A model generated the notes under the pieces. The model ran no database searches. It saw nothing but the letters and a program-made list of their open reading frames with translations, and had not been told where the DNA came from. A stretch of DNA of 64,000 nt from Rhodospirillales bacterium (GTDB taxonomy: Bacteria; Pseudomonadota; Gammaproteobacteria; Nevskiales; Nevskiaceae), in assembly GCA_903970615.1 (NCBI GenBank), contig CAJCJH010000085.1:1-64000 (forward strand). Direction: 5' to 3'. How positions within the stretch are numbered: position 1 is the stretch's first letter; every line of letters begins with the position of its first letter. A program made the translations under genes and the position numbers. This document shows, piece after piece, positions 1 through 64,000 of this stretch.

Positions 1-891
1 GCCGGATTGATCCAAAGCCTGGCCGACAAGCTGAGCCAGCATCCGGAAGATGCCGAAGGCTGGTCTTTGCTCGGCCGTTCGTATTTCGCCTTGCAGCGTT
101 TCGACGATGCGGCCAAAGCGTATGGCGAAGCCAACGCGCATGCGAAGGCGCCGAATGCGGAATGGCTCACCGACGAAGGCGAGGCGCTGGCGTTCGCGGA
201 TGAACAGAATCTGGTCGATCGATCCGCCAAGCTGTTCGATCGCGCGCTGCAATTGCAGCCGGATTTGGGCAAGGCGCTTTGGTACGGAGGGCTTGCGGCC
301 GCGCAAGGCAACGACATTGCACGCGCGCGGATGTTGTGGACGCAGCTGGCGCAGCAGGATTTACCCGCGCCGATGCGCGCGGTGCTGCAGGAACGGATGA
401 CGGCACTGGATAGCGCGATGCCGGCTGCGGATTCGAGTGAGATATCTGATTCCTCCGCGAGTTCCTCGGCGGTCGCTTCGGCGGGTGCCGCAACAGATTC
501 TTCATCCACTGCTTCAACGGTTTCGGCCACGGCCGGGAATTCCGCTGTGACTTTGCATCTGCGGATCGCACTGGCGCCTGCGCTGTCGAACAAGGTTCCC
601 GCCGGCGCGACTTTGCTGGTGTTCGCCAAGGCCGATGGCGGTCCGCCGATGCCGCTCGCCGTGCTGCGCGTGCCGGGCGCAACGCTGCCGCTGGAAGTGG
701 TTCTCGACGACAGTCTGGCGATGATGCCGGCGATGAAGCTGTCGCGGTTCGATCATTACTTCGTCACCGCGCGGTTATCGAAAGCCGGCATGGCGCAAGC
801 GGCGTCGGGCGATTTGCAGGGCAGCCTGAAAGTGTCGCGCGGCGAGGCTGGCCAGTTGCAGCAGTTGACCATCGATTCGATCGTGCCGTGA
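1..891 (+). CDS. ccmI: Cytochrome c maturation protein CcmI (CycH), C-terminal part, cut by the window start
   Basis: The frame is open from base 1, so the N-terminus lies outside the window. The visible part has tetratricopeptide-like helices (about residues 5-130, with motifs such as EGWSLLGRSYFAL and ALQLQPDLGKALWYGGLAA). A Ser/Ala/Thr-rich linker follows, then a beta-rich C-terminal domain from about residue 180 (LRIALAP, GATLLVFAKA, MPAMKLSRFDHYFVTARLSKAG). This is the layout of CcmI, which holds apocytochrome c for the haem lyase CcmF/CcmH in the periplasm. The family is assigned from pattern recognition. The rest of the ccm operon would be expected upstream, outside the window. Confidence 0.8.
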   Translation, partial: AGLIQSLADKLSQHPEDAEGWSLLGRSYFALQRFDDAAKAYGEANAHAKAPNAEWLTDEGEALAFADEQNLVDRSAKLFDRALQLQPDLGKALWYGGLAAAQGNDIARARMLWTQLAQQDLPAPMRAVLQERMTALDSAMPAADSSEISDSSASSSAVASAGAATDSSSTASTVSATAGNSAVTLHLRIALAPALSNKVPAGATLLVFAKADGGPPMPLAVLRVPGATLPLEVVLDDSLAMMPAMKLSRFDHYFVTARLSKAGMAQAASGDLQGSLKVSRGEAGQLQQLTIDSIVP

Positions 892-1146
892 ACTTGGCTA
901 AGCCGATCGGATCAGTGTGGTCAGCGGTCTACTGCCATTTTCTACACACTGCGGTGTCATCGTAATGCCAGCGCGATCCTTGAAGCTTGGGCCGAGGTCT
1001 GGCCGAATCCTTGCTCGAATGTTGGCTTGAAAGTCCGCTTGAACGTCTGCTCGAAAGGCTGGCAAGCCGCTTGTTGCGCTGAAGATTGACGTCGAATCAC
1101 CGGTTCACAAAATTTATTTGACGATATTGTTTAACGCCCACTCAAC

Positions 1147-2010
1147 ATGACCGCTTCCATCATTCAGCTGCAAAGCCTGCCATCGGCGCTGCCGATTTTT
1201 TTCAACGCGGCGTTAACGGCGACGCGCAAGCCCGGCAAGAAGATCACGCTGCCGCAATTGCAGGTGCAGGTGCCGGCGGTAAAGATCGAACCAGCGCGGC
1301 TGCGCGCATATAACCAACTACTCGGATTCGCGGAGGGTGAAAGCCTGCCGCTGACGTATCCGCATGTGCTCGGCAGCGCCTTGCACATGCACCTGATGGC
1401 GCAGCCGCAATTCCCGCTGCCGATGCTGGGGCTGGTGCATCTGCGCAACGAGATCGAGCAAACGCGGCCGCTGCTCGCCACCGAAATTTTCGACTTGCGA
1501 GTGGCTTTGACTGAAAGCCGCGAGGTGCAGCCAGGCCTCGAATTCGACTTCGTCACCGAATTCGCAGTCGAAGATAGCGGCACGATCTGGCGCGGCGTTT
1601 CCACGTATCTGTACCGCATCAGCGGCAAGCCGCGCGTGCGCACGCGCGCAGCCGCGCCCGAGGAAATTCCGCTGTCGAAATATGTGGCGCTCGATGCATC
1701 GGCGGATATCGGCCGCCGTTATGCGAAGGTTTCGCGCGATTACAATCCGATCCACCTTTATGCCGTCACCGCCAAATTGTTCGGTTTCAAGCGCGCGATT
1801 GCGACCGGCATGTGGACCGCGGCGCGCGCGCTGGCGCTGCTGCAACAGGAGTTGGGAATTGCGCCGCAGAAATACGAATTCCAGTTCCGACAGCCGTATC
1901 TGCTGCCGGGCCGCGCAGCGCTGCGTTATGAGCCGGGCAGCAGCAAATTGGATTTCGCGCTGGTCGGCGCCGATGCCGGGAAAATCCACTTGATTGGCAC
2001 CCTGCGCTAA
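1147..2010 (+). CDS. MaoC-family hotdog acyl dehydratase
   Basis: A 287-residue protein whose C-terminal half carries the hydratase-2 motif: RRYAKVSRDYNPIHLY followed by FGFKRAIATGMW, around residues 195-225. The Asp and His of DYNPIH are the catalytic pair in (R)-specific enoyl-CoA hydratases. The N-terminal half resembles a degenerate first hotdog domain, so this is probably a double-hotdog protein acting on an acyl-CoA or acyl-ACP thioester. It stands alone: 255 bases of apparently empty sequence precede it and galU follows on the same strand. The physiological substrate cannot be read from the sequence. Confidence 0.8.
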   Translation: MTASIIQLQSLPSALPIFFNAALTATRKPGKKITLPQLQVQVPAVKIEPARLRAYNQLLGFAEGESLPLTYPHVLGSALHMHLMAQPQFPLPMLGLVHLRNEIEQTRPLLATEIFDLRVALTESREVQPGLEFDFVTEFAVEDSGTIWRGVSTYLYRISGKPRVRTRAAAPEEIPLSKYVALDASADIGRRYAKVSRDYNPIHLYAVTAKLFGFKRAIATGMWTAARALALLQQELGIAPQKYEFQFRQPYLLPGRAALRYEPGSSKLDFALVGADAGKIHLIGTLR

Positions 2011-2130
2011 ACTATGCATCCGTTTGATCCACCTTCCAACCCATCTTCAGGCAAGCCATCCGGCGCTGATAAAATTGAGCTTCCGCCGGACCCTAACTCC
2101 TTAGCCGCAGAAACCGCCACAGAGAACCGA

Positions 2131-3048
2131 ATGCGCATCAGAAAAGCCGTTTTCCCGGTTGCCGGTCTGGGTACGCGATTCCTTCCCGCCACTAAGGCCA
2201 GCGCCAAGGAAATGCTGCCGATCGTGGACAAACCGCTGATCCAGTACGCAGTGCAGGAAGCGATTTCCGCTGGCGCCGAAGAGCTGATTTTCATCACCGG
2301 CCGCTCGAAGAATTCGATCATGGATCACTTCGATAAAGCCTACGAACTGGAGGCCGAACTCGCCAGCCGCGGCAAGGGCAAGCTGCTCGAAACCGTGCAG
2401 GAAATCCTGCCGCCGGGCATCACCTGCATTTTCATCCGTCAGGCTGAAGCGCTGGGTCTGGGTCATGCAGTTTTGTGCGCCTGGCCTGCAGTGGGCGACG
2501 AGGATTTTTCGGTGATCCTCGCCGACGATCTGATCGATGGTCGCCTGCGTCCCTGCCTTGCGCAGATGCAGCGCGTTTATCAGGAATACGGCACCAGCGT
2601 GATCGCGGTCGAGCGCGTGCCACAGGAAGATGTTTCAAGTTACGGCATCGTCGAAACGCAGCCGGTCGGGCCGGGTTTGGGTGAAATTCGCCGCATCGTC
2701 GAAAAGCCGAAACCGGCGGAAGCCACCAGCAATCTCGCCGTCGTCGGCCGCTATATTCTGACGCCGCGCATTTTCAAATTGCTCGAACGCACGCAGCGTG
2801 GCGCCGGCGGCGAAATCCAGCTGACCGATGCGATCAGCGCGATGATCCAGGAACAGACCGTGCTGGCGTACGAATTTGAAGGCACCCGCTACGATTGCGG
2901 CAGTAAGCTCGGCTATTTGAAAGCCAATGTCGAATACGGTTTGAAGCATCCCGAACTCGCGGACGGCTTCCGCGAATATCTGCACGAACTCACTGCGGAC
3001 TGGAAGCAGTCGCCGGCTGAAAAAGTGGTGAAGGCCGCGAAGAAGTAG
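2131..3048 (+). CDS. galU: UTP--glucose-1-phosphate uridylyltransferase
   Basis: GalU makes UDP-glucose from UTP and glucose 1-phosphate, a precursor for LPS, exopolysaccharide and trehalose. The nucleotide-binding signature AGLGTRFLPATKASAKEML lies near residues 9-27, followed by PIVDKPLIQYAVQEA. Later blocks include VIAVERVP, IVEKPKP and GGEIQLTDAI, and FEGTRYDCGSKLGYLKAN lies near the end. The frame is open from an ATG at 2014, but the extra 39 residues are Pro/Ser-rich and unlike the family. Starting at 2131 gives 305 residues, close to the roughly 300 usual for GalU, and puts the conserved MRIRKAVFPVAG at the N-terminus. Confidence 0.95.
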   Translation: MRIRKAVFPVAGLGTRFLPATKASAKEMLPIVDKPLIQYAVQEAISAGAEELIFITGRSKNSIMDHFDKAYELEAELASRGKGKLLETVQEILPPGITCIFIRQAEALGLGHAVLCAWPAVGDEDFSVILADDLIDGRLRPCLAQMQRVYQEYGTSVIAVERVPQEDVSSYGIVETQPVGPGLGEIRRIVEKPKPAEATSNLAVVGRYILTPRIFKLLERTQRGAGGEIQLTDAISAMIQEQTVLAYEFEGTRYDCGSKLGYLKANVEYGLKHPELADGFREYLHELTADWKQSPAEKVVKAAKK

Positions 3049-3090
3049 CCGCCGCGATTCGCGGCCGCGCAGCGGTTCAAGGACAAAATC

Positions 3091-5964
3091 ATGAGTGGAT
3101 CGAAATACCAGAGCCTGATCGAATCGTCTTCGATTCAAGGTGCGAATGCCGATTATGTCGAGGATTTGTACGAGCAGTTTCTCGACGATCCGGATAGCGT
3201 GGATGTCGAATGGCGCGCTTATTTTCGCGGCGTGCAAGCGCCTTCCGGCGCGCCGGATGTGCCGCATTCGCCGGTGCGCGCGCGCTTCGCCAAACTCGCA
3301 CGCGAGCGCAAAACCACTGCGGCCACTGGCTCTGCCAGCGAAGCGCGCTTCGATGCGCGCGCGGCGGAAAAACAGGCGGCGGTATTGCGCCTCATCAACT
3401 ATTACCGCGTGCGCGGGCATCAGGCTGCGAAGCTCGATCCGCTCGGTTTGACGCCGGTTAATTACGTGCAGGATCTCGATCCCACGTTCCACGGCTTGCA
3501 GCCGGAGGACATGGATTCCGAGTTCAATACCGGCACGCTGGCGGCGGCGGATCGTCTGCCGCTGCGGGAAATCATCCGCATCGTCAAAGCGGTTTATACC
3601 GATACCATCGGCGCCGAATATATGTACATCACGGAAACGGCGCAGAAGCGCTGGATCCAGAAACGGCTCGAAGGCGAGGTGTTCAAGCCGCGCCTGACAC
3701 CCGAGCAAAAGAAGGATGTGCTAACGCAGCTTGCCGGTGCGGAAGGGATCGAGCGCTATCTCGGCAATAAATATGTCGGCCAGAAACGCTTCTCGCTGGA
3801 AGGCGGCGATTCGCTGATTCCGCTGCTGGACGAGTTGATGCGCGTGGCGGTAAGTCGCGGCGTTGAAGATATCGTCATCGGCATGGCGCATCGCGGCCGG
3901 CTCAACGTGCTGGTCAACGTGCTGGGCAAATCGCCGAAGGATTTATTTGCTGAATTTGAAGGCAAGTATTCGGCGGAAAGTCTCACGCGCTCAGGCGATG
4001 TGAAGTACCACATGGGCTTTTCCACCGATATCGAAATCATCGGTAAACGCTTGCATCTGGTGCTGGCGTTCAATCCCTCGCATCTGGAAATCGTCAATCC
4101 GGTGGTGGAAGGTTCGGTGAAAGCGCGGCAGGTGCGCCGCGGCGATGAAAAAGGCGAGCGCGTGGTGGCTGTCTTGATTCATGGCGACGCCGCGTTCGCC
4201 GGCCAGGGCGTGGTGATGGAGACGCTGCAGCTGTCGCACTCGAAGGGCTACAGCACCGGCGGCACCGTGCATATCATCGTCAACAATCAGATCGGTTTCA
4301 CCACGCCGAATCCGATCGAAGTGCGCGAAGGCCACGAGGCTCGCACCTCGCGTTATTGCACCGATATCGCCAAGCTGCTCGAAGCGCCGGTGTTTCATGT
4401 GAATGGCGACGATCCGGAGGCGGTGGTGTTCGTCACCCGCTTGGCGATGGATTTCCGCAACGAATTCCACAAGGATGTGATCGTCGATCTGTGCTGCTAT
4501 CGCCGCCACGGCCATAACGAAGCCGATGAACCCGCCGCCACCCAGCCGGTGATGTACGACGCCATTCGCAAACAGCCGACCACTTTCACGCTGTATGCGC
4601 AAAAGCTGGTGCAGCAGGGCGTGATCGGCAAGGACGAACCCGAAGCGCTGGCGCTGGCTTACCGCGATGGTCTCGATGCCGGCGAAAACATCGCCCGCAC
4701 CACGCTCGGCATGGTCGGCAATCAGTACACCGTTAATTGGTCGAATTACCAGAAGGGCAGTTGGGATACGCCGGCCGATACGGCCATGAGTCTCGAAACC
4801 ATCCAGCGGCTCGCGGCGCAACTGCACAAGATGCCGCCGAATTTCACGCTGCATCCGCGCGTACAAAAGATTTACGAAGATCGCGTGAAAATGGCGGCTG
4901 GCGAATTGCCGATGGACTGGGGCTTCGCCGAAACGATGGCCTACGCCGGACTAGTGCAGGAAGGTTTTTCGGTGCGTCTGGTCGGTCAGGATTCACGCCG
5001 CGGCACCTTCTTCCATCGTCACGCCACGATTCACGATGTGAAGACCGGCGAGAGTTATACGCCGTTGCGTCATCTGGATGCGGACAAGCATCGTTTCGTC
5101 GTCAACGACACCCTGCTCAGCGAAGAAGGCGTGCTCGGTTTTGAATACGGCTACAGCACGGCGGACCCGGACACGATGGTGATCTGGGAAGCGCAGTTCG
5201 GCGATTTCGTCAACGGCGCTCAGGTCGTGATCGATCAGTTCATCGCATCGGGCGAGGCCAAGTGGGGTCGTCTGTGCGGTCTGACAATGTTCCTGCCGCA
5301 TGGCTTTGAAGGTCAGGGTCCGGAACATTCTTCGGGTCGTCCGGAACGCTTCCTGCAGCTATGCGCAGCGAACAACATGCAGGTTTGCATGCCGTCGACT
5401 CCGGCGCAGTTTTTCCACATGATCCGCCGGCAGATGAAACGCTCGTTACGCTTGCCGCTGATCGTGATGACGCCGAAATCGCTGCTGCGGCACAAACTTT
5501 CAGTGTCGCATCTGGACGACCTCACCAATGGTCGGTTTCAGATGGTGATCGGCGAAACCGAAAAGCTCGACGCCGCCAAGGTCAAGCGCATCGTGTTCTG
5601 CGCCGGCCGCGTTTATTACGATCTGATCGAAGCGCGCGCGGCAGCCAAGCGCGATGACGTCGCCATCGTCCGCATCGAACAGTTGTATCCGTTCCCGCGC
5701 TCGGAATACGAAACGCAGATCGCCAAATATCCGAATGCGAAAGAAGTGCTGTGGTGCCAGGAAGAGCCGGAAAATCAGGGCGCTTGGTATCAGATCAAGC
5801 ATCGCCTGCGCGCCTATCTGGCGGACGATCACGATCTGCTTTATGCCACCCGCAAAGGCAATTCGACCACCGCGGTCGGTTATCTCAAGGTGCATCAGCG
5901 CGAGCAGGAAGAACTGGTGCGCGCCGCACTCGAAGGCGGCCTGCCGGTTCGCGGCGGCGCCTGA
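3091..5964 (+). CDS. sucA: 2-oxoglutarate dehydrogenase E1 component
   Basis: The thiamine-diphosphate-dependent E1 decarboxylase of the TCA cycle, 957 residues, full length for the family. The N-terminal E2-binding segment is present (YVEDLYEQFLDDPDSVDVEWRA). The ThDP/substrate core includes GMAHRGRLNVLVNVLGK, AFNPSHLEIVNPVVEGS, LIHGDAAFAGQGVV and IIVNNQIGFTT (about residues 265-410). The C-terminal transketolase-like part includes GFEGQGPEHSSGRPERFLQL and VLWCQEEPENQGAW. AAGGA lies about nine bases upstream of the ATG. sucB follows after 64 bases, so the two are probably co-transcribed. No lpd gene for the E3 subunit follows. Confidence 0.97.
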   Translation: MSGSKYQSLIESSSIQGANADYVEDLYEQFLDDPDSVDVEWRAYFRGVQAPSGAPDVPHSPVRARFAKLARERKTTAATGSASEARFDARAAEKQAAVLRLINYYRVRGHQAAKLDPLGLTPVNYVQDLDPTFHGLQPEDMDSEFNTGTLAAADRLPLREIIRIVKAVYTDTIGAEYMYITETAQKRWIQKRLEGEVFKPRLTPEQKKDVLTQLAGAEGIERYLGNKYVGQKRFSLEGGDSLIPLLDELMRVAVSRGVEDIVIGMAHRGRLNVLVNVLGKSPKDLFAEFEGKYSAESLTRSGDVKYHMGFSTDIEIIGKRLHLVLAFNPSHLEIVNPVVEGSVKARQVRRGDEKGERVVAVLIHGDAAFAGQGVVMETLQLSHSKGYSTGGTVHIIVNNQIGFTTPNPIEVREGHEARTSRYCTDIAKLLEAPVFHVNGDDPEAVVFVTRLAMDFRNEFHKDVIVDLCCYRRHGHNEADEPAATQPVMYDAIRKQPTTFTLYAQKLVQQGVIGKDEPEALALAYRDGLDAGENIARTTLGMVGNQYTVNWSNYQKGSWDTPADTAMSLETIQRLAAQLHKMPPNFTLHPRVQKIYEDRVKMAAGELPMDWGFAETMAYAGLVQEGFSVRLVGQDSRRGTFFHRHATIHDVKTGESYTPLRHLDADKHRFVVNDTLLSEEGVLGFEYGYSTADPDTMVIWEAQFGDFVNGAQVVIDQFIASGEAKWGRLCGLTMFLPHGFEGQGPEHSSGRPERFLQLCAANNMQVCMPSTPAQFFHMIRRQMKRSLRLPLIVMTPKSLLRHKLSVSHLDDLTNGRFQMVIGETEKLDAAKVKRIVFCAGRVYYDLIEARAAAKRDDVAIVRIEQLYPFPRSEYETQIAKYPNAKEVLWCQEEPENQGAWYQIKHRLRAYLADDHDLLYATRKGNSTTAVGYLKVHQREQEELVRAALEGGLPVRGGA

Positions 5965-6028
5965 GTTTTCCGCATTGAGCACCGGCCTGCATCGCAACTG
6001 AATTGAAGAACATAAAAACGGAGTTCGA

Positions 6029-7291
6029 ATGAGTATCGAGATCAAAGTCCCCAACCTGCCGGAATCGGTATCGGAAGCCACGATCGCCGGCTGGCATTTC
6101 AAGGCGGGAGACACCGTCAAGCGCGAGCAGAATCTGGTCGATCTCGAAACCGATAAAGTCGTGCTGGAAGTTCCGGCCACCGCCGATGGCGTGCTGAGCG
6201 AAGTGCGGATCGCGCCGGGTGCGACGGTCAAGGCCGGCGATATTCTAGGCGTGCTCGAACAAGGTTCCGCCGCATCCGCGCCCGTCGCCAAAGTGAAAGA
6301 CTCAACGCCCGCCGGCGGCGATACCGCAGGCGGCGGCGCCAAGCCCGAGCAGAAATCTGCCGACAAGCCGGCGGCTGAAAGCGACGACGAAGGTCAAAGC
6401 CCGGCGGTACGCAAGCTGCTCGCTGAACTCGGACTTTCCGCTGCGCAAATCACCGGTACCGGCAAAGGCGGCCGGCTGACCAAGGAAGACGTGCAGGCGT
6501 TCGCCGATAAACCCAAAGCCGCACCGGCCGCGACTCCGGCCAAGGCGGAAGCCGCCGCGCCGAAGCCGGCAACGAAATCCACCGCCGGCGCGCGTGAAGA
6601 ACAGCGCGTGCCGATGACGCGCATCCGTGCGCGCATCGCCGAACGTCTGGTCGAAGCGCAGGCCACGGCGGCGATGCTGACCACCTTCAACGAAGTCGAT
6701 CTGAAAGCCGTTTCCGACATCCGCGCGAAGTTCAAGGAGCCGTTCGAGAAAGCCAATGGCGTGAAGCTCGGCTTCATGTCGTTCTTCGTCAAGGCCGCGA
6801 TCGAAGCGCTGAAAAAATTTCCCGCGGTGAATGCCTCGATCGACGGCGCCGATGTGGTGTATCACGGCTTTTACGATGTCGGCGTTGCGGTCTCCACCGA
6901 GCGCGGCCTGGTGGTGCCGATCCTGCGCGATGCGGATGCGCTGTCGTTCGCCGAAATCGAAAAGGCCATCGTCGAGCTGGGTGCGAAAGCGCGCAACGGC
7001 AAGCTGACGATGGACGATCTCACCGGCGGCACGTTCTCGATCACCAACGGCGGCACCTTCGGCTCGATGATGTCGACGCCGATCCTGAATCCGCCGCAGG
7101 CGGCGATTCTCGGCATGCACGGCATTTTCGATCGGCCGGTCGTGGTTGCAGGCCAGATCGTGATCCGGCCGATGATGTATCTGGCGCTGACTTACGATCA
7201 CCGCCTGATCGATGGCCGCGAAGCGGTGCTGTTCCTGCGCTCGATCAAGGAATCGCTGGAAGATCCTTCGCGCATGCTGCTGCAGGTTTGA
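6029..7291 (+). CDS. sucB: Dihydrolipoyllysine succinyltransferase, 2-oxoglutarate dehydrogenase E2
   Basis: A 420-residue E2 subunit that transfers the succinyl group to CoA and forms the core of the complex. The N-terminal lipoyl domain has the lipoylation motif ETDKVVLEV (Lys43). An Ala/Pro-rich linker leads to a peripheral-subunit-binding domain ([29 protein letters not shown], about residues 125-162). A second linker leads to the catalytic domain, which ends with [13 protein letters not shown] carrying the active-site His and Asp near residues 390-395. It is linked to sucA upstream and followed by a strong intrinsic terminator. Confidence 0.97.
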
Positions 7292-7312
7292 CGCGAGTCC
7301 CTGAACGCTCAC

Positions 7313-7341
7313 ATCTGCGCGATCGGTCGCGCAGATTTTTT
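7313..7341 (+). terminator. Rho-independent terminator after sucB
   Basis: A perfect 10-bp stem, ATCTGCGCGA paired with TCGCGCAGAT, has a TCGG loop and runs into a six-T tract. It lies 21 bases past the sucB stop codon and ends the sucAB transcript before the efflux operon. Confidence 0.93.
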
Positions 7342-7574
7342 GCAGCAGTATCGAGGCGCAAAATCGATCGTCAACGATGATGGTCGATGCTGTTCGACGG
7401 CTGAGCCATCGTTAGTTGCGCCGCAAAGGCACAAGGTTTTTGCAACAGTTCTTTACCTCGTTTGAACGCGAACTGATCCGCGATGGATGGCGTCCAACGG
7501 GCGCGGTGCGGCATATTGTCATTTGCTCAGATTGAAGTTCAGTCATCCAAACCTTGCGGGAAACGGGAATTCGT

Positions 7575-8843
7575 ATGCGCAGAACGCTGGTCGTAGCACT
7601 GGCGCTGGTCGTCGCGCTCGCGGCAGGGTGCTCCAGGTCTTCCTCGTCAGGCACCTCGGCTGCGGCCAGGAAAGCGCATGGAGGTGCTGGCGACGATGGC
7701 CCGGTGCCGGTAACCGTGGTGCCGGTGCAAAGCCAGGACGTACCGATTTATCTCGATGGTCTCGGCTCGGTGCAGGCGTTCAACAATGCCACGCTGCAAG
7801 CGCAGGTGAGCGGTCAGCTGGTGGCCGTGCCGTTCAAGGAAGGCGACGAGGTAAAGCGCGGCGATCTGATCGCCAAGGTCGATCCGCGGCCGTATCAGGC
7901 AATGCTCGACGAGGCGATCGCCAAGCGCGCGCAGGATCAGGCGGCGCTGGTCAGCGCGCGGCTGGATTTGAAGCGCTATCAGGATTTGTTGCCGGATGGC
8001 TTCGTCACGCATCAGCAGGTCGATCAACAGATTGCCACCGTCGGCAGCGATGAGGCGCTGGTGCAATCCGATGCCGCCGCGATCGAGAACGCGCAGGTGC
8101 AATTGTCGTACTGCACGATCCGCGCGCCGTTCGATGGCGTGGTCGGCATTCGTCTGGTCGATGTCGGCAATCTGGTGCAGGGCGGTAGTTCCAGCGGCAT
8201 CGTCGTCATCACGCAGATCAAGCCGATCTCGGTGAGTTTCACTTTGCCCGAGCAGTCGCTAACCGAGATCCGCAAAGCCGATACGCAAAAGCTGACCGTG
8301 GTGGCCTTGAACCGCGACAATAAGTCGGAAGTCGCGCGCGGTGAGTTGCTTGCGTTCGACAACCAGATCGACCAAACCACCGGCACGATCAAGCTGAAAG
8401 GAACCTTTGCAAATACGGATAAAGCGCTGTGGCCCGGCCAGTTTGTCAACATCCGGCTGCTGGTCCGCACACAAAAAAATGGCCTGACGATTCCCGCGCA
8501 GGCGGTACAGCGCGGGCCCAACGGCGCGTTCGTGTACGTGGTGAAGCCGGATCAAACCGTCGAGATGCGCAGCGTGAAACTGACGCAGTCCGAAGATGGC
8601 GTGGCGCTGATCGGCGATGGCCTCAAGGCCGGTGAGCAGGTGGTGACCGATGGCCAGTATCGCTTGCAGCCCGGTTCCAAAATCACTACGTCGACCGCCG
8701 CCGCTGCGCCCTCAACGCCCGGCAAGCAAGCGCTGGCCGATGATCCCGGTGCGACCACGGCAGCGGGCGGTACGACCGGCGGCGGCACCGGCGGCGCGAG
8801 TTCCGGCGGCACTGCGCCGGCCGCTGCATCTGGCAAGCAGTGA
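7575..8843 (+). CDS. RND efflux periplasmic adaptor lipoprotein (MdtA-like)
   Basis: A membrane-fusion protein linking an inner-membrane RND pump to an outer-membrane channel. Starting at the ATG at 7575 (GGGA just upstream) gives a lipoprotein signal with lipobox LAAGC and the lipidated Cys at residue 19. An upstream TTG at 7554 would add seven residues. The core has a lipoyl/beta-barrel hairpin (ATLQAQVSGQLVAVPFKEGDEVKRGDLI, split by a coiled-coil hairpin around RLDLKRYQDLLPDGFVTHQQVDQQ, then CTIRAPFDGVVGIRLVDVGN) and an adaptor domain (IKPISVSFTLPEQ, LWPGQFVNIRLLV). The last 40 or so residues are a Gly/Thr/Ser/Ala-rich low-complexity tail. Two RND permeases follow. Confidence 0.92.
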   Translation: MRRTLVVALALVVALAAGCSRSSSSGTSAAARKAHGGAGDDGPVPVTVVPVQSQDVPIYLDGLGSVQAFNNATLQAQVSGQLVAVPFKEGDEVKRGDLIAKVDPRPYQAMLDEAIAKRAQDQAALVSARLDLKRYQDLLPDGFVTHQQVDQQIATVGSDEALVQSDAAAIENAQVQLSYCTIRAPFDGVVGIRLVDVGNLVQGGSSSGIVVITQIKPISVSFTLPEQSLTEIRKADTQKLTVVALNRDNKSEVARGELLAFDNQIDQTTGTIKLKGTFANTDKALWPGQFVNIRLLVRTQKNGLTIPAQAVQRGPNGAFVYVVKPDQTVEMRSVKLTQSEDGVALIGDGLKAGEQVVTDGQYRLQPGSKITTSTAAAAPSTPGKQALADDPGATTAAGGTTGGGTGGASSGGTAPAAASGKQ

Positions 8844-8972
8844 TCGCAGACATACAGTGAGTACACCCGTGATGCGACGGTTTGCACTGACTATCAAGCG
8901 CAAGCTCGATCACAATTTCATACCTGTTTTCGGGCGCGATCTTCGGCGCAATTTCGGGCGTAATCCCGGCCG

Positions 8973-11900
8973 ATGAGTCTCTCCGAACCCTTCATCGAAC
9001 GGCCGATTGCGACCTCGCTGCTGATGGTCGCGGTGTTGTTGCTCGGCATCCTGGGTTATCGGCTGCTGGCGATCGCGGCCTTGCCGTCGGTGGATTTCCC
9101 GACGATCCAGGTGACCACGCAGTATCCGGGTGCCAGCCCGGATGTGATGGGTTCGCTGGTCACCACGCCGCTGGAGCGCCAGTTCGGCCAGATTTCCGGC
9201 ATCAGCGCGATGATTTCGGACAGCTCCTATGGCGTGTCCAACATCACGCTGCAATTCGGCCTGGATCGCAATATCGATGCGGCTTCGCAGGATGTGCAGG
9301 CCGCGATCAACGCGGCCAAAGGCACCTTGCCGTCGAACCTGCCGTATCCGCCGGTTTACAACAAGGTCAATCCCGCCGACACGCCGATTCTTTCGCTGGC
9401 GGTGAGTTCGGATACCTTGTCGATCGACAAGGTCAACGATTTTGCCGACACCATTCTCGGCCAGAAACTTTCGCAGGTTTCAGGCGTCGGCCTGGTGACG
9501 ATCGAAGGCAACCAGAAACCGGCCGTGCGCGTGCAGGCCAACCCGACCGCACTCACCGGCCTCGGCCTCGGCCTCGAAGATATCCGCACCGCGCTCGGCG
9601 AAGCCAACGTCAATCAGCCGAAGGGTAGCTTCAACGGCAGCTCGCAGTCGTACACGATCGGATCGAACGACCAGATCGGATCGGCCGCCGAATTTGCGCC
9701 GGTGATCGTCGCGTATGCCAACGGCGCGCCGGTGCGGCTCGGTGATGTCGCCACGGTTGTTGATGGCGTCGAGAACGACGAACTGGCCGCCTGGGTCGGC
9801 AACAAGCCTGCGGTGCTGCTCGACATCCAGCGCCAGCCGGGCGCGAATATCATCCAGACCGTCGATGCCATCAAGCAGTTGTTGCCGCAGCTGGAAGCGT
9901 CGATTCCGGCGTCGGTGAAAGTACGGATTTTGTCCGACCGGACCGAGACCATTCGCGCCTCCGTCAGCGATGTGCAGTTCACGCTGATGCTCACCGTCGT
10001 GCTGGTGGTGATGGTGATTTTCGTGTTCCTGCGCAAGCTGTGGGCGACGGTGATTCCGAGTGTGGCGCTGCCGATTTCGCTGATCGGCACCTTCGGTGTG
10101 ATGGCCTTGTGCAATTTTTCGCTCGACAATCTATCGCTGATGGCACTGACCATTGCCACCGGTTTCGTGGTCGACGATGCGATCGTGATGATCGAAAACA
10201 TCGTGCGCTATATCGAGCAGGGCAAGGCGCCGGAAGAAGCGGCGCGCCTCGGTGCGCGGCAGATCGGCTTCACCGTGGTGTCGCTGACGATTTCGCTGAT
10301 CGCGGTTTTCATTCCATTGCTGCTGATGCCGGGTATCGTCGGCCGTCTGTTCAACGAATTTGCGCTGGTGCTATCGATCGCGGTGATCCTGTCTGCGTTC
10401 GTCTCGCTGACGCTGACGCCGATGATGTGCGCCAAGCTGCTGAAGAAGGAAGATCCCGAGCAGGAAGCGGCCAACACCCGCAGCAATCGCCTGTTCCGCT
10501 GGAGCGAAAAAGTTTTCGATAACGCGCTCGCCGGTTACGAGCGCAGCCTGCGCTGGGTGATGCAGCGCCAGTTCCTCACGCTGATGGTGGCAATCGGTAC
10601 TCTGGTCTTGACCATCTTCCTCTACATCGTCATTCCCAAAGGGCTGATCCCGCAGCAGGATACCGGCGTCATCACCGGCGTGACCGAAGCCGATCAAAGC
10701 ATCTCGTTCAGCGCGATGGTGGCGCGCAGCCACGCGATTGCCGATGTCGTGCGCAAGGATCCGGACGTGCTGAACGTCTCGGCCTTTGTCGGCGCCGGCA
10801 CCGTCAACACGACGCTGAATACCGGGCGCTTGAACATCGTGTTGAAGCCGCGCGACCAGCGTGCCACCGCGCAGGTCATCATCGATCGGCTCAAGCAGGC
10901 GACCGCCGATGTACAGGGCATTTCGCTGTATATGCAGCCGGTGCAGGATTTGCAGATCGACAGCCGCATCAGCCGCACGCAGTATCAATATGTGTTGCAG
11001 GATACCGACGCGGTCGAACTCAACAACTGGGTGCCGAAGCTGCTGAGCGCCTTGCAGCAACGGCCCGAGCTGGCCGATGTCGCCAGCGATCAGCAGGCGC
11101 AGGGTTTGCAATTGAGCCTGACGATCGATCGTGATCGCGCCAGTCAGTTCGGCGTACCGGTGCAGGCGATCGACGACACGCTCTACGACGCTTTCGGCCA
11201 GCGCCAGGTTTCGACCATCTACACCGAGCAGAATCAATATCGCGTGATTCTGGAAGTCGCGCCGGAATTCCGCATGCAGCCGGATGCGCTCGACAAGCTT
11301 TACGTCAAGGCCAACACGGCGACGTTGACGACGGCGGCCAGCTCGAATCCGGCCGCTGCGAATTCGGCTGCGGCCAACTCGGCTGCGGCGAAAGCGACCA
11401 CGACGACTAGCGGTACCACCGGCAGCAGTTCCAGTTCCGGCAGCAGCAGTTCGAGCAGCAGCGGCTTCACGCTCGGGTCCAGCAACATGGTGCCGCTATC
11501 CACCTTCGTCAAAATGAAAACTATCACCGGGCCGCTGGTGGTGACACATCAAGGCCAGCTTTCGGCGGCAACGGTGTCGTTCAATCTGGCGTCCGGCAAG
11601 TCGCTCGGCGAAGCGGTGTCGGCGATCGACGAAGTCAAGCAAGCCATCGGCATGCCGTCGACCATCAGCACCAGTTTTTCCGGCTCGGCGGCGGAGTTTC
11701 AATCCTCGCTCAGCAGCGAGCCTTATCTGATTCTCGCCGCGATCATCGTCATCTACATCGTGCTCGGCGTGCTGTACGAAAGCTACATCCATCCGGTGAC
11801 GATTCTGTCGACGCTGCCGTCCGCCGGCGTCGGCGCACTGCTGGCCTTGCTGCTGACCGGTCAGGATTTATCTATCGTCGCGCTGATCGGCATCATTCTG

Positions 11901-12260
11901 CTGATCGGCATCGTCAAGAAGAACGCGATCATGATGATCGACTTCGCACTCGATGCCGAGCGGCATCAGGGTCTGTCGCCCGAGGATTCGATTTTCCAGG
12001 CGGCGCTGCTGCGCTTCCGGCCGATCATGATGACGACGATGGCCGCGCTGCTCGGCGCGATTCCGCTGGCGGTATCGAACGGCACCGGTTCGGAATTGCG
12101 CAGGCCGCTTGGCATCTCGATCGTCGGTGGTTTGATCCTGTCGCAGATGTTGACGCTGTACACCACGCCGGTGATTTACCTGTACATGGATCGACTCGCC
12201 GAGCGACTCGGCCGCCGCCGCGAGCCGGTGAGTCCTGCGCCGCAGCCGCAGCCGCACTAG
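8973..12260 (+). CDS. RND multidrug efflux permease, MdtB-like
   Basis: A proton-driven hydrophobe/amphiphile efflux-1 pump subunit of 1095 residues with the usual twelve-helix layout and two large periplasmic loops. It begins with the family N-terminus SLSEPFIERPIATSLLM. Helix 4 has GFVVDDAIVMIENIVRYIEQG with the proton-relay Asp pair, and the second half has GIVKKNAIMMIDFALDAER. About residues 784-838 form an Ala/Asn/Ser/Thr-rich low-complexity insertion in the second periplasmic loop, absent from the following permease, which explains the extra length. No outer-membrane channel gene lies in the operon, so a TolC-like protein is presumably encoded elsewhere. Confidence 0.94.
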   Translation: MSLSEPFIERPIATSLLMVAVLLLGILGYRLLAIAALPSVDFPTIQVTTQYPGASPDVMGSLVTTPLERQFGQISGISAMISDSSYGVSNITLQFGLDRNIDAASQDVQAAINAAKGTLPSNLPYPPVYNKVNPADTPILSLAVSSDTLSIDKVNDFADTILGQKLSQVSGVGLVTIEGNQKPAVRVQANPTALTGLGLGLEDIRTALGEANVNQPKGSFNGSSQSYTIGSNDQIGSAAEFAPVIVAYANGAPVRLGDVATVVDGVENDELAAWVGNKPAVLLDIQRQPGANIIQTVDAIKQLLPQLEASIPASVKVRILSDRTETIRASVSDVQFTLMLTVVLVVMVIFVFLRKLWATVIPSVALPISLIGTFGVMALCNFSLDNLSLMALTIATGFVVDDAIVMIENIVRYIEQGKAPEEAARLGARQIGFTVVSLTISLIAVFIPLLLMPGIVGRLFNEFALVLSIAVILSAFVSLTLTPMMCAKLLKKEDPEQEAANTRSNRLFRWSEKVFDNALAGYERSLRWVMQRQFLTLMVAIGTLVLTIFLYIVIPKGLIPQQDTGVITGVTEADQSISFSAMVARSHAIADVVRKDPDVLNVSAFVGAGTVNTTLNTGRLNIVLKPRDQRATAQVIIDRLKQATADVQGISLYMQPVQDLQIDSRISRTQYQYVLQDTDAVELNNWVPKLLSALQQRPELADVASDQQAQGLQLSLTIDRDRASQFGVPVQAIDDTLYDAFGQRQVSTIYTEQNQYRVILEVAPEFRMQPDALDKLYVKANTATLTTAASSNPAAANSAAANSAAAKATTTTSGTTGSSSSSGSSSSSSSGFTLGSSNMVPLSTFVKMKTITGPLVVTHQGQLSAATVSFNLASGKSLGEAVSAIDEVKQAIGMPSTISTSFSGSAAEFQSSLSSEPYLILAAIIVIYIVLGVLYESYIHPVTILSTLPSAGVGALLALLLTGQDLSIVALIGIILLIGIVKKNAIMMIDFALDAERHQGLSPEDSIFQAALLRFRPIMMTTMAALLGAIPLAVSNGTGSELRRPLGISIVGGLILSQMLTLYTTPVIYLYMDRLAERLGRRREPVSPAPQPQPH

Positions 12261-12278
12261 CTTCGTATCGGCGCCGCT

Positions 12279-15200
12279 GTGTTCAACATCAGCCAGCCTT
12301 TTATCCTGCGGCCGATCGGTACTTCGCTGCTGGCGATCGGCCTGTTCATGCTGGGCGTGATCGCTTACCACTATCTGCCTGTCGCGCCGCTGCCGCAGAT
12401 CGATGTGCCGACCATTTTCACGCAGGTGCAGGAACCGGGTGCTTCTCCGGAAACGATGGCAGCGACGGTTGCGGCCCCGCTGGAGCGCCGCTTCGGCGAG
12501 ATCGCCGGACTCAACGAACTCACTTCGACCAGTTCGCTCGGCAGCAGCACCATCATCATGCAGTTCGATCTGAGCAAGAACGTCGATGCCGCCGCGCGCG
12601 ATGTGGCCGCCGCGATCAACGCCTCAGCCGCTGATTTGCCTGCCGGATTACCGACGCCGCCGACTTATCGCAAGGCCAATCCGAACGATCAGCCGGTGCT
12701 GATTCTGGCGCTGACTTCCGATACTTATCCCTTGTCGGAAATCTACAACTACGCCGATTCGCTGCTCGCGCAACGCATCGCGCAAGTGAAAGGCGTGAGT
12801 CAGGTCGATATCGCCGGCGGCGCGCAGCCGGCTACGCATATCCAGTTGAACGCCGCTGCACTGTCGGCAATGCAATTGAATCTCGACGACGTGCGCACGG
12901 CCTTATCCGGCCTCACCTCGAATTCGCCGAAGGGTGCGCTGGGCAATGCCAGCCAGAACATGGTCATCACGGCAAACGATCAGCTCAATGCAATTCAGGA
13001 TTATCAGAACCTGATCGTCGGCATGCGCAATGGCGTGCCGATCAAACTCAGCTCGATCGCCAACATCATTCCCGGCCAGGTGAACGTGTATCAGGCCGGC
13101 TGGTTCAACAAGCAGCGCTCGGTGCTGTTGCTGGTGCGCAAACAGTCGGATGCCAACATCATCAAAACCGTCGATGGCGTGAAAGCGCTGCTGCCGACGC
13201 TGAATAGCTGGCTGCCGAAAGCGGTGAAGCTGCAAGTGCAGACCGATCGCACGCTGACGATTCGCTCGTCGGTCAACGACGTGCAGTTTTCGCTGCTGAT
13301 TTCAGTGGCACTCGTAGTGATGGTGATGCTGCTGTTCCTGCGCCGCTGGACGCCGACGCTGATCGCCGGTGTGACCGTGCCGCTGTCGCTCACCGGCACT
13401 TTCGCGGTGATGTGGCTGCTCGGCTACAGCCTCGATAACTTTTCGTTGATGGCCTTGACGGTCGCAGTCGGCTTCGTCGTCGACGATGCGATCGTCGTCA
13501 TCGAAAATATCGTGCGTCATATCGAGCAGGGCAAGTCGCGCAAGGAAGCCGCGCTGCTCGGTGGCCGCGAGATCGGTTTCACGGTGTTGTCGATGAGCAT
13601 TTCGCTGATCGCAGTATTCATTCCGATCCTGTTCCTCGGCGGTTTGGTCGGCCGCCTGTTCCGCGAATTTTCGGTGACACTGGCGGTGGCGATCGCCGTT
13701 TCCGGCGTGGTTTCGCTGACCTTGACGCCATCGCTATGTGGCCGTTTCCTGCGCTCCGAACACGAGCCGGATGCCAGCGGCCACGAACGCAAGCAGGGCT
13801 GGGTGATGGACAAGGCGGAGCGCGTGCTCAACGCCATGCTGCGCGGGTATACGCGCGGACTCGATTGGTCGCTGGGTCATTCATGGCTGATGCTCATCGT
13901 CACTTTGTTGACTGTGGGCTTGACGATTTATCTCTATGCCGCCGTTCCCAAAGGCTTCTTCCCGTCGCAGGATACCGGCATGATTTCTGGCACCACCGAA
14001 GGCGCGCAGGATATTTCCTTCCCGGCGATGGTGGCGAAGCAGCAGCAGGCCGCCGCGATCATTCTGGCCGATCCCGATGTGGTTTCGATGGGCTCTTTTC
14101 TCGGTGGCCGCAATTCCGCCAACAACGGCAGCATGTTCATTTCGCTGAAAGCCAAGAGCGATGGCCGTAAAGCTACTGTCGACCAGATCATCAATCGGCT
14201 GCGGCCCAAGTTCAACCACATCACCGGGCTGGGCGTGTTCCTGCAGGCGGTGCAGGATGTGCGTGTCGGCGGCCGTCCCGGCAAGGCGCTTTACACGTAT
14301 ACGCTGCTGTCGGCGGACATTCAGGATCTTTACAGCTGGGTGCCGAAGCTGGTGGCAAAACTGAAGACCGCGCCGGAGTTGAAGGATGTCAGCACCGACC
14401 TGGAAAAATCCGGGCTGCAGATGAATGTGGTGGTGGACCGCGACGCCGCCTCGCGGCTCGGCCTGAGCATGGCCACCATCGATCAGGCGCTGGGCGACGC
14501 TTTTGCGCAGAGCCAGATCCTGATCACCTACACGCAGCTGAACGAATATCACGTGGTGCTCGAAGCGCTGCCGGAGGAACAGCAGAATCCGGATACGCTG
14601 TCGAATATTTACATCAAGAATACCGTCGGCGACAGCGTGCCCTTATCCACGGTCGCACATTTCGAGGCGGCAACAGCGCCGCTTTCGATCAGCCATCAAG
14701 GCCAGTTTCCGGTAGTGAATTTCACCTTCAATCTGGCGCCGAATATTTCGCTTGGGCAGGCCACCGCAGTCATCAACAAAGCGATGCTGGACCTGCACAT
14801 GCCGGGCAATATCCGCGGCGATTTCGCTGGCAATGCGCAGCTGTTCCAGCAGTCGGTAAAAACCCTGCCGATCCTGATTCTCACGGCACTGCTGGCGGTT
14901 TACATCGTGCTCGGCATGCTTTACGAAAGCCTGATTCATCCGCTGACGATCCTGTCGACGCTGCCATCCGCCGGCATCGGCGCATTGCTGGCGCTGCTGG
15001 CAACCGGCACCGATCTTTCGATCGTCGCCATCATCGGGATTATTCTTTTGATCGGCATCGTCAAGAAGAACGCGATCATGATGATCGACTTTGCACTCGA
15101 CGCCGAACGTCGCGGCGGCTTGAGTCCGCGCGAGGCGATTCATCAAGCCTGCATCGTGCGCTTCCGGCCGATCATGATGACCACACTCGCTGCACTGTTC

Positions 15201-15401
15201 GGCGCAGTGCCGCTCGCGGTCGGCATGGGTACAGGTTCGGAATTGCGCCAGCCGCTCGGCATCGCCATCGTCGGCGGTTTGCTGCTGTCGCAGATGCTGA
15301 CGCTGTTCACGACGCCGGTGATTTATCTCGCGCTGGAGCGGTTATCGACTCGGCATAGCCGGCGCAAAGCGCTACCGCACGCGGCGCCCAGTCCAATCTG
15401 A
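12279..15401 (+). CDS. RND multidrug efflux permease, MdtC-like
   Basis: The second RND pump subunit, 1040 residues, starting at a GTG 18 bases after the preceding permease. The start MFNISQPFILRPIGTSLLA matches the MdtC family. Motifs include GFVVDDAIVVIENIVRHIEQGK in the first membrane half and GIVKKNAIMMIDFALDAERR in the second, plus PSQDTGMISGTTEGAQDISFPAM in the porter domain, each cited in parts. Two non-identical permeases in tandem after one adaptor is the MdtABC arrangement, where the pump is a mixed trimer. It lacks the low-complexity insertion seen in its partner. Confidence 0.94.
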   Translation: MFNISQPFILRPIGTSLLAIGLFMLGVIAYHYLPVAPLPQIDVPTIFTQVQEPGASPETMAATVAAPLERRFGEIAGLNELTSTSSLGSSTIIMQFDLSKNVDAAARDVAAAINASAADLPAGLPTPPTYRKANPNDQPVLILALTSDTYPLSEIYNYADSLLAQRIAQVKGVSQVDIAGGAQPATHIQLNAAALSAMQLNLDDVRTALSGLTSNSPKGALGNASQNMVITANDQLNAIQDYQNLIVGMRNGVPIKLSSIANIIPGQVNVYQAGWFNKQRSVLLLVRKQSDANIIKTVDGVKALLPTLNSWLPKAVKLQVQTDRTLTIRSSVNDVQFSLLISVALVVMVMLLFLRRWTPTLIAGVTVPLSLTGTFAVMWLLGYSLDNFSLMALTVAVGFVVDDAIVVIENIVRHIEQGKSRKEAALLGGREIGFTVLSMSISLIAVFIPILFLGGLVGRLFREFSVTLAVAIAVSGVVSLTLTPSLCGRFLRSEHEPDASGHERKQGWVMDKAERVLNAMLRGYTRGLDWSLGHSWLMLIVTLLTVGLTIYLYAAVPKGFFPSQDTGMISGTTEGAQDISFPAMVAKQQQAAAIILADPDVVSMGSFLGGRNSANNGSMFISLKAKSDGRKATVDQIINRLRPKFNHITGLGVFLQAVQDVRVGGRPGKALYTYTLLSADIQDLYSWVPKLVAKLKTAPELKDVSTDLEKSGLQMNVVVDRDAASRLGLSMATIDQALGDAFAQSQILITYTQLNEYHVVLEALPEEQQNPDTLSNIYIKNTVGDSVPLSTVAHFEAATAPLSISHQGQFPVVNFTFNLAPNISLGQATAVINKAMLDLHMPGNIRGDFAGNAQLFQQSVKTLPILILTALLAVYIVLGMLYESLIHPLTILSTLPSAGIGALLALLATGTDLSIVAIIGIILLIGIVKKNAIMMIDFALDAERRGGLSPREAIHQACIVRFRPIMMTTLAALFGAVPLAVGMGTGSELRQPLGIAIVGGLLLSQMLTLFTTPVIYLALERLSTRHSRRKALPHAAPSPI

Positions 15402-15476
15402 TCGCCGACTTAGTCGCCCGATTTAACGGCCCACGTTAATGATCCGACTCGAACACACCAGTTCGATAGGCGTGAA

Positions 15477-15914
15477 ATGGAACTGACCCAGCCGGCGCAA
15501 ATCTGCAAACTACTCGCTGCAACGCGGCGTATCGCCGTGCTCGGCATCAAAACCTCGGCGCAGGCGGATCAGCCGGCCTTCTATGTTCCGCAATATTTGC
15601 TGCATGCCGGGTTCGATGTCATTCCGGTGCCGGTTTATTACCCGGAAATTACCGAGATTCTCGGGCGCCCGGTTTATCGCCGGCTGGCGGATATTCCGGG
15701 CACGATCGACCTGGTCGATGTTTTTCGCCGCAGCGCCGATGTCGAAAAGCATCTCGACGACCTGCTCGCCGCCAAACCCAAAGCGGTCTGGTTCCAACTG
15801 GGGATCCGCAACCAGCGCGTAGCGCAGGCTTTGGTCCAAGCCGGAATTTCAGTCGTGCAAGATCGCTGCCTCATGGTTGAGCACCGGCAGTGCCTCGCGC
15901 AAGCGACGAGCTGA
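15477..15914 (+). CDS. CoA-binding domain protein (YccU-like)
   Basis: A 145-residue protein made of one Rossmann-like CoA_binding domain. Visible features are RRIAVLGIKTS with the glycine turn near residue 22, YVPQYLLHAGFDVIPVPVYYPEI, LGRPVYRRLADIPGTIDLVDVFRR, and the late block AVWFQLGIRNQRVAQ followed by GISVVQDRCLMVEH. This matches the YccU/HcgC-type family that binds CoA or related nucleotides. No enzymatic role is established from sequence. It lies 75 bases after the efflux operon, on the same strand. Confidence 0.82.
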   Translation: MELTQPAQICKLLAATRRIAVLGIKTSAQADQPAFYVPQYLLHAGFDVIPVPVYYPEITEILGRPVYRRLADIPGTIDLVDVFRRSADVEKHLDDLLAAKPKAVWFQLGIRNQRVAQALVQAGISVVQDRCLMVEHRQCLAQATS

Positions 15915-15980
15915 CCCGGCTATTTCGCTGGATAATTCTGGCTGCGCCGGTTACTGACTTGTGCTGGCCATGGTTTACAA

Positions 15981-16005
15981 GGCGGCGCACTCCCGGCGCG
16001 CCGCC
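15981..16005. terminator. GC-rich hairpin between convergent genes, possible terminator
   Basis: GGCGGCGC and GCGCCGCC form an 8-bp stem with a 9-base loop between the converging CoA-binding and histone-like genes. Neither side has a good T tract, so termination is only suggested by position. Confidence 0.35.
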
Positions 16006-16019
16006 CGATACCACGCTTG

Positions 16020-16394
16020 CTAGCTACCGCTGATTTCCGGCTTGGGCGCTTCTACAACACTGGCTACTTCCTGCGCGATCACATCGACTTTTTCGGCGAT
16101 CTTTTCCTGAACGACGGCCAGCACTTTCTTTTTCGGCGCCTTCTTTTTAGCGACCGCGACAACCTTCTTCACCGCTTTCTTGACAACCTTCACCGGTGCT
16201 TTCTTCGCAGCTTTCTTGACCACTTTCTTGACCACTTTCACCGGTGCCTTCTTGATCGCTTTCTTGGCGGCTTTCTTCACCGCCTTTTTCACGACCTTGG
16301 CGACCTTCTTCGCCGACTTCTTTGCCGGTGCGACTACTTTCTTGGCGACTTTCTTCGCCACCTTCTTCACCGCCTTTTTCTTCGCTGTTGCCAT
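16020..16394 (-). CDS. Histone H1-like Lys/Ala-rich DNA-binding protein
   Basis: A 124-residue, extremely basic protein built from KKA/KKV repeats (for example VKKVAKKVAKKVV, AKKSAKKVAK, KKAIKKAPVKVVKK). A short non-repetitive acidic tail follows (QEKIAEKVDVIAQEVASVVEAPKPE). This is the composition of bacterial H1-like proteins such as AlgP and Hc1, which coat DNA through disordered Lys-rich tails. The AGGGAG Shine-Dalgarno sequence lies seven bases upstream of the ATG. The segment APVKVVKK occurs twice, showing growth by internal duplication. Specific function in nucleoid structure or regulation is inference. Confidence 0.83.
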   Translation of the reverse strand: MATAKKKAVKKVAKKVAKKVVAPAKKSAKKVAKVVKKAVKKAAKKAIKKAPVKVVKKVVKKAAKKAPVKVVKKAVKKVVAVAKKKAPKKKVLAVVQEKIAEKVDVIAQEVASVVEAPKPEISGS

Positions 16395-16606
16395 TGTGTT
16401 CTCCCTTGCGTCAATGAGTACAACCCTTCCTCAGCTTAGCTGAAACATTGCCAGCCGCAAGTCTCCTCGTACTCCACAACCGCTGCAATGCGCTGCAGCT
16501 TTGCGCAGCCGCGGTGCTAATATTGCCAAGAACAAAACGGCAGTCCGCAACGGCTACATTGCTGACTGGCAATCGCAGGCCTGAACTCTGCAGGAGAAAC
16601 CCATCG

Positions 16607-16888
16607 ATGATCGATCCGCAATCCTTGATCGCGCGATCGCCGCAACTGTTATCCACCGCGCTGGGTAACGGCGACCTCGCACTGCTCAGTCTGAGTAATG
16701 AAAAATACTTCAGCGCTAATCCGCTCGGCCGGAGAATCTGGGAACTGCTGGAGTCGCCTCGAACCGCCGCGCAGTTGCAGACGCTGATTGTTACGGAATA
16801 CGACGTGTCCGCAGAACAATGCAAGGCTGATCTCGACCAGTTTCTGGACCAGATGATCGGCGCAAAGCTGCTGACTCTCCTGTCCTGA
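16607..16888 (+). CDS. PqqD-family RiPP recognition element (lasso B1-like)
   Basis: A 93-residue protein with the PqqD winged-helix pattern: LIARSPQLLSTALGNGDLALLSLSNEKYF (cited in parts), NPLGRRIWELLESPRTAAQLQ, and a C-terminal helix DLDQFLDQMIGAKLL. Such domains bind the leader peptide of ribosomally made peptides and present it to modifying enzymes; in lasso clusters the stand-alone version is called B1. AGGAG lies ten bases upstream of the ATG. The same frame is open back to a TTG at 16448, but those 53 extra residues do not look like the family. Its stop overlaps the start of the B2-like gene (TGATG), so the two are coupled. Confidence 0.82.
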   Translation: MIDPQSLIARSPQLLSTALGNGDLALLSLSNEKYFSANPLGRRIWELLESPRTAAQLQTLIVTEYDVSAEQCKADLDQFLDQMIGAKLLTLLS

Positions 16889-17337
16889 TGCCGATGTCCC
16901 GGCTTGAATTAACCAGTCGCCTGCGCAAGCTCGGGCCACGGCAAATATTCATGTTGTTGGAGGCTGCCGCCGAACTGGCTGTGGCGACCTGGCGGGTAAA
17001 GCGGGGTGGCCCGGCGCTATCGCGTCTGTTGCAGGCGCCTGGTATTAACGCTGTTGTTGATGAAGACGCTGCCCATATTCCGCAACAAACGCTGGACCAG
17101 GTGGCTTGGGCGATCAATGCCGTGGGGCGGCGCCTGCCGCGCGATCCAAGCTGTCTGATGCGCGCATTGGCCGCGCGCGCAATGCTGGCCAGACGCGGTA
17201 TTTCGTGCAGTATCCGCATCGGTATTTCCGAAGACTCCGAAAACTTCCGCGCCCACGCTTGGGTGGAAGCAGGCACGCGCCCAGTGGTGGGCTGGATTGC
17301 CGGAGAGCGATTCGCGGTGCTGGCGCAGATCCGTTGA
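16888..17337 (+). CDS. Lasso peptide B2-like transglutaminase-fold protease
   Basis: A 149-residue protein with the B2 (Transglut_core3) core. The conserved PSCLMRALAARAMLARRG carries the presumed nucleophile Cys89, and RAHAWVE carries His123. The third residue of the triad is not obvious. In lasso peptide pathways B2 cuts off the leader peptide that B1 holds. The gene overlaps the PqqD-like gene by one base. The macrolactam-forming asparagine-synthetase-like C protein, an ABC exporter and a recognisable precursor are all missing here, so the real substrate is unknown. Confidence 0.8.
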   Translation: MPMSRLELTSRLRKLGPRQIFMLLEAAAELAVATWRVKRGGPALSRLLQAPGINAVVDEDAAHIPQQTLDQVAWAINAVGRRLPRDPSCLMRALAARAMLARRGISCSIRIGISEDSENFRAHAWVEAGTRPVVGWIAGERFAVLAQIR

Positions 17338-17490
17338 GTGGATCCGGTAAAACCCTGACTCAGCTTTTTCAATTCGGCAGTGGCCCAATCCGGCGGCGTG
17401 CTGCCGATCACTGGTTCGCGCAGAAAGGCATTAAACATCGACGCAGATTAATTGAAGCTACCCGATCAATTCTGTTCTTGAGGCACCGCC

Positions 17491-18267
17491 GTGCGTTCCG
17501 TTTCCATGACAAAAGCTTCGACTGATATCACCGCAAGCAGCTTGAAATTGCTGTTACGCGAGGCACTCGCGCCGATTGAGATTGCGGGTTACTGGATCGA
17601 TTCAAAGCCGCGTGATGTGCTCCCGCGGGGCGATGGTCATGCGCTGATGCTGGTGCCGGGGTTCGGCTTTGGAGAGGAAATATTGCGGCCATTGATGGGC
17701 GCGCTCGAAAGCCTCGGCTATACCGTTTACGGCTGGGGCGAAGGGCGCAATTTCGGCATGCGGCCGCAGATTCGTCGGCGCCTGTCGGCACGCTTGCAGA
17801 TGCTGAATGATAGACATCGCGGCAAGGTCAGCTTGATCGGCTGGAGTCTGGGCGGGGTTTTTGTGCGGGAACTGGCGCGCGCGCAGCCACAGCTGGTACG
17901 CCGCGTTATCACGATCGGGAGTCCGACCCACGGCTATGAATTCGCCGACGACTTGCCGACGCAGATTGCCCTGGCGTTCAGGGCCGTGATTCCCGGCGGG
18001 AATTCGCGCAAAGCGACGCAGCGCAGCGCCGCTCCGGCGGTGCCTTGCACCGCGATTTATTCCCGCACCGATGGCTTCGTCAATTGGCGTGCGTCGATCG
18101 AAGCGCCGGCGCCGAACAGCGAAAATATCGAGGTACGCGCCAGCCATTTCGGGCTGTTGCACAATCCCGAAGTATTACGGGTGATCGCGGATCGTCTAGC
18201 GCAGAAAAGTCACGTTAATTCCAGAGTGCGATCGAGCCGCAAGCCAGCCAAATCTCACAGCAGTTAA
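17491..18267 (+). CDS. Alpha/beta hydrolase, lipase-like
   Basis: A 258-residue alpha/beta hydrolase. MLVPGFGFGEE gives the oxyanion-hole strand, LIGWSLGGVFVREL the nucleophile elbow (GxSxG), YSRTDGFVNW the likely acid, and ASHFGLLHNP the catalytic His. The VITIGSPTHGY block is common in triacylglycerol-lipase/esterase relatives. The GTG at 17491 has GAGG at good spacing; an ATG at 17506 is an alternative. It lies between the RiPP-like pair and the carotenoid genes on the same strand. An acyl-ester substrate is likely but unproven. Confidence 0.78.
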   Translation: MRSVSMTKASTDITASSLKLLLREALAPIEIAGYWIDSKPRDVLPRGDGHALMLVPGFGFGEEILRPLMGALESLGYTVYGWGEGRNFGMRPQIRRRLSARLQMLNDRHRGKVSLIGWSLGGVFVRELARAQPQLVRRVITIGSPTHGYEFADDLPTQIALAFRAVIPGGNSRKATQRSAAPAVPCTAIYSRTDGFVNWRASIEAPAPNSENIEVRASHFGLLHNPEVLRVIADRLAQKSHVNSRVRSSRKPAKSHSS

Positions 18268-18374
18268 ATCTTCGGCGTTCGGATTGCGCGCTTCCACGTA
18301 GCTTCTGCCGTTACCGAAATATCGATGTCAGGAAAAGATTGTCAACGTGAAGTGACTGCGATAGTGTCAACTTC

Positions 18375-19907
18375 ATGGACGCTGGAATGGAATTGATAGT
18401 CCGGAACGACCTCCGCAGGCCGGACAGGCCGCATGCGATCGTCATCGGCAGCGGTTTCGGCGGGCTCGCCGCAGCGGTTCGTCTCGGTGCCCGTGGTTAC
18501 CGTGTGACCGTGCTGGAAAAGCTGGATGCGCCGGGCGGCCGCGCCTATGTTTACCAGCAGGACGGCTTCACCTTCGACGCCGGTCCAACCATCGTCACCG
18601 CGCCATTCCTGTTTGAAGAGTTGTGGAAACTCTGCGGTAAATCTCTGGCTGACGACGTTGAACTGCGACCGGTATCGCCGTTCTATCGCATCCGTTTTCA
18701 CGATGGCGCGGGGTTCGATTACTCCGGCGATCCTGCGGCGATGCGCGCCGAAATCAGCCGCTTCGCACCCGGCGATCTGGCCGGTTACGAGCGCTTCATG
18801 CAGGCCAGCGAAGCGATTTACAGGATCGGCTTCGAGCAACTCGGGCATGTTGCTTTCGACTCCATCACCGACATGCTGAAAGTGGTGCCGGACCTTCTGC
18901 GCCTCGCCAGTTACCGCACCGTTTATGGCTTGGTATCGCGCTATGTGCGCGATCCGCAACTGCGCATCGTCCTGAGTTTTCATCCGCTGCTGGTCGGCGG
19001 AAATCCTTTCGCAACCACTTCGGTGTATTGCCTCATCGCGTTTCTTGAACGCCGCTGGGGAGTTCATTTTGCGATGGGCGGCACGGGTCAATTGGTGCAA
19101 GGTCTGGCCAGCTTGATCGAAGGCCAAGGCGGCACGATTCGCTGCAACGCCGAAGTGAAAACCATCATGGCTGAAGGCCGCCGTGCAATCGGTGTTCGTC
19201 TGGTTACGGGTGAAGAATTGCCAGCGCATGTGGTCGTCTCAAATGCGGATTCCGCTTGGACCTATCGTGAACTGCTGCCGCCAAAATTCAGACGCCGCTG
19301 GACCAATAAGCGCCTCAAGCGTGCGCAATATTCGATGAGCTTGTTCGTCTGGTATTTCGGCACGCGGCGGCAATATCCCGATGTCGCGCATCACACACTG
19401 CTGCTCGGGCGGCGATATAAAGAACTGCTCGAAGATATTTTCGAGCGCAAAGTCCTGGCATCCGATTTCAGCCTGTATCTGCATCGTCCGACGGCGACCG
19501 ATCCTTCGCTGGCACCTGCGGGCTGCGATACGTTTTATGTGCTTTCGCCAGTGCCCAATCTCGGTGGCTCAACCGACTGGCGCTCGCAGGCTGAGCCTTA
19601 TCGTCGTGCGATTTCTGCCGCGCTCAGCGAGAGCCTGCTGCCCGATCTGGAACAGAATATTGTGACGTCCAGAATGCTGACGCCGCTGGATTTCCGCGAT
19701 CGGCTCAACTCTTATCAAGGCGCTGCTTTCGGCATGGCGCCGCTGCTCACGCAAAGTGCCTGGTTTCGCCCGCACAATCGCAGCGAAGAAATCGACGGCC
19801 TTTATCTGGTCGGTGCCGGCACGCATCCCGGCGCAGGGTTGCCGGGCGTTCTGTCTTCGGCGAAAGTTCTTGATTCGGTGGTGCCCGATGCCGCTGTCTT
19901 TGCCTGA
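18375..19907 (+). CDS. crtI: Phytoene desaturase family FAD enzyme (CrtI-like)
   Basis: A 510-residue flavoenzyme. The N-terminal dinucleotide-binding motif is AIVIGSGFGGLAAAVRLGARG, then VLEKLDAPGGRAYVY and DAGPTIVTAPFLFEELW. The C-terminus has the bacterial-type phytoene dehydrogenase signature GLYLVGAGTHPGAGLPGVL. CrtI enzymes introduce double bases in phytoene to give neurosporene or lycopene; related CrtN and CrtO-like enzymes act on C30 substrates or oxygenate, so the exact product is not fixed by sequence. The next gene, crtB, begins inside its last codons, which strongly implies coupled expression. Confidence 0.9.
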   Translation: MDAGMELIVRNDLRRPDRPHAIVIGSGFGGLAAAVRLGARGYRVTVLEKLDAPGGRAYVYQQDGFTFDAGPTIVTAPFLFEELWKLCGKSLADDVELRPVSPFYRIRFHDGAGFDYSGDPAAMRAEISRFAPGDLAGYERFMQASEAIYRIGFEQLGHVAFDSITDMLKVVPDLLRLASYRTVYGLVSRYVRDPQLRIVLSFHPLLVGGNPFATTSVYCLIAFLERRWGVHFAMGGTGQLVQGLASLIEGQGGTIRCNAEVKTIMAEGRRAIGVRLVTGEELPAHVVVSNADSAWTYRELLPPKFRRRWTNKRLKRAQYSMSLFVWYFGTRRQYPDVAHHTLLLGRRYKELLEDIFERKVLASDFSLYLHRPTATDPSLAPAGCDTFYVLSPVPNLGGSTDWRSQAEPYRRAISAALSESLLPDLEQNIVTSRMLTPLDFRDRLNSYQGAAFGMAPLLTQSAWFRPHNRSEEIDGLYLVGAGTHPGAGLPGVLSSAKVLDSVVPDAAVFA

Positions 19908-21021
19908 GCCGTCGCAGCGTACGCGGCGCGCCGATTTCGCCGCCTGCCGCGCCGCGCTGCGCAATGGCTCGCGCTCATTCTTCATGGCTTCGATGTTGCT
20001 GCCGCGCGCTGTCCGCGAACCGGCTTGCGCGCTGTATGCATTCTGCCGATTGGCCGACGATGCGATCGATCAGCAGCACGGCGGCACGGCTGCCGTCGCA
20101 GTGCTGCGCAAGCAGCTGGATGGCATTTACGCCTGCCGCTGTGAAGCTCACACCGCGACGCATGCGGTCGATCGCGCGCTTGCGCAAGTGGTCGAACGAC
20201 ATCGCATCCCGCGTGAATTACTCGATGCGCTGATCGAAGGTTTCGAGTGGGATGCGCAGGCGCGCCGTTACGAAGACTTTGCCGCACTCGAAGCTTATGC
20301 CATGCGCGTGGCGGGCACCGTCGGCGCAATGATGGCGATCCTGATGGGCGTGCGCGATGCCGCATTAATCGCACGCGCCTGCGATCTCGGCGTGGCCATG
20401 CAGTTGACCAACATCGCGCGTGACGTCGGTGAAGATGCACGCAACGGGCGTCTGTATTTGCCATTGTCCTGGCTGCGCGAAGTTGGGCTTGATCCTGAAC
20501 GCTGGCTCGGTACGCCGCAATTCAATTTAGCATTGGCAAGCGTGATCGAACGTCTGTTACGAACCGCTGAGCAGCTTTATGCGCGTGCCGACACCGGCAT
20601 TGCCGCGCTGCCGGCGAATTGTCGGCCGGGCATTAAAGCCGCACGACTTTTCTATGCTGCCATCGGACAAGAAGTGGAGCGTTCCGGTTTCGATTCCATA
20701 TCGCGCCGCGCCATTGTTCCTGCCCGGCGCAAATTCACGCTTTTGCTGCGCGCATTCGCAATACCAATACGCCCAACGAATAAGATACTCGCACCTTCAA
20801 TCGCAGCATCCGAATATTTTTTCAATACGGGAATGCCAACGAGTGTTCCAGAGATGCCATTACTGCAATCATCACAATACTCACAGTTACCGGTACCACG
20901 AAGTAAGGCTATCCGCTGGTGGCACTTTCGCCAGCGTATGATCCAATTATTGACACTGTTCGAGCGGCTTGAGCGCGTCGATCGCCAGACTCAAATCGAA
21001 CGCCTCTCCGCACGTTCCTGA
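19888..21021 (+). CDS. crtB: Phytoene/squalene synthase family protein with C-terminal extension
   Basis: It condenses two prenyl diphosphates head to head, giving phytoene from GGPP if it is a true CrtB. Both aspartate-rich motifs are visible: FCRLADDAIDQ near residue 55 and LTNIARDVGEDARNGRLYLP near residue 180. The frame stays open upstream to 19756 inside crtI, but the ATG at 19888, overlapping the crtI stop by 20 bases, gives the family N-terminus. Homology appears to end near residue 285. The last 90 or so residues are unusual, with an AT-richer coding stretch (about 20760-20920). No GGPP synthase or cyclase gene is nearby. Confidence 0.88.
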   Translation: MPLSLPEPSQRTRRADFAACRAALRNGSRSFFMASMLLPRAVREPACALYAFCRLADDAIDQQHGGTAAVAVLRKQLDGIYACRCEAHTATHAVDRALAQVVERHRIPRELLDALIEGFEWDAQARRYEDFAALEAYAMRVAGTVGAMMAILMGVRDAALIARACDLGVAMQLTNIARDVGEDARNGRLYLPLSWLREVGLDPERWLGTPQFNLALASVIERLLRTAEQLYARADTGIAALPANCRPGIKAARLFYAAIGQEVERSGFDSISRRAIVPARRKFTLLLRAFAIPIRPTNKILAPSIAASEYFFNTGMPTSVPEMPLLQSSQYSQLPVPRSKAIRWWHFRQRMIQLLTLFERLERVDRQTQIERLSARS

Positions 21022-21093
21022 CTTACTGATCAACTGTTTAATGACGTTCCGCCAGACCTAATTTTCAAGCGCCTCCATTAGATATCGCGTGCA

Positions 21094-21246
21094 ATGAGCG
21101 CACAGTTTTCCGGGCTGATCGAAATGTCGCTGGTCTTCGGCATCGGTCTGGCTTTGGCGGTCGCGGAGCTGATTTCCTTGCGCCGCGCGCAACGGCGCGA
21201 TGATGAGAAGGAGCGGCGGCATCGAGCAGATATCCGCGAGTCGTAA
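21094..21246 (+). CDS. Small single-pass membrane protein
   Basis: A 50-residue frame: a short N-terminus, one hydrophobic helix (MSLVFGIGLALAVAELISL, residues 11-29), then a highly charged cytoplasmic tail rich in Arg, Asp and Glu (RRAQRRDDEKERRHRAD). The sharp hydrophobic-to-charged transition is typical of real small membrane proteins in this group of bacteria and not of chance frames. No strong Shine-Dalgarno sequence is seen. It sits between crtB and tRNA-Glu. Function is unknown. Confidence 0.62.
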   Translation: MSAQFSGLIEMSLVFGIGLALAVAELISLRRAQRRDDEKERRHRADIRES

Positions 21247-21415
21247 AGCGAGTTCGAGCGGCACGAAATTTCCGCCCTGAAGCGACGTTCATCGGCGTCG
21301 CCGGGCTCCGGTTTGCCGTCAACGGATAGCCTTGGACCAAGCCGTATCGAAAACCCAGCGTTTGCAAGGGTTTTAGCGCTCTTTGGACTCATACGGATGT
21401 CCTCGGACGACAAAC

Positions 21416-21491
21416 TGGCGCTCCTACCGGGATTCGAACCCGGGTTTAAGCCTTGAGAGGGCTCCGTCCTAGGCCTCTAGACGATAGGAGC
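21416..21491 (-). tRNA. tRNA-Glu (anticodon CTC)
   Basis: On the minus strand the sequence folds as a full cloverleaf. The acceptor stem is GCTCCTA with TAGGAGC, the D arm contains GTCTAGAGGCCTAGGAC as in bacterial tRNA-Glu, the anticodon loop is CTCTCAA (anticodon CTC), and the T arm is CCGGGTTCGAATCCCGG. Discriminator G and a genome-encoded CCA follow, ending at 21416. Confidence 0.96.
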
Positions 21492-21538
21492 TTGCGCGAC
21501 CGTCGCGTATTATACGGGAGGCTTGACGATAAGCGACC

Positions 21539-22966
21539 TTGAGGGCGCTGCTGTTTGGTCATCGTCGCCGGCATTTTCAAGTCAAGGAAACCCAAGTCAT
21601 TACAGAGCCGATTCGTATTTCCCGCGAGCAGCATCCGATTTCGCGCCGCAACCTCACGCCGGGCACGCTGAAAGTCCTGTACACCTTGAAAGATGCCGGG
21701 TTCGAGGCTTACATGGTCGGCGGCGGCGTGCGCGATCTGCTCGCCGGGCTGGAGCCGAAGGATTTCGACATCGCTACCAGTGCGCATCCGGAGCAGATTC
21801 GCCGGCTGTTCCGCTCGTGCCGTCTGGTCGGCCGCCGCTTCATGATCGCGCATGTGCGCTTCGGCGACGAGGTTGCCGAGGTCACCACGTTCCGCGGGCC
21901 GATCACCGACAGTCATGAGCGCGACGAAACCGGCCGCATTCTCTCGGATAACGTCTACGGCACGCTCGAAGCCGATGCTTTCCGGCGCGATTTCACCATC
22001 AACGCGCTGTATTACGACATCCGCGATTTCAGCATTGTCGACTTCGCTGGCGGCGTTGAAGACATGCGCCTGCGCCGTCTGCGTCTGATCGGCGATCCGG
22101 AATTGCGCTATCGGGAAGATCCGGTGCGCATGCTGCGCGCGGTGCGTATCGCCAATAAATTGAAGTTCGATATCGATGCGGCGAGTGCCGAGCCGATCCC
22201 GCGGCTGGCCGCGCTGCTGCGCGAAATTCCGCCCGCGCGTTTATTCGATGAACTGCTGAAGATTTTCCTCAGCCGCGATGCCGCCGCCAATCTCGATGGC
22301 CTGCGCCGCTATGGCCTGTTTTCGCATCTGCTGCCGCTCACCGAAGAAGCGCTGGAGGCCGATCCCGCGTCGGCGGCGTTGGTGCAGCGCGCCCTGCTCA
22401 ACACCACCGATCGCATCATCCGCAGCCAGCCGGTGACGCCCGCATTTCTGTTCGCCGCGCTGCTGTGGCCGGCGTATGCGAAGCGCGTCGAACAACTCTC
22501 GCGCGAGCAGGGACATGCGCCGGCGATCGCGCAAGCGCAGGCGGCGGAAGAAGTGATTGCGCATCAGCAATTGCGCATCGCCATTCCGAAACGATTCTCC
22601 ATGCCGATGCGCGAAATCTGGGCGCTGCAGCCGCGCTTCATCAATCGCAGTGGCGGTCGCGCAAAGCGATTGTTGACGCATCCGCGTTTTCGCGCGGCCT
22701 ACGATTTCCTGCTGCTGCGCGCGCAATCCGGCGAGCCGGGCACGGCGGAACTGGCCGATTGGTGGACGCAAGCGCAAGTGGCCGATCCCGCTTCATTGCC
22801 GGCTATTCCGGAGTCGGGCCAGACCGAAAACCTCACTGCCGCAGAGCCAGGCGCGCCGCGCAAAAAGCGCCGTCGTCGCGGCGGACGCAATCGTTCCAAA
22901 GCGAATGGGCCGGCTGCTGACAATACAAATGCGGCGAGTGATGGCAGTGACGGCGACGTCTTCTGA
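21539..22966 (+). CDS. pcnB: Poly(A) polymerase I
   Basis: PcnB adds 3' poly(A) tails that target RNA for decay. The nucleotidyltransferase core is clear: YMVGGGVRDLLAG, EPKDFDIATSAHPEQIRRLF with the metal-binding DxD, RRFMIAHVRFG and EVTTFRGP. Then come RRDFTINALYYD and the RNA-binding region YREDPVRMLRAVRIANKL. The Lys/Arg-rich C-terminus (RKKRRRRGGRNRSK) fits the family. The start is uncertain: no ATG precedes the conserved core, and the TTG at 21539 gives 475 residues; the conserved HPISRRN begins about 30 residues in. folK follows after 51 bases. Confidence 0.93.
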   Translation: MRALLFGHRRRHFQVKETQVITEPIRISREQHPISRRNLTPGTLKVLYTLKDAGFEAYMVGGGVRDLLAGLEPKDFDIATSAHPEQIRRLFRSCRLVGRRFMIAHVRFGDEVAEVTTFRGPITDSHERDETGRILSDNVYGTLEADAFRRDFTINALYYDIRDFSIVDFAGGVEDMRLRRLRLIGDPELRYREDPVRMLRAVRIANKLKFDIDAASAEPIPRLAALLREIPPARLFDELLKIFLSRDAAANLDGLRRYGLFSHLLPLTEEALEADPASAALVQRALLNTTDRIIRSQPVTPAFLFAALLWPAYAKRVEQLSREQGHAPAIAQAQAAEEVIAHQQLRIAIPKRFSMPMREIWALQPRFINRSGGRAKRLLTHPRFRAAYDFLLLRAQSGEPGTAELADWWTQAQVADPASLPAIPESGQTENLTAAEPGAPRKKRRRRGGRNRSKANGPAADNTNAASDGSDGDVF

Positions 22967-23017
22967 GGGCGAATCGGTATGAGGGATCGCCGCGCACAGT
23001 CGCGGCATTCGGGCGCG

Positions 23018-23500
23018 ATGAAAACGGCCTACATCGGTTTAGGCGCCAATCTCGGCGATCCGCCGAAACAACTTCGCGCCGCGCTCGAAGCGCTGGCGCA
23101 ATCGCCTGGAATTTCGCTGCACAAGGTTTCGAGTTTTTATCGCAGTGCACCGATCGGTCGCGCGGATCAATCGGACTATTGCAACGCCGTTTGCAGTATT
23201 GCCACCTCGCTCTCGGCCGAAGCGCTGCTGAAAATTTTGCAGGAAATTGAACATGCAGCCGGCCGCGTGCGCGGCGAGCGCTGGGGCCCGCGAGTGCTCG
23301 ATCTGGATTTGCTGTGGATGGAAGGGGTGATTTCGCACAGTCCGCAATTGACGCTGCCGCATCCGCAACTGCATCTGCGCGCGTTCGTGCTGGTGCCGCT
23401 GGCCGAGCTTGCGCCGCAGTTGGTGTTGCCGGAGTGGGGACGTGTGGATCAACTCGCGGCGGCAGTCGATCGCAGCGGTCTCACGCCAATCGCCGAATGA
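23018..23500 (+). CDS. folK: 7,8-dihydro-6-hydroxymethylpterin pyrophosphokinase
   Basis: FolK transfers pyrophosphate from ATP to the pterin in folate synthesis. Conserved blocks are AYIGLGANLGDP at the N-terminus, SSFYRSAPIG, the ATP/Mg site RWGPRVLDLDLLW, and LTLPHPQLHLRAFVLVPLAELAP. The start at 23018 gives 160 residues, the normal size; a longer frame from 22979 adds an uncharacteristic basic segment. The order pcnB-folk-panB is a known xanthomonad arrangement and suggests a joint folate/pantothenate cofactor locus. Confidence 0.96.
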   Translation: MKTAYIGLGANLGDPPKQLRAALEALAQSPGISLHKVSSFYRSAPIGRADQSDYCNAVCSIATSLSAEALLKILQEIEHAAGRVRGERWGPRVLDLDLLWMEGVISHSPQLTLPHPQLHLRAFVLVPLAELAPQLVLPEWGRVDQLAAAVDRSGLTPIAE

Positions 23501-23588
23501 ATCCATCACTGCAACTTGCGCTGGCGCGGAGGATCGATAAACTCGAATAGATAAGCCGTTGCCAGTCGTCATCGCGGCTTTGGGGTGA

Positions 23589-23654
23589 ATGTCTTTTTGG
23601 GCCGCCCGCAGAACTTCAACATCGATGCCGGGCGCATGTCTTTTTGGGCCACCC
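23589..23654 (+). repeat. Paired short repeat upstream of panB
   Basis: Two copies of ATGTCTTTTTGGGCCGCCC (the second with GCCACCC) start at 23589 and 23636. The second is preceded by GATGCCGGGCGC. The same element occurs twice in front of panD, with nearly the same spacing between copies. The two copies lie in the 252-base non-coding gap between folK and panB. Confidence 0.8.
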
Positions 23655-23752
23655 AGGTCATCCTCGAACGGGAACGACTTCGTGCAAAACCCCTTGATCC
23701 CCGGCGATCGCAACTGCTGCATCGCACGCGCTGAATTCACAGGAATTCACAA

Positions 23753-24580
23753 ATGAGTGCGACTGCGAAACCCAGCGCAGAGCTGCACATTTCCGGCTTG
23801 CGGAAAATGCGTGAAGCCGGCGAAAAAATTGCCTGCCTCACCGCGTACGATGCCAGCTTTGCCTTGATCGAAGATCGCGCCGGTGTGGATGTGGTGTTGA
23901 TCGGCGATTCGCTCGGCATGGTGATTCAGGGCCGCTCGACCACGACCGCCGTCACTGTCGCTGACATCGAATATCACAGCCGCATCGTCGCGCCGCATTT
24001 GCTGCGCGCATTCCTGATCGCCGATTTGCCATTCCTGTCGTTCGCCACCCGCGAACGCGCGCTCGATGCCTCGCAGCGGTTGATGCAAAACGGTGGCGCC
24101 AAGATGGTCAAGCTGGAAGGCGGACGCGAGCAGGCCGATATCGTGGAGTATCTATCGGTGCGCGGCGTACCAGTCTGCGCGCATCTCGGTTTGCAGCCGC
24201 AGCTGATCCACAAAATGGGTGCGTTCAAGGTGCAGGGGCGCGAAGCCGCGCAGGCCGAAGCGATGCTGCACGATGCGCAGGTTCTGGAACAGGCGGGCGC
24301 GGATATGTTGTTGCTGGAATGCGTGCCATCGGCGCTGGCGAAACGTATCACCGAAGCTGCTCAGGTGCCGGTGATCGGCATCGGCGCTGGGCCGGATGTC
24401 AGCGGTCAAATTCTGGTGCTGTACGACATCCTCGGTATTTCGCCCGCGCTGTCGCATGGACGAATTCCGCGCTTCGTCAAGAATTACATGAAGGATGCGG
24501 GCGATATCGAAGCCGCGATTCGCGCCTATGTTTCCGAGGTAAAAAGCGGAGCGTATCCCGCGCCGGAACATTGCTTCTGA
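23753..24580 (+). CDS. panB: 3-methyl-2-oxobutanoate hydroxymethyltransferase
   Basis: PanB makes ketopantoate from ketoisovalerate and methylene-tetrahydrofolate. Motifs: KIACLTAYDASFA, VVLIGDSLGMVIQG with the Mg-binding Asp, GAKMVKLEGG, VPVCAHLGLQPQ, LLLECVP with the catalytic Glu region, and VIGIGAGPDVSGQILVLYD. At 275 residues it is near normal length. A duplicated GAATTCACA lies just before the ATG, the second copy supplying AGGA as ribosome-binding site. panC follows after 75 bases. Confidence 0.97.
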   Translation: MSATAKPSAELHISGLRKMREAGEKIACLTAYDASFALIEDRAGVDVVLIGDSLGMVIQGRSTTTAVTVADIEYHSRIVAPHLLRAFLIADLPFLSFATRERALDASQRLMQNGGAKMVKLEGGREQADIVEYLSVRGVPVCAHLGLQPQLIHKMGAFKVQGREAAQAEAMLHDAQVLEQAGADMLLLECVPSALAKRITEAAQVPVIGIGAGPDVSGQILVLYDILGISPALSHGRIPRFVKNYMKDAGDIEAAIRAYVSEVKSGAYPAPEHCF

Positions 24581-24655
24581 AGTTCGTGCGAGTGTGTGGA
24601 TGACCCTCGAAAATACTCGATTGCCTCATCGCCGAAGAACAGTGAGTTGTCCCTG

Positions 24656-25507
24656 ATGCAGATCGTCCACAGCACCGCCGAACTCGATTGCGTGCTCGCT
24701 GCGCGGCGCAATGCCGGTGAGTCCACAGCGCTGGTGCCGACGATGGGAAACCTGCACGCCGGGCATGTCAGCCTGATTCGCCGCGCGCAGCAACTCGCGC
24801 CTTGCGTAGTCGTCAGCGTATTCGTCAATCCGCTGCAATTTGGGCCGCACGACGATTTCGATCGTTATCCGCGCACACTCGATGCCGATGCCAAATTGAT
24901 CGCCGCCGAGGGTGCCGCCGTTTTATTCGCGCCATCGATTTCGGATATGTATCCGGGCGGATATCCGCCGGCAACTTCGGTGCAGATTGATGGCCCGCTG
25001 AATGCCGTACTCGAAGGGGAATTCCGCCCCGGCCATTTCGCCGGCGTGGCCACGGTGGTGAATATCCTGCTCAATCGGGTGCAGCCCGCGGTCGCCATTT
25101 TCGGCCAGAAGGATTACCAGCAGCTGGCAGTGATCCGCCGCATGGTGGCCGATCTCGGAATGCCGGTACGCATCGAAGCGGGCGCGACGCTGCGCGATAT
25201 CGACGGCTTGGCGCTGAGCTCGCGCAATCAATATCTGCAAGCGCAGGAGCGCGCGCTGGCGCCGCGGATTTACATTGAAATGCAGAAAATCGCTGCCGGT
25301 TTGCGTGCCGGCAGCCGCGATTTTGAAACGCTTTGCGCCGAACCGCGGTCGCAACTTCAAGCGCTCGGTTTCCGGCCACAATATCTGGAGGTGCGCGCGG
25401 CCGACTTGAGCGTGCCGGCAGCGAGCCTCAAGCAGTTCGTGATTCTCGCTGCGGCTCACCTCGGCAGCACGCGCCTGATCGATAATCTGATCGTCGATTG
25501 CGAATAA
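24656..25507 (+). CDS. panC: Pantothenate synthetase
   Basis: PanC condenses pantoate with beta-alanine using ATP. It has the HIGH-like motif LVPTMGNLHAGHVSLI at residues 25-40, VSVFVNPLQFGPHDDFDRYPR (cited in parts), PGHFAGVATVVNILLN, FGQKDYQQLAVIRRMV, and the KMSK-like loop LALSSRNQYL. Starting at 24656 gives 283 residues, exactly the size of the E. coli enzyme; the frame extends upstream to 24596 without homology. Confidence 0.97.
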   Translation: MQIVHSTAELDCVLAARRNAGESTALVPTMGNLHAGHVSLIRRAQQLAPCVVVSVFVNPLQFGPHDDFDRYPRTLDADAKLIAAEGAAVLFAPSISDMYPGGYPPATSVQIDGPLNAVLEGEFRPGHFAGVATVVNILLNRVQPAVAIFGQKDYQQLAVIRRMVADLGMPVRIEAGATLRDIDGLALSSRNQYLQAQERALAPRIYIEMQKIAAGLRAGSRDFETLCAEPRSQLQALGFRPQYLEVRAADLSVPAASLKQFVILAAAHLGSTRLIDNLIVDCE

Positions 25508-25668
25508 TTGCGGCTGGATTTCGCACGAATCGCAGTTTCGGCCAATACCTTGCAAGTGTTAATTCCAACCTCAGGTTATAAGCTAAGAAAAAACCGGTTG
25601 GCGCGGAGCGAAAACGTGGTTAGACTGCGCACCCATCGGTTTTTCCGGTGCGAGTCGCAAGCGGGCGT

Positions 25669-25737
25669 ATGTCTTAGTGGGCCGCCCTCGATGTCCTGAA
25701 TTTTCAGATGCCGGGCGTATGTCTTTTTGGGCCGCTC
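25669..25737 (+). repeat. Paired short repeat upstream of panD
   Basis: Copies start at 25669 (ATGTCTTAGTGGGCCGCCC) and 25719 (ATGTCTTTTTGGGCCGCTC), each preceded by GGGCGT. They match the pair upstream of panB. The frame through the second copy reads into panD, but the panD start is at 25765. Confidence 0.8.
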
Positions 25738-25764
25738 TTCGTCAAAGTCATTGAGGTACTCGCC

Positions 25765-26145
25765 ATGCAACTGACCATGCTCAAGTGCAAACTTCATCGC
25801 GCCTGCGTAACGCATTCAGAGCTTGATTATGAAGGCTCCTGTGCGATCGACGGCCGCCTGCTCGACCTCGCCGGCATTCACGAATACGAACAGATCCAGA
25901 TCTATAACGTCGGCAACGGCGAACGCTTCACCACCTACGCCATCCGCGCGGAAAATGGCAGCGGCATCATCTCGGTGAACGGTGCGGCCGCGCATAAGGC
26001 GCGTGTTGGTGATCGCATCATCATCTGCAGCTATTGCGAAGTCGATGCGCGCGAAGCCAAGCTGCACAAGCCCAAGCTGGTATATCTCGACCAGACCAAT
26101 CGCGTGACGCACACCGCCAACACGATTCCGGTGCAGGCCGCTTGA
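25765..26145 (+). CDS. panD: Aspartate 1-decarboxylase proenzyme
   Basis: PanD makes beta-alanine for pantothenate synthesis. It is made as a proenzyme that cleaves itself between Gly24 and Ser25 (DYEGSCAID), the Ser becoming the pyruvoyl cofactor. Other conserved parts are [14 protein letters not shown] at the N-terminus, RFTTYAI, and [22 protein letters not shown]. The start at 25765 gives 126 residues, the normal length; an in-frame ATG at 25708 would add 19 residues encoded partly by the repeat. It is separated from panC by 257 bases, so it may have its own promoter. Confidence 0.96.
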
Positions 26146-26226
26146 TAGATTCTGGCGTCGTCGTTTGAATCGCCGGCGCAACTATGTGCGCCGGCGCGAG
26201 TCTCATAAGACCGAATGCGTTACACC

Positions 26227-26260
26227 CAAAAGCCCGAGCCTGCTTGGGCTTTTGAGTTTT
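26227..26260 (+). terminator. Intrinsic terminator after panD
   Basis: CAAAAGCCC pairs with GGGCTTTTG around a short inner stem and loop (GAGCCTGCTT), followed by AGTTTT. It lies between panD and pgi, so pgi probably has its own promoter. Confidence 0.85.
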
Positions 26261-26302
26261 GCACGGCATGATGCCGTTGAATGGGTTTAACTTTAAGACT
26301 CG

Positions 26303-27928
26303 ATGTCCCAACTGACTCAAAGCCCGGCTTGGCGTGCCTTGCTGGATCACGCACGCAGCTGGAGCGATCGCGGCCTGCGGGATTTGTTCGCGCAGGATGC
26401 CGCGCGGGCAGAGACTTACTCGGCTGAAGCCGCGGGTCTGTTTCTCGATTATTCCAAGCAGCGCATCGATCCGCGTACGCTGGAATTGCTGATGGCGCTG
26501 GTCGATCAGCAGCAATTGCAGAGCTGGATTGCGCGCATGTTTTCCGGCGCGCTGATCAACGCCACCGAGCGGCGCGCGGCCCTGCATATCGCTTTGCGCG
26601 CGCCGCGCGAGGCGCAGATTTTTGTCGAAGGCGTGAACGTGGTGCCGCAGGTGCATGCCGTGCTCGATCGCATGAGCGCGTTTGCCGATGCGGTGCGCAG
26701 CGGCCTCTGGACCGGCGATACCGGCAGCCGCATCACCGACATCGTCAACATCGGCATTGGCGGTTCTGATCTCGGCCCGCGCATGGTGTGCGAAGCGCTC
26801 GCGCCTTTTGCCAGCGGGCCGCGTGCGCATTTCGTCGCCAATGTCGATGGCTCGCAGATCAGCGCAACGCTGCGGCATCTGAAACCGGCCAGCACTTTGT
26901 TCATTATCGCCTCGAAAACCTTCACCACGCAGGAAACGATGGCCAACGCGCGCACTGCGCGGCACTGGCTTACTTCGCATCTGGGCGAAACCTCGGTCGC
27001 ACAGCATTTCGTCGCAGTCTCGACCAACGCGGACGCGGTGCGCGAATTCGGGATCGCGCCGGCCAATATGTTCGAGTTCTGGGATTGGGTCGGCGGTCGT
27101 TATTCGCTGTGGTCCGCAGTCGGGCTACCGATCCTGCTGACGTTTGGACCGCTGATGTTCCGCGAACTGCTCGCTGGCGCGCAGGCGATGGATCAGCATT
27201 TCAGCAGCGCGCCGCCAGTGCAGAATTTACCGGTGCTGCTCGGTGCCCTGGCGGTCTGGAACAACAATTTTCTCGAAGCCGGCAGCCAGGTTATCGCGCC
27301 TTATGCGCAGCGGCTGGAGCGCTTCGTCAACTGGGCGCAACAGCTGGAAATGGAGTCGAACGGCAAGTCGGTCGATCGTGACGGTCATCCGGTCGACTAT
27401 GCCACCACGCCGGCCTTGTGGGGCGATGTCGGCACCAATGCGCAGCATGCGTTTTTCCAGATGCTGCATCAGGGCGCAGCCACGCACGCGGTCGATTTCG
27501 TGCTGCCGATCGCGGCCGATCACGATCATCCGGAACAACAGCGTTTGCTGATCGCCAACTGCCTCGCGCAAAGCGCCGCGCTGATGCTCGGCAAGGATGC
27601 TGGCGCGGTGCGGGCGGAATTGCAGGCCAAGGGTTTCAGCGGCGATGCACTGGATTCGGCGATTCCGCATCGCGTATTCCGCGGTAACCGGCCGAGCAAT
27701 ACCTTGCTGCTGCCGCGGCTCGATGCTTATCATCTTGGCGCCCTGCTGGCGTTATATGAGCACCGTACCTTCGTGCAATCTGTGTTGTGGAACATCAACG
27801 CTTTCGATCAATGGGGTGTGGAACTCGGCAAGCAACTGGCGCAGTCGGTGCTGTGCGCGATGGATCAGCCGTCCAGCGCTGAACTCGATGGCTCGACGCG
27901 CTCGCTGTTGTCGCGTATGCAGCCGTAA
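26303..27928 (+). CDS. pgi: Glucose-6-phosphate isomerase
   Basis: Pgi interconverts glucose 6-phosphate and fructose 6-phosphate. Conserved blocks are VNIGIGGSDLGPRM (about residues 148-161), FVANVDGSQISATL, TLFIIASKTFTTQETM, FEFWDWVGGRYSLWSAVGLP with the PGI signature region, MESNGKSVDRDG, the His-containing GTNAQHAFFQMLHQG, and near the end SVLWNINAFDQWGVELGKQLA (in parts). At 541 residues it is full length. It directly precedes the lipoprotein gene (14-base gap). Confidence 0.97.
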   Translation: MSQLTQSPAWRALLDHARSWSDRGLRDLFAQDAARAETYSAEAAGLFLDYSKQRIDPRTLELLMALVDQQQLQSWIARMFSGALINATERRAALHIALRAPREAQIFVEGVNVVPQVHAVLDRMSAFADAVRSGLWTGDTGSRITDIVNIGIGGSDLGPRMVCEALAPFASGPRAHFVANVDGSQISATLRHLKPASTLFIIASKTFTTQETMANARTARHWLTSHLGETSVAQHFVAVSTNADAVREFGIAPANMFEFWDWVGGRYSLWSAVGLPILLTFGPLMFRELLAGAQAMDQHFSSAPPVQNLPVLLGALAVWNNNFLEAGSQVIAPYAQRLERFVNWAQQLEMESNGKSVDRDGHPVDYATTPALWGDVGTNAQHAFFQMLHQGAATHAVDFVLPIAADHDHPEQQRLLIANCLAQSAALMLGKDAGAVRAELQAKGFSGDALDSAIPHRVFRGNRPSNTLLLPRLDAYHLGALLALYEHRTFVQSVLWNINAFDQWGVELGKQLAQSVLCAMDQPSSAELDGSTRSLLSRMQP

Positions 27929-27942
27929 TTACTGGAAAAAGC

Positions 27943-28956
27943 ATGAATCGTCACTCTGAAATGCCGCGTGCGATCGCGCTGCTGCTGATCGCCTGCGCCA
28001 TCGTCGGCACATTCGTCGCCGCCGGTTGCACCAGTTTGTCCGGCCCCAAGCTGGCGGATGAAGGCATCAAAAATCGCGCGATCGAGCTGACCTCGGTGCC
28101 GTTCTATCCGCAGGACGACGATCAGTGCGCCGTCGCCGCGATTGCCGCCGTCGTTGGCGCGCAAAAAGTCGCGGTCGACCTCAGCGAGTTGAATCAGGCT
28201 TTTGCCAAAGCTGCGCCGGACGATCCGATGTCGGCGGAAGCGTTAACCGCGGCACGCAGCAGCGGACTGGTGCCGTATGTGCTGCGTTCGCCGCATCCGG
28301 AAGCCGATGTCGTGCGCGAAGTCGAGGCCGGAAATCCGGTTGCGGTGCTGTTGTCGAGCAGCTTGCTGTTCGGCCCGCGCTGGCATTTCGCGGTGGTCGT
28401 CGGGGTCGATCCGAAGAACGATAAAGTGGTGTTGCGCTCCTGCCTCAACGCGCGTGAAACCACGAGCTTCAGCGATTTCGTGAGTAATTGGAGCGGCAGC
28501 AACAATTGGGCGATGGTGCTGTTGCCGGCGGATAAACTGCCGGCGACGATCGATGCGCAGAGCGCGATTGCCGCAATCCGTCCGCTCGAAAAAAACAATC
28601 AGATCGAACTGGCCGAGCGGGCTTATTCCGCAGTGACCGAACGCTGGCCCGAAAATGTGCTGGCCTGGAAATCACTCGCAGACGCGCGCTATCAACAGAA
28701 GAATTTACGCGGCTCGATCGACGCCTGGGTGGTCGCGCTGCGTTTGGCGCCGGACGACAATGTCTCGCGCAATAATCTCGCGTACGTGCTGCTCGATCGC
28801 CAATGCGCGGAGCAGGCTGAAGACCTGATCAACAAGGCGATCGCAACCGAAACCGACCCGCAGCAACTCGAAGCGTTCAAGAGCACGCGCTACTGGGTAT
28901 TGAGGCACGAAGGTCCATCGGTGGTCTGTCCAGGGCTGGAAAATCTGCCGCCATAA
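27943..28956 (+). CDS. PA2778-family lipoprotein with C39-like peptidase domain and TPR tail
   Basis: A 337-residue putative lipoprotein: hydrophobic N-terminus and lipobox VAAGC near residue 29. A papain-like C39-type domain follows, with QDDDQCAVAAIAAVVGA holding the presumed nucleophile Cys, RWHFAVVVGVDPKNDKVVLRS holding the His and Asp/Asn. The usual QCGP around the Cys is changed to QCAV. The C-terminal third has tetratricopeptide-like helices (IELAERAYSAVTERWPENVLAWKSLADA, in parts). It is similar in plan to PA2778 of Pseudomonas. The substrate is unknown. Confidence 0.75.
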   Translation: MNRHSEMPRAIALLLIACAIVGTFVAAGCTSLSGPKLADEGIKNRAIELTSVPFYPQDDDQCAVAAIAAVVGAQKVAVDLSELNQAFAKAAPDDPMSAEALTAARSSGLVPYVLRSPHPEADVVREVEAGNPVAVLLSSSLLFGPRWHFAVVVGVDPKNDKVVLRSCLNARETTSFSDFVSNWSGSNNWAMVLLPADKLPATIDAQSAIAAIRPLEKNNQIELAERAYSAVTERWPENVLAWKSLADARYQQKNLRGSIDAWVVALRLAPDDNVSRNNLAYVLLDRQCAEQAEDLINKAIATETDPQQLEAFKSTRYWVLRHEGPSVVCPGLENLPP

Positions 28957-29052
28957 GTTTCAGCTTCGGAGCTTCATAGCAGGAATTTTTTCAGCCAATG
29001 ACCGGGCGATGGATGGGTCCGGTCCGAACTGCGCTGCCTCTATACTGCAACG

Positions 29053-30591
29053 ATGACTTCGTTGACTCGCAACTCGTCTGCGCAATCGTCTGTTGCCTCT
29101 GCGCCAGAGCTTTCGCAGCGCTTGTATCTGGCTGCGGCGGTGCGCGAGCTCGATCGGATAGCGGTTCAGGATGGCCGCATTCCCGGGCATGTCTTGATGT
29201 GCCGCGCAGCACTTTCGGCTTGGAAAACCTTGCTGATTCGTTGGCCTGATGTGCGCCGCGTCATCGTCGTCTGCGGCCCCGGCAATAACGGCGGCGATGG
29301 CTACGAAGTCGCAAGGCTTGCGCGTCAGCAGGGTGTTGCGGCGATCGTGCTGGAGCCGATGCCGCATCAAGTCAAGGGCGATGCGCGCACCACCCGCGAG
29401 GGCTGGATTGCATCCGGCGGCGCTATCGCTGATTCGTTTCCGTATGACGTTAAATCTGGTGACGTGATCGTCGATGCCTTGTTCGGCACCGGCTTGACGC
29501 GCGCGCCGGATGCCGCTGCCCTGCAAGCGATCCAGGCTATCAATCGCGCAGGCGATTCCGGCAGCGGCGTGCTGGCGATCGATGTGCCCTCCGGCTTGCA
29601 ATCCGATAGCGGTACGGTGCTCGGCGCAGCCGTGCAGGCGGATGTCACCATCACCTTCATCGGCAACAAGCCGGGGCTTTATACCGGGCAGGGTGCGGCA
29701 CTTTGCGGATGTGTGGTGTTCGATGATCTTCAGATGCCGATGGAAATTTACGCGCGCTTGGCCAGTGTTGGCCGGCTGCAACAGCACGCTGATCTAAATC
29801 GTTATCTGCCGGCGCGCAAACGCACCGCACATAAGGGCGACAGCGGCCACGTGCTGTTGATCGGTGGCGATCACGGCACGCCGGGTGCGGTGCTGCTCTG
29901 CGCGCGCGCGGCCATGCGCGCTGGCGCCGGGCTGGTTTCCATTGCCACGCGCGCTTCGCACGCGGCGCTGTTAAACGCAGCACAACCGGAATTGATGTGC
30001 CACGGCGTAGCGCGCGCGGATGAGCTGCAAGCTCTGCTCGAACGCGCGACGGTGGTGGCGATCGGCCCAGGCCTGGGTCAAACCGATTGGGCGCGTGCGC
30101 TGCTGGCGGCGGTAATGGCGTCGGGCAAGCCGCAGGTAGCAGATGCGGATGCGCTGAATCTGATCGCGCAGCAGCCGCAGGCTGATGTACAACCCAAGGT
30201 GCAGCGGATCATCACGCCGCATCCGGGCGAGGCGGCGCGTTTGCTCGGCCTGAAAACGCCGCAGGTCCAAGCCGATCGAATCACCGCGGCGCAGGCCTTG
30301 CGTCAGCGCTATGGCGGTGTTGCGGTATTGAAAGGCGCCGGCTCATTGATCGTCGGCGAGCAGTTGCAGCTGTGTCCTTTCGGCAATCCCGGCATGGGCG
30401 TGGGTGGCATGGGCGATGCGCTTACCGGCATCATCGCGGCTTTCGTCGCGCAGGGGCTTTCGCTCGAAGACGCGGCTGGTGCCGGCGTTCTGGCGCATGC
30501 GTTGGCGGGCGATCGCGCGGCCATGCATGGCGAGCGCGGACTGCAAGCGACGGATTTGATCGAGCAACTGCGCGCGGTCGTCAATCCCTGA
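29053..30591 (+). CDS. nnr: Bifunctional NAD(P)H-hydrate epimerase / ADP-dependent hydratase
   Basis: Nnr repairs damaged NAD(P)H hydrates. The N-terminal epimerase domain (YjeF_N) has VVCGPGNNGGDGYEVARLA at about residue 72, DALFGTGLTR and LAIDVPSGLQSDSG. The C-terminal dehydratase domain, a ribokinase-fold protein, has GHVLLIGGDHGTPGAVLL, RAGAGLVSIATR, ITPHPGEAARLL, VLKGAGSLI and GNPGMGVGGMGDALTGIIAA near residue 443. At 512 residues both domains are complete. Its TGA overlaps the tsaE ATG by one base. Confidence 0.96.
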   Translation: MTSLTRNSSAQSSVASAPELSQRLYLAAAVRELDRIAVQDGRIPGHVLMCRAALSAWKTLLIRWPDVRRVIVVCGPGNNGGDGYEVARLARQQGVAAIVLEPMPHQVKGDARTTREGWIASGGAIADSFPYDVKSGDVIVDALFGTGLTRAPDAAALQAIQAINRAGDSGSGVLAIDVPSGLQSDSGTVLGAAVQADVTITFIGNKPGLYTGQGAALCGCVVFDDLQMPMEIYARLASVGRLQQHADLNRYLPARKRTAHKGDSGHVLLIGGDHGTPGAVLLCARAAMRAGAGLVSIATRASHAALLNAAQPELMCHGVARADELQALLERATVVAIGPGLGQTDWARALLAAVMASGKPQVADADALNLIAQQPQADVQPKVQRIITPHPGEAARLLGLKTPQVQADRITAAQALRQRYGGVAVLKGAGSLIVGEQLQLCPFGNPGMGVGGMGDALTGIIAAFVAQGLSLEDAAGAGVLAHALAGDRAAMHGERGLQATDLIEQLRAVVNP

Positions 30592-31151
30592 TGCCCGCAT
30601 TCATGCAGAATCCAAGTCCGGCCGCAGGCCAAATCCCCAGCCAAACCCAGCGCGAAAGCGCGTGTAAAACCCTGGGGCCGTTGTCGCTGGCGGATGCCGC
30701 CGCAACCGAAGCGCTTGGCGCTCGTCTTGCCAGCGCGCTGTGCGAGCATCGCGGCTGGGTAGTTTTTCTACACGGTGATTTAGGCGCCGGTAAAACTACG
30801 CTGGTGCGTGCCTGGCTGCGCGCGCTCGGCGTACAAGGCACGATCCGTAGTCCGACGTACACGCTGATCGAGCCTTACGACATCGATGGTCAAAGTTTGC
30901 TGCATCTGGATCTTTACCGGCTCAACGACCCCGACGAACTGGCGCAGCTCGGGCTCGCCGACACGCCGCCGCAAGTCGGCGGCTGGCTGGTGGAATGGCC
31001 CGAGCGTGGCGGCAACCTATTGCCAGCGCCGGACATCGTGGTGCATCTGAAAATCGATGGCAGTGGCCGGCGCATCAGCCTTGATCTGCCAAACGAGTTC
31101 TATTTCAGCTTGATTGCACCGATCTTCGAGCTGGCGCAACATGGTGTATAA
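30591..31151 (+). CDS. tsaE: tRNA threonylcarbamoyladenosine biosynthesis ATPase TsaE
   Basis: TsaE is the ATPase of the TsaBDE complex that makes t6A37 on ANN-decoding tRNAs. The Walker A motif HGDLGAGKTTLVRAWL lies near residue 60, then IRSPTYTLIEPY, LLHLDLYRLNDPDEL and WLVEWPERG. It starts at the ATG inside the nnr stop (TGATG). The 186-residue product has about 30 extra N-terminal residues without obvious homology, so an internal start is possible. The nnr-tsaE-amiC-mutL order is conserved among gammaproteobacteria. Confidence 0.95.
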   Translation: MPAFMQNPSPAAGQIPSQTQRESACKTLGPLSLADAAATEALGARLASALCEHRGWVVFLHGDLGAGKTTLVRAWLRALGVQGTIRSPTYTLIEPYDIDGQSLLHLDLYRLNDPDELAQLGLADTPPQVGGWLVEWPERGGNLLPAPDIVVHLKIDGSGRRISLDLPNEFYFSLIAPIFELAQHGV

Positions 31152-31272
31152 ATCACATTAAGTTGCAGGTCCGACCAATTGATTAGAAAAAAGAAAGTGA
31201 CTGCGCACAAGGGCTTGATGTTTTCCTCGCGGGACGTTATCTTCAAACATTGAAATCCCGTTTGGGGGTGTC

Positions 31273-32676
31273 ATGCGCGGGAAACGCTCGGTTTTGGGCA
31301 GTCTCATCTTCTTGCTAGGTTCGGTCGCCGCATCGGCGTCGGAACTGCGCGACCTGCGCGTGCTCGAAGGTGTGGACAGCACCCGTACGGTGCTCGACCT
31401 CGATGCGGAATCAACTTACAAGGTTTTCACGCTGGCCAATCCCGATCGTCTGGTGATCGATATCGACAACGCCCATCGTGCTGCGGCTTTGCAGATCGAT
31501 CCCGCCAGCAAGGGTTTTGTGAAAGACGTTCGCACCGGCCCGCATGAAAACGGCCTGCGCGTCGTCATCGATCTCAACGCGCCGGTGTCGCCGAAAAGTT
31601 TCGGTCTCGCGCCGAGCGAAGGTTTTGGCTATCGACTGATTTTCGATCTGTTTCCAAAAGACGATGCGCTTGCGAACTCCGCTGCCGCACCCGCGCCGGT
31701 TCAAGCCGTGGTCGCTGCCGAGCCTGCGCCGGCTACGGCGGCTGTGGCGTCCGGCCAGAAAGGCACCAGCGCCACGGTGTTGAAAAACGCGCCGGTCGCA
31801 CCGGCACCGAAAGCTGCCGATGTTGCAGCGCAAGTCACGCAGGTGACGATCGCGCCGCCGCCGTCCAGCTTGAACGACAAATTGCAGTTGACCAATAAGC
31901 AGATCGTGGTGGCGATCGATGCCGGTCATGGCGGCGAAGATCCGGGCGCGCATGGGCCTAATGGTCTGCTCGAAAAGGATGTGACGCTTGCGATTGCGCG
32001 GCGGCTCGCGGCGCAAATCAACGCGCAACCCGGCATGCGCGCTGTGATGACGCGCGATGGCGATTACTACGTCGGCTTGCGCGAGCGTACCGTCAAGGCA
32101 CGCGAGGCGCAGGCGGATCTTTTCGTCTCGATCCATGCCAATGCCTACAAGGATCGGGAGATGCGCGGTACGGCGGTTTATGTGCTGTCGGATCACGGCG
32201 CATCGACCGAGCAGGCGCGCTGGATCGCCAGCAGTGAAAACGCCGCCGATCTGGTCGGTGGTGTAAAGCTGCACGACAAGGACGCCGATCTCGCTGCGGT
32301 GCTGATCGATATTTCGCAGTCGGCAACGATGGACGCGAGCTTCGATCTCGGCACCCGCATGCTGAGTTCGCTGGAAAAGGTCAACGAACTGCAGAAGCCG
32401 GTGGTGCAGCAGGCGGGCTTTATGGTTTTGAAGTCGCCGGACATTCCTTCGGTGCTGGTCGAAACCGCATTCATCAGCAATCCGGTCGAAGAAAAACATC
32501 TCGGCAACAGCGAGTATCAGGACAAGCTGGCGCTGTCGATTTTTGAAGGCGTGCGCGGATATTTCTCGCGCTACCGGCCGTTGCAGCAGGTGGTTCATGC
32601 CGAGCACGAAGTCAGCCATGTCAGCGCCAACAACACCGGTCGCGGCCGCGCGATTCCTGTGAGTCTGAATCGGTAG
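31273..32676 (+). CDS. amiC: N-acetylmuramoyl-L-alanine amidase, AmiC/AmiB type
   Basis: A periplasmic zinc amidase that splits septal peptidoglycan during daughter-cell separation. The signal peptide ends near VAASASA-type residues 18-23. The AMIN domain follows (RDLRVLEGVDSTRTVLDL to YRLIFDLFPKD, about residues 25-135), which directs the protein to the septum. An Ala/Pro-rich linker leads to the Amidase_3 domain from about residue 210. Its zinc ligands are in AIDAGHGGEDPGA, LEKDVTLAIA and FVSIHANAY, with the catalytic Glu in VETAFISNP. GGGGGTG supplies the ribosome-binding site. Confidence 0.93.
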   Translation: MRGKRSVLGSLIFLLGSVAASASELRDLRVLEGVDSTRTVLDLDAESTYKVFTLANPDRLVIDIDNAHRAAALQIDPASKGFVKDVRTGPHENGLRVVIDLNAPVSPKSFGLAPSEGFGYRLIFDLFPKDDALANSAAAPAPVQAVVAAEPAPATAAVASGQKGTSATVLKNAPVAPAPKAADVAAQVTQVTIAPPPSSLNDKLQLTNKQIVVAIDAGHGGEDPGAHGPNGLLEKDVTLAIARRLAAQINAQPGMRAVMTRDGDYYVGLRERTVKAREAQADLFVSIHANAYKDREMRGTAVYVLSDHGASTEQARWIASSENAADLVGGVKLHDKDADLAAVLIDISQSATMDASFDLGTRMLSSLEKVNELQKPVVQQAGFMVLKSPDIPSVLVETAFISNPVEEKHLGNSEYQDKLALSIFEGVRGYFSRYRPLQQVVHAEHEVSHVSANNTGRGRAIPVSLNR

Positions 32677-32800
32677 CAAGCCGTTCGGTATCTGCGTTAC
32701 GACTGGCCGGTCGCGCGGGCTTCCGCGGATTTTGTGACGCCAGCCTTGTATCCTTGGCCGATCATTTTCATCAGGATTTGCGGTGATCTTCCGCGCGGAT

Positions 32801-32845
32801 TTCGATAACCACTGCCTCGATAGCCGGCGCCTCGATAACCGGTCT
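32801..32845 (+). repeat. Three 15-bp tandem repeats upstream of mutL
   Basis: Units TTCGATAACCACTGC, CTCGATAGCCGGCGC and CTCGATAACCGGTCT follow each other without gaps, sharing TCGATA(A/G)CC. They lie 27 bases before the mutL start and are not in its frame. Confidence 0.6.
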
Positions 32846-32871
32846 GCCTGCCATCGCTGGATTCGTCGCGC

Positions 32872-34749
32872 GTGAGCATCCAGATTCTGCCCGAGCAGTT
32901 GATCAACCAGATCGCCGCTGGTGAAGTGGTCGAACGACCCGCGGCGGTCATCAAGGAACTGGTCGAGAACAGTCTCGATGCCGGCGCGCGGCGCATCGAA
33001 ATCGAAGTCGAACAGGGCGGTCTAGGCTTGATGCGCGTGCGCGACGATGGTGCCGGTATTGCACGCGATCAGCTTGCGCTAGCCTTGCAGCGGCACGCCA
33101 CCAGCAAGATCGCCAGCCTGGACGATCTCGAACGGGTCGCCAGTTTCGGCTTTCGCGGCGAGGCCTTGCCCAGCATCGCCGCGGTATCGCGTTTTGCGTT
33201 GACATCCCGCACTTCCGAGGATGCGCACGGCTGGAGCGTCACCGGTGCAGGCCTGATCGATGGCGCGTTGCCGAAAGCGATGGCGCATCCGCCGGGCACT
33301 ACCATCGAAGTGCGCGATCTGTTTTTCAACACGCCCGCGCGGCGCAAATTCATGCGTGCGGAATCCACTGAATTGCGGCATATCGAACAGCTCGTGCGGC
33401 GTTTGGCGTTATCGCGTTTCGATCTGCAAATTTCGCTGAAACACAACGGCCGTCACAGCCTCGACTTGAATGCGGCTGAGCAAAATGCGGGATCACAAAA
33501 CGTGGTTTCCGAAAGTGATGCCCGCGCGTCGCGCATCGCCGCCGTGCTCGGCAAGGAATTTCTGGCGAATGCGGTGCCGCTCGATGAAACCCGCCCATTC
33601 ATCGATGGCGATCTGCGATTATGGGGCTGGGCTGCGCTGCCGAGCTTCGCGCGCTCGCAGCCGGATTTTCAGTATCTCTACGTCAACGGCCGCATGGTGC
33701 GCGACAAACTGCTCGGCCACGCGCTGCGCCGCGCGTATGCGGATGCGCTGCACAGCACGCGCCATCCGGCGTTCGTGTTGTATCTGGAACTCGACCCCGC
33801 AGGCGTCGATGTGAATGTGCATCCGGCCAAGAGCGAAGTGCGTTTTCGACGTTCGTCGCAGGTGCACGATTTCCTGCTCGGTTGCGTGCATCAACTGCTG
33901 CGCCAGGTGCGGCCGCAGCCAGCGCTGCATCATCGCGTGCCGATCGGAGAATCCTTCCGAGAGTCGTTTGATAACACTCCACGGCAAACGCCATTCGCGT
34001 ATCGAATGGCTCCCAATACCAATGTTTACGATGAAGTACGCGAATCCGCGCCGAGCCTGGCGTCAAGCGCATGGCCGTTGTATGGCGAAATTTCGCAACG
34101 CGCGAAGACGGTTTCGGAATCCACGGACAGTGCCTCAACAACTCAAACGATAGATGCCGATTCAGAACCGCTCGGCCGCGCGATCGCACAATTGCATGGC
34201 ATTTTCATCCTCGCCGAAAACGCGCTCGGACTAGTTATCGTCGATGCGCACGCCGCGCATGAGCGCGTAATTTACGAGCGCTTCAAAACGGATATGGCGC
34301 GCGGCGGCGTTGCCTCGCAAAGCCTGCTGATGCCGCAAATGGTGAACGTCGGCGAAGCCGGTGCGGATCATCTGGAAGCGCAGTCCGCGCAGTTGTCGCA
34401 ACTGGGATTGACGATCGATCGCGCCGGCCCCGAAAGCGTGCGCGTGCGCGCCGTGCCGCCGTTGCTGGCAAGGGCCGATCTCGATGCGCTGCTACAAAGT
34501 CTTGCGCGAGACGACACCGATGGCCTCGGCCATTTCGACGAAGCGCTCGACGCACAACATCGCGTGCTGGCCGACATGGCCTGCCGTGCCGCGATCAAGG
34601 CGCATCGCAAGATGACGCTGCCGGAAATGGACGCGCTGCTGCGCGATATGGAACGCACCGATCTCGCCGGCCAGTGCAACCACGGCCGACCGACCTGGGT
34701 ACAAATCGGCGCCAATGAACTCGACCGGCTGTTTTTGCGCGGACACTGA
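32872..34749 (+). CDS. mutL: DNA mismatch repair protein MutL
   Basis: MutL couples MutS mismatch recognition to strand cutting and excision. The GHKL ATPase has INQIAAGEVVERPAAVIKELVENSLDAGA (in parts), VRDDGAGI, SFGFRGEALPSIAAVS and LFFNTPARRKFMR. Further on are YVNGRMVRDKLL and VNVHPAKSEVRF. The C-terminal domain has VDAHAAHERVIYERF near residue 456, the DxHAxxERxxYE metal-site motif of MutL endonucleases, suggesting MutH-independent nicking as in Pseudomonas. The end has MACRAAIKAHRKM and CNHGRPTW. The start is a GTG giving MSIQILPEQL; 625 residues. Confidence 0.96.
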   Translation: MSIQILPEQLINQIAAGEVVERPAAVIKELVENSLDAGARRIEIEVEQGGLGLMRVRDDGAGIARDQLALALQRHATSKIASLDDLERVASFGFRGEALPSIAAVSRFALTSRTSEDAHGWSVTGAGLIDGALPKAMAHPPGTTIEVRDLFFNTPARRKFMRAESTELRHIEQLVRRLALSRFDLQISLKHNGRHSLDLNAAEQNAGSQNVVSESDARASRIAAVLGKEFLANAVPLDETRPFIDGDLRLWGWAALPSFARSQPDFQYLYVNGRMVRDKLLGHALRRAYADALHSTRHPAFVLYLELDPAGVDVNVHPAKSEVRFRRSSQVHDFLLGCVHQLLRQVRPQPALHHRVPIGESFRESFDNTPRQTPFAYRMAPNTNVYDEVRESAPSLASSAWPLYGEISQRAKTVSESTDSASTTQTIDADSEPLGRAIAQLHGIFILAENALGLVIVDAHAAHERVIYERFKTDMARGGVASQSLLMPQMVNVGEAGADHLEAQSAQLSQLGLTIDRAGPESVRVRAVPPLLARADLDALLQSLARDDTDGLGHFDEALDAQHRVLADMACRAAIKAHRKMTLPEMDALLRDMERTDLAGQCNHGRPTWVQIGANELDRLFLRGH

Positions 34750-34793
34750 TCGCGGGCTTTAGCGGCGGCCGTTAATCACCGTTGTTGATGCAT

Positions 34794-34820
34794 CGGCAGC
34801 GTTTTACTTACACGCTGCCG
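34794..34820 (+). terminator. Hairpin after mutL, possible terminator
   Basis: CGGCAGCG and CGCTGCCG form a perfect 8-bp stem with an 11-base loop, 45 bases past the mutL stop. No T run follows, so it could be a processing or pausing hairpin and not a true intrinsic terminator. Confidence 0.45.
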
Positions 34821-34912
34821 CCACTTAAAATTCACGGCTTGCATCGCTGGAAACGCCGCAATTTCGCCGCGTTTTTTTGCGAACGGGCGGTCAAGCAAGC
34901 CGCCGAGGTTGA

Positions 34913-36136
<1,224 letters not shown>

Positions 36137-36172
36137 CGCCGCTTCAGGCAGTCAGGCTTGAGTAGAACGTAC

Positions 36173-37033
36173 TCACCGATTCATCGCATACAAAACCCGC
36201 TGGCCCTGCCAGTCGAAGACGATACCTTCGGGCACGATGCCGAAGATGTGTGGGCCTTGCGGTAGCGTGTCGCCTTCGTGGTAGCGCTTGCCGCCGATCA
36301 GCACGAAGCGCTGCGCGGGATCGTCGCTGTAGGCATGCACATCGACGGTGATCGCGGGGAAGCCAGCGCGGAAATCGTCCGGCATTTCGCGCAGGTTCTG
36401 GGTGGATGCAGCGGCGGGTGCGCTCTCGGGTCGTGAGGCTTCGGCGTTCGATGAGCCATTTGATGAGCCTGAAGGCTGGGCATCATCGGCAGGGTTGCGT
36501 GGAATTGCCGCGTAGTCATCGGTGATCGCGCTTGCGCGTGACTTCTCACGGATCTTACCGGCGCGTGTAGCGGCTGCAGATTCGGCATCTTCGCTTTCAT
36601 CGTTGATCGGTGCCGCGGGTGATGTCGGCGTGGGTTTGTCGTCGAGATCTTTCAGGCTGGAGATGCGGCCGTCGTCTTCGATCGCAGCAGTGCTGGGTTC
36701 CGGTGGTGGTTCGGCTTTGACTCGCGGAAGAGGTGCAGGCGCTTCAGGGCTGCTTGCCGGAACCGGCTTCGATGCAGTCGTGGCCGTGGCCGGTGCTGGC
36801 GCAGCCACAACGATCGCGGGCGGCAGTTCTGGCGCGCGTTCCCGATGCCCGCCGAAGATGAGATACGCCACGATCGCTGCTGCCAGCGCGAAGATCGCCG
36901 CCGGCATGATCCAGCGTTGCCAGGCTGGTATGGTTGCGGCGCTGCTCGCACCGGGCGTTTCGTCGAGCAGCGAATTGCTGCCTGCGCGGCGTTCGCGTTC
37001 GGCGCGTTTCAGCGCTTCCAGAATGTAGCTCAC
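36173..37033 (-). CDS. gspB: General secretion pathway protein B (GspB/ExeB)
   Basis: A 286-residue single-pass inner-membrane protein. The N-terminus MSYILEALKRAERERR is the hallmark of the family, then a transmembrane helix (WIMPAAIFALAAAIVAYLIF, about residues 40-60). A long Pro/Ala/Ser-rich periplasmic linker leads to the conserved C-terminal domain (FPAITVDVHAYSDDPAQRFVLI, in parts, and EGIVFDWQGQRVLY). GspAB helps assemble the type II secretin through peptidoglycan. Its ATG overlaps the end of gspA (ATGA). Confidence 0.87.
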   Translation of the reverse strand: MSYILEALKRAERERRAGSNSLLDETPGASSAATIPAWQRWIMPAAIFALAAAIVAYLIFGGHRERAPELPPAIVVAAPAPATATTASKPVPASSPEAPAPLPRVKAEPPPEPSTAAIEDDGRISSLKDLDDKPTPTSPAAPINDESEDAESAAATRAGKIREKSRASAITDDYAAIPRNPADDAQPSGSSNGSSNAEASRPESAPAAASTQNLREMPDDFRAGFPAITVDVHAYSDDPAQRFVLIGGKRYHEGDTLPQGPHIFGIVPEGIVFDWQGQRVLYAMNR

Positions 37034-38841
37034 GGTGGCGCGCCTGCGCTGCTGACGTTCAACGTGGGCGTGCCGACGGCGCGATCGAGATCGGCCAGCA
37101 CCATCAGCGTGCGCACGCCGACATTGCCGGTGCCGCTGAGTCCATGCGCAGTCTGGAACTGCCGGACTGCTTCGACCAGCCCGCGATCGAAGCGATCCGA
37201 CACTGGCGGCGTCAGCTTTTCACCCTTCACCTGCGCCAGCCGCATGCGCAGCCAGCGCACGTTTTCGTTGCGGGATTTCGGCGCGATCACGAGGTCGTCG
37301 ATTTCCTTGCGCCATAGCAGCAAATATTCGCCAGTCCACAGGTTGCCGATTTCCGCGATCGCCAGCCGCAGCGGACCATTCGCGGTTTCCAGCACCGCAT
37401 GGCCATCGTCGAGCCCGCGCAGCAGCACGTATTGCTCCGGCCCTTCGGGCCATTGCAGCGTGAGAATGGCGGGCCGATTGATCGCCGCCAGCGTGTCCCA
37501 GTCGCCTTCCGCGCGATAGCAGCCGAGCTTGCTGTCGGCCAGCGCGCGGCAGACGTTATCGCCGCGATTGATGTGCAGCGTGTCGTCCCACAAACCGATC
37601 AGCCGCGACATCACCACTGGCAGCGGTTGCGCGGTCGCACGCAAGGCGCCGATATCGACATCTACCGGCGTCTTCGAAAGCGCAGACGCGGCATTGATCG
37701 CAGCATTCGTCGCCACAGCTTTCGGCTCGGGCGTGGATGAGGTGCTGGCTGTGGGAATTGCTGATGAACTTCCAGCAGAAACGGCCGCAGCACTGGAAGC
37801 AGACGCCGCCGGACTCACGGATTCAGCAGACTCGGGCGATGCCGCATTCGGCACCGCTGCCGGCGCAGCTTTTGGTTTGTGGCCCAGCAGTTCCAGCGCA
37901 ATCACACCGGCCACGATCAAGGTCGCAATCGCCAATGCGGCTTCCACATAGAGCAAAGGCAGGCGGCGCGGCAGCAGTTGCAGCAGCTTGCGCTGCCAAC
38001 TCGGCTTGCGCTGTTCGAGGCCAAGCGCTTCGGCCGCAGCCTGGTTCACCACTTCCGGCGTCACCGTGCGCAGGCCGCGCGCGTAAGCGCCGAGCAGGGC
38101 GCGATCGCAGACGATGTTGATCAAGCGCGGAATGCCCTGCGTGTATTGATGCACACGGCGGATCGCCGCATGCGTGAACAGATCGGCCGCACCGTTGGCG
38201 ACGCGCAGACGATGCACGATATAGCGTTCCGTATCCGAAGCCAGCAGTGGTGAAAGGCGCGCACGCGCGGTGATGCGGCTCGCCAGCTGACGCAGGTCCG
38301 CACGTTCCAGCAGCGTCGCCAGTTCCGGCTGCCCCACCAGCATGATGCGCAGCAGCTTCTCTTTGTCCGTTTCCAGATTGGTTAGCAGCCGCACCTGTTC
38401 GAGCACGCCCGGCGCGAGGTTCTGCGCTTCATCGATGATCAGCACCGTGCGCCGGCCAGCGGCGTGGACCTTCAGCAGATGCTCATTCAGCGCATCCACC
38501 AGCGTCTTGATCGACGTCGCCGCCTGCGGGTACTTCACGCCGAGTTCATCGCAGATCGAGGCCACGAACTCCAGCTCGTTCTGCCGCGGGTTGTGGATCA
38601 TCGCCACATCCACATCGTCCAGCTTCTGCGCCAGCAGCGAACGCACGATAGTGGTTTTGCCGGTGCCCACTTCGCCAGTCAGCTGCACAAAGCCGCCGTA
38701 TTGCCCGGTGCCGTATAACAGGTGCCCGAGCGCCTCCTGATGGCCCGCGCTCAGGTACAGGAAACTCGGGTCCGGCGCGATCGAAAACGGCGGCTCGCGG
38801 AGATTGAAATAAGCGGCGTACAAGGCGTGCGTGGGCTTCAA
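37030..38841 (-). CDS. gspA: General secretion pathway ATPase GspA/ExeA
   Basis: A 603-residue AAA-type ATPase of the ExeA family. YFNLREPPFSIAPDPSFLYLS (in parts) starts the protein. The Walker A motif is TGEVGTGKTTIVRSLL and Walker B is TVLIIDEAQNL. A transmembrane helix around residue 300 (LALAIATLIVAGVIALELL-type stretch) separates it from a periplasmic part. That part holds a C39-like region and a C-terminal peptidoglycan-binding domain (GLVEAVRQFQTAHGLSGTG). With GspB it remodels peptidoglycan for the type II secretion channel. The other gsp genes are not in the window. Confidence 0.9.
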   Translation of the reverse strand: MKPTHALYAAYFNLREPPFSIAPDPSFLYLSAGHQEALGHLLYGTGQYGGFVQLTGEVGTGKTTIVRSLLAQKLDDVDVAMIHNPRQNELEFVASICDELGVKYPQAATSIKTLVDALNEHLLKVHAAGRRTVLIIDEAQNLAPGVLEQVRLLTNLETDKEKLLRIMLVGQPELATLLERADLRQLASRITARARLSPLLASDTERYIVHRLRVANGAADLFTHAAIRRVHQYTQGIPRLINIVCDRALLGAYARGLRTVTPEVVNQAAAEALGLEQRKPSWQRKLLQLLPRRLPLLYVEAALAIATLIVAGVIALELLGHKPKAAPAAVPNAASPESAESVSPAASASSAAAVSAGSSSAIPTASTSSTPEPKAVATNAAINAASALSKTPVDVDIGALRATAQPLPVVMSRLIGLWDDTLHINRGDNVCRALADSKLGCYRAEGDWDTLAAINRPAILTLQWPEGPEQYVLLRGLDDGHAVLETANGPLRLAIAEIGNLWTGEYLLLWRKEIDDLVIAPKSRNENVRWLRMRLAQVKGEKLTPPVSDRFDRGLVEAVRQFQTAHGLSGTGNVGVRTLMVLADLDRAVGTPTLNVSSAGAPP

Positions 38842-38914
38842 TTAGGGCGCGGGAGAGCGGCGGTCAGTATATCGCCGCCTCCGTGATCAGATGAGTTCGC
38901 GTCACTGATGGGTT

Positions 38915-39388
38915 TTAGTCGGATGTAGCGCCGCGCAGCATCTCCACATGCCAGATGCCATCTTCCAGATACGGCTCGCCAAGAGTGACGAACCCGAAGG
39001 CCTGATAGAACCGCTCCAACCGCTGCTGCGCGCCGATACGGATCGGCGCCTTGGGGAAGCGCTGCATCGTGCCATCGAGTGCTTCGCGCATCAGCCGCTG
39101 GCCCAGCCCCAGCCCGCGCAGCGATTCCGGCACCAGCACACGGCCGATCGAAGCCTCGGCGTACTTCAGGCCCGGCGGCAGCACGCGCGCATACGCCAGC
39201 AGTTCATCCAACGCGTTGAAGCCGCACAGATGCACACTCGCCGCATCCAGCCCGTCCATGTCCTGGAACACGCACTGCTGTTCCACCACGAAAACCTGGG
39301 TACGCAGCCGCAGCAGCGCGTAAAGCCGATCGAGCGATAGCGCCGACCAGCCCAGCCAGCGCCAGTGAATCTCCAGCGGTTGGTTCAT
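38915..39388 (-). CDS. GNAT acetyltransferase, ElaA family
   Basis: A 157-residue GNAT enzyme. It has the ElaA start IHWRWLGWSALSLDRLYALLRLR (in parts) and QVFVVEQQCVFQDMDGLD, then the acetyl-CoA binding motif IGRVLVPESLRGLGLGQRLMREAL and the late block GAQQRLERFYQAFGFV. The frame stays open upstream to 39625, but the conserved N-terminus begins at the ATG at 39388. ElaA relatives are predicted N-acetyltransferases; the substrate is not known. Confidence 0.87.
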   Translation of the reverse strand: MNQPLEIHWRWLGWSALSLDRLYALLRLRTQVFVVEQQCVFQDMDGLDAASVHLCGFNALDELLAYARVLPPGLKYAEASIGRVLVPESLRGLGLGQRLMREALDGTMQRFPKAPIRIGAQQRLERFYQAFGFVTLGEPYLEDGIWHVEMLRGATSD

Positions 39389-39916
39389 GATGAAGATGAA
39401 TTCCAGAGGTCGATTGCGCCGGCCAGACCATCGCTCCCCGCGCGGTTCACTGCCCGGCCAAGCCCGCCCCGCTGGCCGGAAGAGTGGATTGCGCGGGTAT
39501 TGTGCCGCCGATCTGCCCGCAAGTCGCCCGCGATGTGCATGCAAAGTGCCTGCGATGTGAGGACAGATCAACCTCGATGTGCCTGCACATCGCCCTCGAT
39601 CAAGCGGGACACTAAGCGCGGTCAAGAGGATAACCGCCTGCGATGTGCAGGTTAATCGCCAGTGTGACCGGCCGGCATCTTTGAAGGCTTACGGGAACCG
39701 ATATAGCGATAGATGTTGTGGGCTTTAACCACACCTGCACTGGCTGGTGCGAATACCTCACGCAGCTTAAGCTTCCGGCGCTGGGCGTCAGCGCGCGTTG
39801 AGCGTGCGGCATTCAGACTTGAGATGTCAGCAAGTGCCGGCAGGCAAGGCCGGAGTGGGGGCATCATGCAAATCAGCGTTGCTGCCGGTCGAAATGGATA
39901 TGGGAAAGTAAAGACG
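39389..39916. other. 528-base non-coding interval with a tandem repeat
   Basis: Between the divergent ElaA-type and ECF sigma genes I see no credible coding region. Frames through it have no homology and break family starts. It holds the 22-bp repeat array (39509-39662). The stretch from 39663 to 39916 precedes the sigma factor and presumably carries its promoter, which I could not place with confidence. Confidence 0.6.
39509..39662. repeat. Degenerate 22-bp tandem repeat, seven units
   Basis: Units start at 39509, 39531, 39553, 39575, 39597, 39619 and 39641, each exactly 22 bases. Four begin CGATGTG and one CGATCTGC; the later half tends to (A)ATCGCC(T/C). The units at 39597 and 39619 are the most diverged. 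The unit at 39575 contains a perfect palindrome, CGATGTGC-CT-GCACATCG. The 22-base period is not a multiple of three, so it is not coding; it equals about two helical turns. Confidence 0.78.
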
Positions 39917-40471
39917 ATGATGATCGAGGACAATCGCGCTGAGCAGGGTTTGGCCGACGCCCCGGCAAACTCCTCGAAGCTCGTCACCGAACTTTATTCG
40001 GATCTGAAACGCCTCGCGCACCGCGAGCGCGTGCGGGTGGGTTCGCCGCCGACCTTGCAGACCACGGCGCTGATCCACGAGGCCTATCTGAAGCTGCATC
40101 GCGGCGGCGTCTGGAACGATCGCATGCATTTCATGCGTGCGGCAGCCACAGCCATGCGGCAGGTGCTGGTGGATGCGGCGCGTGCGCGGCTCACCTTGAA
40201 GCGCGGCGAGGGCGTGCATCCACTGGAACTGGAAGACGAGCACATCGGCAATCTGGCGCAGATGTCTGACGACATCATCGTCAACATCGACGATGCCTTG
40301 CAGAAACTCGGCGATCTCAGCCCGCGGCTGGCGCAAGTGGTGGAATGCCGCTTCTTCGCCGGCTACACCGAAGCGGAAACCGCGCAGGCGCTGGAAGTGA
40401 CCAGCCGCACGATCGAGCGCGACTGGGTCAAGGCCAAGGCCTGGCTGTATCAGGAACTCAGGCCCCTCTGA
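39917..40471 (+). CDS. ECF sigma factor, kinase-linked type (TIGR02999-like)
   Basis: A 184-residue extracytoplasmic-function sigma factor. Region 2 is seen in KLVTELYSDLKRLAHRERVR and TTALIHEAYLKLHRG and HFMRAAATAMRQVLVDAARAR (in parts). Region 4 is VVECRFFAGYTEAETAQALEV with TSRTIERDWVKAKAWLYQEL as the recognition helix. The subgroup with RQVLVDAARAR is often encoded near Ser/Thr kinases and lacks an anti-sigma factor; EcfK of Xanthomonas citri, activated by kinase PknS, is an example. A kinase gene lies 3 kb away. The frame extends upstream to 39713, but the ATG at 39917 has GGGAAAG nearby and gives the family length. Confidence 0.87.
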   Translation: MMIEDNRAEQGLADAPANSSKLVTELYSDLKRLAHRERVRVGSPPTLQTTALIHEAYLKLHRGGVWNDRMHFMRAAATAMRQVLVDAARARLTLKRGEGVHPLELEDEHIGNLAQMSDDIIVNIDDALQKLGDLSPRLAQVVECRFFAGYTEAETAQALEVTSRTIERDWVKAKAWLYQELRPL

Positions 40472-41036
40472 GCATCGCTGGCGCGGGCGGCAGGAAACCG
40501 GTGTCGAGCCAGTAGCGGCCCGGATCATTCGCATCTATCAGTACACCGACCGTCTGCCGCTGTGCCAGCGATGCTTGAGGATCGATCAGCATCGGATCGC
40601 TGACGAAGCGCCATTGCTTGCCGTCACGCGGATTACGCCAGCAGGCCACGATCACATACGGCCGCGCACTCGGCAGATTGCTGGTAGTGCCGATCATGGT
40701 CCGCTCCACCGTCAAACTACCGGCGACGATGCGAACGCCGTGCTCGGCGAGCCAGCGACGATCGGTCAACTGGCGGAATCCGCGAATCATCGTGAATGTG
40801 CCGATGCCAGCTAACAGCAGGCCAAGCGCACCGAAAATCGATGCGGGCAGCCAGTAAGCGAAGGTGGCTGAATCACCAGCAAAAGCTGGCATCTGCATCG
40901 AATGAGCTGGCGCTTCGAGCGTATGACGCGCGCGCTGAATGGCATTTGAAGCAACGCCGCCGAAGGCCGCGCCGAAGACGATTATCAGCATGCCGGTGAT
41001 CAGCGAGACGCGCGCCGCGAAAGTTGGTGGCTTCAT
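40458..41036 (-). CDS. DUF3592-like membrane protein
   Basis: A 192-residue protein with two predicted membrane helices (VSLITGMLIIVFGAAFGGVA near residue 10-30 and FAYWLPASIFGALGLLLAGIGTF, in parts, near residue 65-85). A soluble segment follows with a beta-rich pattern (GVRIVAGSLTVERT, YVIVACWRNPRDGKQWRFVSD, in parts, VGVLIDANDPGRYWLD). The order of helices, beta strands and final DP-x-Y motif recalls DUF3592, found near the membrane of many bacteria; the link is tentative. The start at 41036 lies 10 bases after the upstream secreted-protein gene, so it is in that operon. Its 3' end overlaps the end of the sigma gene by 14 bases. Confidence 0.65.
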   Translation of the reverse strand: MKPPTFAARVSLITGMLIIVFGAAFGGVASNAIQRARHTLEAPAHSMQMPAFAGDSATFAYWLPASIFGALGLLLAGIGTFTMIRGFRQLTDRRWLAEHGVRIVAGSLTVERTMIGTTSNLPSARPYVIVACWRNPRDGKQWRFVSDPMLIDPQASLAQRQTVGVLIDANDPGRYWLDTGFLPPAPAMLRGA

Positions 41037-41046
41037 GGCCTGATTG

Positions 41047-41598
41047 TTAGGGATACGGTGCCGCGCAGGCGGCGACATAGCCGGCGGAACGCAGCGCCTC
41101 GCAAGCGAGTTGTGCCGAGGCTGGACACGCGGCCGAAGGCAAGCTTTGCGACGACGGCCTTAGGTCCATCTGGCACTGCAAAGTTTGCAGCAGGCTTGCC
41201 GCACAGCGTTGCCCGTACTGCTGCTTTGCTTTGCCGGCTTCCGGATAAAACCACGCCACGCAGGGTTCGGCTTGCACGGCGGCGGCGAAGGCCGGGCTGG
41301 CGATCAACGCCGCAGCATCGTTGTGCGACCAATCCACTTTCGATGACGCTTCGTCGATCGCGCAATTCAGACGCGCATCGCGTGCCTGCATCTGTGAACA
41401 GAGGAAAAATGCACGATCGCTGCCGCACTGAAGCTCCTCGTCCGCTGCGGAGGAAATTTCCGGTACGGGCTCGCAGCCGATCATCTTTAGCACCTTCAGC
41501 TGCGTGGCCAGCGAGGTGTTTTGCGGAATCACTGCGCCTTGTGCAGTCATCGTCAATGCAAGCAACGGCAGCGTCACCAGCCAAATGTTTATCGGCAT
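41047..41598 (-). CDS. Secreted cysteine-rich protein of unknown family (paralogue A)
   Basis: A 183-residue protein with an N-terminal signal peptide (hydrophobic WLVTLPLLALTMTAQGA, cut near residue 22). Ten cysteines lie at 42, 58, 67, 79, 113, 132, 142, 158, 166 and 178. I recognise no named family. The spacing at 42-58-67-79 and at 132-142-158-166-178 reproduces, with one one-residue difference, the protein encoded at 42613-43515, so the two are paralogues. Residues around the cysteines also match (VLKMIGC against VLRIYGC). It is likely periplasmic or extracellular and disulfide-bonded. It forms a minus-strand operon with the genes at 41628 and 40458. Confidence 0.72.
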   Translation of the reverse strand: MPINIWLVTLPLLALTMTAQGAVIPQNTSLATQLKVLKMIGCEPVPEISSAADEELQCGSDRAFFLCSQMQARDARLNCAIDEASSKVDWSHNDAAALIASPAFAAAVQAEPCVAWFYPEAGKAKQQYGQRCAASLLQTLQCQMDLRPSSQSLPSAACPASAQLACEALRSAGYVAACAAPYP

Positions 41599-41627
41599 GT
41601 GCTACTCGCATTGATCCAATCGAACGC

Positions 41628-42368
41628 CTAATTCACCGGCGTCAACTGACAGCCGTTGTACCACCAGTTGCCGTTGCCTTTGAGCACAACGGTCGCCGAG
41701 GACTGCTTCGGGGTCGGCTGCAGGATCCCGGCAACGCTTACTGGTGCGGAGTTCCCCGGCAGCGGTGTTTGCAATGTACCCAGAAGCGGCAGGTCGCTGG
41801 GCTGATTTCCGTAGGGTGTGCCGGCGTGTACTTCTGCGGTGACAACGACGGGAGTGCCCGCGTCGGTCACCGAGCAGTCGAGAATCACTGCATGCGGCAT
41901 CGGTATGTTGGGGTTGTTGGCGTTGAAGTACAACTCCAGTTCGACATACGAAAACGGCTCACCCTTCAGCATCGCCGAGTTATGACTGTTGCCGCCGTTG
42001 CCGGTCTGTAGGATGTCAGCCGCCGTCGTAAACACCGTGACGATCGGTGAGTTGAGCGCATCACCGAAGCCGATCTGCAAGGGCGGCGCGCCTGCATTGC
42101 CTGGCAGATTGACCGACGCCATCAAGGCCTGCTTGGCCGGAGGCGACAGGAATGGCGGCAGCTTCAAGGCCGGCTTCTGCACCATCATGGGACCCTTTGC
42201 GTGCGCCAGCGGCGTCTGCACCGGGCCATCAAACGCGAATACCGGCGCGTGCTGCGGCTGCGGCGCGGACATTGTTCGTGGCTGAGCAGCGGCAAGACTG
42301 CTGGCGAGCGCAGGCAGTAGCAGGGTGATGGTTGCAAGCTGGCTTGCGCATCTGCGAAATCGGGTCAT
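41628..42368 (-). CDS. Secreted protein of unknown function
   Basis: A 246-residue exported protein. The ATG at 42368 has GGAG at good spacing; the frame runs on to 42404 without a better start. The signal peptide is basic then hydrophobic (ITLLLPALASSLAAAQ), ending near residue 28. A Pro/Gln/Ala-rich segment follows, then a probable beta-rich domain (GDALNSPIVTVFTTAADILQ, SYVELELYFNANN, PVVVTAEVHAGTPYG, SATVVLKGNGNWWYNGCQ, each in parts). Only two cysteines are in the mature part. It looks like a carbohydrate- or surface-associated beta-sandwich, but this is a guess. It is first in the minus-strand operon, 29 bases before the cysteine-rich gene. Confidence 0.65.
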   Translation of the reverse strand: MTRFRRCASQLATITLLLPALASSLAAAQPRTMSAPQPQHAPVFAFDGPVQTPLAHAKGPMMVQKPALKLPPFLSPPAKQALMASVNLPGNAGAPPLQIGFGDALNSPIVTVFTTAADILQTGNGGNSHNSAMLKGEPFSYVELELYFNANNPNIPMPHAVILDCSVTDAGTPVVVTAEVHAGTPYGNQPSDLPLLGTLQTPLPGNSAPVSVAGILQPTPKQSSATVVLKGNGNWWYNGCQLTPVN

Positions 42369-42382
42369 GTTCGTCTCCGTGG

Positions 42383-42405
42383 AATGCCGGCGCAATGCCG
42401 GCATT
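42383..42405. promoter_or_regulatory. Palindrome in the divergent promoter region
   Basis: AATGCCGGC is repeated directly, the second copy forming the perfect 12-bp palindrome AATGCCGGCATT at 42394-42405. It lies in the 244-base region between the divergent secreted-protein genes, just upstream of the ribosome-binding site of the minus-strand gene. It may be an operator; there is no direct proof. Confidence 0.35.
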
Positions 42406-42612
42406 ACTCACAAGAACGGCAAAGCCAGGCGAGTTCCGACATGCGGCTTCCGCTTACGGGTGCGAAATGCTGATGTCGGCTTTTACGGCGGCTTCGCGTT
42501 TATCCAGATATCGGGCAGCGATCGGGAACTGGCGCGAAAGCTCAGCAAGCCTTTATTGAGGCCGCGCCGCGTTTCGATCTGACGTTATTTGCGACCTCAC
42601 CGGAGTCTTGCA

Positions 42613-43515
42613 GTGAACACATCCAAGTCGTTGGCCAATCAATCATCGATCCATAACACCGTGCAGACATCGCGTGGCTGGCAGCGAACAAGGCTTTTTG
42701 CGCTGACGGCGGCGATAGCGCTAACGTGTGCATTCGCGTCGATGTCGAATCCCGCGCATGCGCAAAATCAGCCGCCAGCATCGATTGGCCCGATGCGTTC
42801 GCAAGCTGCGCAAACGCCAGCGCCTTCGCCGGCGATGACCCCGCGTTATGAAACCGCACAACCGAATCAGCCGCTGCAGATGAATCGAGGTCCGCTGATG
42901 CAGATGCAAACCAGGCATCTTCCAGCCGGTGCCTACATCGTGAGTTTCAGCGACGAAGTGTTGAGGATTTACGGCTGTACGCGCACAGCGCTCGCCGCTA
43001 ATGACGCGACTTCGACATGGGCCTGCCCTTACTGGCGCGGCATGTTCGTCTGCGAGGAATTGCGTTTGCAGGGAGATGTTCATCAATGCCAGAAATTGCC
43101 GATATCGGCCGCATCGCTGCCGCCCGCTCAGGCGGCGAACTCGAATACGGGCAACGATCCCTGCACGCAAGATCCGAAATCGCTCGCTTGCCAGATGGAG
43201 CAGGACTCAGCAATGGCGGGCGCGCTGAGCAACGCGCTGGGCGACTTCGGCCAGCAGATATCGGACGCGGCGGATGCGGCCTGCGTAATCGGCAACGCTT
43301 CGCCAGACATGCTGCCGACCAACCCTGAAAGCAGCGTCAAGCCACCCGTGGCGCAACGTCGTGTTTGCGCCGGAGCCGTGCTGACCGATCTGCACTGCAA
43401 GGTCGAGAGCTTGTCCGCTGATCCGAAGTCGCCCGATCTCGCCACCTGCCTGCAGCCTGGCAGCGCAATGTGCGCGGCATTCCATGTTCCGGGACTCATC
43501 AATAAATGTGAGTGA
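42613..43515 (+). CDS. Secreted cysteine-rich protein of unknown family (paralogue B)
   Basis: A 300-residue exported protein. The GTG at 42613 has GGAG eight bases upstream; the frame reaches back to a TTG at 42589. The signal peptide contains LFALTAAIALTCAFASMS and ends at AHA-Q50. A disordered Pro/Gln/Met-rich stretch runs to about residue 100. The cysteine-rich domain then has Cys at 122, 138, 147, 159, 184, 193, 224, 252, 262, 279, 287 and 299. The 122-159 and 252-299 groups match the spacing of the protein at 41047-41598. The pair 184/193 is extra. Probably periplasmic or secreted; function unknown. Confidence 0.72.
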   Translation: MNTSKSLANQSSIHNTVQTSRGWQRTRLFALTAAIALTCAFASMSNPAHAQNQPPASIGPMRSQAAQTPAPSPAMTPRYETAQPNQPLQMNRGPLMQMQTRHLPAGAYIVSFSDEVLRIYGCTRTALAANDATSTWACPYWRGMFVCEELRLQGDVHQCQKLPISAASLPPAQAANSNTGNDPCTQDPKSLACQMEQDSAMAGALSNALGDFGQQISDAADAACVIGNASPDMLPTNPESSVKPPVAQRRVCAGAVLTDLHCKVESLSADPKSPDLATCLQPGSAMCAAFHVPGLINKCE

Positions 43516-43609
43516 CGAATGCACTGTCTCTGAAACCCAGTTTTTGTTGATGTCGGTGATGATCGCTGGCTTTGAGCACAGTCTTCAAAGCAGTCGTCAG
43601 CACAACAAT

Positions 43610-46057
<2,448 letters not shown>

Positions 46058-46305
46058 TTTTTTGCGTCCCTAATGTTTATTTGTTTCTTTGGCGTCTCTC
46101 TGGCGCATTCAACATCGCATCATCCGGCTAGGCTAACCCGGATCAACAAGCGGGCGTTCTGCTCGATAATTTCAGGTGCGAAATCCGCCGCTCATTCATC
46201 AGCAAATAAAACGTCGAAGCGGCCGGATCACCGACATCCGCCTTGAATCTCGTTCGAATATTCCGGGTCGTTTGCGATTGGAGACGAATACGTTAGTCTT
46301 TGCGA

Positions 46306-47139
46306 ATGAACCTGAGAAACGCGCGTTATTTTGTAGTAGCAATAATCTTTGCTTGCGGTGTTACGCAGGCCGACAGAGTTGCCGTCGAGGCCCATGAACG
46401 GCTCAAGGCGGCGGTGGAAAGTTCCAGCCGGCCGGAGGCGGATCGTTTGCGCGATCGCTATCGCCATCCCCTGCAAACGCTAGAATTCTTTGGCATCCAG
46501 CCGGATATGACGGTCGTGGAAATTTGGCCGGGCACTGGCTGGTATACGGAAATTCTGGCGCCGTATCTCGGCGATGGCGGCCGTTATTACGCGGCAACTC
46601 CGGCAGCAAGCCTGCCGGATGCGTCCGACGAAACCCGTCAGGCTGTGGCGCAATTGAAGACCAAGCTGACGTCCGATCCGGAACGATTCGGCAAGCCGGT
46701 GCTAACCGAATTCCGGCCGCCGATGCGCACCGAAATCGCACCTGCCGAAAGTGCAGACATGGTGCTGAGTTTCCGCAACGTCCACAACTGGATCGCGGGC
46801 GATTACGAGCAGGCGGCGTTCAATGCGTTCTTCGCAGCACTCAAGCCCGGCGGTACGCTCGGCATCGTCGAGCATCGCGGCAAGTCCGGCGAAACTATCG
46901 ATGAGATGAAGCAAAGCGGTTACGTCACCGAGGCTTATGTGATCGCGCTGGCGCAGAACGCCGGCTTCAAATTCGTCGCCAGTTCCAACATCAACAACAA
47001 TCCGAAGGATACGAAGAATTATCCGAAAGGCGTCTGGACTTTGCCGCCGGTGCTGCGTGAAGGCGAGCAGGATCGGGCGAAATACCTGGCGATTGGCGAG
47101 TCGGACCGGATGACGTTGAAGTTCGTCAAGCCGCGTTAG
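46306..47139 (+). CDS. Exported methyltransferase-like protein
   Basis: A 277-residue protein with an N-terminal signal peptide (ARYFVVAIIFACGVTQA, cut near residue 23). A Rossmann methyltransferase-like fold follows: motif I is TVVEIWPGTGWYTEILAPYL (in parts), then SADMVLSFRNVHNW, ALKPGGTLGIVEHR and YVTEAYVIALAQNAGF. It resembles COG4798 predicted methyltransferases, which often carry signal peptides. The ATG at 46306 is preferred over a TTG at 46300. Periplasmic location would be unusual for a SAM-dependent enzyme, so it may have a different role. Confidence 0.78.
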   Translation: MNLRNARYFVVAIIFACGVTQADRVAVEAHERLKAAVESSSRPEADRLRDRYRHPLQTLEFFGIQPDMTVVEIWPGTGWYTEILAPYLGDGGRYYAATPAASLPDASDETRQAVAQLKTKLTSDPERFGKPVLTEFRPPMRTEIAPAESADMVLSFRNVHNWIAGDYEQAAFNAFFAALKPGGTLGIVEHRGKSGETIDEMKQSGYVTEAYVIALAQNAGFKFVASSNINNNPKDTKNYPKGVWTLPPVLREGEQDRAKYLAIGESDRMTLKFVKPR

Positions 47140-47150
47140 GCGCTGAGCCT

Positions 47151-47678
47151 ATGAGCTCTTTGCTGCTTCCGTTCATGGTCCTGGCCGCTACCGGCTTTGT
47201 TTTAAGCGTCGCAGCGCATATCTTCGGGTTGCTAGGCAAAATGCCGCCCGGCGGATCACTCGTTATGGGGCTCCACGCAGGTATCTTCGTTGTGTGGTTG
47301 CCAACAGTGTTGGTGGCAAATCGCGTGGCGAGAGGAATAAATCGAAAAGACTTTTGGAAGGTCGTTCTAGCTGGATCTCCGCCTTGGATGCGCTATGCCC
47401 TTTACGGGCTTTTCGCGTATGCCGTTTGCAACTTCGTTCTATTTATTTTGACCGCCGGCGGAAACAACCACGCTTCAAAGGCCGTTACACCTGAAACCAT
47501 TCGTGGTTTCTCCGGCCATTGGATGGTCTTTTACGGGGGAGCTTTCGCTACGCTCTACTCCATTTTGCGCGCGCCCCAACTCTTGCGAGAGCGCCAGTGT
47601 GTCAACGGCCACGCTGTCTCATCAACAAATGCGTATTGCCCGACCTGTGGCAACGCGCTGCACAAACAACCTGATTGA
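47151..47678 (+). CDS. Four-helix membrane protein with C-terminal zinc ribbon
   Basis: A 175-residue protein with about four hydrophobic helices (LLLPFMVLAATGFVLSVAAH, GLHAGIFVVWLPTVLVA, YALYGLFAYAVCNFVLFILTA and a weaker one near residue 125). The C-terminal cytoplasmic segment has CVNGHAVSSTNAYCPTCG, a four-ligand zinc-ribbon pattern (C-x3-H or CxxC type). Codon use is less GC-biased than in neighbouring genes, suggesting a different history. It follows the methyltransferase-like gene by 11 bases. I do not recognise a named family. Confidence 0.68.
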   Translation: MSSLLLPFMVLAATGFVLSVAAHIFGLLGKMPPGGSLVMGLHAGIFVVWLPTVLVANRVARGINRKDFWKVVLAGSPPWMRYALYGLFAYAVCNFVLFILTAGGNNHASKAVTPETIRGFSGHWMVFYGGAFATLYSILRAPQLLRERQCVNGHAVSSTNAYCPTCGNALHKQPD

Positions 47679-47735
47679 TGGCTAACAGGCATTCTATTCG
47701 TCCGATGCTCGTTTTGATCTAAAGCAAGAATTCTC

Positions 47736-48527
47736 ATGACTCAGTTCGCAAGCAAAGTCATCTGGATCACCGGCGCTTCAAGCGGTATTGGCGAGGCGCT
47801 TGCGATTCAGGCTTCCCGGCTCGGCGCGAAGCTGGTGTTGTCCGCGCGCCGCGAAGCGGAGCTTGAGCGGGTGCGCGCGGCTTGTGCCGATCCGCAAAAG
47901 GTTGCGTTGCTTCCGCTGGATCTTACCGACTTCGATGCCAGCAATGCGGCTGCTGCAGCGGCGAAGTTTTTCGGGCCGATCGATATGCTCGTCAACAACG
48001 CGGGCATCTCGCAGCGCGGCTTTCTGAAGGACACCGAGATGGCGGTGTACCGTCGCATCATGGAACTGGATTTCTTTGCGACGGTGGCGCTGACCAAGGC
48101 CTTGTTGCCGTCGATGCTGGCGCGCCGCGCGGGACATCTGGTGGTCATCAGCAGCGTCGTCGGTAAATTCGGTGCGCCGCGACGCACCGGTTATTGCGCG
48201 GCCAAACATGCGCTGCACGGCTTCTACGACGCGGCGCGCGCGGAGCTTTGGCGCGATGGCATCAAGGTCACTTTGATCTGCCCCGGCTATATCAAGACGC
48301 AGGTTTCGGTGAACGCGATCACTGCCGATGGTGGCCAATACGGGCAGATGGACAAGGGCCAGACCGGCGGCATGTCTGCGGAGAAATGCGCCGCCGCGAT
48401 CGTGCGCGCGATCGAAGCCGATCGCGAGGAAGTGCTGATCGGCCTGCGCGAAGCGATGTTCGTGAAGATCAAACAATATGCGCCACGACTGTTTTCAGCG
48501 CTGATCAAGCGCGCCAAGGCGACTTGA
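47736..48527 (+). CDS. Short-chain dehydrogenase/reductase
   Basis: A 263-residue classical SDR of the DHRS7-like type. The cofactor motif is VIWITGASSGIGEALA near residue 10, with LSARRE suggesting NADP preference. NNAG is in MLVNNAGISQRG near residue 90. The catalytic Ser is in VVISSVVGKFG, and YxxxK is in TGYCAAKHALHG. PGYIKTQ follows. The substrate, a ketone or alcohol, cannot be read from sequence. It stands alone on the plus strand. Confidence 0.9.
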   Translation: MTQFASKVIWITGASSGIGEALAIQASRLGAKLVLSARREAELERVRAACADPQKVALLPLDLTDFDASNAAAAAAKFFGPIDMLVNNAGISQRGFLKDTEMAVYRRIMELDFFATVALTKALLPSMLARRAGHLVVISSVVGKFGAPRRTGYCAAKHALHGFYDAARAELWRDGIKVTLICPGYIKTQVSVNAITADGGQYGQMDKGQTGGMSAEKCAAAIVRAIEADREEVLIGLREAMFVKIKQYAPRLFSALIKRAKAT

Positions 48528-48605
48528 AGCGAGACGCCTGATCGGCAAGAGTTTAATTTTCAAACGTAAGGCTGGAATCGAATACTGACCAGCAATTGCT
48601 GGGGT

Positions 48606-49118
48606 TTACGCCGGATTCCTGCCGAGTATTCTCTGCATGAACACCAGATCGAGCCAGCGATCGAACTTGCGGCCGACTTGCGGCAAACGGCCGGTTTCGA
48701 CGAAGCCGAGCTTGGCATGCAGGTCGATCGAAATCTGGTTGCCGGCTTCGATGCCCGCGATCATCACATGCTTGCCGAGTTCTTCGGCACGCGGGAAAAG
48801 CGCTTGAATCAGCGCCACTCCGATCCCGCGGCGGCGCGCCGTGTTGTCGACATACACCGAATGCTCGACCGTGTGCAGATAGCCTTCAAACGGACGAAAG
48901 TCGCCGAACGAAGCGAAGCCGAGCACGGTGCCATCGGCGTCGATGGCGACCAGCACCGGATATTTTCGTGCGCGCCGCTCAATCAGCCAGGCGTGCCGCG
49001 TGGCCAGCGTTGCCGGCGTCATGTTCCAGACGGCGGTGGTGTTGGCAATGGCATCGTTGGTGATGTCGAGAATGCGCGGCAGATCGCTTTCGATGGCATC
49101 GCGGATCAAGATCGTCAT
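48606..49118 (-). CDS. GNAT N-acetyltransferase, phosphinothricin acetyltransferase-like
   Basis: A 170-residue GNAT enzyme close to the PAT/bar and MddA groups. It starts TILIRDAIESDLPRILDITNDAI (in parts) and has the substrate block NTTAVWN, YPVLVAIDADGTVLGFASFG, then the acetyl-CoA motif HSVYVDNTARRRGIGVALIQAL (in parts). Later comes AGIEAGNQISIDLHAKLGFVETG. These enzymes acetylate methionine sulfone, sulfoximine or phosphinothricin, or related amines. The ATG at 49118 is chosen over one at 49148 because it gives the standard N-terminus. Confidence 0.87.
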   Translation of the reverse strand: MTILIRDAIESDLPRILDITNDAIANTTAVWNMTPATLATRHAWLIERRARKYPVLVAIDADGTVLGFASFGDFRPFEGYLHTVEHSVYVDNTARRRGIGVALIQALFPRAEELGKHVMIAGIEAGNQISIDLHAKLGFVETGRLPQVGRKFDRWLDLVFMQRILGRNPA

Positions 49119-49169
49119 GCCGGTGATCGACCTGAAATGCGCCAGCATTTACAGGCGTTCAGAAGAATA

Positions 49170-50189
49170 TCACGCTGCATGAAGTTCGATCATCCGCAGC
49201 GCCTGCGTTTCTGCCCAGCTTTCAAAACGCCAGTTCTGGATGAAGCCGCAATGTCCGCCGTAGTCGGTGGCGAGATATGCGAGCACTGCGCCGTGTTCGC
49301 GCAGTCCATCGAAGTCGCTGAAGGGAATCACGCTGTCGTCGCGCGCGGTAATCAACGCCAGCGGTGTGGGTGAAGCCATCAGCTGTGGCGGCGTCAGCGT
49401 ATAGGCGGCGAGGTATTGGTCGAGCGTGTCGTACTCGGTGTGATTTTCGACGAATGCGCGCGTGATTTCGGTAAAGCTGTCGATCCGCTTGAGCCGCGTG
49501 AAATCGTAGCGGCCCGGCCACGCGGCGGCTTTCTTGTCCATCGTCTGGCGCCACTTGCTGAGGAAATAGCGATGAAACACGCGCGGTCCTTGATCGATCG
49601 CGCTCAGCGTGTGGCCGGGCACCAGTACCGGCGAAATACCGATGCAGATGCGTAGATGAATGCCAGCGGCCGGACCGTGCAGCCCAACGCGCAAGGCGAA
49701 GTTGCCGCCGAGCGAAAAGCCGATGACGGAAAGTGCTTGTGCCGGTTCGATCAGCTGCGCGGCACGGATCGCATCCAGCACTTCGTCGATGCGCGCGGAG
49801 TGGAACATCTGCTCGTTCAAGCCATGCGTTTCGGCGTGGTCGCGCAGGTTCAGACGGAACGTGGCAAAGCCTGCGAGATGCAGCGCGCAGGCCAGTGAAT
49901 ACAGGTAATTGCTGTCATGGAAGCCTTCCCAGCCGTGAATCAGGATCACCAGTCCGCGTGCTGGCGATTGTATGGCCGGCGTATGCCGCCCGGTCAGGCG
50001 AACGCCGCGCGCGCTGGTGAGAATGTGATCCACCGAGATGCCATCGATGTCGACTCCGCGCCTGCGCCACAGCCGCTTCGCTGGCCGCTTCGTTCCGAGC
50101 AAGGCTTGCAGGCTCGCATTGCGCAGACTGCGCGGTGGAGCGTAGCTTTCGGCGGGGCCGATGATGATGTCTGGGGCTGAGTCGAACAT
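49170..50189 (-). CDS. Alpha/beta hydrolase, YheT-like
   Basis: A 339-residue hydrolase of the YheT/ABHD1-3 family. GLVILIHGWEGFHDSNYLYSLA (in parts) has the oxyanion hole. The nucleophile elbow is VIGFSLGGNFALRVG. The acid is probably in LITARDDSVIPFSDF and the His is in DYGGHCGFIQNW. Members are esterases of uncertain physiological substrate. It lies upstream of the GNAT gene on the same strand, 51 bases away. Confidence 0.88.
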   Translation of the reverse strand: MFDSAPDIIIGPAESYAPPRSLRNASLQALLGTKRPAKRLWRRRGVDIDGISVDHILTSARGVRLTGRHTPAIQSPARGLVILIHGWEGFHDSNYLYSLACALHLAGFATFRLNLRDHAETHGLNEQMFHSARIDEVLDAIRAAQLIEPAQALSVIGFSLGGNFALRVGLHGPAAGIHLRICIGISPVLVPGHTLSAIDQGPRVFHRYFLSKWRQTMDKKAAAWPGRYDFTRLKRIDSFTEITRAFVENHTEYDTLDQYLAAYTLTPPQLMASPTPLALITARDDSVIPFSDFDGLREHGAVLAYLATDYGGHCGFIQNWRFESWAETQALRMIELHAA

Positions 50190-50256
50190 GCGGCGAATAA
50201 GTAAGTGATGAATGCCGCAGTTACGTCGCAGCCTGAGTCTGCGGATGCGTCGACAT

Positions 50257-51507
50257 CTAATGCTGTAGAGGTGTCAACAGCCGCCGCAGCACACCTTCAT
50301 AAATCAGCGAAAGGCGTTCCAGATCGTCGATGCGAACGTGTTCGTCGATCTTGTGAATGCTGTCGTTGATCGGCCCGATTTCGACCACTTCCGCGCCCAG
50401 CGGTGCGATGAAGCGTGCATCCGAAGTGCCGCCACCGGTGAAGTGTTCGGGGAAGTTTTCCAACCAGTGTCCGGGAGAATGCACCGCAGAATTTCCCGGA
50501 GAGTTTTCGGCGCGCGGCTCGTTCGTATCGCTGCCGACGACTTCACGAATGGCTGCCTCGGCGGCTGCGATCAAGGCGCCATTGAGCGTCAGGAAGGGTT
50601 CGCCGGAATGCCACCAGCTGGCCTCGTATTTCAGGCCGTGCCGGTCAAGCACTTCGTGTACGCGCGCCTTCAATCCCTCGGCCGTCGATTCGGTGCAGTA
50701 ACGGAAGTTGAACACCAGTTCGGCCTCGCCCGGAATCACGTTGTTGGCGCCGGTGCCGGCATGAATGTTGGACACCTGGAACGACGTCGGCGGGAACTGC
50801 GCATTGCCGCTATCCCATTGCGTCGCCACCAGTTCGGCCAGCGCTGGCGTGAGCCTGTGGATCGGGTTGTCCGCCTTCAGCGGATAGGCGACATGACCCT
50901 GTTTGCCGAGCACGCGCAGGTTGCAGCCGAGCGATCCGCGCCGGCCGACGACGATGCGATCGCCCAGCGTCTGATGACTCGAAGCTTCGCCGACGATGGC
51001 GTAATCCGGCACGATGCCGCGCTCGCGCAGCACTTGGGCGACATGCTTGGTGCCGTACTGTGCTATGCCTTCTTCATCGCTGGTGATGAGAAACGCGAGC
51101 GTGCCGCGAATCGGTGTGGATGCCAGCAAACGCTCGGCTGCGCAGACCATCGCCGCGAGTCCGCTCTTCATATCGGCTGCGCCGCGGCCGTACAAAACAC
51201 CATCGCGGATTTCCGGCTGGAACGGATCGCTGGCCCAGCGTTCGCGCGGACCGGGCGGGACGACGTCGGTGTGGCCGGCGAGAATCAGCAACGGATGCGC
51301 TACGTCGTTGCCGCGATCTTCGCTGCGATAAGTCGCCCACAAATTGGTGACGCCTTCGCAATTCATCCATTCGAGCTGGAAGCCGATTCGGCTCAGGCGT
51401 GCGCCGATCAGGGCGCAACAGCCGGCATCGTCCGGCGTCAACGAACGGCAGCCGATCAAGGCACGCGCGAGATCCAGCACCGGACGGCTTGGCAAGTCAT
51501 CAGCCAT
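50257..51507 (-). CDS. dapE: Succinyl-diaminopimelate desuccinylase
   Basis: DapE hydrolyses N-succinyl-LL-DAP in lysine and peptidoglycan synthesis. It is a di-zinc M20 enzyme: the first ligand is in ILAGHTDVVPPG, then LYGRGAADMKSGLAAMV, the catalytic Glu in ITSDEEG, the dimerisation motif RRGSLGCNLRVLGKQGHVAYP (in parts) and TGGGTSDARFIAPLG. Starting at 51507 gives MADDLPSRPVLDLA; the frame extends to 51573. At 416 residues it is longer than usual, with a Ser/Pro/Glu/His-rich insert of about 30 residues (SDTNEP to FPEHF) just before TGGGTSD. Confidence 0.92.
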   Translation of the reverse strand: MADDLPSRPVLDLARALIGCRSLTPDDAGCCALIGARLSRIGFQLEWMNCEGVTNLWATYRSEDRGNDVAHPLLILAGHTDVVPPGPRERWASDPFQPEIRDGVLYGRGAADMKSGLAAMVCAAERLLASTPIRGTLAFLITSDEEGIAQYGTKHVAQVLRERGIVPDYAIVGEASSHQTLGDRIVVGRRGSLGCNLRVLGKQGHVAYPLKADNPIHRLTPALAELVATQWDSGNAQFPPTSFQVSNIHAGTGANNVIPGEAELVFNFRYCTESTAEGLKARVHEVLDRHGLKYEASWWHSGEPFLTLNGALIAAAEAAIREVVGSDTNEPRAENSPGNSAVHSPGHWLENFPEHFTGGGTSDARFIAPLGAEVVEIGPINDSIHKIDEHVRIDDLERLSLIYEGVLRRLLTPLQH

Positions 51508-51751
51508 AAAAAAATCGCAGCAGGCGAGAGAAATGAAAGGAGGTAAAGGATAGCAGCGTCGCCGCCGATTCAAGCGAAGCGCCGGCTAAATCGCTGTTGG
51601 TTTGCAGGCATTCGTGCGTTTGCGCGAGCAGCGCAGTAGCGAATCCATGAAGACCGCCGAACGCATTGCCTGGCGTTGCAGTAACCGATTGCAGGTTCGC
51701 GGGCGGATAATACCAATCAGTTATCGCCGATACCGCAGAGACTTCGCACTC

Positions 51752-52222
51752 ATGCCCGATGAACCGATCACCAGCATCGCCCATGTCATCCAGTTGTCGG
51801 TTGCGCCGGTGTTCCTGTTGTCGGGCATTGCCGCGCTGCTGAATGTGCTGACCAATCGGCTGGCACGCATCGTCGATCGCGCGCGCAGCATGGAAGCGCA
51901 ATTCCCAAGTGCCGCGCCGGGGCGGCTCGACCCGTTGCGCGCCAGCCTTGCGCGGATGGCGGTGCGCGCACGCTGCATCAGTTGGGGCATCAGTCTGTGT
52001 ACGGCGAGCGCGATCCTGATCAGCGCGGTGGTGATCGTGCTGTTCCTGGATACCATCGCCAACGCTAATGGCCGCTTGCTGGTCGCCGGTCTGTTCATCC
52101 TGGCGATGCTGGCGTTGACGGCCGGGCTGCTGTGCTTCCTGCGCGAAATTTATCTCGCCACACGCTACCTGCGTATCGGCGAACCCGAACCGGCTGCGCC
52201 GACGGTGGTGCCAACACGCTAA
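51752..52222 (+). CDS. DUF2721 family membrane protein
   Basis: A 156-residue membrane protein of the DUF2721 type. The conserved N-terminal block HVIQLSVAPVFLLSGIAALLNVL (in parts) is followed by TNRLARIVDRAR. Two more helices appear in the second half (SWGISLCTASAILISAVVIVLFLDT and LVAGLFILAMLALTAGLLCFL, in parts), with LREIYLATRYLRI at the end. The frame reaches back to 51602 but the family begins at 51752. Function unknown. Confidence 0.85.
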   Translation: MPDEPITSIAHVIQLSVAPVFLLSGIAALLNVLTNRLARIVDRARSMEAQFPSAAPGRLDPLRASLARMAVRARCISWGISLCTASAILISAVVIVLFLDTIANANGRLLVAGLFILAMLALTAGLLCFLREIYLATRYLRIGEPEPAAPTVVPTR

Positions 52223-52315
52223 TGGTAAGCAGCGAGCCGCGCGAGCTTGGAGCCAGCAAAACCACAGGAGCGGCTGTTTTGCGCCGTTCAAACCTTGCGC
52301 GGAAAATCGCTGCTA

Positions 52316-52510
52316 ATGCGCCGCTATGATTCGGACATGGTCAACGAAGAAACGCTGGAATTGCTTGCCGAGATACTCGACAACATCGAGTCGATCGACA
52401 AGGTTGCGTTAACACTCGACGAGTCGAAGCAGTCTGTCAATGTCGAGATCCAGAATCTCGATGCACCGTGGTTTCGTCGATTGATTTATCTCGCAGCGTC
52501 GAAACCTTAG
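52316..52510 (+). CDS. Small acidic hypothetical protein
   Basis: A 64-residue frame rich in Glu, Asp and Leu (VNEETLELLAEILDNIESIDKVAL, in parts) ending in WFRRLIYLAASKP. It looks like a helical, possibly regulatory small protein. The start could be the ATG at 52316 or at 52337, which would give 57 residues. A weak GGAAAA lies before the first. No family is recognised; confidence that it is real rests on the ordered composition. Confidence 0.45.
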   Translation: MRRYDSDMVNEETLELLAEILDNIESIDKVALTLDESKQSVNVEIQNLDAPWFRRLIYLAASKP

Positions 52511-52566
52511 CATCTGCCTAAATCGCAACCGACGCCGAATCTGGTCGGCGCCGGTTGCAGGTCTGT

Positions 52567-52872
52567 TTAGCGCCAGTGACCCGGCACGAAGCGCCAGTTC
52601 GGCCCGTGTTGCACCCAGTGTTCCGGCACCCAGCGATAGCCCGGACGCTCGGCGACGTAATGGCCGCCGACCCAGACGTGCTGGGCGCCATCCCATTGCC
52701 AGTAACCCGGAATCCAGACGACGTGTGGTCCCGGTGGCGGCGGCGGCGCTTCATAGCGCGGCGGCGGAGGTCGTACGCCGATTTCGACGTTGACGAAAGC
52801 CTGCGAAGCGGTCGGCAACAGCACTGCCGAAAGTGCGGCCAGCATGCCTGCCGCCAGCAATTTGGTTTTCAT
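52567..52872 (-). CDS. YXWGXW repeat-containing secreted protein
   Basis: A 101-residue exported protein. Signal peptide (LAAGMLAALSAVLLPTASQA) ends near residue 25. A Pro-rich stretch (VRPPPPRYEAPPPPPGPHV) leads to four aromatic repeats: WIPGYWQWDG, HVWVGGHYV, RWVPEHWVQHG and RFVPGHW. This is the YXWGXW/WXXGXW family, secreted or periplasmic, function unknown. It may be linked to the small lipoprotein 136 bases upstream on the same strand. Confidence 0.86.
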   Translation of the reverse strand: MKTKLLAAGMLAALSAVLLPTASQAFVNVEIGVRPPPPRYEAPPPPPGPHVVWIPGYWQWDGAQHVWVGGHYVAERPGYRWVPEHWVQHGPNWRFVPGHWR

Positions 52873-53008
52873 TCTTGTGTTCCTTTTATGATTTGCTTGG
52901 GATTAAGCCGTTGGGTCGTTCGCTCATCTTACGGGTTGAAGTGCGCAGTCGTTGTGCGGCTGCTCACTTGACCGGACTATGACACTGGTTTGCTCGGGAT
53001 GAGTTCAT

Positions 53009-53128
53009 TCAACCGATTTGCGGCGCCTCATAACGCCAGTGATGGCCACCAACCGGTACGATGATGCAACCGCTCAGGCTGGCCAGAACGATAAAACTGA
53101 CGATCAATTTCAGTGACAGGCTTTTCAT
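53009..53128 (-). CDS. Very small lipoprotein
   Basis: A 39-residue frame with a clear lipoprotein signal: MKSLSLKLIVSFIVLASLSGC, lipobox LSGC with Cys21, leaving an 18-residue mature peptide (IIVPVGGHHWRYEAPQIG). GGAG sits eight bases before the ATG. Its size falls below normal gene-finder limits. The GHHWRY segment loosely resembles the aromatic repeats of the neighbouring YXWGXW protein. Function unknown. Confidence 0.68.
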   Translation of the reverse strand: MKSLSLKLIVSFIVLASLSGCIIVPVGGHHWRYEAPQIG

Positions 53129-53412
53129 GGCTTGTCTCCATTAGCTGCTGGATTGCAGTGCGGACACGATGACGTTCAAGCCCTGAAGCGAAGCTTAATG
53201 AAACAGTTCTTTACCTGAATAGCTCAGACAAAGCATCGCGCTGAGCATGGCGCGCGAGCGCTTTTGAAGATCCCGGAGCCTGTGCCGAAAGCTCCGGGCG
53301 GGAATAAGAGAGGTGCGGTGGGCGCACCAATATTTTTGGCGAATGTCGTCGGCTGCGCAAGGCCGTAATCAAAACGCAGCGTGCTTGCGTAGTCCTCTTC
53401 AAAGGGCCACGC

Positions 53413-54081
53413 TTATTTTGGAATGCGGAGCAGGCCGGCAAAAATCCCGGCGATTTGGAATGGCGGCTGAGCCTGGCTTTCCGCATCGAAGCACGACAGA
53501 TCGATTTCGATCGGCGCATAGGATGGCGCCGAATTTTCCGATCGCAGCGTAACCTTACTCCCGCGCCGCGAATAACGCTTGAGCGTGATCGCCTGCTCGC
53601 CGGTTTTCGGATGGGGCAAAACTGCGGCGATAATCTGGCCGTTATCGGCATCTTCCTGAGCGTGGATAGCAACGATATCACCATCGAAAATTGCCGCTTC
53701 CTTCATCGAATGACCGGCGACGCGATGCAGGAAATCTGCGCGCGGATGAAATAAATCCGGATCGATGCCTAGCCAGCTGTCGATATTTTCCGCCGCCGCG
53801 ACCGGCGTGCCCGCTGCAATAGTGCCGATCAGCGGCAGCTGGAATTGATGCGTCAGCGCGAGATCCGCTTCGGTCAGCAACCGGATATTGCGGCGATTGC
53901 CTTCGACCAGCTGAATCGCGCCCTTGCGCTCCAGCGCCAGCAGATGATTTTTTGCCGCGGTCACCGAACTGAAGCCAAACGCCTCGGCAATTTCATCCCG
54001 GCTCGGCGGAAACCCGTTCTCGCTCACGCAACGGCGGATGAACTCAAGGATTTCGTATTGACGATCGGTTAAATCGGACAT
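53413..54081 (-). CDS. lexA: LexA repressor
   Basis: The SOS repressor/autoprotease, 222 residues. The N-terminal winged helix-turn-helix is LTDRQYEILEFIRRCV, FPPSRDEIAEAFGF and VTAAKNHLLALERKGAI. Cleavage occurs at Ala90-Gly91 (IGTIAAGTP), with the catalytic pair Ser125 (GHSMKEA) and Lys168 (ITLKRY), corresponding to the E. coli Ala84-Gly85, Ser119 and Lys156. It is divergent from a small membrane-protein gene across a palindrome. No recA follows it here. Confidence 0.95.
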   Translation of the reverse strand: MSDLTDRQYEILEFIRRCVSENGFPPSRDEIAEAFGFSSVTAAKNHLLALERKGAIQLVEGNRRNIRLLTEADLALTHQFQLPLIGTIAAGTPVAAAENIDSWLGIDPDLFHPRADFLHRVAGHSMKEAAIFDGDIVAIHAQEDADNGQIIAAVLPHPKTGEQAITLKRYSRRGSKVTLRSENSAPSYAPIEIDLSCFDAESQAQPPFQIAGIFAGLLRIPK

Positions 54082-54108
54082 GAGGACTTGAAAAGAGTCT
54101 GCCAGGCG

Positions 54109-54147
54109 AGTAGTGTCTAATAAAACACTACTGTTGTAAAGGACACT
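54109..54147. promoter_or_regulatory. Probable LexA operator between lexA and its divergent neighbour
   Basis: AGTAGTGT-N8-ACACTACT at 54109-54132 is a perfect 8-bp dyad. An overlapping one, AGTGTC (54112) with GACACT (54142), extends it. It lies 28 bases upstream of lexA and 2-40 bases upstream of the divergent gene. Its position implies LexA represses both genes; the sequence does not match the E. coli CTGT-N8-ACAG box, as expected in xanthomonads. Confidence 0.68.
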
Positions 54148-54149
54148 TT

Positions 54150-54407
54150 ATGCGCTACTTCCATTTGCGGTCTCCGAATACTTTACCGCTCGATTTCGAA
54201 CCGCGCCGAGCGCGTGCGCGACGAAAGCCGCCTGCGGCGGTGCGCCGGGCTACGGCGATTCGCAATCGCGGCCATCTGGCGAACAGCGGCGTCTCGGAGG
54301 TACAGCTTGGAACCTGGCTGATTCAGGGCACAATCATCCTCAGCATGCTAGCCATCGTTGCGTTTTTTCATGTTCCCTTGATGACGGTTTTGGGCGCCTG
54401 GTTTTAG
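54150..54407 (+). CDS. Small single-pass membrane protein, probably SOS-controlled
   Basis: An 85-residue protein. The first 50 residues are Arg/Ala-rich and basic (PRRARARRKPPAAVRRATAIRNRG), the last 30 form one transmembrane helix (LIQGTIILSMLAIVAFFHV and on). AAAGGA precedes the ATG at good spacing. Because it shares a dyad operator with lexA it is likely induced by DNA damage. SOS regulons often contain a small membrane division inhibitor (SidA, DidA, YneA) in place of SulA; this topology fits, but function is unproven. No similarity to a named family is recognised. Confidence 0.68.
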   Translation: MRYFHLRSPNTLPLDFEPRRARARRKPPAAVRRATAIRNRGHLANSGVSEVQLGTWLIQGTIILSMLAIVAFFHVPLMTVLGAWF

Positions 54408-54541
54408 CTGCACACTCTGGCAAGCTCGATGGTATGGGCGGGAGTGGAATCGGGAATTGCAAGGCCGGGCTGAATAGAGCGCTCATTTAGCGTAAGTTGC
54501 CGTTCTTCCAAACTGGCCGATGCAAAGGTTCAAATCGAATC

Positions 54542-55078
54542 ATGGCGCTCAAAGCCACTATCTTCAAAGCGCAGCTGCAGATTGCCGATATGGATCGTCC
54601 GTATTACGGCGATCATGCATTAACGCTGGCGCGGCATCCCTCCGAAACCGACGAGCGCATGATGGTGCGCTTGCTCGTTTTTGCCCTGCGCGCGCACGAG
54701 CATTTGCAATTCGGCAAGGGCTTGAGCGATCCGGACGAGCCGGATTTATGGCGCAAGGATTTAACCGGCCTGATCGAGGACTGGATCGAACTCGGTCAGC
54801 CCGACGAAAAAGCCGTACTAAAAGCCTGCGGCCGCGCGCGGCGCGTTTTTGTCTATGGCTACAACCATGCCGCAGTGCCTTGGTGGGTATTGGCCGCGCC
54901 CGCATTGGAACGTGCAAAAAATCTCGCGGTATACCGGTTCGAGTTGCGCGGAGAAATCTCACTCGCGGCACTCGCGCAACGCAACATGCAGTTGCAATGC
55001 ACGATCCAGGAAAGCCAGATCTGGCTCAGCGATGCGAACCAGACGGTGCAGATGGAATGCATCACGCTGCGGGCGTAG
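54542..55078 (+). CDS. yaeQ: YaeQ family protein
   Basis: A 178-residue protein matching YaeQ, a PD-(D/E)xK-like fold. It starts MALKATIFKAQLQIADMDRPYYGDHALTLARHPSETDERMMVRLLVFAL (in parts), then DPDEPDLWRKDLTGLIEDWIELGQPDEK (in parts) with the nuclease-like acidic pattern, and ACGRARRVFVYGYN. E. coli YaeQ was once linked to suppression of rfaH mutations; the true activity is unclear. The frame extends back to 54497, but the ATG at 54542 matches the family. Confidence 0.93.
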   Translation: MALKATIFKAQLQIADMDRPYYGDHALTLARHPSETDERMMVRLLVFALRAHEHLQFGKGLSDPDEPDLWRKDLTGLIEDWIELGQPDEKAVLKACGRARRVFVYGYNHAAVPWWVLAAPALERAKNLAVYRFELRGEISLAALAQRNMQLQCTIQESQIWLSDANQTVQMECITLRA

Positions 55079-55139
55079 CGCACGCCGGACTCCTCATTGG
55101 AAAAAGCCCTGGCTTAAAAACTGATCCCAAAGCTTGATC

Positions 55140-55646
55140 TCAAAGTTTGCCCAGGAAATCCGCTTTGCCGAGTTCCACGCCGCTGCTGCGCAAAATGTCG
55201 TAAGCAGTGGCGACATGAAAATAAAGGTTCGGCAGTACGAAGCCGAGCAGATAATCCAGGCCTTCAAAGTGAGTTGGACCGCTGGGTAATTTCAGCATGA
55301 TCTCCTTACCCTCCGAGCCGTCAATCTGCTCGGCTTTGAAACTTTTGAGGTAGTCGATGGTTTTGGCGATACGCGCTTCGAGTTCGGCAAAGCTCGTTTC
55401 CGTATCTTCAAACTTCGGCGCCTCCACGCCGGCTAGACGTGCAGCGCCGTTCTTCGTCATATCCGTAGCAATTTGCACCTGGCGGCTCAACGGAAACATA
55501 TCGGGAAAAAGGCGCGTGCCGGTGAGCACGAGCGGGTCAATCTTGCGAGCTTCGGCATGCGCCGCAGCTTTCGCCAGAATCGCACTGAGATTGGTCAGCG
55601 CGCGGATGAAGCCCGGCACCGAAACCTGATACATCGAAATCGTCAT
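55140..55646 (-). CDS. DUF1993 family protein (DinB-like fold)
   Basis: A 168-residue protein of the DUF1993 type: SMYQVSVPGFIRALTNLSAILAKA (in parts) at the N-terminus, then RLFPDMFPLSRQVQIATDMTKNGAARL and LDYLLGFVLPNLYFHVATAYDILR (each in parts). These are helical bundle proteins related to DinB; the His near FHVATAY fits a metal site. AAGGAG is a strong ribosome-binding site for the ATG at 55646. Function unknown. It converges on yaeQ. Confidence 0.9.
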   Translation of the reverse strand: MTISMYQVSVPGFIRALTNLSAILAKAAAHAEARKIDPLVLTGTRLFPDMFPLSRQVQIATDMTKNGAARLAGVEAPKFEDTETSFAELEARIAKTIDYLKSFKAEQIDGSEGKEIMLKLPSGPTHFEGLDYLLGFVLPNLYFHVATAYDILRSSGVELGKADFLGKL

Positions 55647-55997
55647 GACTACTCCTTGAATGGGTGAATCTCTAAAAAAATCTGTCTGCAGATTCGCGGA
55701 TGAATCCGCCACTCGAAAGCTGCAGTTGCATCTAAACCTGCCACGACTCATCGCCCGGGTTTTGTAAGAACGACATTCGCTGGCAAAGCTTCTTCAGCAA
55801 TTGATCGAGCATCAAGCAAGGCCGCGCGCGAAGCCTAGCCGATTGTCGACGCGCTTGGATGATTTACAGCCGATGGATCTCAAAAATGCTGCAAGGGCCG
55901 TGTCCAGCGGCTACGATGCGCGGCCCAAAATTGCAGGCTACTTACGGCTTATCCGGCGTTCAATTTCCCGCCGTAGCCATCCTCGATCCGCAGCGAA
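55647..55997. other. 351-base interval without a recognised feature
   Basis: It separates the divergent DUF1993 and EamA genes and must hold both promoters. Short plus-strand frames cross it, but none has a ribosome-binding site, sensible composition or known similarity. I see no RNA gene or repeat. Confidence 0.5.
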
Positions 55998-56939
55998 ATG
56001 GTAGTGATGACCGCACCGATGACCATGCCTTCACCGATGCGCGCCAATGCGCCGCCGCTACTGGTTTTAAGCGCACTGGTCGCGGTTTATCTGATCTGGG
56101 GTTCGACCTATCTGGCGATCCGGTTTGCGCTGGAGGGTTACCCGCCGCTGTTTTTTCCCGGCGTCCGTTTCGTCTTCGCTGGCGGCGTTCTACTCATCAT
56201 TTTGCGATTGCGTGGCCATGCAGGTCCAACGCGGCGGCAGTGGATCAACTCATTGGCGATGGGCGTTCTGTTGCTGAACATCGGCAATGGCGGTGTGGTG
56301 CTGGCCGAGCGTTCGGTGGGGTCTGCGCTGGCGGCCACTGCGGTTGCCACGGTGCCATTATGGGCGACTCTGTTTGCCGGCATCTGGGGGGCGTGGCCGC
56401 AGCGTTTGCAGTGGATCGGCCTGCTGCTGGGTTTTGCCGGCATCGTCACGCTTAATTTCGGCGGCGACTTCGCGGCCAATCCGATCTCCGCAGGTCTGCT
56501 GCTGTTCTCCGCCGCGTCCTGGGCTTTCGGATCGGTCTGGAGCCGTCGCCTCGATCTTCCGAAAGGTCTGATGAGCAGTGCCGCACAAATGCTGATGGCG
56601 GGTCTCGTGTTCCTGATCGGCAGCCGAATCAGCGGCGAACACTGGCATCTGCTCGCAGCGCCGCGAGCGATGGCCGGGCTGCTGTATCTCACGCTGATGG
56701 GCAGCTTACTGGCGTTCAGCGCGTACATCTTCCTGATCCAGAACGTCAGCGCCGCACTCGCCACCAGCTATGCCTATGCGAATCCCGTCGTGGCCGTGCT
56801 GCTCGGTGTTACCTTGGGCCACGAAAGCTTCGTGCGCAGTGAATTGCTGGCGATCGCACTGGTGCTCATCGGCGTGGTGCTGATCGTTTTATACAACCAG
56901 AAACCTGATGCGAATACTGCCGCTGAAAACAGGTCCTGA
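55998..56939 (+). CDS. yedA: EamA/DMT-family transporter (YedA-like)
   Basis: A 313-residue inner-membrane transporter with ten predicted helices in two EamA repeats. The first repeat begins LLVLSALVAVYLIWGSTYLAIRFAL (in parts) with the conserved WGSTYLAIR; the second begins GLLLFSAASWAFGSVWSRRL. The end has ATSYAYANPVVAVLLGVTLGHE, the standard closing EamA block. YedA-like proteins are putative drug or metabolite exporters. Several in-frame ATGs follow closely, so the start is approximate. A strong terminator overlaps the last base. Confidence 0.88.
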   Translation: MVVMTAPMTMPSPMRANAPPLLVLSALVAVYLIWGSTYLAIRFALEGYPPLFFPGVRFVFAGGVLLIILRLRGHAGPTRRQWINSLAMGVLLLNIGNGGVVLAERSVGSALAATAVATVPLWATLFAGIWGAWPQRLQWIGLLLGFAGIVTLNFGGDFAANPISAGLLLFSAASWAFGSVWSRRLDLPKGLMSSAAQMLMAGLVFLIGSRISGEHWHLLAAPRAMAGLLYLTLMGSLLAFSAYIFLIQNVSAALATSYAYANPVVAVLLGVTLGHESFVRSELLAIALVLIGVVLIVLYNQKPDANTAAENRS

Positions 56940-56968
56940 AAAAGCCCCGTGCAACGACGGGGCTTTTT
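56939..56968 (+). terminator. Intrinsic terminator after yedA
   Basis: AAAAAGCCCCGT pairs perfectly with ACGGGGCTTTTT across a GCAACG loop. The structure is symmetric, with A and T tracts on both sides, so it can also end the convergent DUF3309-like transcript. Confidence 0.95.
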
Positions 56969-56975
56969 GCAAACC

Positions 56976-57140
56976 CTACAGCCGCGGTCCGCGCCGGCCA
57001 TTGAGAAAATAGACCGCAACGATGACCAGCACGATCAAACCGATCGGGCCGATACCCCAGCCGGCGCCGAGGCCCCAGTAAATGCCGCCGCCGCCGCCGA
57101 ACAACAACAACAAAACAATCAGGACGATTAACAGATCCAT
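56976..57140 (-). CDS. DUF3309-like small membrane protein
   Basis: A 54-residue hydrophobic protein. A first helix (LLIVLIVLLLLLF) runs into a Gly-rich turn (GGGGGIYWGLGAGWGIGPIG), then a second helix (LIVLVIVAVYFL) and a basic end. The order resembles DUF3309/YqaE-type small proteins. AGGGAG lies seven bases before the ATG, supporting it as a real gene. It shares the bidirectional terminator with yedA. Function unknown. Confidence 0.75.
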   Translation of the reverse strand: MDLLIVLIVLLLLFGGGGGIYWGLGAGWGIGPIGLIVLVIVAVYFLNGRRGPRL

Positions 57141-57378
57141 AGCCGACTCCCTGCTGGCGTGCGAACGCGCGCCTCTGCAGCTATGAGCGCGCGCGGCCTG
57201 AATCGTTCGGAAACGGCTTGATAAAGCTTGCCGCCGTTCACGCGGTTGCGTCGTTTAGAGTGGATCGCGGCTGAGAAAGGTGAAGCCACGCTTATCGCTG
57301 AATGAAGTTCGCAGGCAAACTAATCGCTTTAATGGAAATCATCATAGGCAAGGCGGTAGTCCGGTCCAAGGCTTGTGC

Positions 57379-58239
57379 CTAAAGCGTCGCCAGCCGCCTG
57401 CGCAAAATTCCGGCGATATCGCTGGCACGTTCGAGATGGGCATGGTGACCGCAATTTTGCAGCACGGTTAATTGTGACTGCGGCAGTTTCTGTAGATAGG
57501 CTTGCGCACCCGATATCGGCGCTAGACGATCGTGCGTGCCCCAGATCAAATCGACCGCGCAGGTCACATTGACGAGGTCGATCGGGGCGGCGAGTTCTTC
57601 GCCAATCTGTCGCAGCGCAGCGATGTGCCGTCTTGCGCGATGTTCATCGTAATGACTGGCGTAATCGAGATAAACCTGTTCGCTGATCGCCTCCGGTGCG
57701 ACGAAGCAAGTGCGACGAAAACTCTGCACGAGGTCGGCAATCATTCGATCCAGCGGCTTTGCGCGGTTAATCCCGCTCACGCCATTCGCCAGCGCGGCGT
57801 TGCGCACCAGCATGCGTTGCCACGGCGGCAAATCCAGCGGCGCGGGCGCGATCGCAATACAGGCCGGCACTTTCGCGCGCGTGCCTTGCGCCAGCGCGTT
57901 CAACAGCACACGGCCGCCGAGCGACTGGCCGACAGTCACCACGCGGCCGTCGAAATATTCAATTGCCGCGCGAATGAACGCGACGAACTGGGGCAACTGT
58001 GCGCCGGGCTGCAAATCATCGGCGCGGCCGCAGCCCGGCAGATCGAGCGCAATGCCGCCAATGCCGGTGAGCGCCAGTTCGCGTAACAAGGGCTTGAAGG
58101 TATCCGCGCTGTCGCTCCAACCGTGAAACAAAACCAGCTTGATATCCCCGAGTCCAAGGCCGATCGAACTTTGCAAAGTTCGCGTGTTGAAGCCTGCGAG
58201 TCGCAGAGAACCTTGCTCGAAAGGCTCGGCGCCGCTCAC
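57379..58239 (-). CDS. Alpha/beta hydrolase
   Basis: A 286-residue alpha/beta hydrolase. LVLFHGWSDSADTFKPLLREL (in parts) is the oxyanion strand, TVGQSLGGRVLLNALAQG the nucleophile elbow with GxSxG, DLIWGTHDRLAP the acid and QNCGHHAHLERA the catalytic His. It starts at a GTG overlapping the stop codon of the LysR gene (GTGA). The frame extends far upstream on the same strand, but that part is antisense to nothing conserved and lies within lysR. Translational coupling to the regulator suggests co-function; the substrate is unknown. Confidence 0.85.
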   Translation of the reverse strand: MSGAEPFEQGSLRLAGFNTRTLQSSIGLGLGDIKLVLFHGWSDSADTFKPLLRELALTGIGGIALDLPGCGRADDLQPGAQLPQFVAFIRAAIEYFDGRVVTVGQSLGGRVLLNALAQGTRAKVPACIAIAPAPLDLPPWQRMLVRNAALANGVSGINRAKPLDRMIADLVQSFRRTCFVAPEAISEQVYLDYASHYDEHRARRHIAALRQIGEELAAPIDLVNVTCAVDLIWGTHDRLAPISGAQAYLQKLPQSQLTVLQNCGHHAHLERASDIAGILRRRLATL

Positions 58240-59108
58240 GCCTGCTTGATGCCGATCGTCTTCAGCAGCGCGCGCGCCGCACCGGATAATGTGCGCCGCT
58301 CGTGCCACACCGCGCCGAGTTCGCGTTGCAGTTTGATACCCGAAACCGGCAGTGCGACCAGCGTTTGATCCAGCATCGAAGCTGGCAGTACGCTCCAGCC
58401 AAGGCCGATCGCCGCGAGCATTTTCAGCGTCTCCATATAGTTCGTCGCCAGCCTCACGCGCGGCTGCAAACCCTGCGCCTGCAAGGCGGAGGTGATGATG
58501 CGATGCGTGTACGTAGCGGCATCCGGCAGCACTGCGGGATACGCCGCAAGATCTCGTAAATGCAGGCGTTTGCGCGAACTCAACGGATGCTCCGGGCTGG
58601 CCACCACCGCCAGCGGATCGCGCCACACCGAGCGGGTTTGTAACTGCGGCAGCGGCGACGTCGGCAGCGTAACGATGCCGAGTTCAAGCCGGCCGCTGAG
58701 CACTTCCTGGCAGGCGATTTCGGAATCCATGAAGTGGATATCGAGATCGACATCCGGAAATTTCTGCGTATAGCGCTTCAGAGCCGGCGGCAGCCGATGC
58801 AGACCGATGTGATGACTGGTGCCGATCGAAAGCCGTCCGCCGATCTTGCCGGAGAGTTGCGACAGCGCACGCCGGCCATCCTCGATATCGTCGAGCACGC
58901 GCCGCGCGTGCGGTAGCAATGTGCGGCCGGCATCGGTGAGCGTGACCTGCCGGCCGACGCGATCGAACAGCCGGCTGCCGATAACGGCTTCGAGCGCGGC
59001 GACGCGCTTGCTGATCGCCGGCTGCGACAGATGCAAGCGTTCGCCGGCTATCGAAAACGAGCCGCTGAGTGCGACTTCCAGAAATGCGCTTAGGGATTGC
59101 GTATCCAT
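58236..59108 (-). CDS. LysR-family transcriptional regulator
   Basis: A 290-residue LTTR. The N-terminal helix-turn-helix is SLSAFLEVALSGSFSIAGERLHLSQPAISKRVAALEAVIGSRLFDRVG (in parts), followed by LTDAGRTLLPHARRVLDDIE. The effector domain contains LSIGTSHHIGLHRLPPALKRY, LGIVTLPTSPLPQL and LGWSVLPASML. It is divergent from leuC, with its ATG inside a long dyad, so it probably controls itself and possibly the leu operon; LTTRs often act on the divergent neighbour. The effector is unknown. Confidence 0.92.
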   Translation of the reverse strand: MDTQSLSAFLEVALSGSFSIAGERLHLSQPAISKRVAALEAVIGSRLFDRVGRQVTLTDAGRTLLPHARRVLDDIEDGRRALSQLSGKIGGRLSIGTSHHIGLHRLPPALKRYTQKFPDVDLDIHFMDSEIACQEVLSGRLELGIVTLPTSPLPQLQTRSVWRDPLAVVASPEHPLSSRKRLHLRDLAAYPAVLPDAATYTHRIITSALQAQGLQPRVRLATNYMETLKMLAAIGLGWSVLPASMLDQTLVALPVSGIKLQRELGAVWHERRTLSGAARALLKTIGIKQA

Positions 59109-59151
59109 ACTTCCATTCTAGATCGAATTCTATAAGGGAATGCGAAGTATG
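59106..59151. promoter_or_regulatory. Dyad operator between lysR and leuC
   Basis: CATACTTC at 59106-59113 pairs with GAAGTATG at 59144-59151, and next to them CATTC (59114) pairs with GAATG (59138). A further ATTC-N6-GAAT lies inside at 59115-59128. The dyad begins at the LysR start codon. This is the sort of site bound by a LysR-type protein; no T-N11-A core is exactly met. Confidence 0.5.
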
Positions 59152-59233
59152 AAAACGATTCATTGGAGTAATGAATCGGACGCTCCTAAACTCGCGCGCT
59201 GAATCTGGAAAGCAATACCGAGGATCACTCCAC

Positions 59234-60637
<1,404 letters not shown>

Positions 60638-60654
60638 GTCCCGAAGACACGGCG

Positions 60655-61125
60655 ATGAATCCTTTACTCAAGCTGACGCTCGCGCAGGCGCAGCAGGTGA
60701 TGATCGATGTGGTGCCGCAGTCGCACGCGCTCGGCTTGGAGCTCGTCGAATTCGCACCGAGCCGCATCGTCGTCGATCTGCCTTACGACGCGCGGCTGAT
60801 CGGCGATCCGGAAACCGGCGTATTGCACGGCGGCGCGATCACGACGCTGGTCGATAGCACCTGCGGCATCGCCGTACTCACCACTTTGCGCACATTGCGG
60901 CGCTGCGCGACGATCGATCTGCGTATCGATTATCTGCGCGCGGCACGCCCGAATGAAACGGTGCGCTGCATCGCCGAATGCCATCGCGTCACCCACGAGA
61001 TCGCGTTCGTGCGCGCCACTGCGCACGATGGTGACGCATCCGATCTCTTGGCCACCGCAGCCGGTACTTTCGTGCTGTTCGAGACGCTGGACGCGCCTGC
61101 CGTTTTCGGCGAGGTAAAAACATGA
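60655..61125 (+). CDS. Hotdog-fold thioesterase (PaaI-like), first of two
   Basis: A 156-residue hotdog protein with the PaaI/YdiI pattern: LIGDPETGVLHGGAITTLVDSTCGIAVL has the HGG motif and an acidic residue at the active site. TIDLRIDYLRAARP and CHRVTHEIAFVRATAHD follow. Such enzymes hydrolyse acyl-CoA or act as housekeeping thioesterases. The gene lies 17 bases after leuC and overlaps the next gene (ATGA). Its place inside a leucine operon is unusual. It may remove acyl-CoA by-products, but this is inference. Confidence 0.87.
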   Translation: MNPLLKLTLAQAQQVMIDVVPQSHALGLELVEFAPSRIVVDLPYDARLIGDPETGVLHGGAITTLVDSTCGIAVLTTLRTLRRCATIDLRIDYLRAARPNETVRCIAECHRVTHEIAFVRATAHDGDASDLLATAAGTFVLFETLDAPAVFGEVKT

Positions 61126-61619
61126 GTGCGGCTGATGAAAATGTTTCGGCGCAGCAGATCGACGCGATGCTGCCGAATATCCTGAAAATTCCGTACGCGC
61201 GTCATCTGGGTTTTACGCTGTTGCGCGACGGTACCGACATCATCGGCCGCATGGCCTATGCCGAGGCGCTGATCGGTAATCCGCAGGTGCGCGCGTTGCA
61301 CGGCGGCACGCTCGGCGCGCTGATGGAACTGACCGCGGTGTGCAAGTTGCTAACACTTGCGCGTACCACGCAGGTGCCGAAAACGGTGGGTATCTCGATC
61401 GAGTATCTGCGTAGCGCCGGTCGTGTCGATACCTTTGCGCGCGCCACGGTGACGCACCACGGCCGCCGCGTCGCCAACGTCCGCATCCTTGCGTATCAGG
61501 ATGATCCGCTGCGGCCGGTCGCCGCCGCCACCGCGCATTTTCTGCTCGCCACCACGCCTATAGTTCCGCGCGAGCCGAAACCCGCATTCACCGAGGATTT
61601 ACCGAGGTCCACGCCATGA
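61122..61619 (+). CDS. Hotdog-fold thioesterase (PaaI-like), second of two
   Basis: A 165-residue hotdog protein, a tandem paralogue of the preceding gene. It has [28 protein letters not shown], with HGG and a Glu at the position of the active-site acid, and [15 protein letters not shown] and [19 protein letters not shown]. The two are therefore probably subunits of one heteromer or act on related substrates. It overlaps its neighbours on both sides (ATGA with the first thioesterase and with leuD), so its translation is tied to the leucine enzymes. Confidence 0.86.
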
Positions 61620-62254
61620 GAGCTTTTACCCTCCTCAGCGGCAAAGTGCTGCCGCTGGATCGCGCCAATGTCGATACCGACGCGATCATTCCCAAGCAAT
61701 ATCTGAAGTCGATCCGCCGCAGCGGCTTTGGCCCGTTCCTGTTTGATGACTGGCGCTATCTCGATCCGGGCACGCTGGATATCGACCCGACAACGCGGCG
61801 CATCAATCCGGATTTCGTACTGAATCGACCGCACCATCAAGGCGCTACGATCTTGCTGGCGCGCGAAAATTTCGGCTGCGGCAGCTCGCGCGAACATGCA
61901 ATCTGGGCGATCCAGGAATACGGCTTCCGCTGCGTGATCGCGCCGAGTTTTGCAGATATTTTTTTCAGCAACAGTTTCAACAATGGCGTGCTGCCGGTAG
62001 TGTTGAAGGCGGAGGAAGTCGAAGCGATTTTTCAGGGTGTCGCCAAAAATCCCGACGCACAGTTCACGATCGATCTGCCAGCGCAGGAAGTGCGTCTGCC
62101 GTGTGGCAATGCATTCAAGTTCGATATCGATCCCGGCCGCAAGGACAAGCTGATTCGCGGGCTCGATGCGATCGGCGAAACGCTGCAACACGCCGATGCG
62201 ATTCACGCTTACGAAGCACGGCGCAGGGCAGCAGCGCCGTGGTTGTTCGCCTGA
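61616..62254 (+). CDS. leuD: 3-isopropylmalate dehydratase small subunit
   Basis: LeuD is the swivelling small subunit pairing with LeuC. Conserved parts are [25 protein letters not shown] (in parts), [33 protein letters not shown] with the substrate Ser motif, [21 protein letters not shown] (in parts) and LPVVL. At 212 residues it is complete. It overlaps the second thioesterase (ATGA) and the methyltransferase (TGATG). The gap between leuC and leuD is filled by the two thioesterase genes, unlike the usual adjacent leuCD. Confidence 0.96.
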
Positions 62255-63108
62255 TGAACGCTGAAGCGCAGACGGTGGTGGTCGATCAAATTGCCGGGCT
62301 GATTCAGCACGATCTGGTTCCGCAGGATCAGCATCACGCGCGTCCCGCTGCTGGCCAGTTGTGGGATGCGGCGGCTTATGCGCGCAACGGCCGCTTCGTC
62401 GCCGATCTCGGCGCAACGCTGCTCGACTGGCTGGCGCCGCAGGCCGGTGAGCGAATCCTCGATCTCGGCTGCGGCGATGGCGTATTGACGCGGCGTATCG
62501 CTGAATCCGGCTGCGACGTTATCGGCGCCGATGCCAGCGCGGAACTGGTGGCTGCCGCGCGCGAACTGAGTGTGGACGCGCGCGTCGTTGATGGTCAGGC
62601 GCTGCCGTTCGCGCGCGAATTCGACGCAGTGTTTTCCAATGCCGCGCTGCATTGGATGAAGCGCGATCCGGATGCCGTGCTGGCCGGTGTGGCGCGCGCC
62701 TTGAAGCCGGGCGGCCGCTTCGTCGCCGAGCTGGGCGGTGCCGGCAATGTCGCGGCGATTCGCGGCGCACTGCATGCCGCACTGGCGCGTCGCGGCATCG
62801 ACGCCGCCGCGTTCGATCCCTGGTATTTTCCGAGCGCGGCCGATTATCGTGCGCGGCTCGAAGCGGCTGGCTTCAAAATGCTGCGCATCGAAATGTACCC
62901 GCGGCCGACGCCGCTGCCGGGCGATGTCGCCGCCTGGTTGCGCACATTCGCGCAATCATTTCTGCAAGCACTGCCGCTAGCGCAGCGCGATGAGTTGTTG
63001 CTCGAAGTTCAGGAAGCCTTGCGTCCACAGCTGGCCAGCCGCATCGCCGGTGCGGTGTGGGTGGTGGATTATGTGCGGCTGCGATTTGTCGCCGTTCTGG
63101 AACCTTAA
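62254..63108 (+). CDS. Class I SAM-dependent methyltransferase
   Basis: A 284-residue Rossmann methyltransferase. Motif I is [19 protein letters not shown], then [15 protein letters not shown] and [11 protein letters not shown], motif [28 protein letters not shown] (in parts), and [15 protein letters not shown]. It resembles the trans-aconitate-methyltransferase/Tam-like group, which act on carboxylates such as trans-aconitate and isopropylmalate. That is suggestive, since it sits between leuD and leuB: yeast Tmt1 methylates 3-isopropylmalate. The start overlaps the leuD stop (TGATG). Confidence 0.85.
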
Positions 63109-63175
63109 GCCCGCGTACCCCAAAACACGGTTACAGAAGCAGTCATTCCAGGTAGTTATTCGATCCGAAAAAGAT

Positions 63176-64000
63176 ATGAGTCAACAGAATCCCAAAATCC
63201 TGATTCTTCCCGGCGACGGCATTGGTCCGGAAATCACGAAGGAAGCCGAGAAAGTTTTGCAGGCACTGCGCGCGCGGCACGGTTTTGCGGCGACGTGGAC
63301 GCACGGCCTGATTGGAGGTGCCGCCTACGACGACTGCGGCGAGCCTTTGCCGGCGGCGACACTCGAAGCTGCACGCGACGCCGATGCGGTATTGATGGCT
63401 GCGGTCGGCGGGCCGAAGTACGATCTCGCGCCGCGCGAATTGCGGCCGGAGCGCGGCCTGCTGGCGATCCGCGCCGGTCTGGGTTTGTACGCGAACCTGC
63501 GACCGGCGCTGCTGTTTCCGCAACTGGCGGCGGCTTCTTCGCTGAAAGCCGAACTGGTGGCCGATCTCGATCTGCTGATCGTGCGCGAGCTCACTGGCGG
63601 CATCTATTTCGGCAAGCGCGAATCGGTGGTCGAAGCGGATTATCAAGTCGGCGAGATCACGCTGCCGAGTGCGCGCGTATCGCGCGATACCGAGGCTTAT
63701 TCGGATTTTGAAATCGCACGCATCGCCAAATCCGGCTTCGAGGCGGCGCGGCTGCGCAACAAGCGGCTGTGTTCGGTCGACAAGGCCAACGTACTGGAAT
63801 CGTCGCAGCTGTGGCGCGAAGTGGTGATCGAAGTTGCGAAGGAATATCCGGATGTGGAGCTGTCGCATCTGTATGTCGACAACGCTGCGATGCAACTGGT
63901 GCGCGCGCCGAAACAGTTCGATGTGATCGTCACCAGCAATCTGTTCGGCGACATTCTTTCGGATATCGCCGCGCAATTGACCGGCTCGATCGGCATGCTG
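63176..64000 (+). CDS. leuB: 3-isopropylmalate dehydrogenase, cut by the window end
   Basis: The first 275 residues of LeuB, which oxidises and decarboxylates 3-isopropylmalate to 4-methyl-2-oxopentanoate. Motifs: [22 protein letters not shown] (in parts), [37 protein letters not shown] (in parts), [38 protein letters not shown] (in parts), the Lys in [17 protein letters not shown] (in parts), and [45 protein letters not shown] (in parts) at the edge. The Asp-rich metal site is complete up to DILSD. The gene continues beyond 64000. It lies 67 bases after the methyltransferase gene. Confidence 0.97.

Follow-up and report, generated by a model that had tools for sequence, protein, structure and literature searches.

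The window, which is the whole stretch of DNA analysed here (64,000 nucleotides), encodes two secreted, cysteine-rich proteins, A and B, on opposite strands. Do A and B descend from one ancestor, and what do they serve? In the window, an ECF sigma factor gene (+) is followed by D, A and C (all −), B (+) and a gene for a Hanks-type kinase with tetratricopeptide repeats (TPRs) (−). The features on which the argument rests are listed in Table 1.

Table 1. Features of the sigma factor–kinase locus (window coordinates)
Feature	Position	Strand	Remarks
ECF sigma factor, ECF43 signature	39917..40471	+	QTTA in region 2.2; start set at MMIEDN; ORF open from 39713
Protein D	40458..41078	-	Small membrane protein, no family match; ORF overlaps end of A
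Protein A	41047..41598	-	183 aa with signal peptide; 10 Cys, of which 113 and 132 lie outside the two modules
Module 2 of A	41056..41193	-	Cys 142-158-166-178
Module 1 of A	41350..41493	-	Cys 42-58-67-79
Protein C	41628..42368	-	Secreted, Pro/Gln/Met-rich N-terminus, no family; start set at MTRFRR (longer ORF reaches 42404)
TGTCGG-N17-CGTT before C-A-D	42415..42441	-	
TGTCGG-N17-CGTT before B	42474..42500	+	
Protein B	42613..43515	+	300 aa, 13 Cys, GTG start behind GGAG, signal peptide, two modules
Module 1 of B	42958..43101	+	Cys 122-138-147-159
Module 2 of B	43378..43512	+	Cys 262-279-287-299
Hanks-type Ser/Thr kinase	43610..46057	-	~83-residue N-terminal extension, kinase domain, one TM (~381-399), C-terminal TPR region
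TGTCGG-N17-CGTT before kinase gene	46210..46236	-	

Relationship of proteins A and B

Both reading frames lie exactly where a preliminary description of this DNA had placed them, on the strands it gave, and its cysteine positions agree with our recount (42-58-67-79-113-132-142-158-166-178 in A; 39-122-138-147-159-184-193-224-252-262-279-287-299 in B). The signal peptides it had assigned to both proteins are plausible, as judged by eye (...MTAQG-AV in A and ...NPAHA-QN in B). The first cysteine block has exactly the same steps in A and B (16-9-12), and the second block shares three of four steps (10-16-8-12 in A, 10-17-8-12 in B), which brings the identical steps to six of the seven compared, rather than the seven of eight counted before. 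With cysteines placed at random, six exact step matches were never attained in 20,000 trials, and seven matches within ±1 had p = 5e-5. The similar flanking residues (VLKMIGC and VLRIYGC; RCAASL and VCAGAV) had been read correctly; the Pro/Gln/Met-rich extension and extra cysteine pair attributed to one copy correspond to residues 51-105 and C184/C193 of B. Cys 113 of A has a plausible counterpart in Cys 224 of B, so that all ten cysteines of A have possible equivalents in B. The cysteines of B beyond the set of A are the extra pair and one inside the signal peptide.

The similarity of A and B extends beyond cysteine placement. Specifically, profiles built from A and its one ortholog scored higher against the first half of B than against all 961 shuffles and all 970 shuffles in which the cysteines were kept fixed; against the second half, they outscored all 999 shuffles, and only 1 of 1000 cysteine-fixed shuffles reached the real score. 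Of the pairwise and profile alignments that the preliminary description had proposed as a check, these shuffle tests and a local BLASTP match (E = 1e-4 without composition correction) argue for kinship; the score of a direct profile-profile comparison is modest (P = 0.008, with a probability of just 4.9%). AlphaFold models of A and B, built from one or two sequences, had pLDDT values of 48 and 41 and were too poor for use; a fold search returned noise only, with no fold match for A.

The modest BLAST and profile-profile scores, together with an overall identity of about 26%, would also fit two unrelated proteins whose cysteine spacing converged by chance or under a common disulfide constraint. 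We regard such convergence as very improbable, because the cysteine-fixed shuffles fall short of the observed similarity in both halves of B, and because A and B occupy the same locus with the same promoter-like motif. The cysteine spacing and the profile-to-shuffle tests support the conclusion that A and B are real but distant paralogs, and uphold their earlier reading as divergent copies of an unnamed secreted cysteine-rich domain. Their cysteines presumably pair in disulfides.

A point overlooked in the preliminary description is that A and B each probably contain two copies of a four-cysteine module, C-x15/16-C-x7/8-C-x11-C. A three-step internal repeat this good arises in about 0.5% of random cysteine placements for each protein. 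When a profile of the second modules was compared with module 1 of B, none of 984 plain shuffles reached the real score and 2 of 995 did with cysteines fixed, and the pairs A2-B1 and B1-B2 gave Z values of 3.6-3.8 with cysteines fixed; module 1 of A compared with module 2 of A had no significance on its own. Each protein is probably a tandem repeat of one four-cysteine module, a conclusion that is supported, but less strongly than the paralogy.

Orphan secreted proteins are common, and A and B have a narrow distribution. A has one ortholog, with 53-55% identity and all ten cysteines kept, in a metagenome-assembled genome (G017; record CAIJRD010000010, 'uncultured Sinobacteraceae', a name now under Nevskiaceae at NCBI), and B has no match among 60 relatives, G017 included. 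The profiles found nothing more in 58 genomes of the family or 369 genomes of the class, and the phages, plasmids and viral contigs searched gave nothing; a match in one genome (G376, 0.0005) was dismissed as chance, the protein being by sequence an IclR-type regulator. Among the genomes searched, the A/B family is known from two genomes of one genus only, and the evidence from conservation is therefore thin. Consistent with the earlier statement that no named family was recognised, A, B, C and D have no significant match in Pfam, NCBIfam or PHROGs, and a PDB sequence search with A and the module profiles gave no match.

The enclosing sigma factor–kinase pair

The setting of A and B, which had also been overlooked, is an ECF43-type sigma factor paired with a convergently encoded, PknS-like Hanks kinase. 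The sigma factor carries TLQTTALIHEAY, a QTTA-type motif instead of the acidic region 2.2 motif, and QTTA is present in 22 of the 33 related sigma genes scanned. QTTA is the ECF43 consensus, and its threonine is phosphorylated by the neighbouring Hanks kinase in characterised systems (PMC13147305, PMC8999054); by analogy, the sigma factor of the window may be phosphorylated in the same way. The kinase matches PF00069 at 3.9e-44, with its kinase domain at residues 84-284, a hydrophobic segment at 381-399 and TPR matches at 597-705. This layout, with the topology predicted from sequence, is that of the PknS receptor type, in which the TPRs lie in the periplasmic part (PMC13147305). Most relatives that have the sigma factor retain the pair.

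C lies upstream of A with a gap of 29 bp, and C-A-D is likely one operon. The C-A-D gene set is also present in G017, where the locus has the same order minus B and about 110 bp separate the kinase stop codon from the start of C; B, divergent from C-A-D, is found in the window genome only. Across 33 related sigma loci, the sigma factor and kinase genes usually converge, often as immediate neighbours, and the intervening gap, where present, can hold other secreted genes. In particular, a member of the same genus (G014; L070, 7741-9877) encodes in this position a trypsin-like protein and a lipoprotein with a legume-lectin domain, another genome (G056) has two signal-bearing proteins, and a third (G043; L093, 964-3729) has a 921-residue Calx-beta protein with a weak outer-membrane barrel match. 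The absence of B from the G017 locus and the variety of gap genes among relatives suggest that B either entered the locus later or has disappeared from G017.

Between the window genome (G000) and G017, the secreted proteins are 53-55% (A), 38-42% (C) and 46% (a giant cysteine-rich protein described below) identical, against 81% for the sigma factor, 68% for the kinase and 79% for a csgG-like gene product. The faster divergence of the secreted genes fits exposed proteins.

Several further features of the locus were observed. B (42763-42927, 45%) and C (42114-42287, 38%) both have a Pro/Gln/Met-rich mature N-terminus, which is rare among the reading frames of the window; kinship of the two stretches was rejected, since they are alike in composition only (alignment p = 0.13). 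A hairpin, GCCGGC-ATTGC-GCCGGC (42381-42404; folding z −3.6), lies just 5′ of the ribosome-binding site of C, and G017 has at this position a hairpin whose sequence differs but whose loop is similar (folding z −2.5). The type II secretion assembly genes gspB (PF16537) and gspA (AAA, C39-like, peptidoglycan binding) are located near the locus, at 36173-38841.

A shared promoter-like motif and a distant csgG operon

In a motif search of seven upstream regions, the best shared bipartite motif, TGTCGG-N17-CGTT, lies before the kinase gene and C in both genomes and before B in the window genome. It is thus present in five of seven regions, compared with at most three of seven in 300 shuffles. Exact sites number 10 in 3.17 Mb, and three of them lie, correctly oriented, at gene starts of this locus. 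The genome-wide count (10) does not exceed that of a reversed control (9), so the argument depends on where the sites lie and not on how many there are. A further site lies upstream of csgG in both genomes, although csgG is on another contig (C108) in G000 and next to the sigma gene in G017. The csgG site was not used for motif discovery and hence provides an independent check. Three of the four motif placements (kinase, C and csgG) recur in G017.

No copy of the motif was seen upstream of the sigma gene in the gene's own direction, and in most other ECF43 loci of the family the exact motif is not apparent. Exact sites within large reading frames of both genomes were treated as chance, and an intergenic site on contig C52 was set aside, with no convincing gene close downstream. 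From the placement of the sites, we infer that TGTCGG-N17-CGTT is a candidate promoter recognised by the sigma factor of the window; that the motif is common to the transcription units of both A and B had been overlooked.

The csgG-like protein scores 94 bits against PF03783 (Pfam cut-off, 20.8), and a lipobox (LAAC / LLGC) is seen in its sequence. The operon (contig C108; L142, L145) also encodes a Gly/Ser/Tyr-rich secreted protein, a DUF6252-like protein and the giant cysteine-rich protein, which has 1173 residues and 26 cysteines in the window genome and 1210 residues and 28 cysteines in G017, and is present in these two only among 373 genomes. A further copy of the giant protein's C-terminal domain is encoded by a small, separate gene for a secreted protein.

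Three consecutive four-cysteine units of the giant protein look alike, and two of them are mutually related (Z about 4). In a group test of the giant protein against the A/B module, 3 of 1000 trials reached the observed score with chosen windows, but control windows scored nearly as high, reaching Z 2, and single profiles were weak. The giant protein was not found by the A/B profile search, and a comparison with protein C gave nothing. Strong alignment scores between the giant protein and A/B were discarded as circular, because modules of the giant protein were in that alignment. Kinship of the giant protein to the A/B module is possible, and we do not claim it.

Proposed role and comparison with known systems

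The paralogy, the locus architecture, the ECF43 signature and the shared motif were established by computation. As A and B apparently stand under the adjacent kinase-controlled sigma factor, they are likely the output of one signalling system, acting at the cell surface or in the periplasm. We thus favour, with a probability of about 0.62, the reading that A and B are paralogous two-module secreted proteins and output genes of the sigma factor–kinase pair that encloses them. The periplasmic TPR part would let the membrane kinase sense an envelope signal, whereupon the kinase would phosphorylate the QTTA threonine of the ECF43 sigma factor, and the sigma factor would then transcribe TGTCGG-N17-CGTT promoters, namely those of the kinase itself, C-A-D, B and the distant csgG operon. 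A and B would be exported through their signal peptides and oxidised in the periplasm to disulfide-stapled folds, where they may act as structural or binding proteins, in the periplasm or at the cell surface, possibly delivered via the CsgG-type lipoprotein. B may have arisen by duplication of an A-type gene, with the Pro/Gln/Met-rich linker acquired or kept, and would now lie divergently beside the operon.

A, B, C and D could instead belong to the input side, as periplasmic ligands or modulators that bind the kinase TPRs and tune its activity, like co-sensors of receptor kinases. The genes sit between the sigma factor and the kinase, a position that D, A and C retain in G017 as well, TPRs are protein-binding repeats and are periplasmic in PknS (PMC13147305), and positive feedback of the sigma factor on a partner of its own sensor would produce the same promoter pattern. 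However, many relatives keep the sigma factor–kinase pair without such genes, which indicates that the pair can work alone. The motif also precedes the distant csgG operon of secreted proteins, which an output role fits better, and we judge a role on the input side unlikely.

Antagonists are often found among small secreted proteins that are rich in disulfides and diverge fast, and A and B could be toxins or inhibitors that act on competing or predatory organisms, in which case C or D would be accessory or immunity proteins. The trypsin-like protease and legume-lectin-domain protein in the same slot of G014 would suit such a role, as would the ECF43 system EcfK/PknS of Xanthomonas citri, which controls a predation-resistance type VI secretion system (T6SS) in defence against amoebae (PMC13147305). 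However, no toxin or other functional family was matched, and nothing marks D as an immunity protein. T6SS as an output was rejected as well, because neither G000 nor G017 has a PF05943 sheath gene in a search whose positive control worked. Antagonism is, in our estimate, less likely still than a role on the input side.

Returning to the output reading, a bolder version would have the phosphorylation-activated ECF43 sigma factor run a whole surface system, in which A, B, C and the giant protein, all sharing one disulfide module, depend on the CsgG-type lipoprotein for export or anchoring. We consider this version doubtful; if true, the CsgG-linked system would be a surface structure of an undescribed kind under direct sigma factor–kinase control. 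The anonymous orphan pair A and B gains a regulatory setting, and the space between the conserved sigma factor gene and that of its kinase emerges as a fast-evolving gene slot.

CsgG and HfaB are outer-membrane secretion lipoproteins of curli and of the Caulobacter holdfast anchor. The csgG-like gene heads an operon of secreted proteins, much as HfaB is accompanied by HfaA and HfaD (PMC6707917). Its product misses the NCBIfam equivalog cut-offs (24.4 of 505 bits for CsgG and 20.5 of 300 bits for HfaB), and its neighbours match no curli or holdfast families. The regulatory pair is closely reminiscent of PknS-EcfK of X. citri and PknT-EcfP of Vibrio parahaemolyticus, in which a QTTA-type sigma factor likewise neighbours a Hanks kinase (PMC13147305, PMC8999054), and the kinase of the window, like PknS, has an N-terminal extension, one transmembrane segment and a C-terminal TPR region (PMC13147305). 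The ECF43 outputs described in these papers are type VI secretion in Xanthomonas and polymyxin resistance in Vibrio (PMC13147305, PMC8999054). In contrast, the genes linked to the pair here encode orphan cysteine-rich secreted proteins and the csgG operon, and the sequence by itself points to a promoter motif and to secreted proteins that would form a small regulon.
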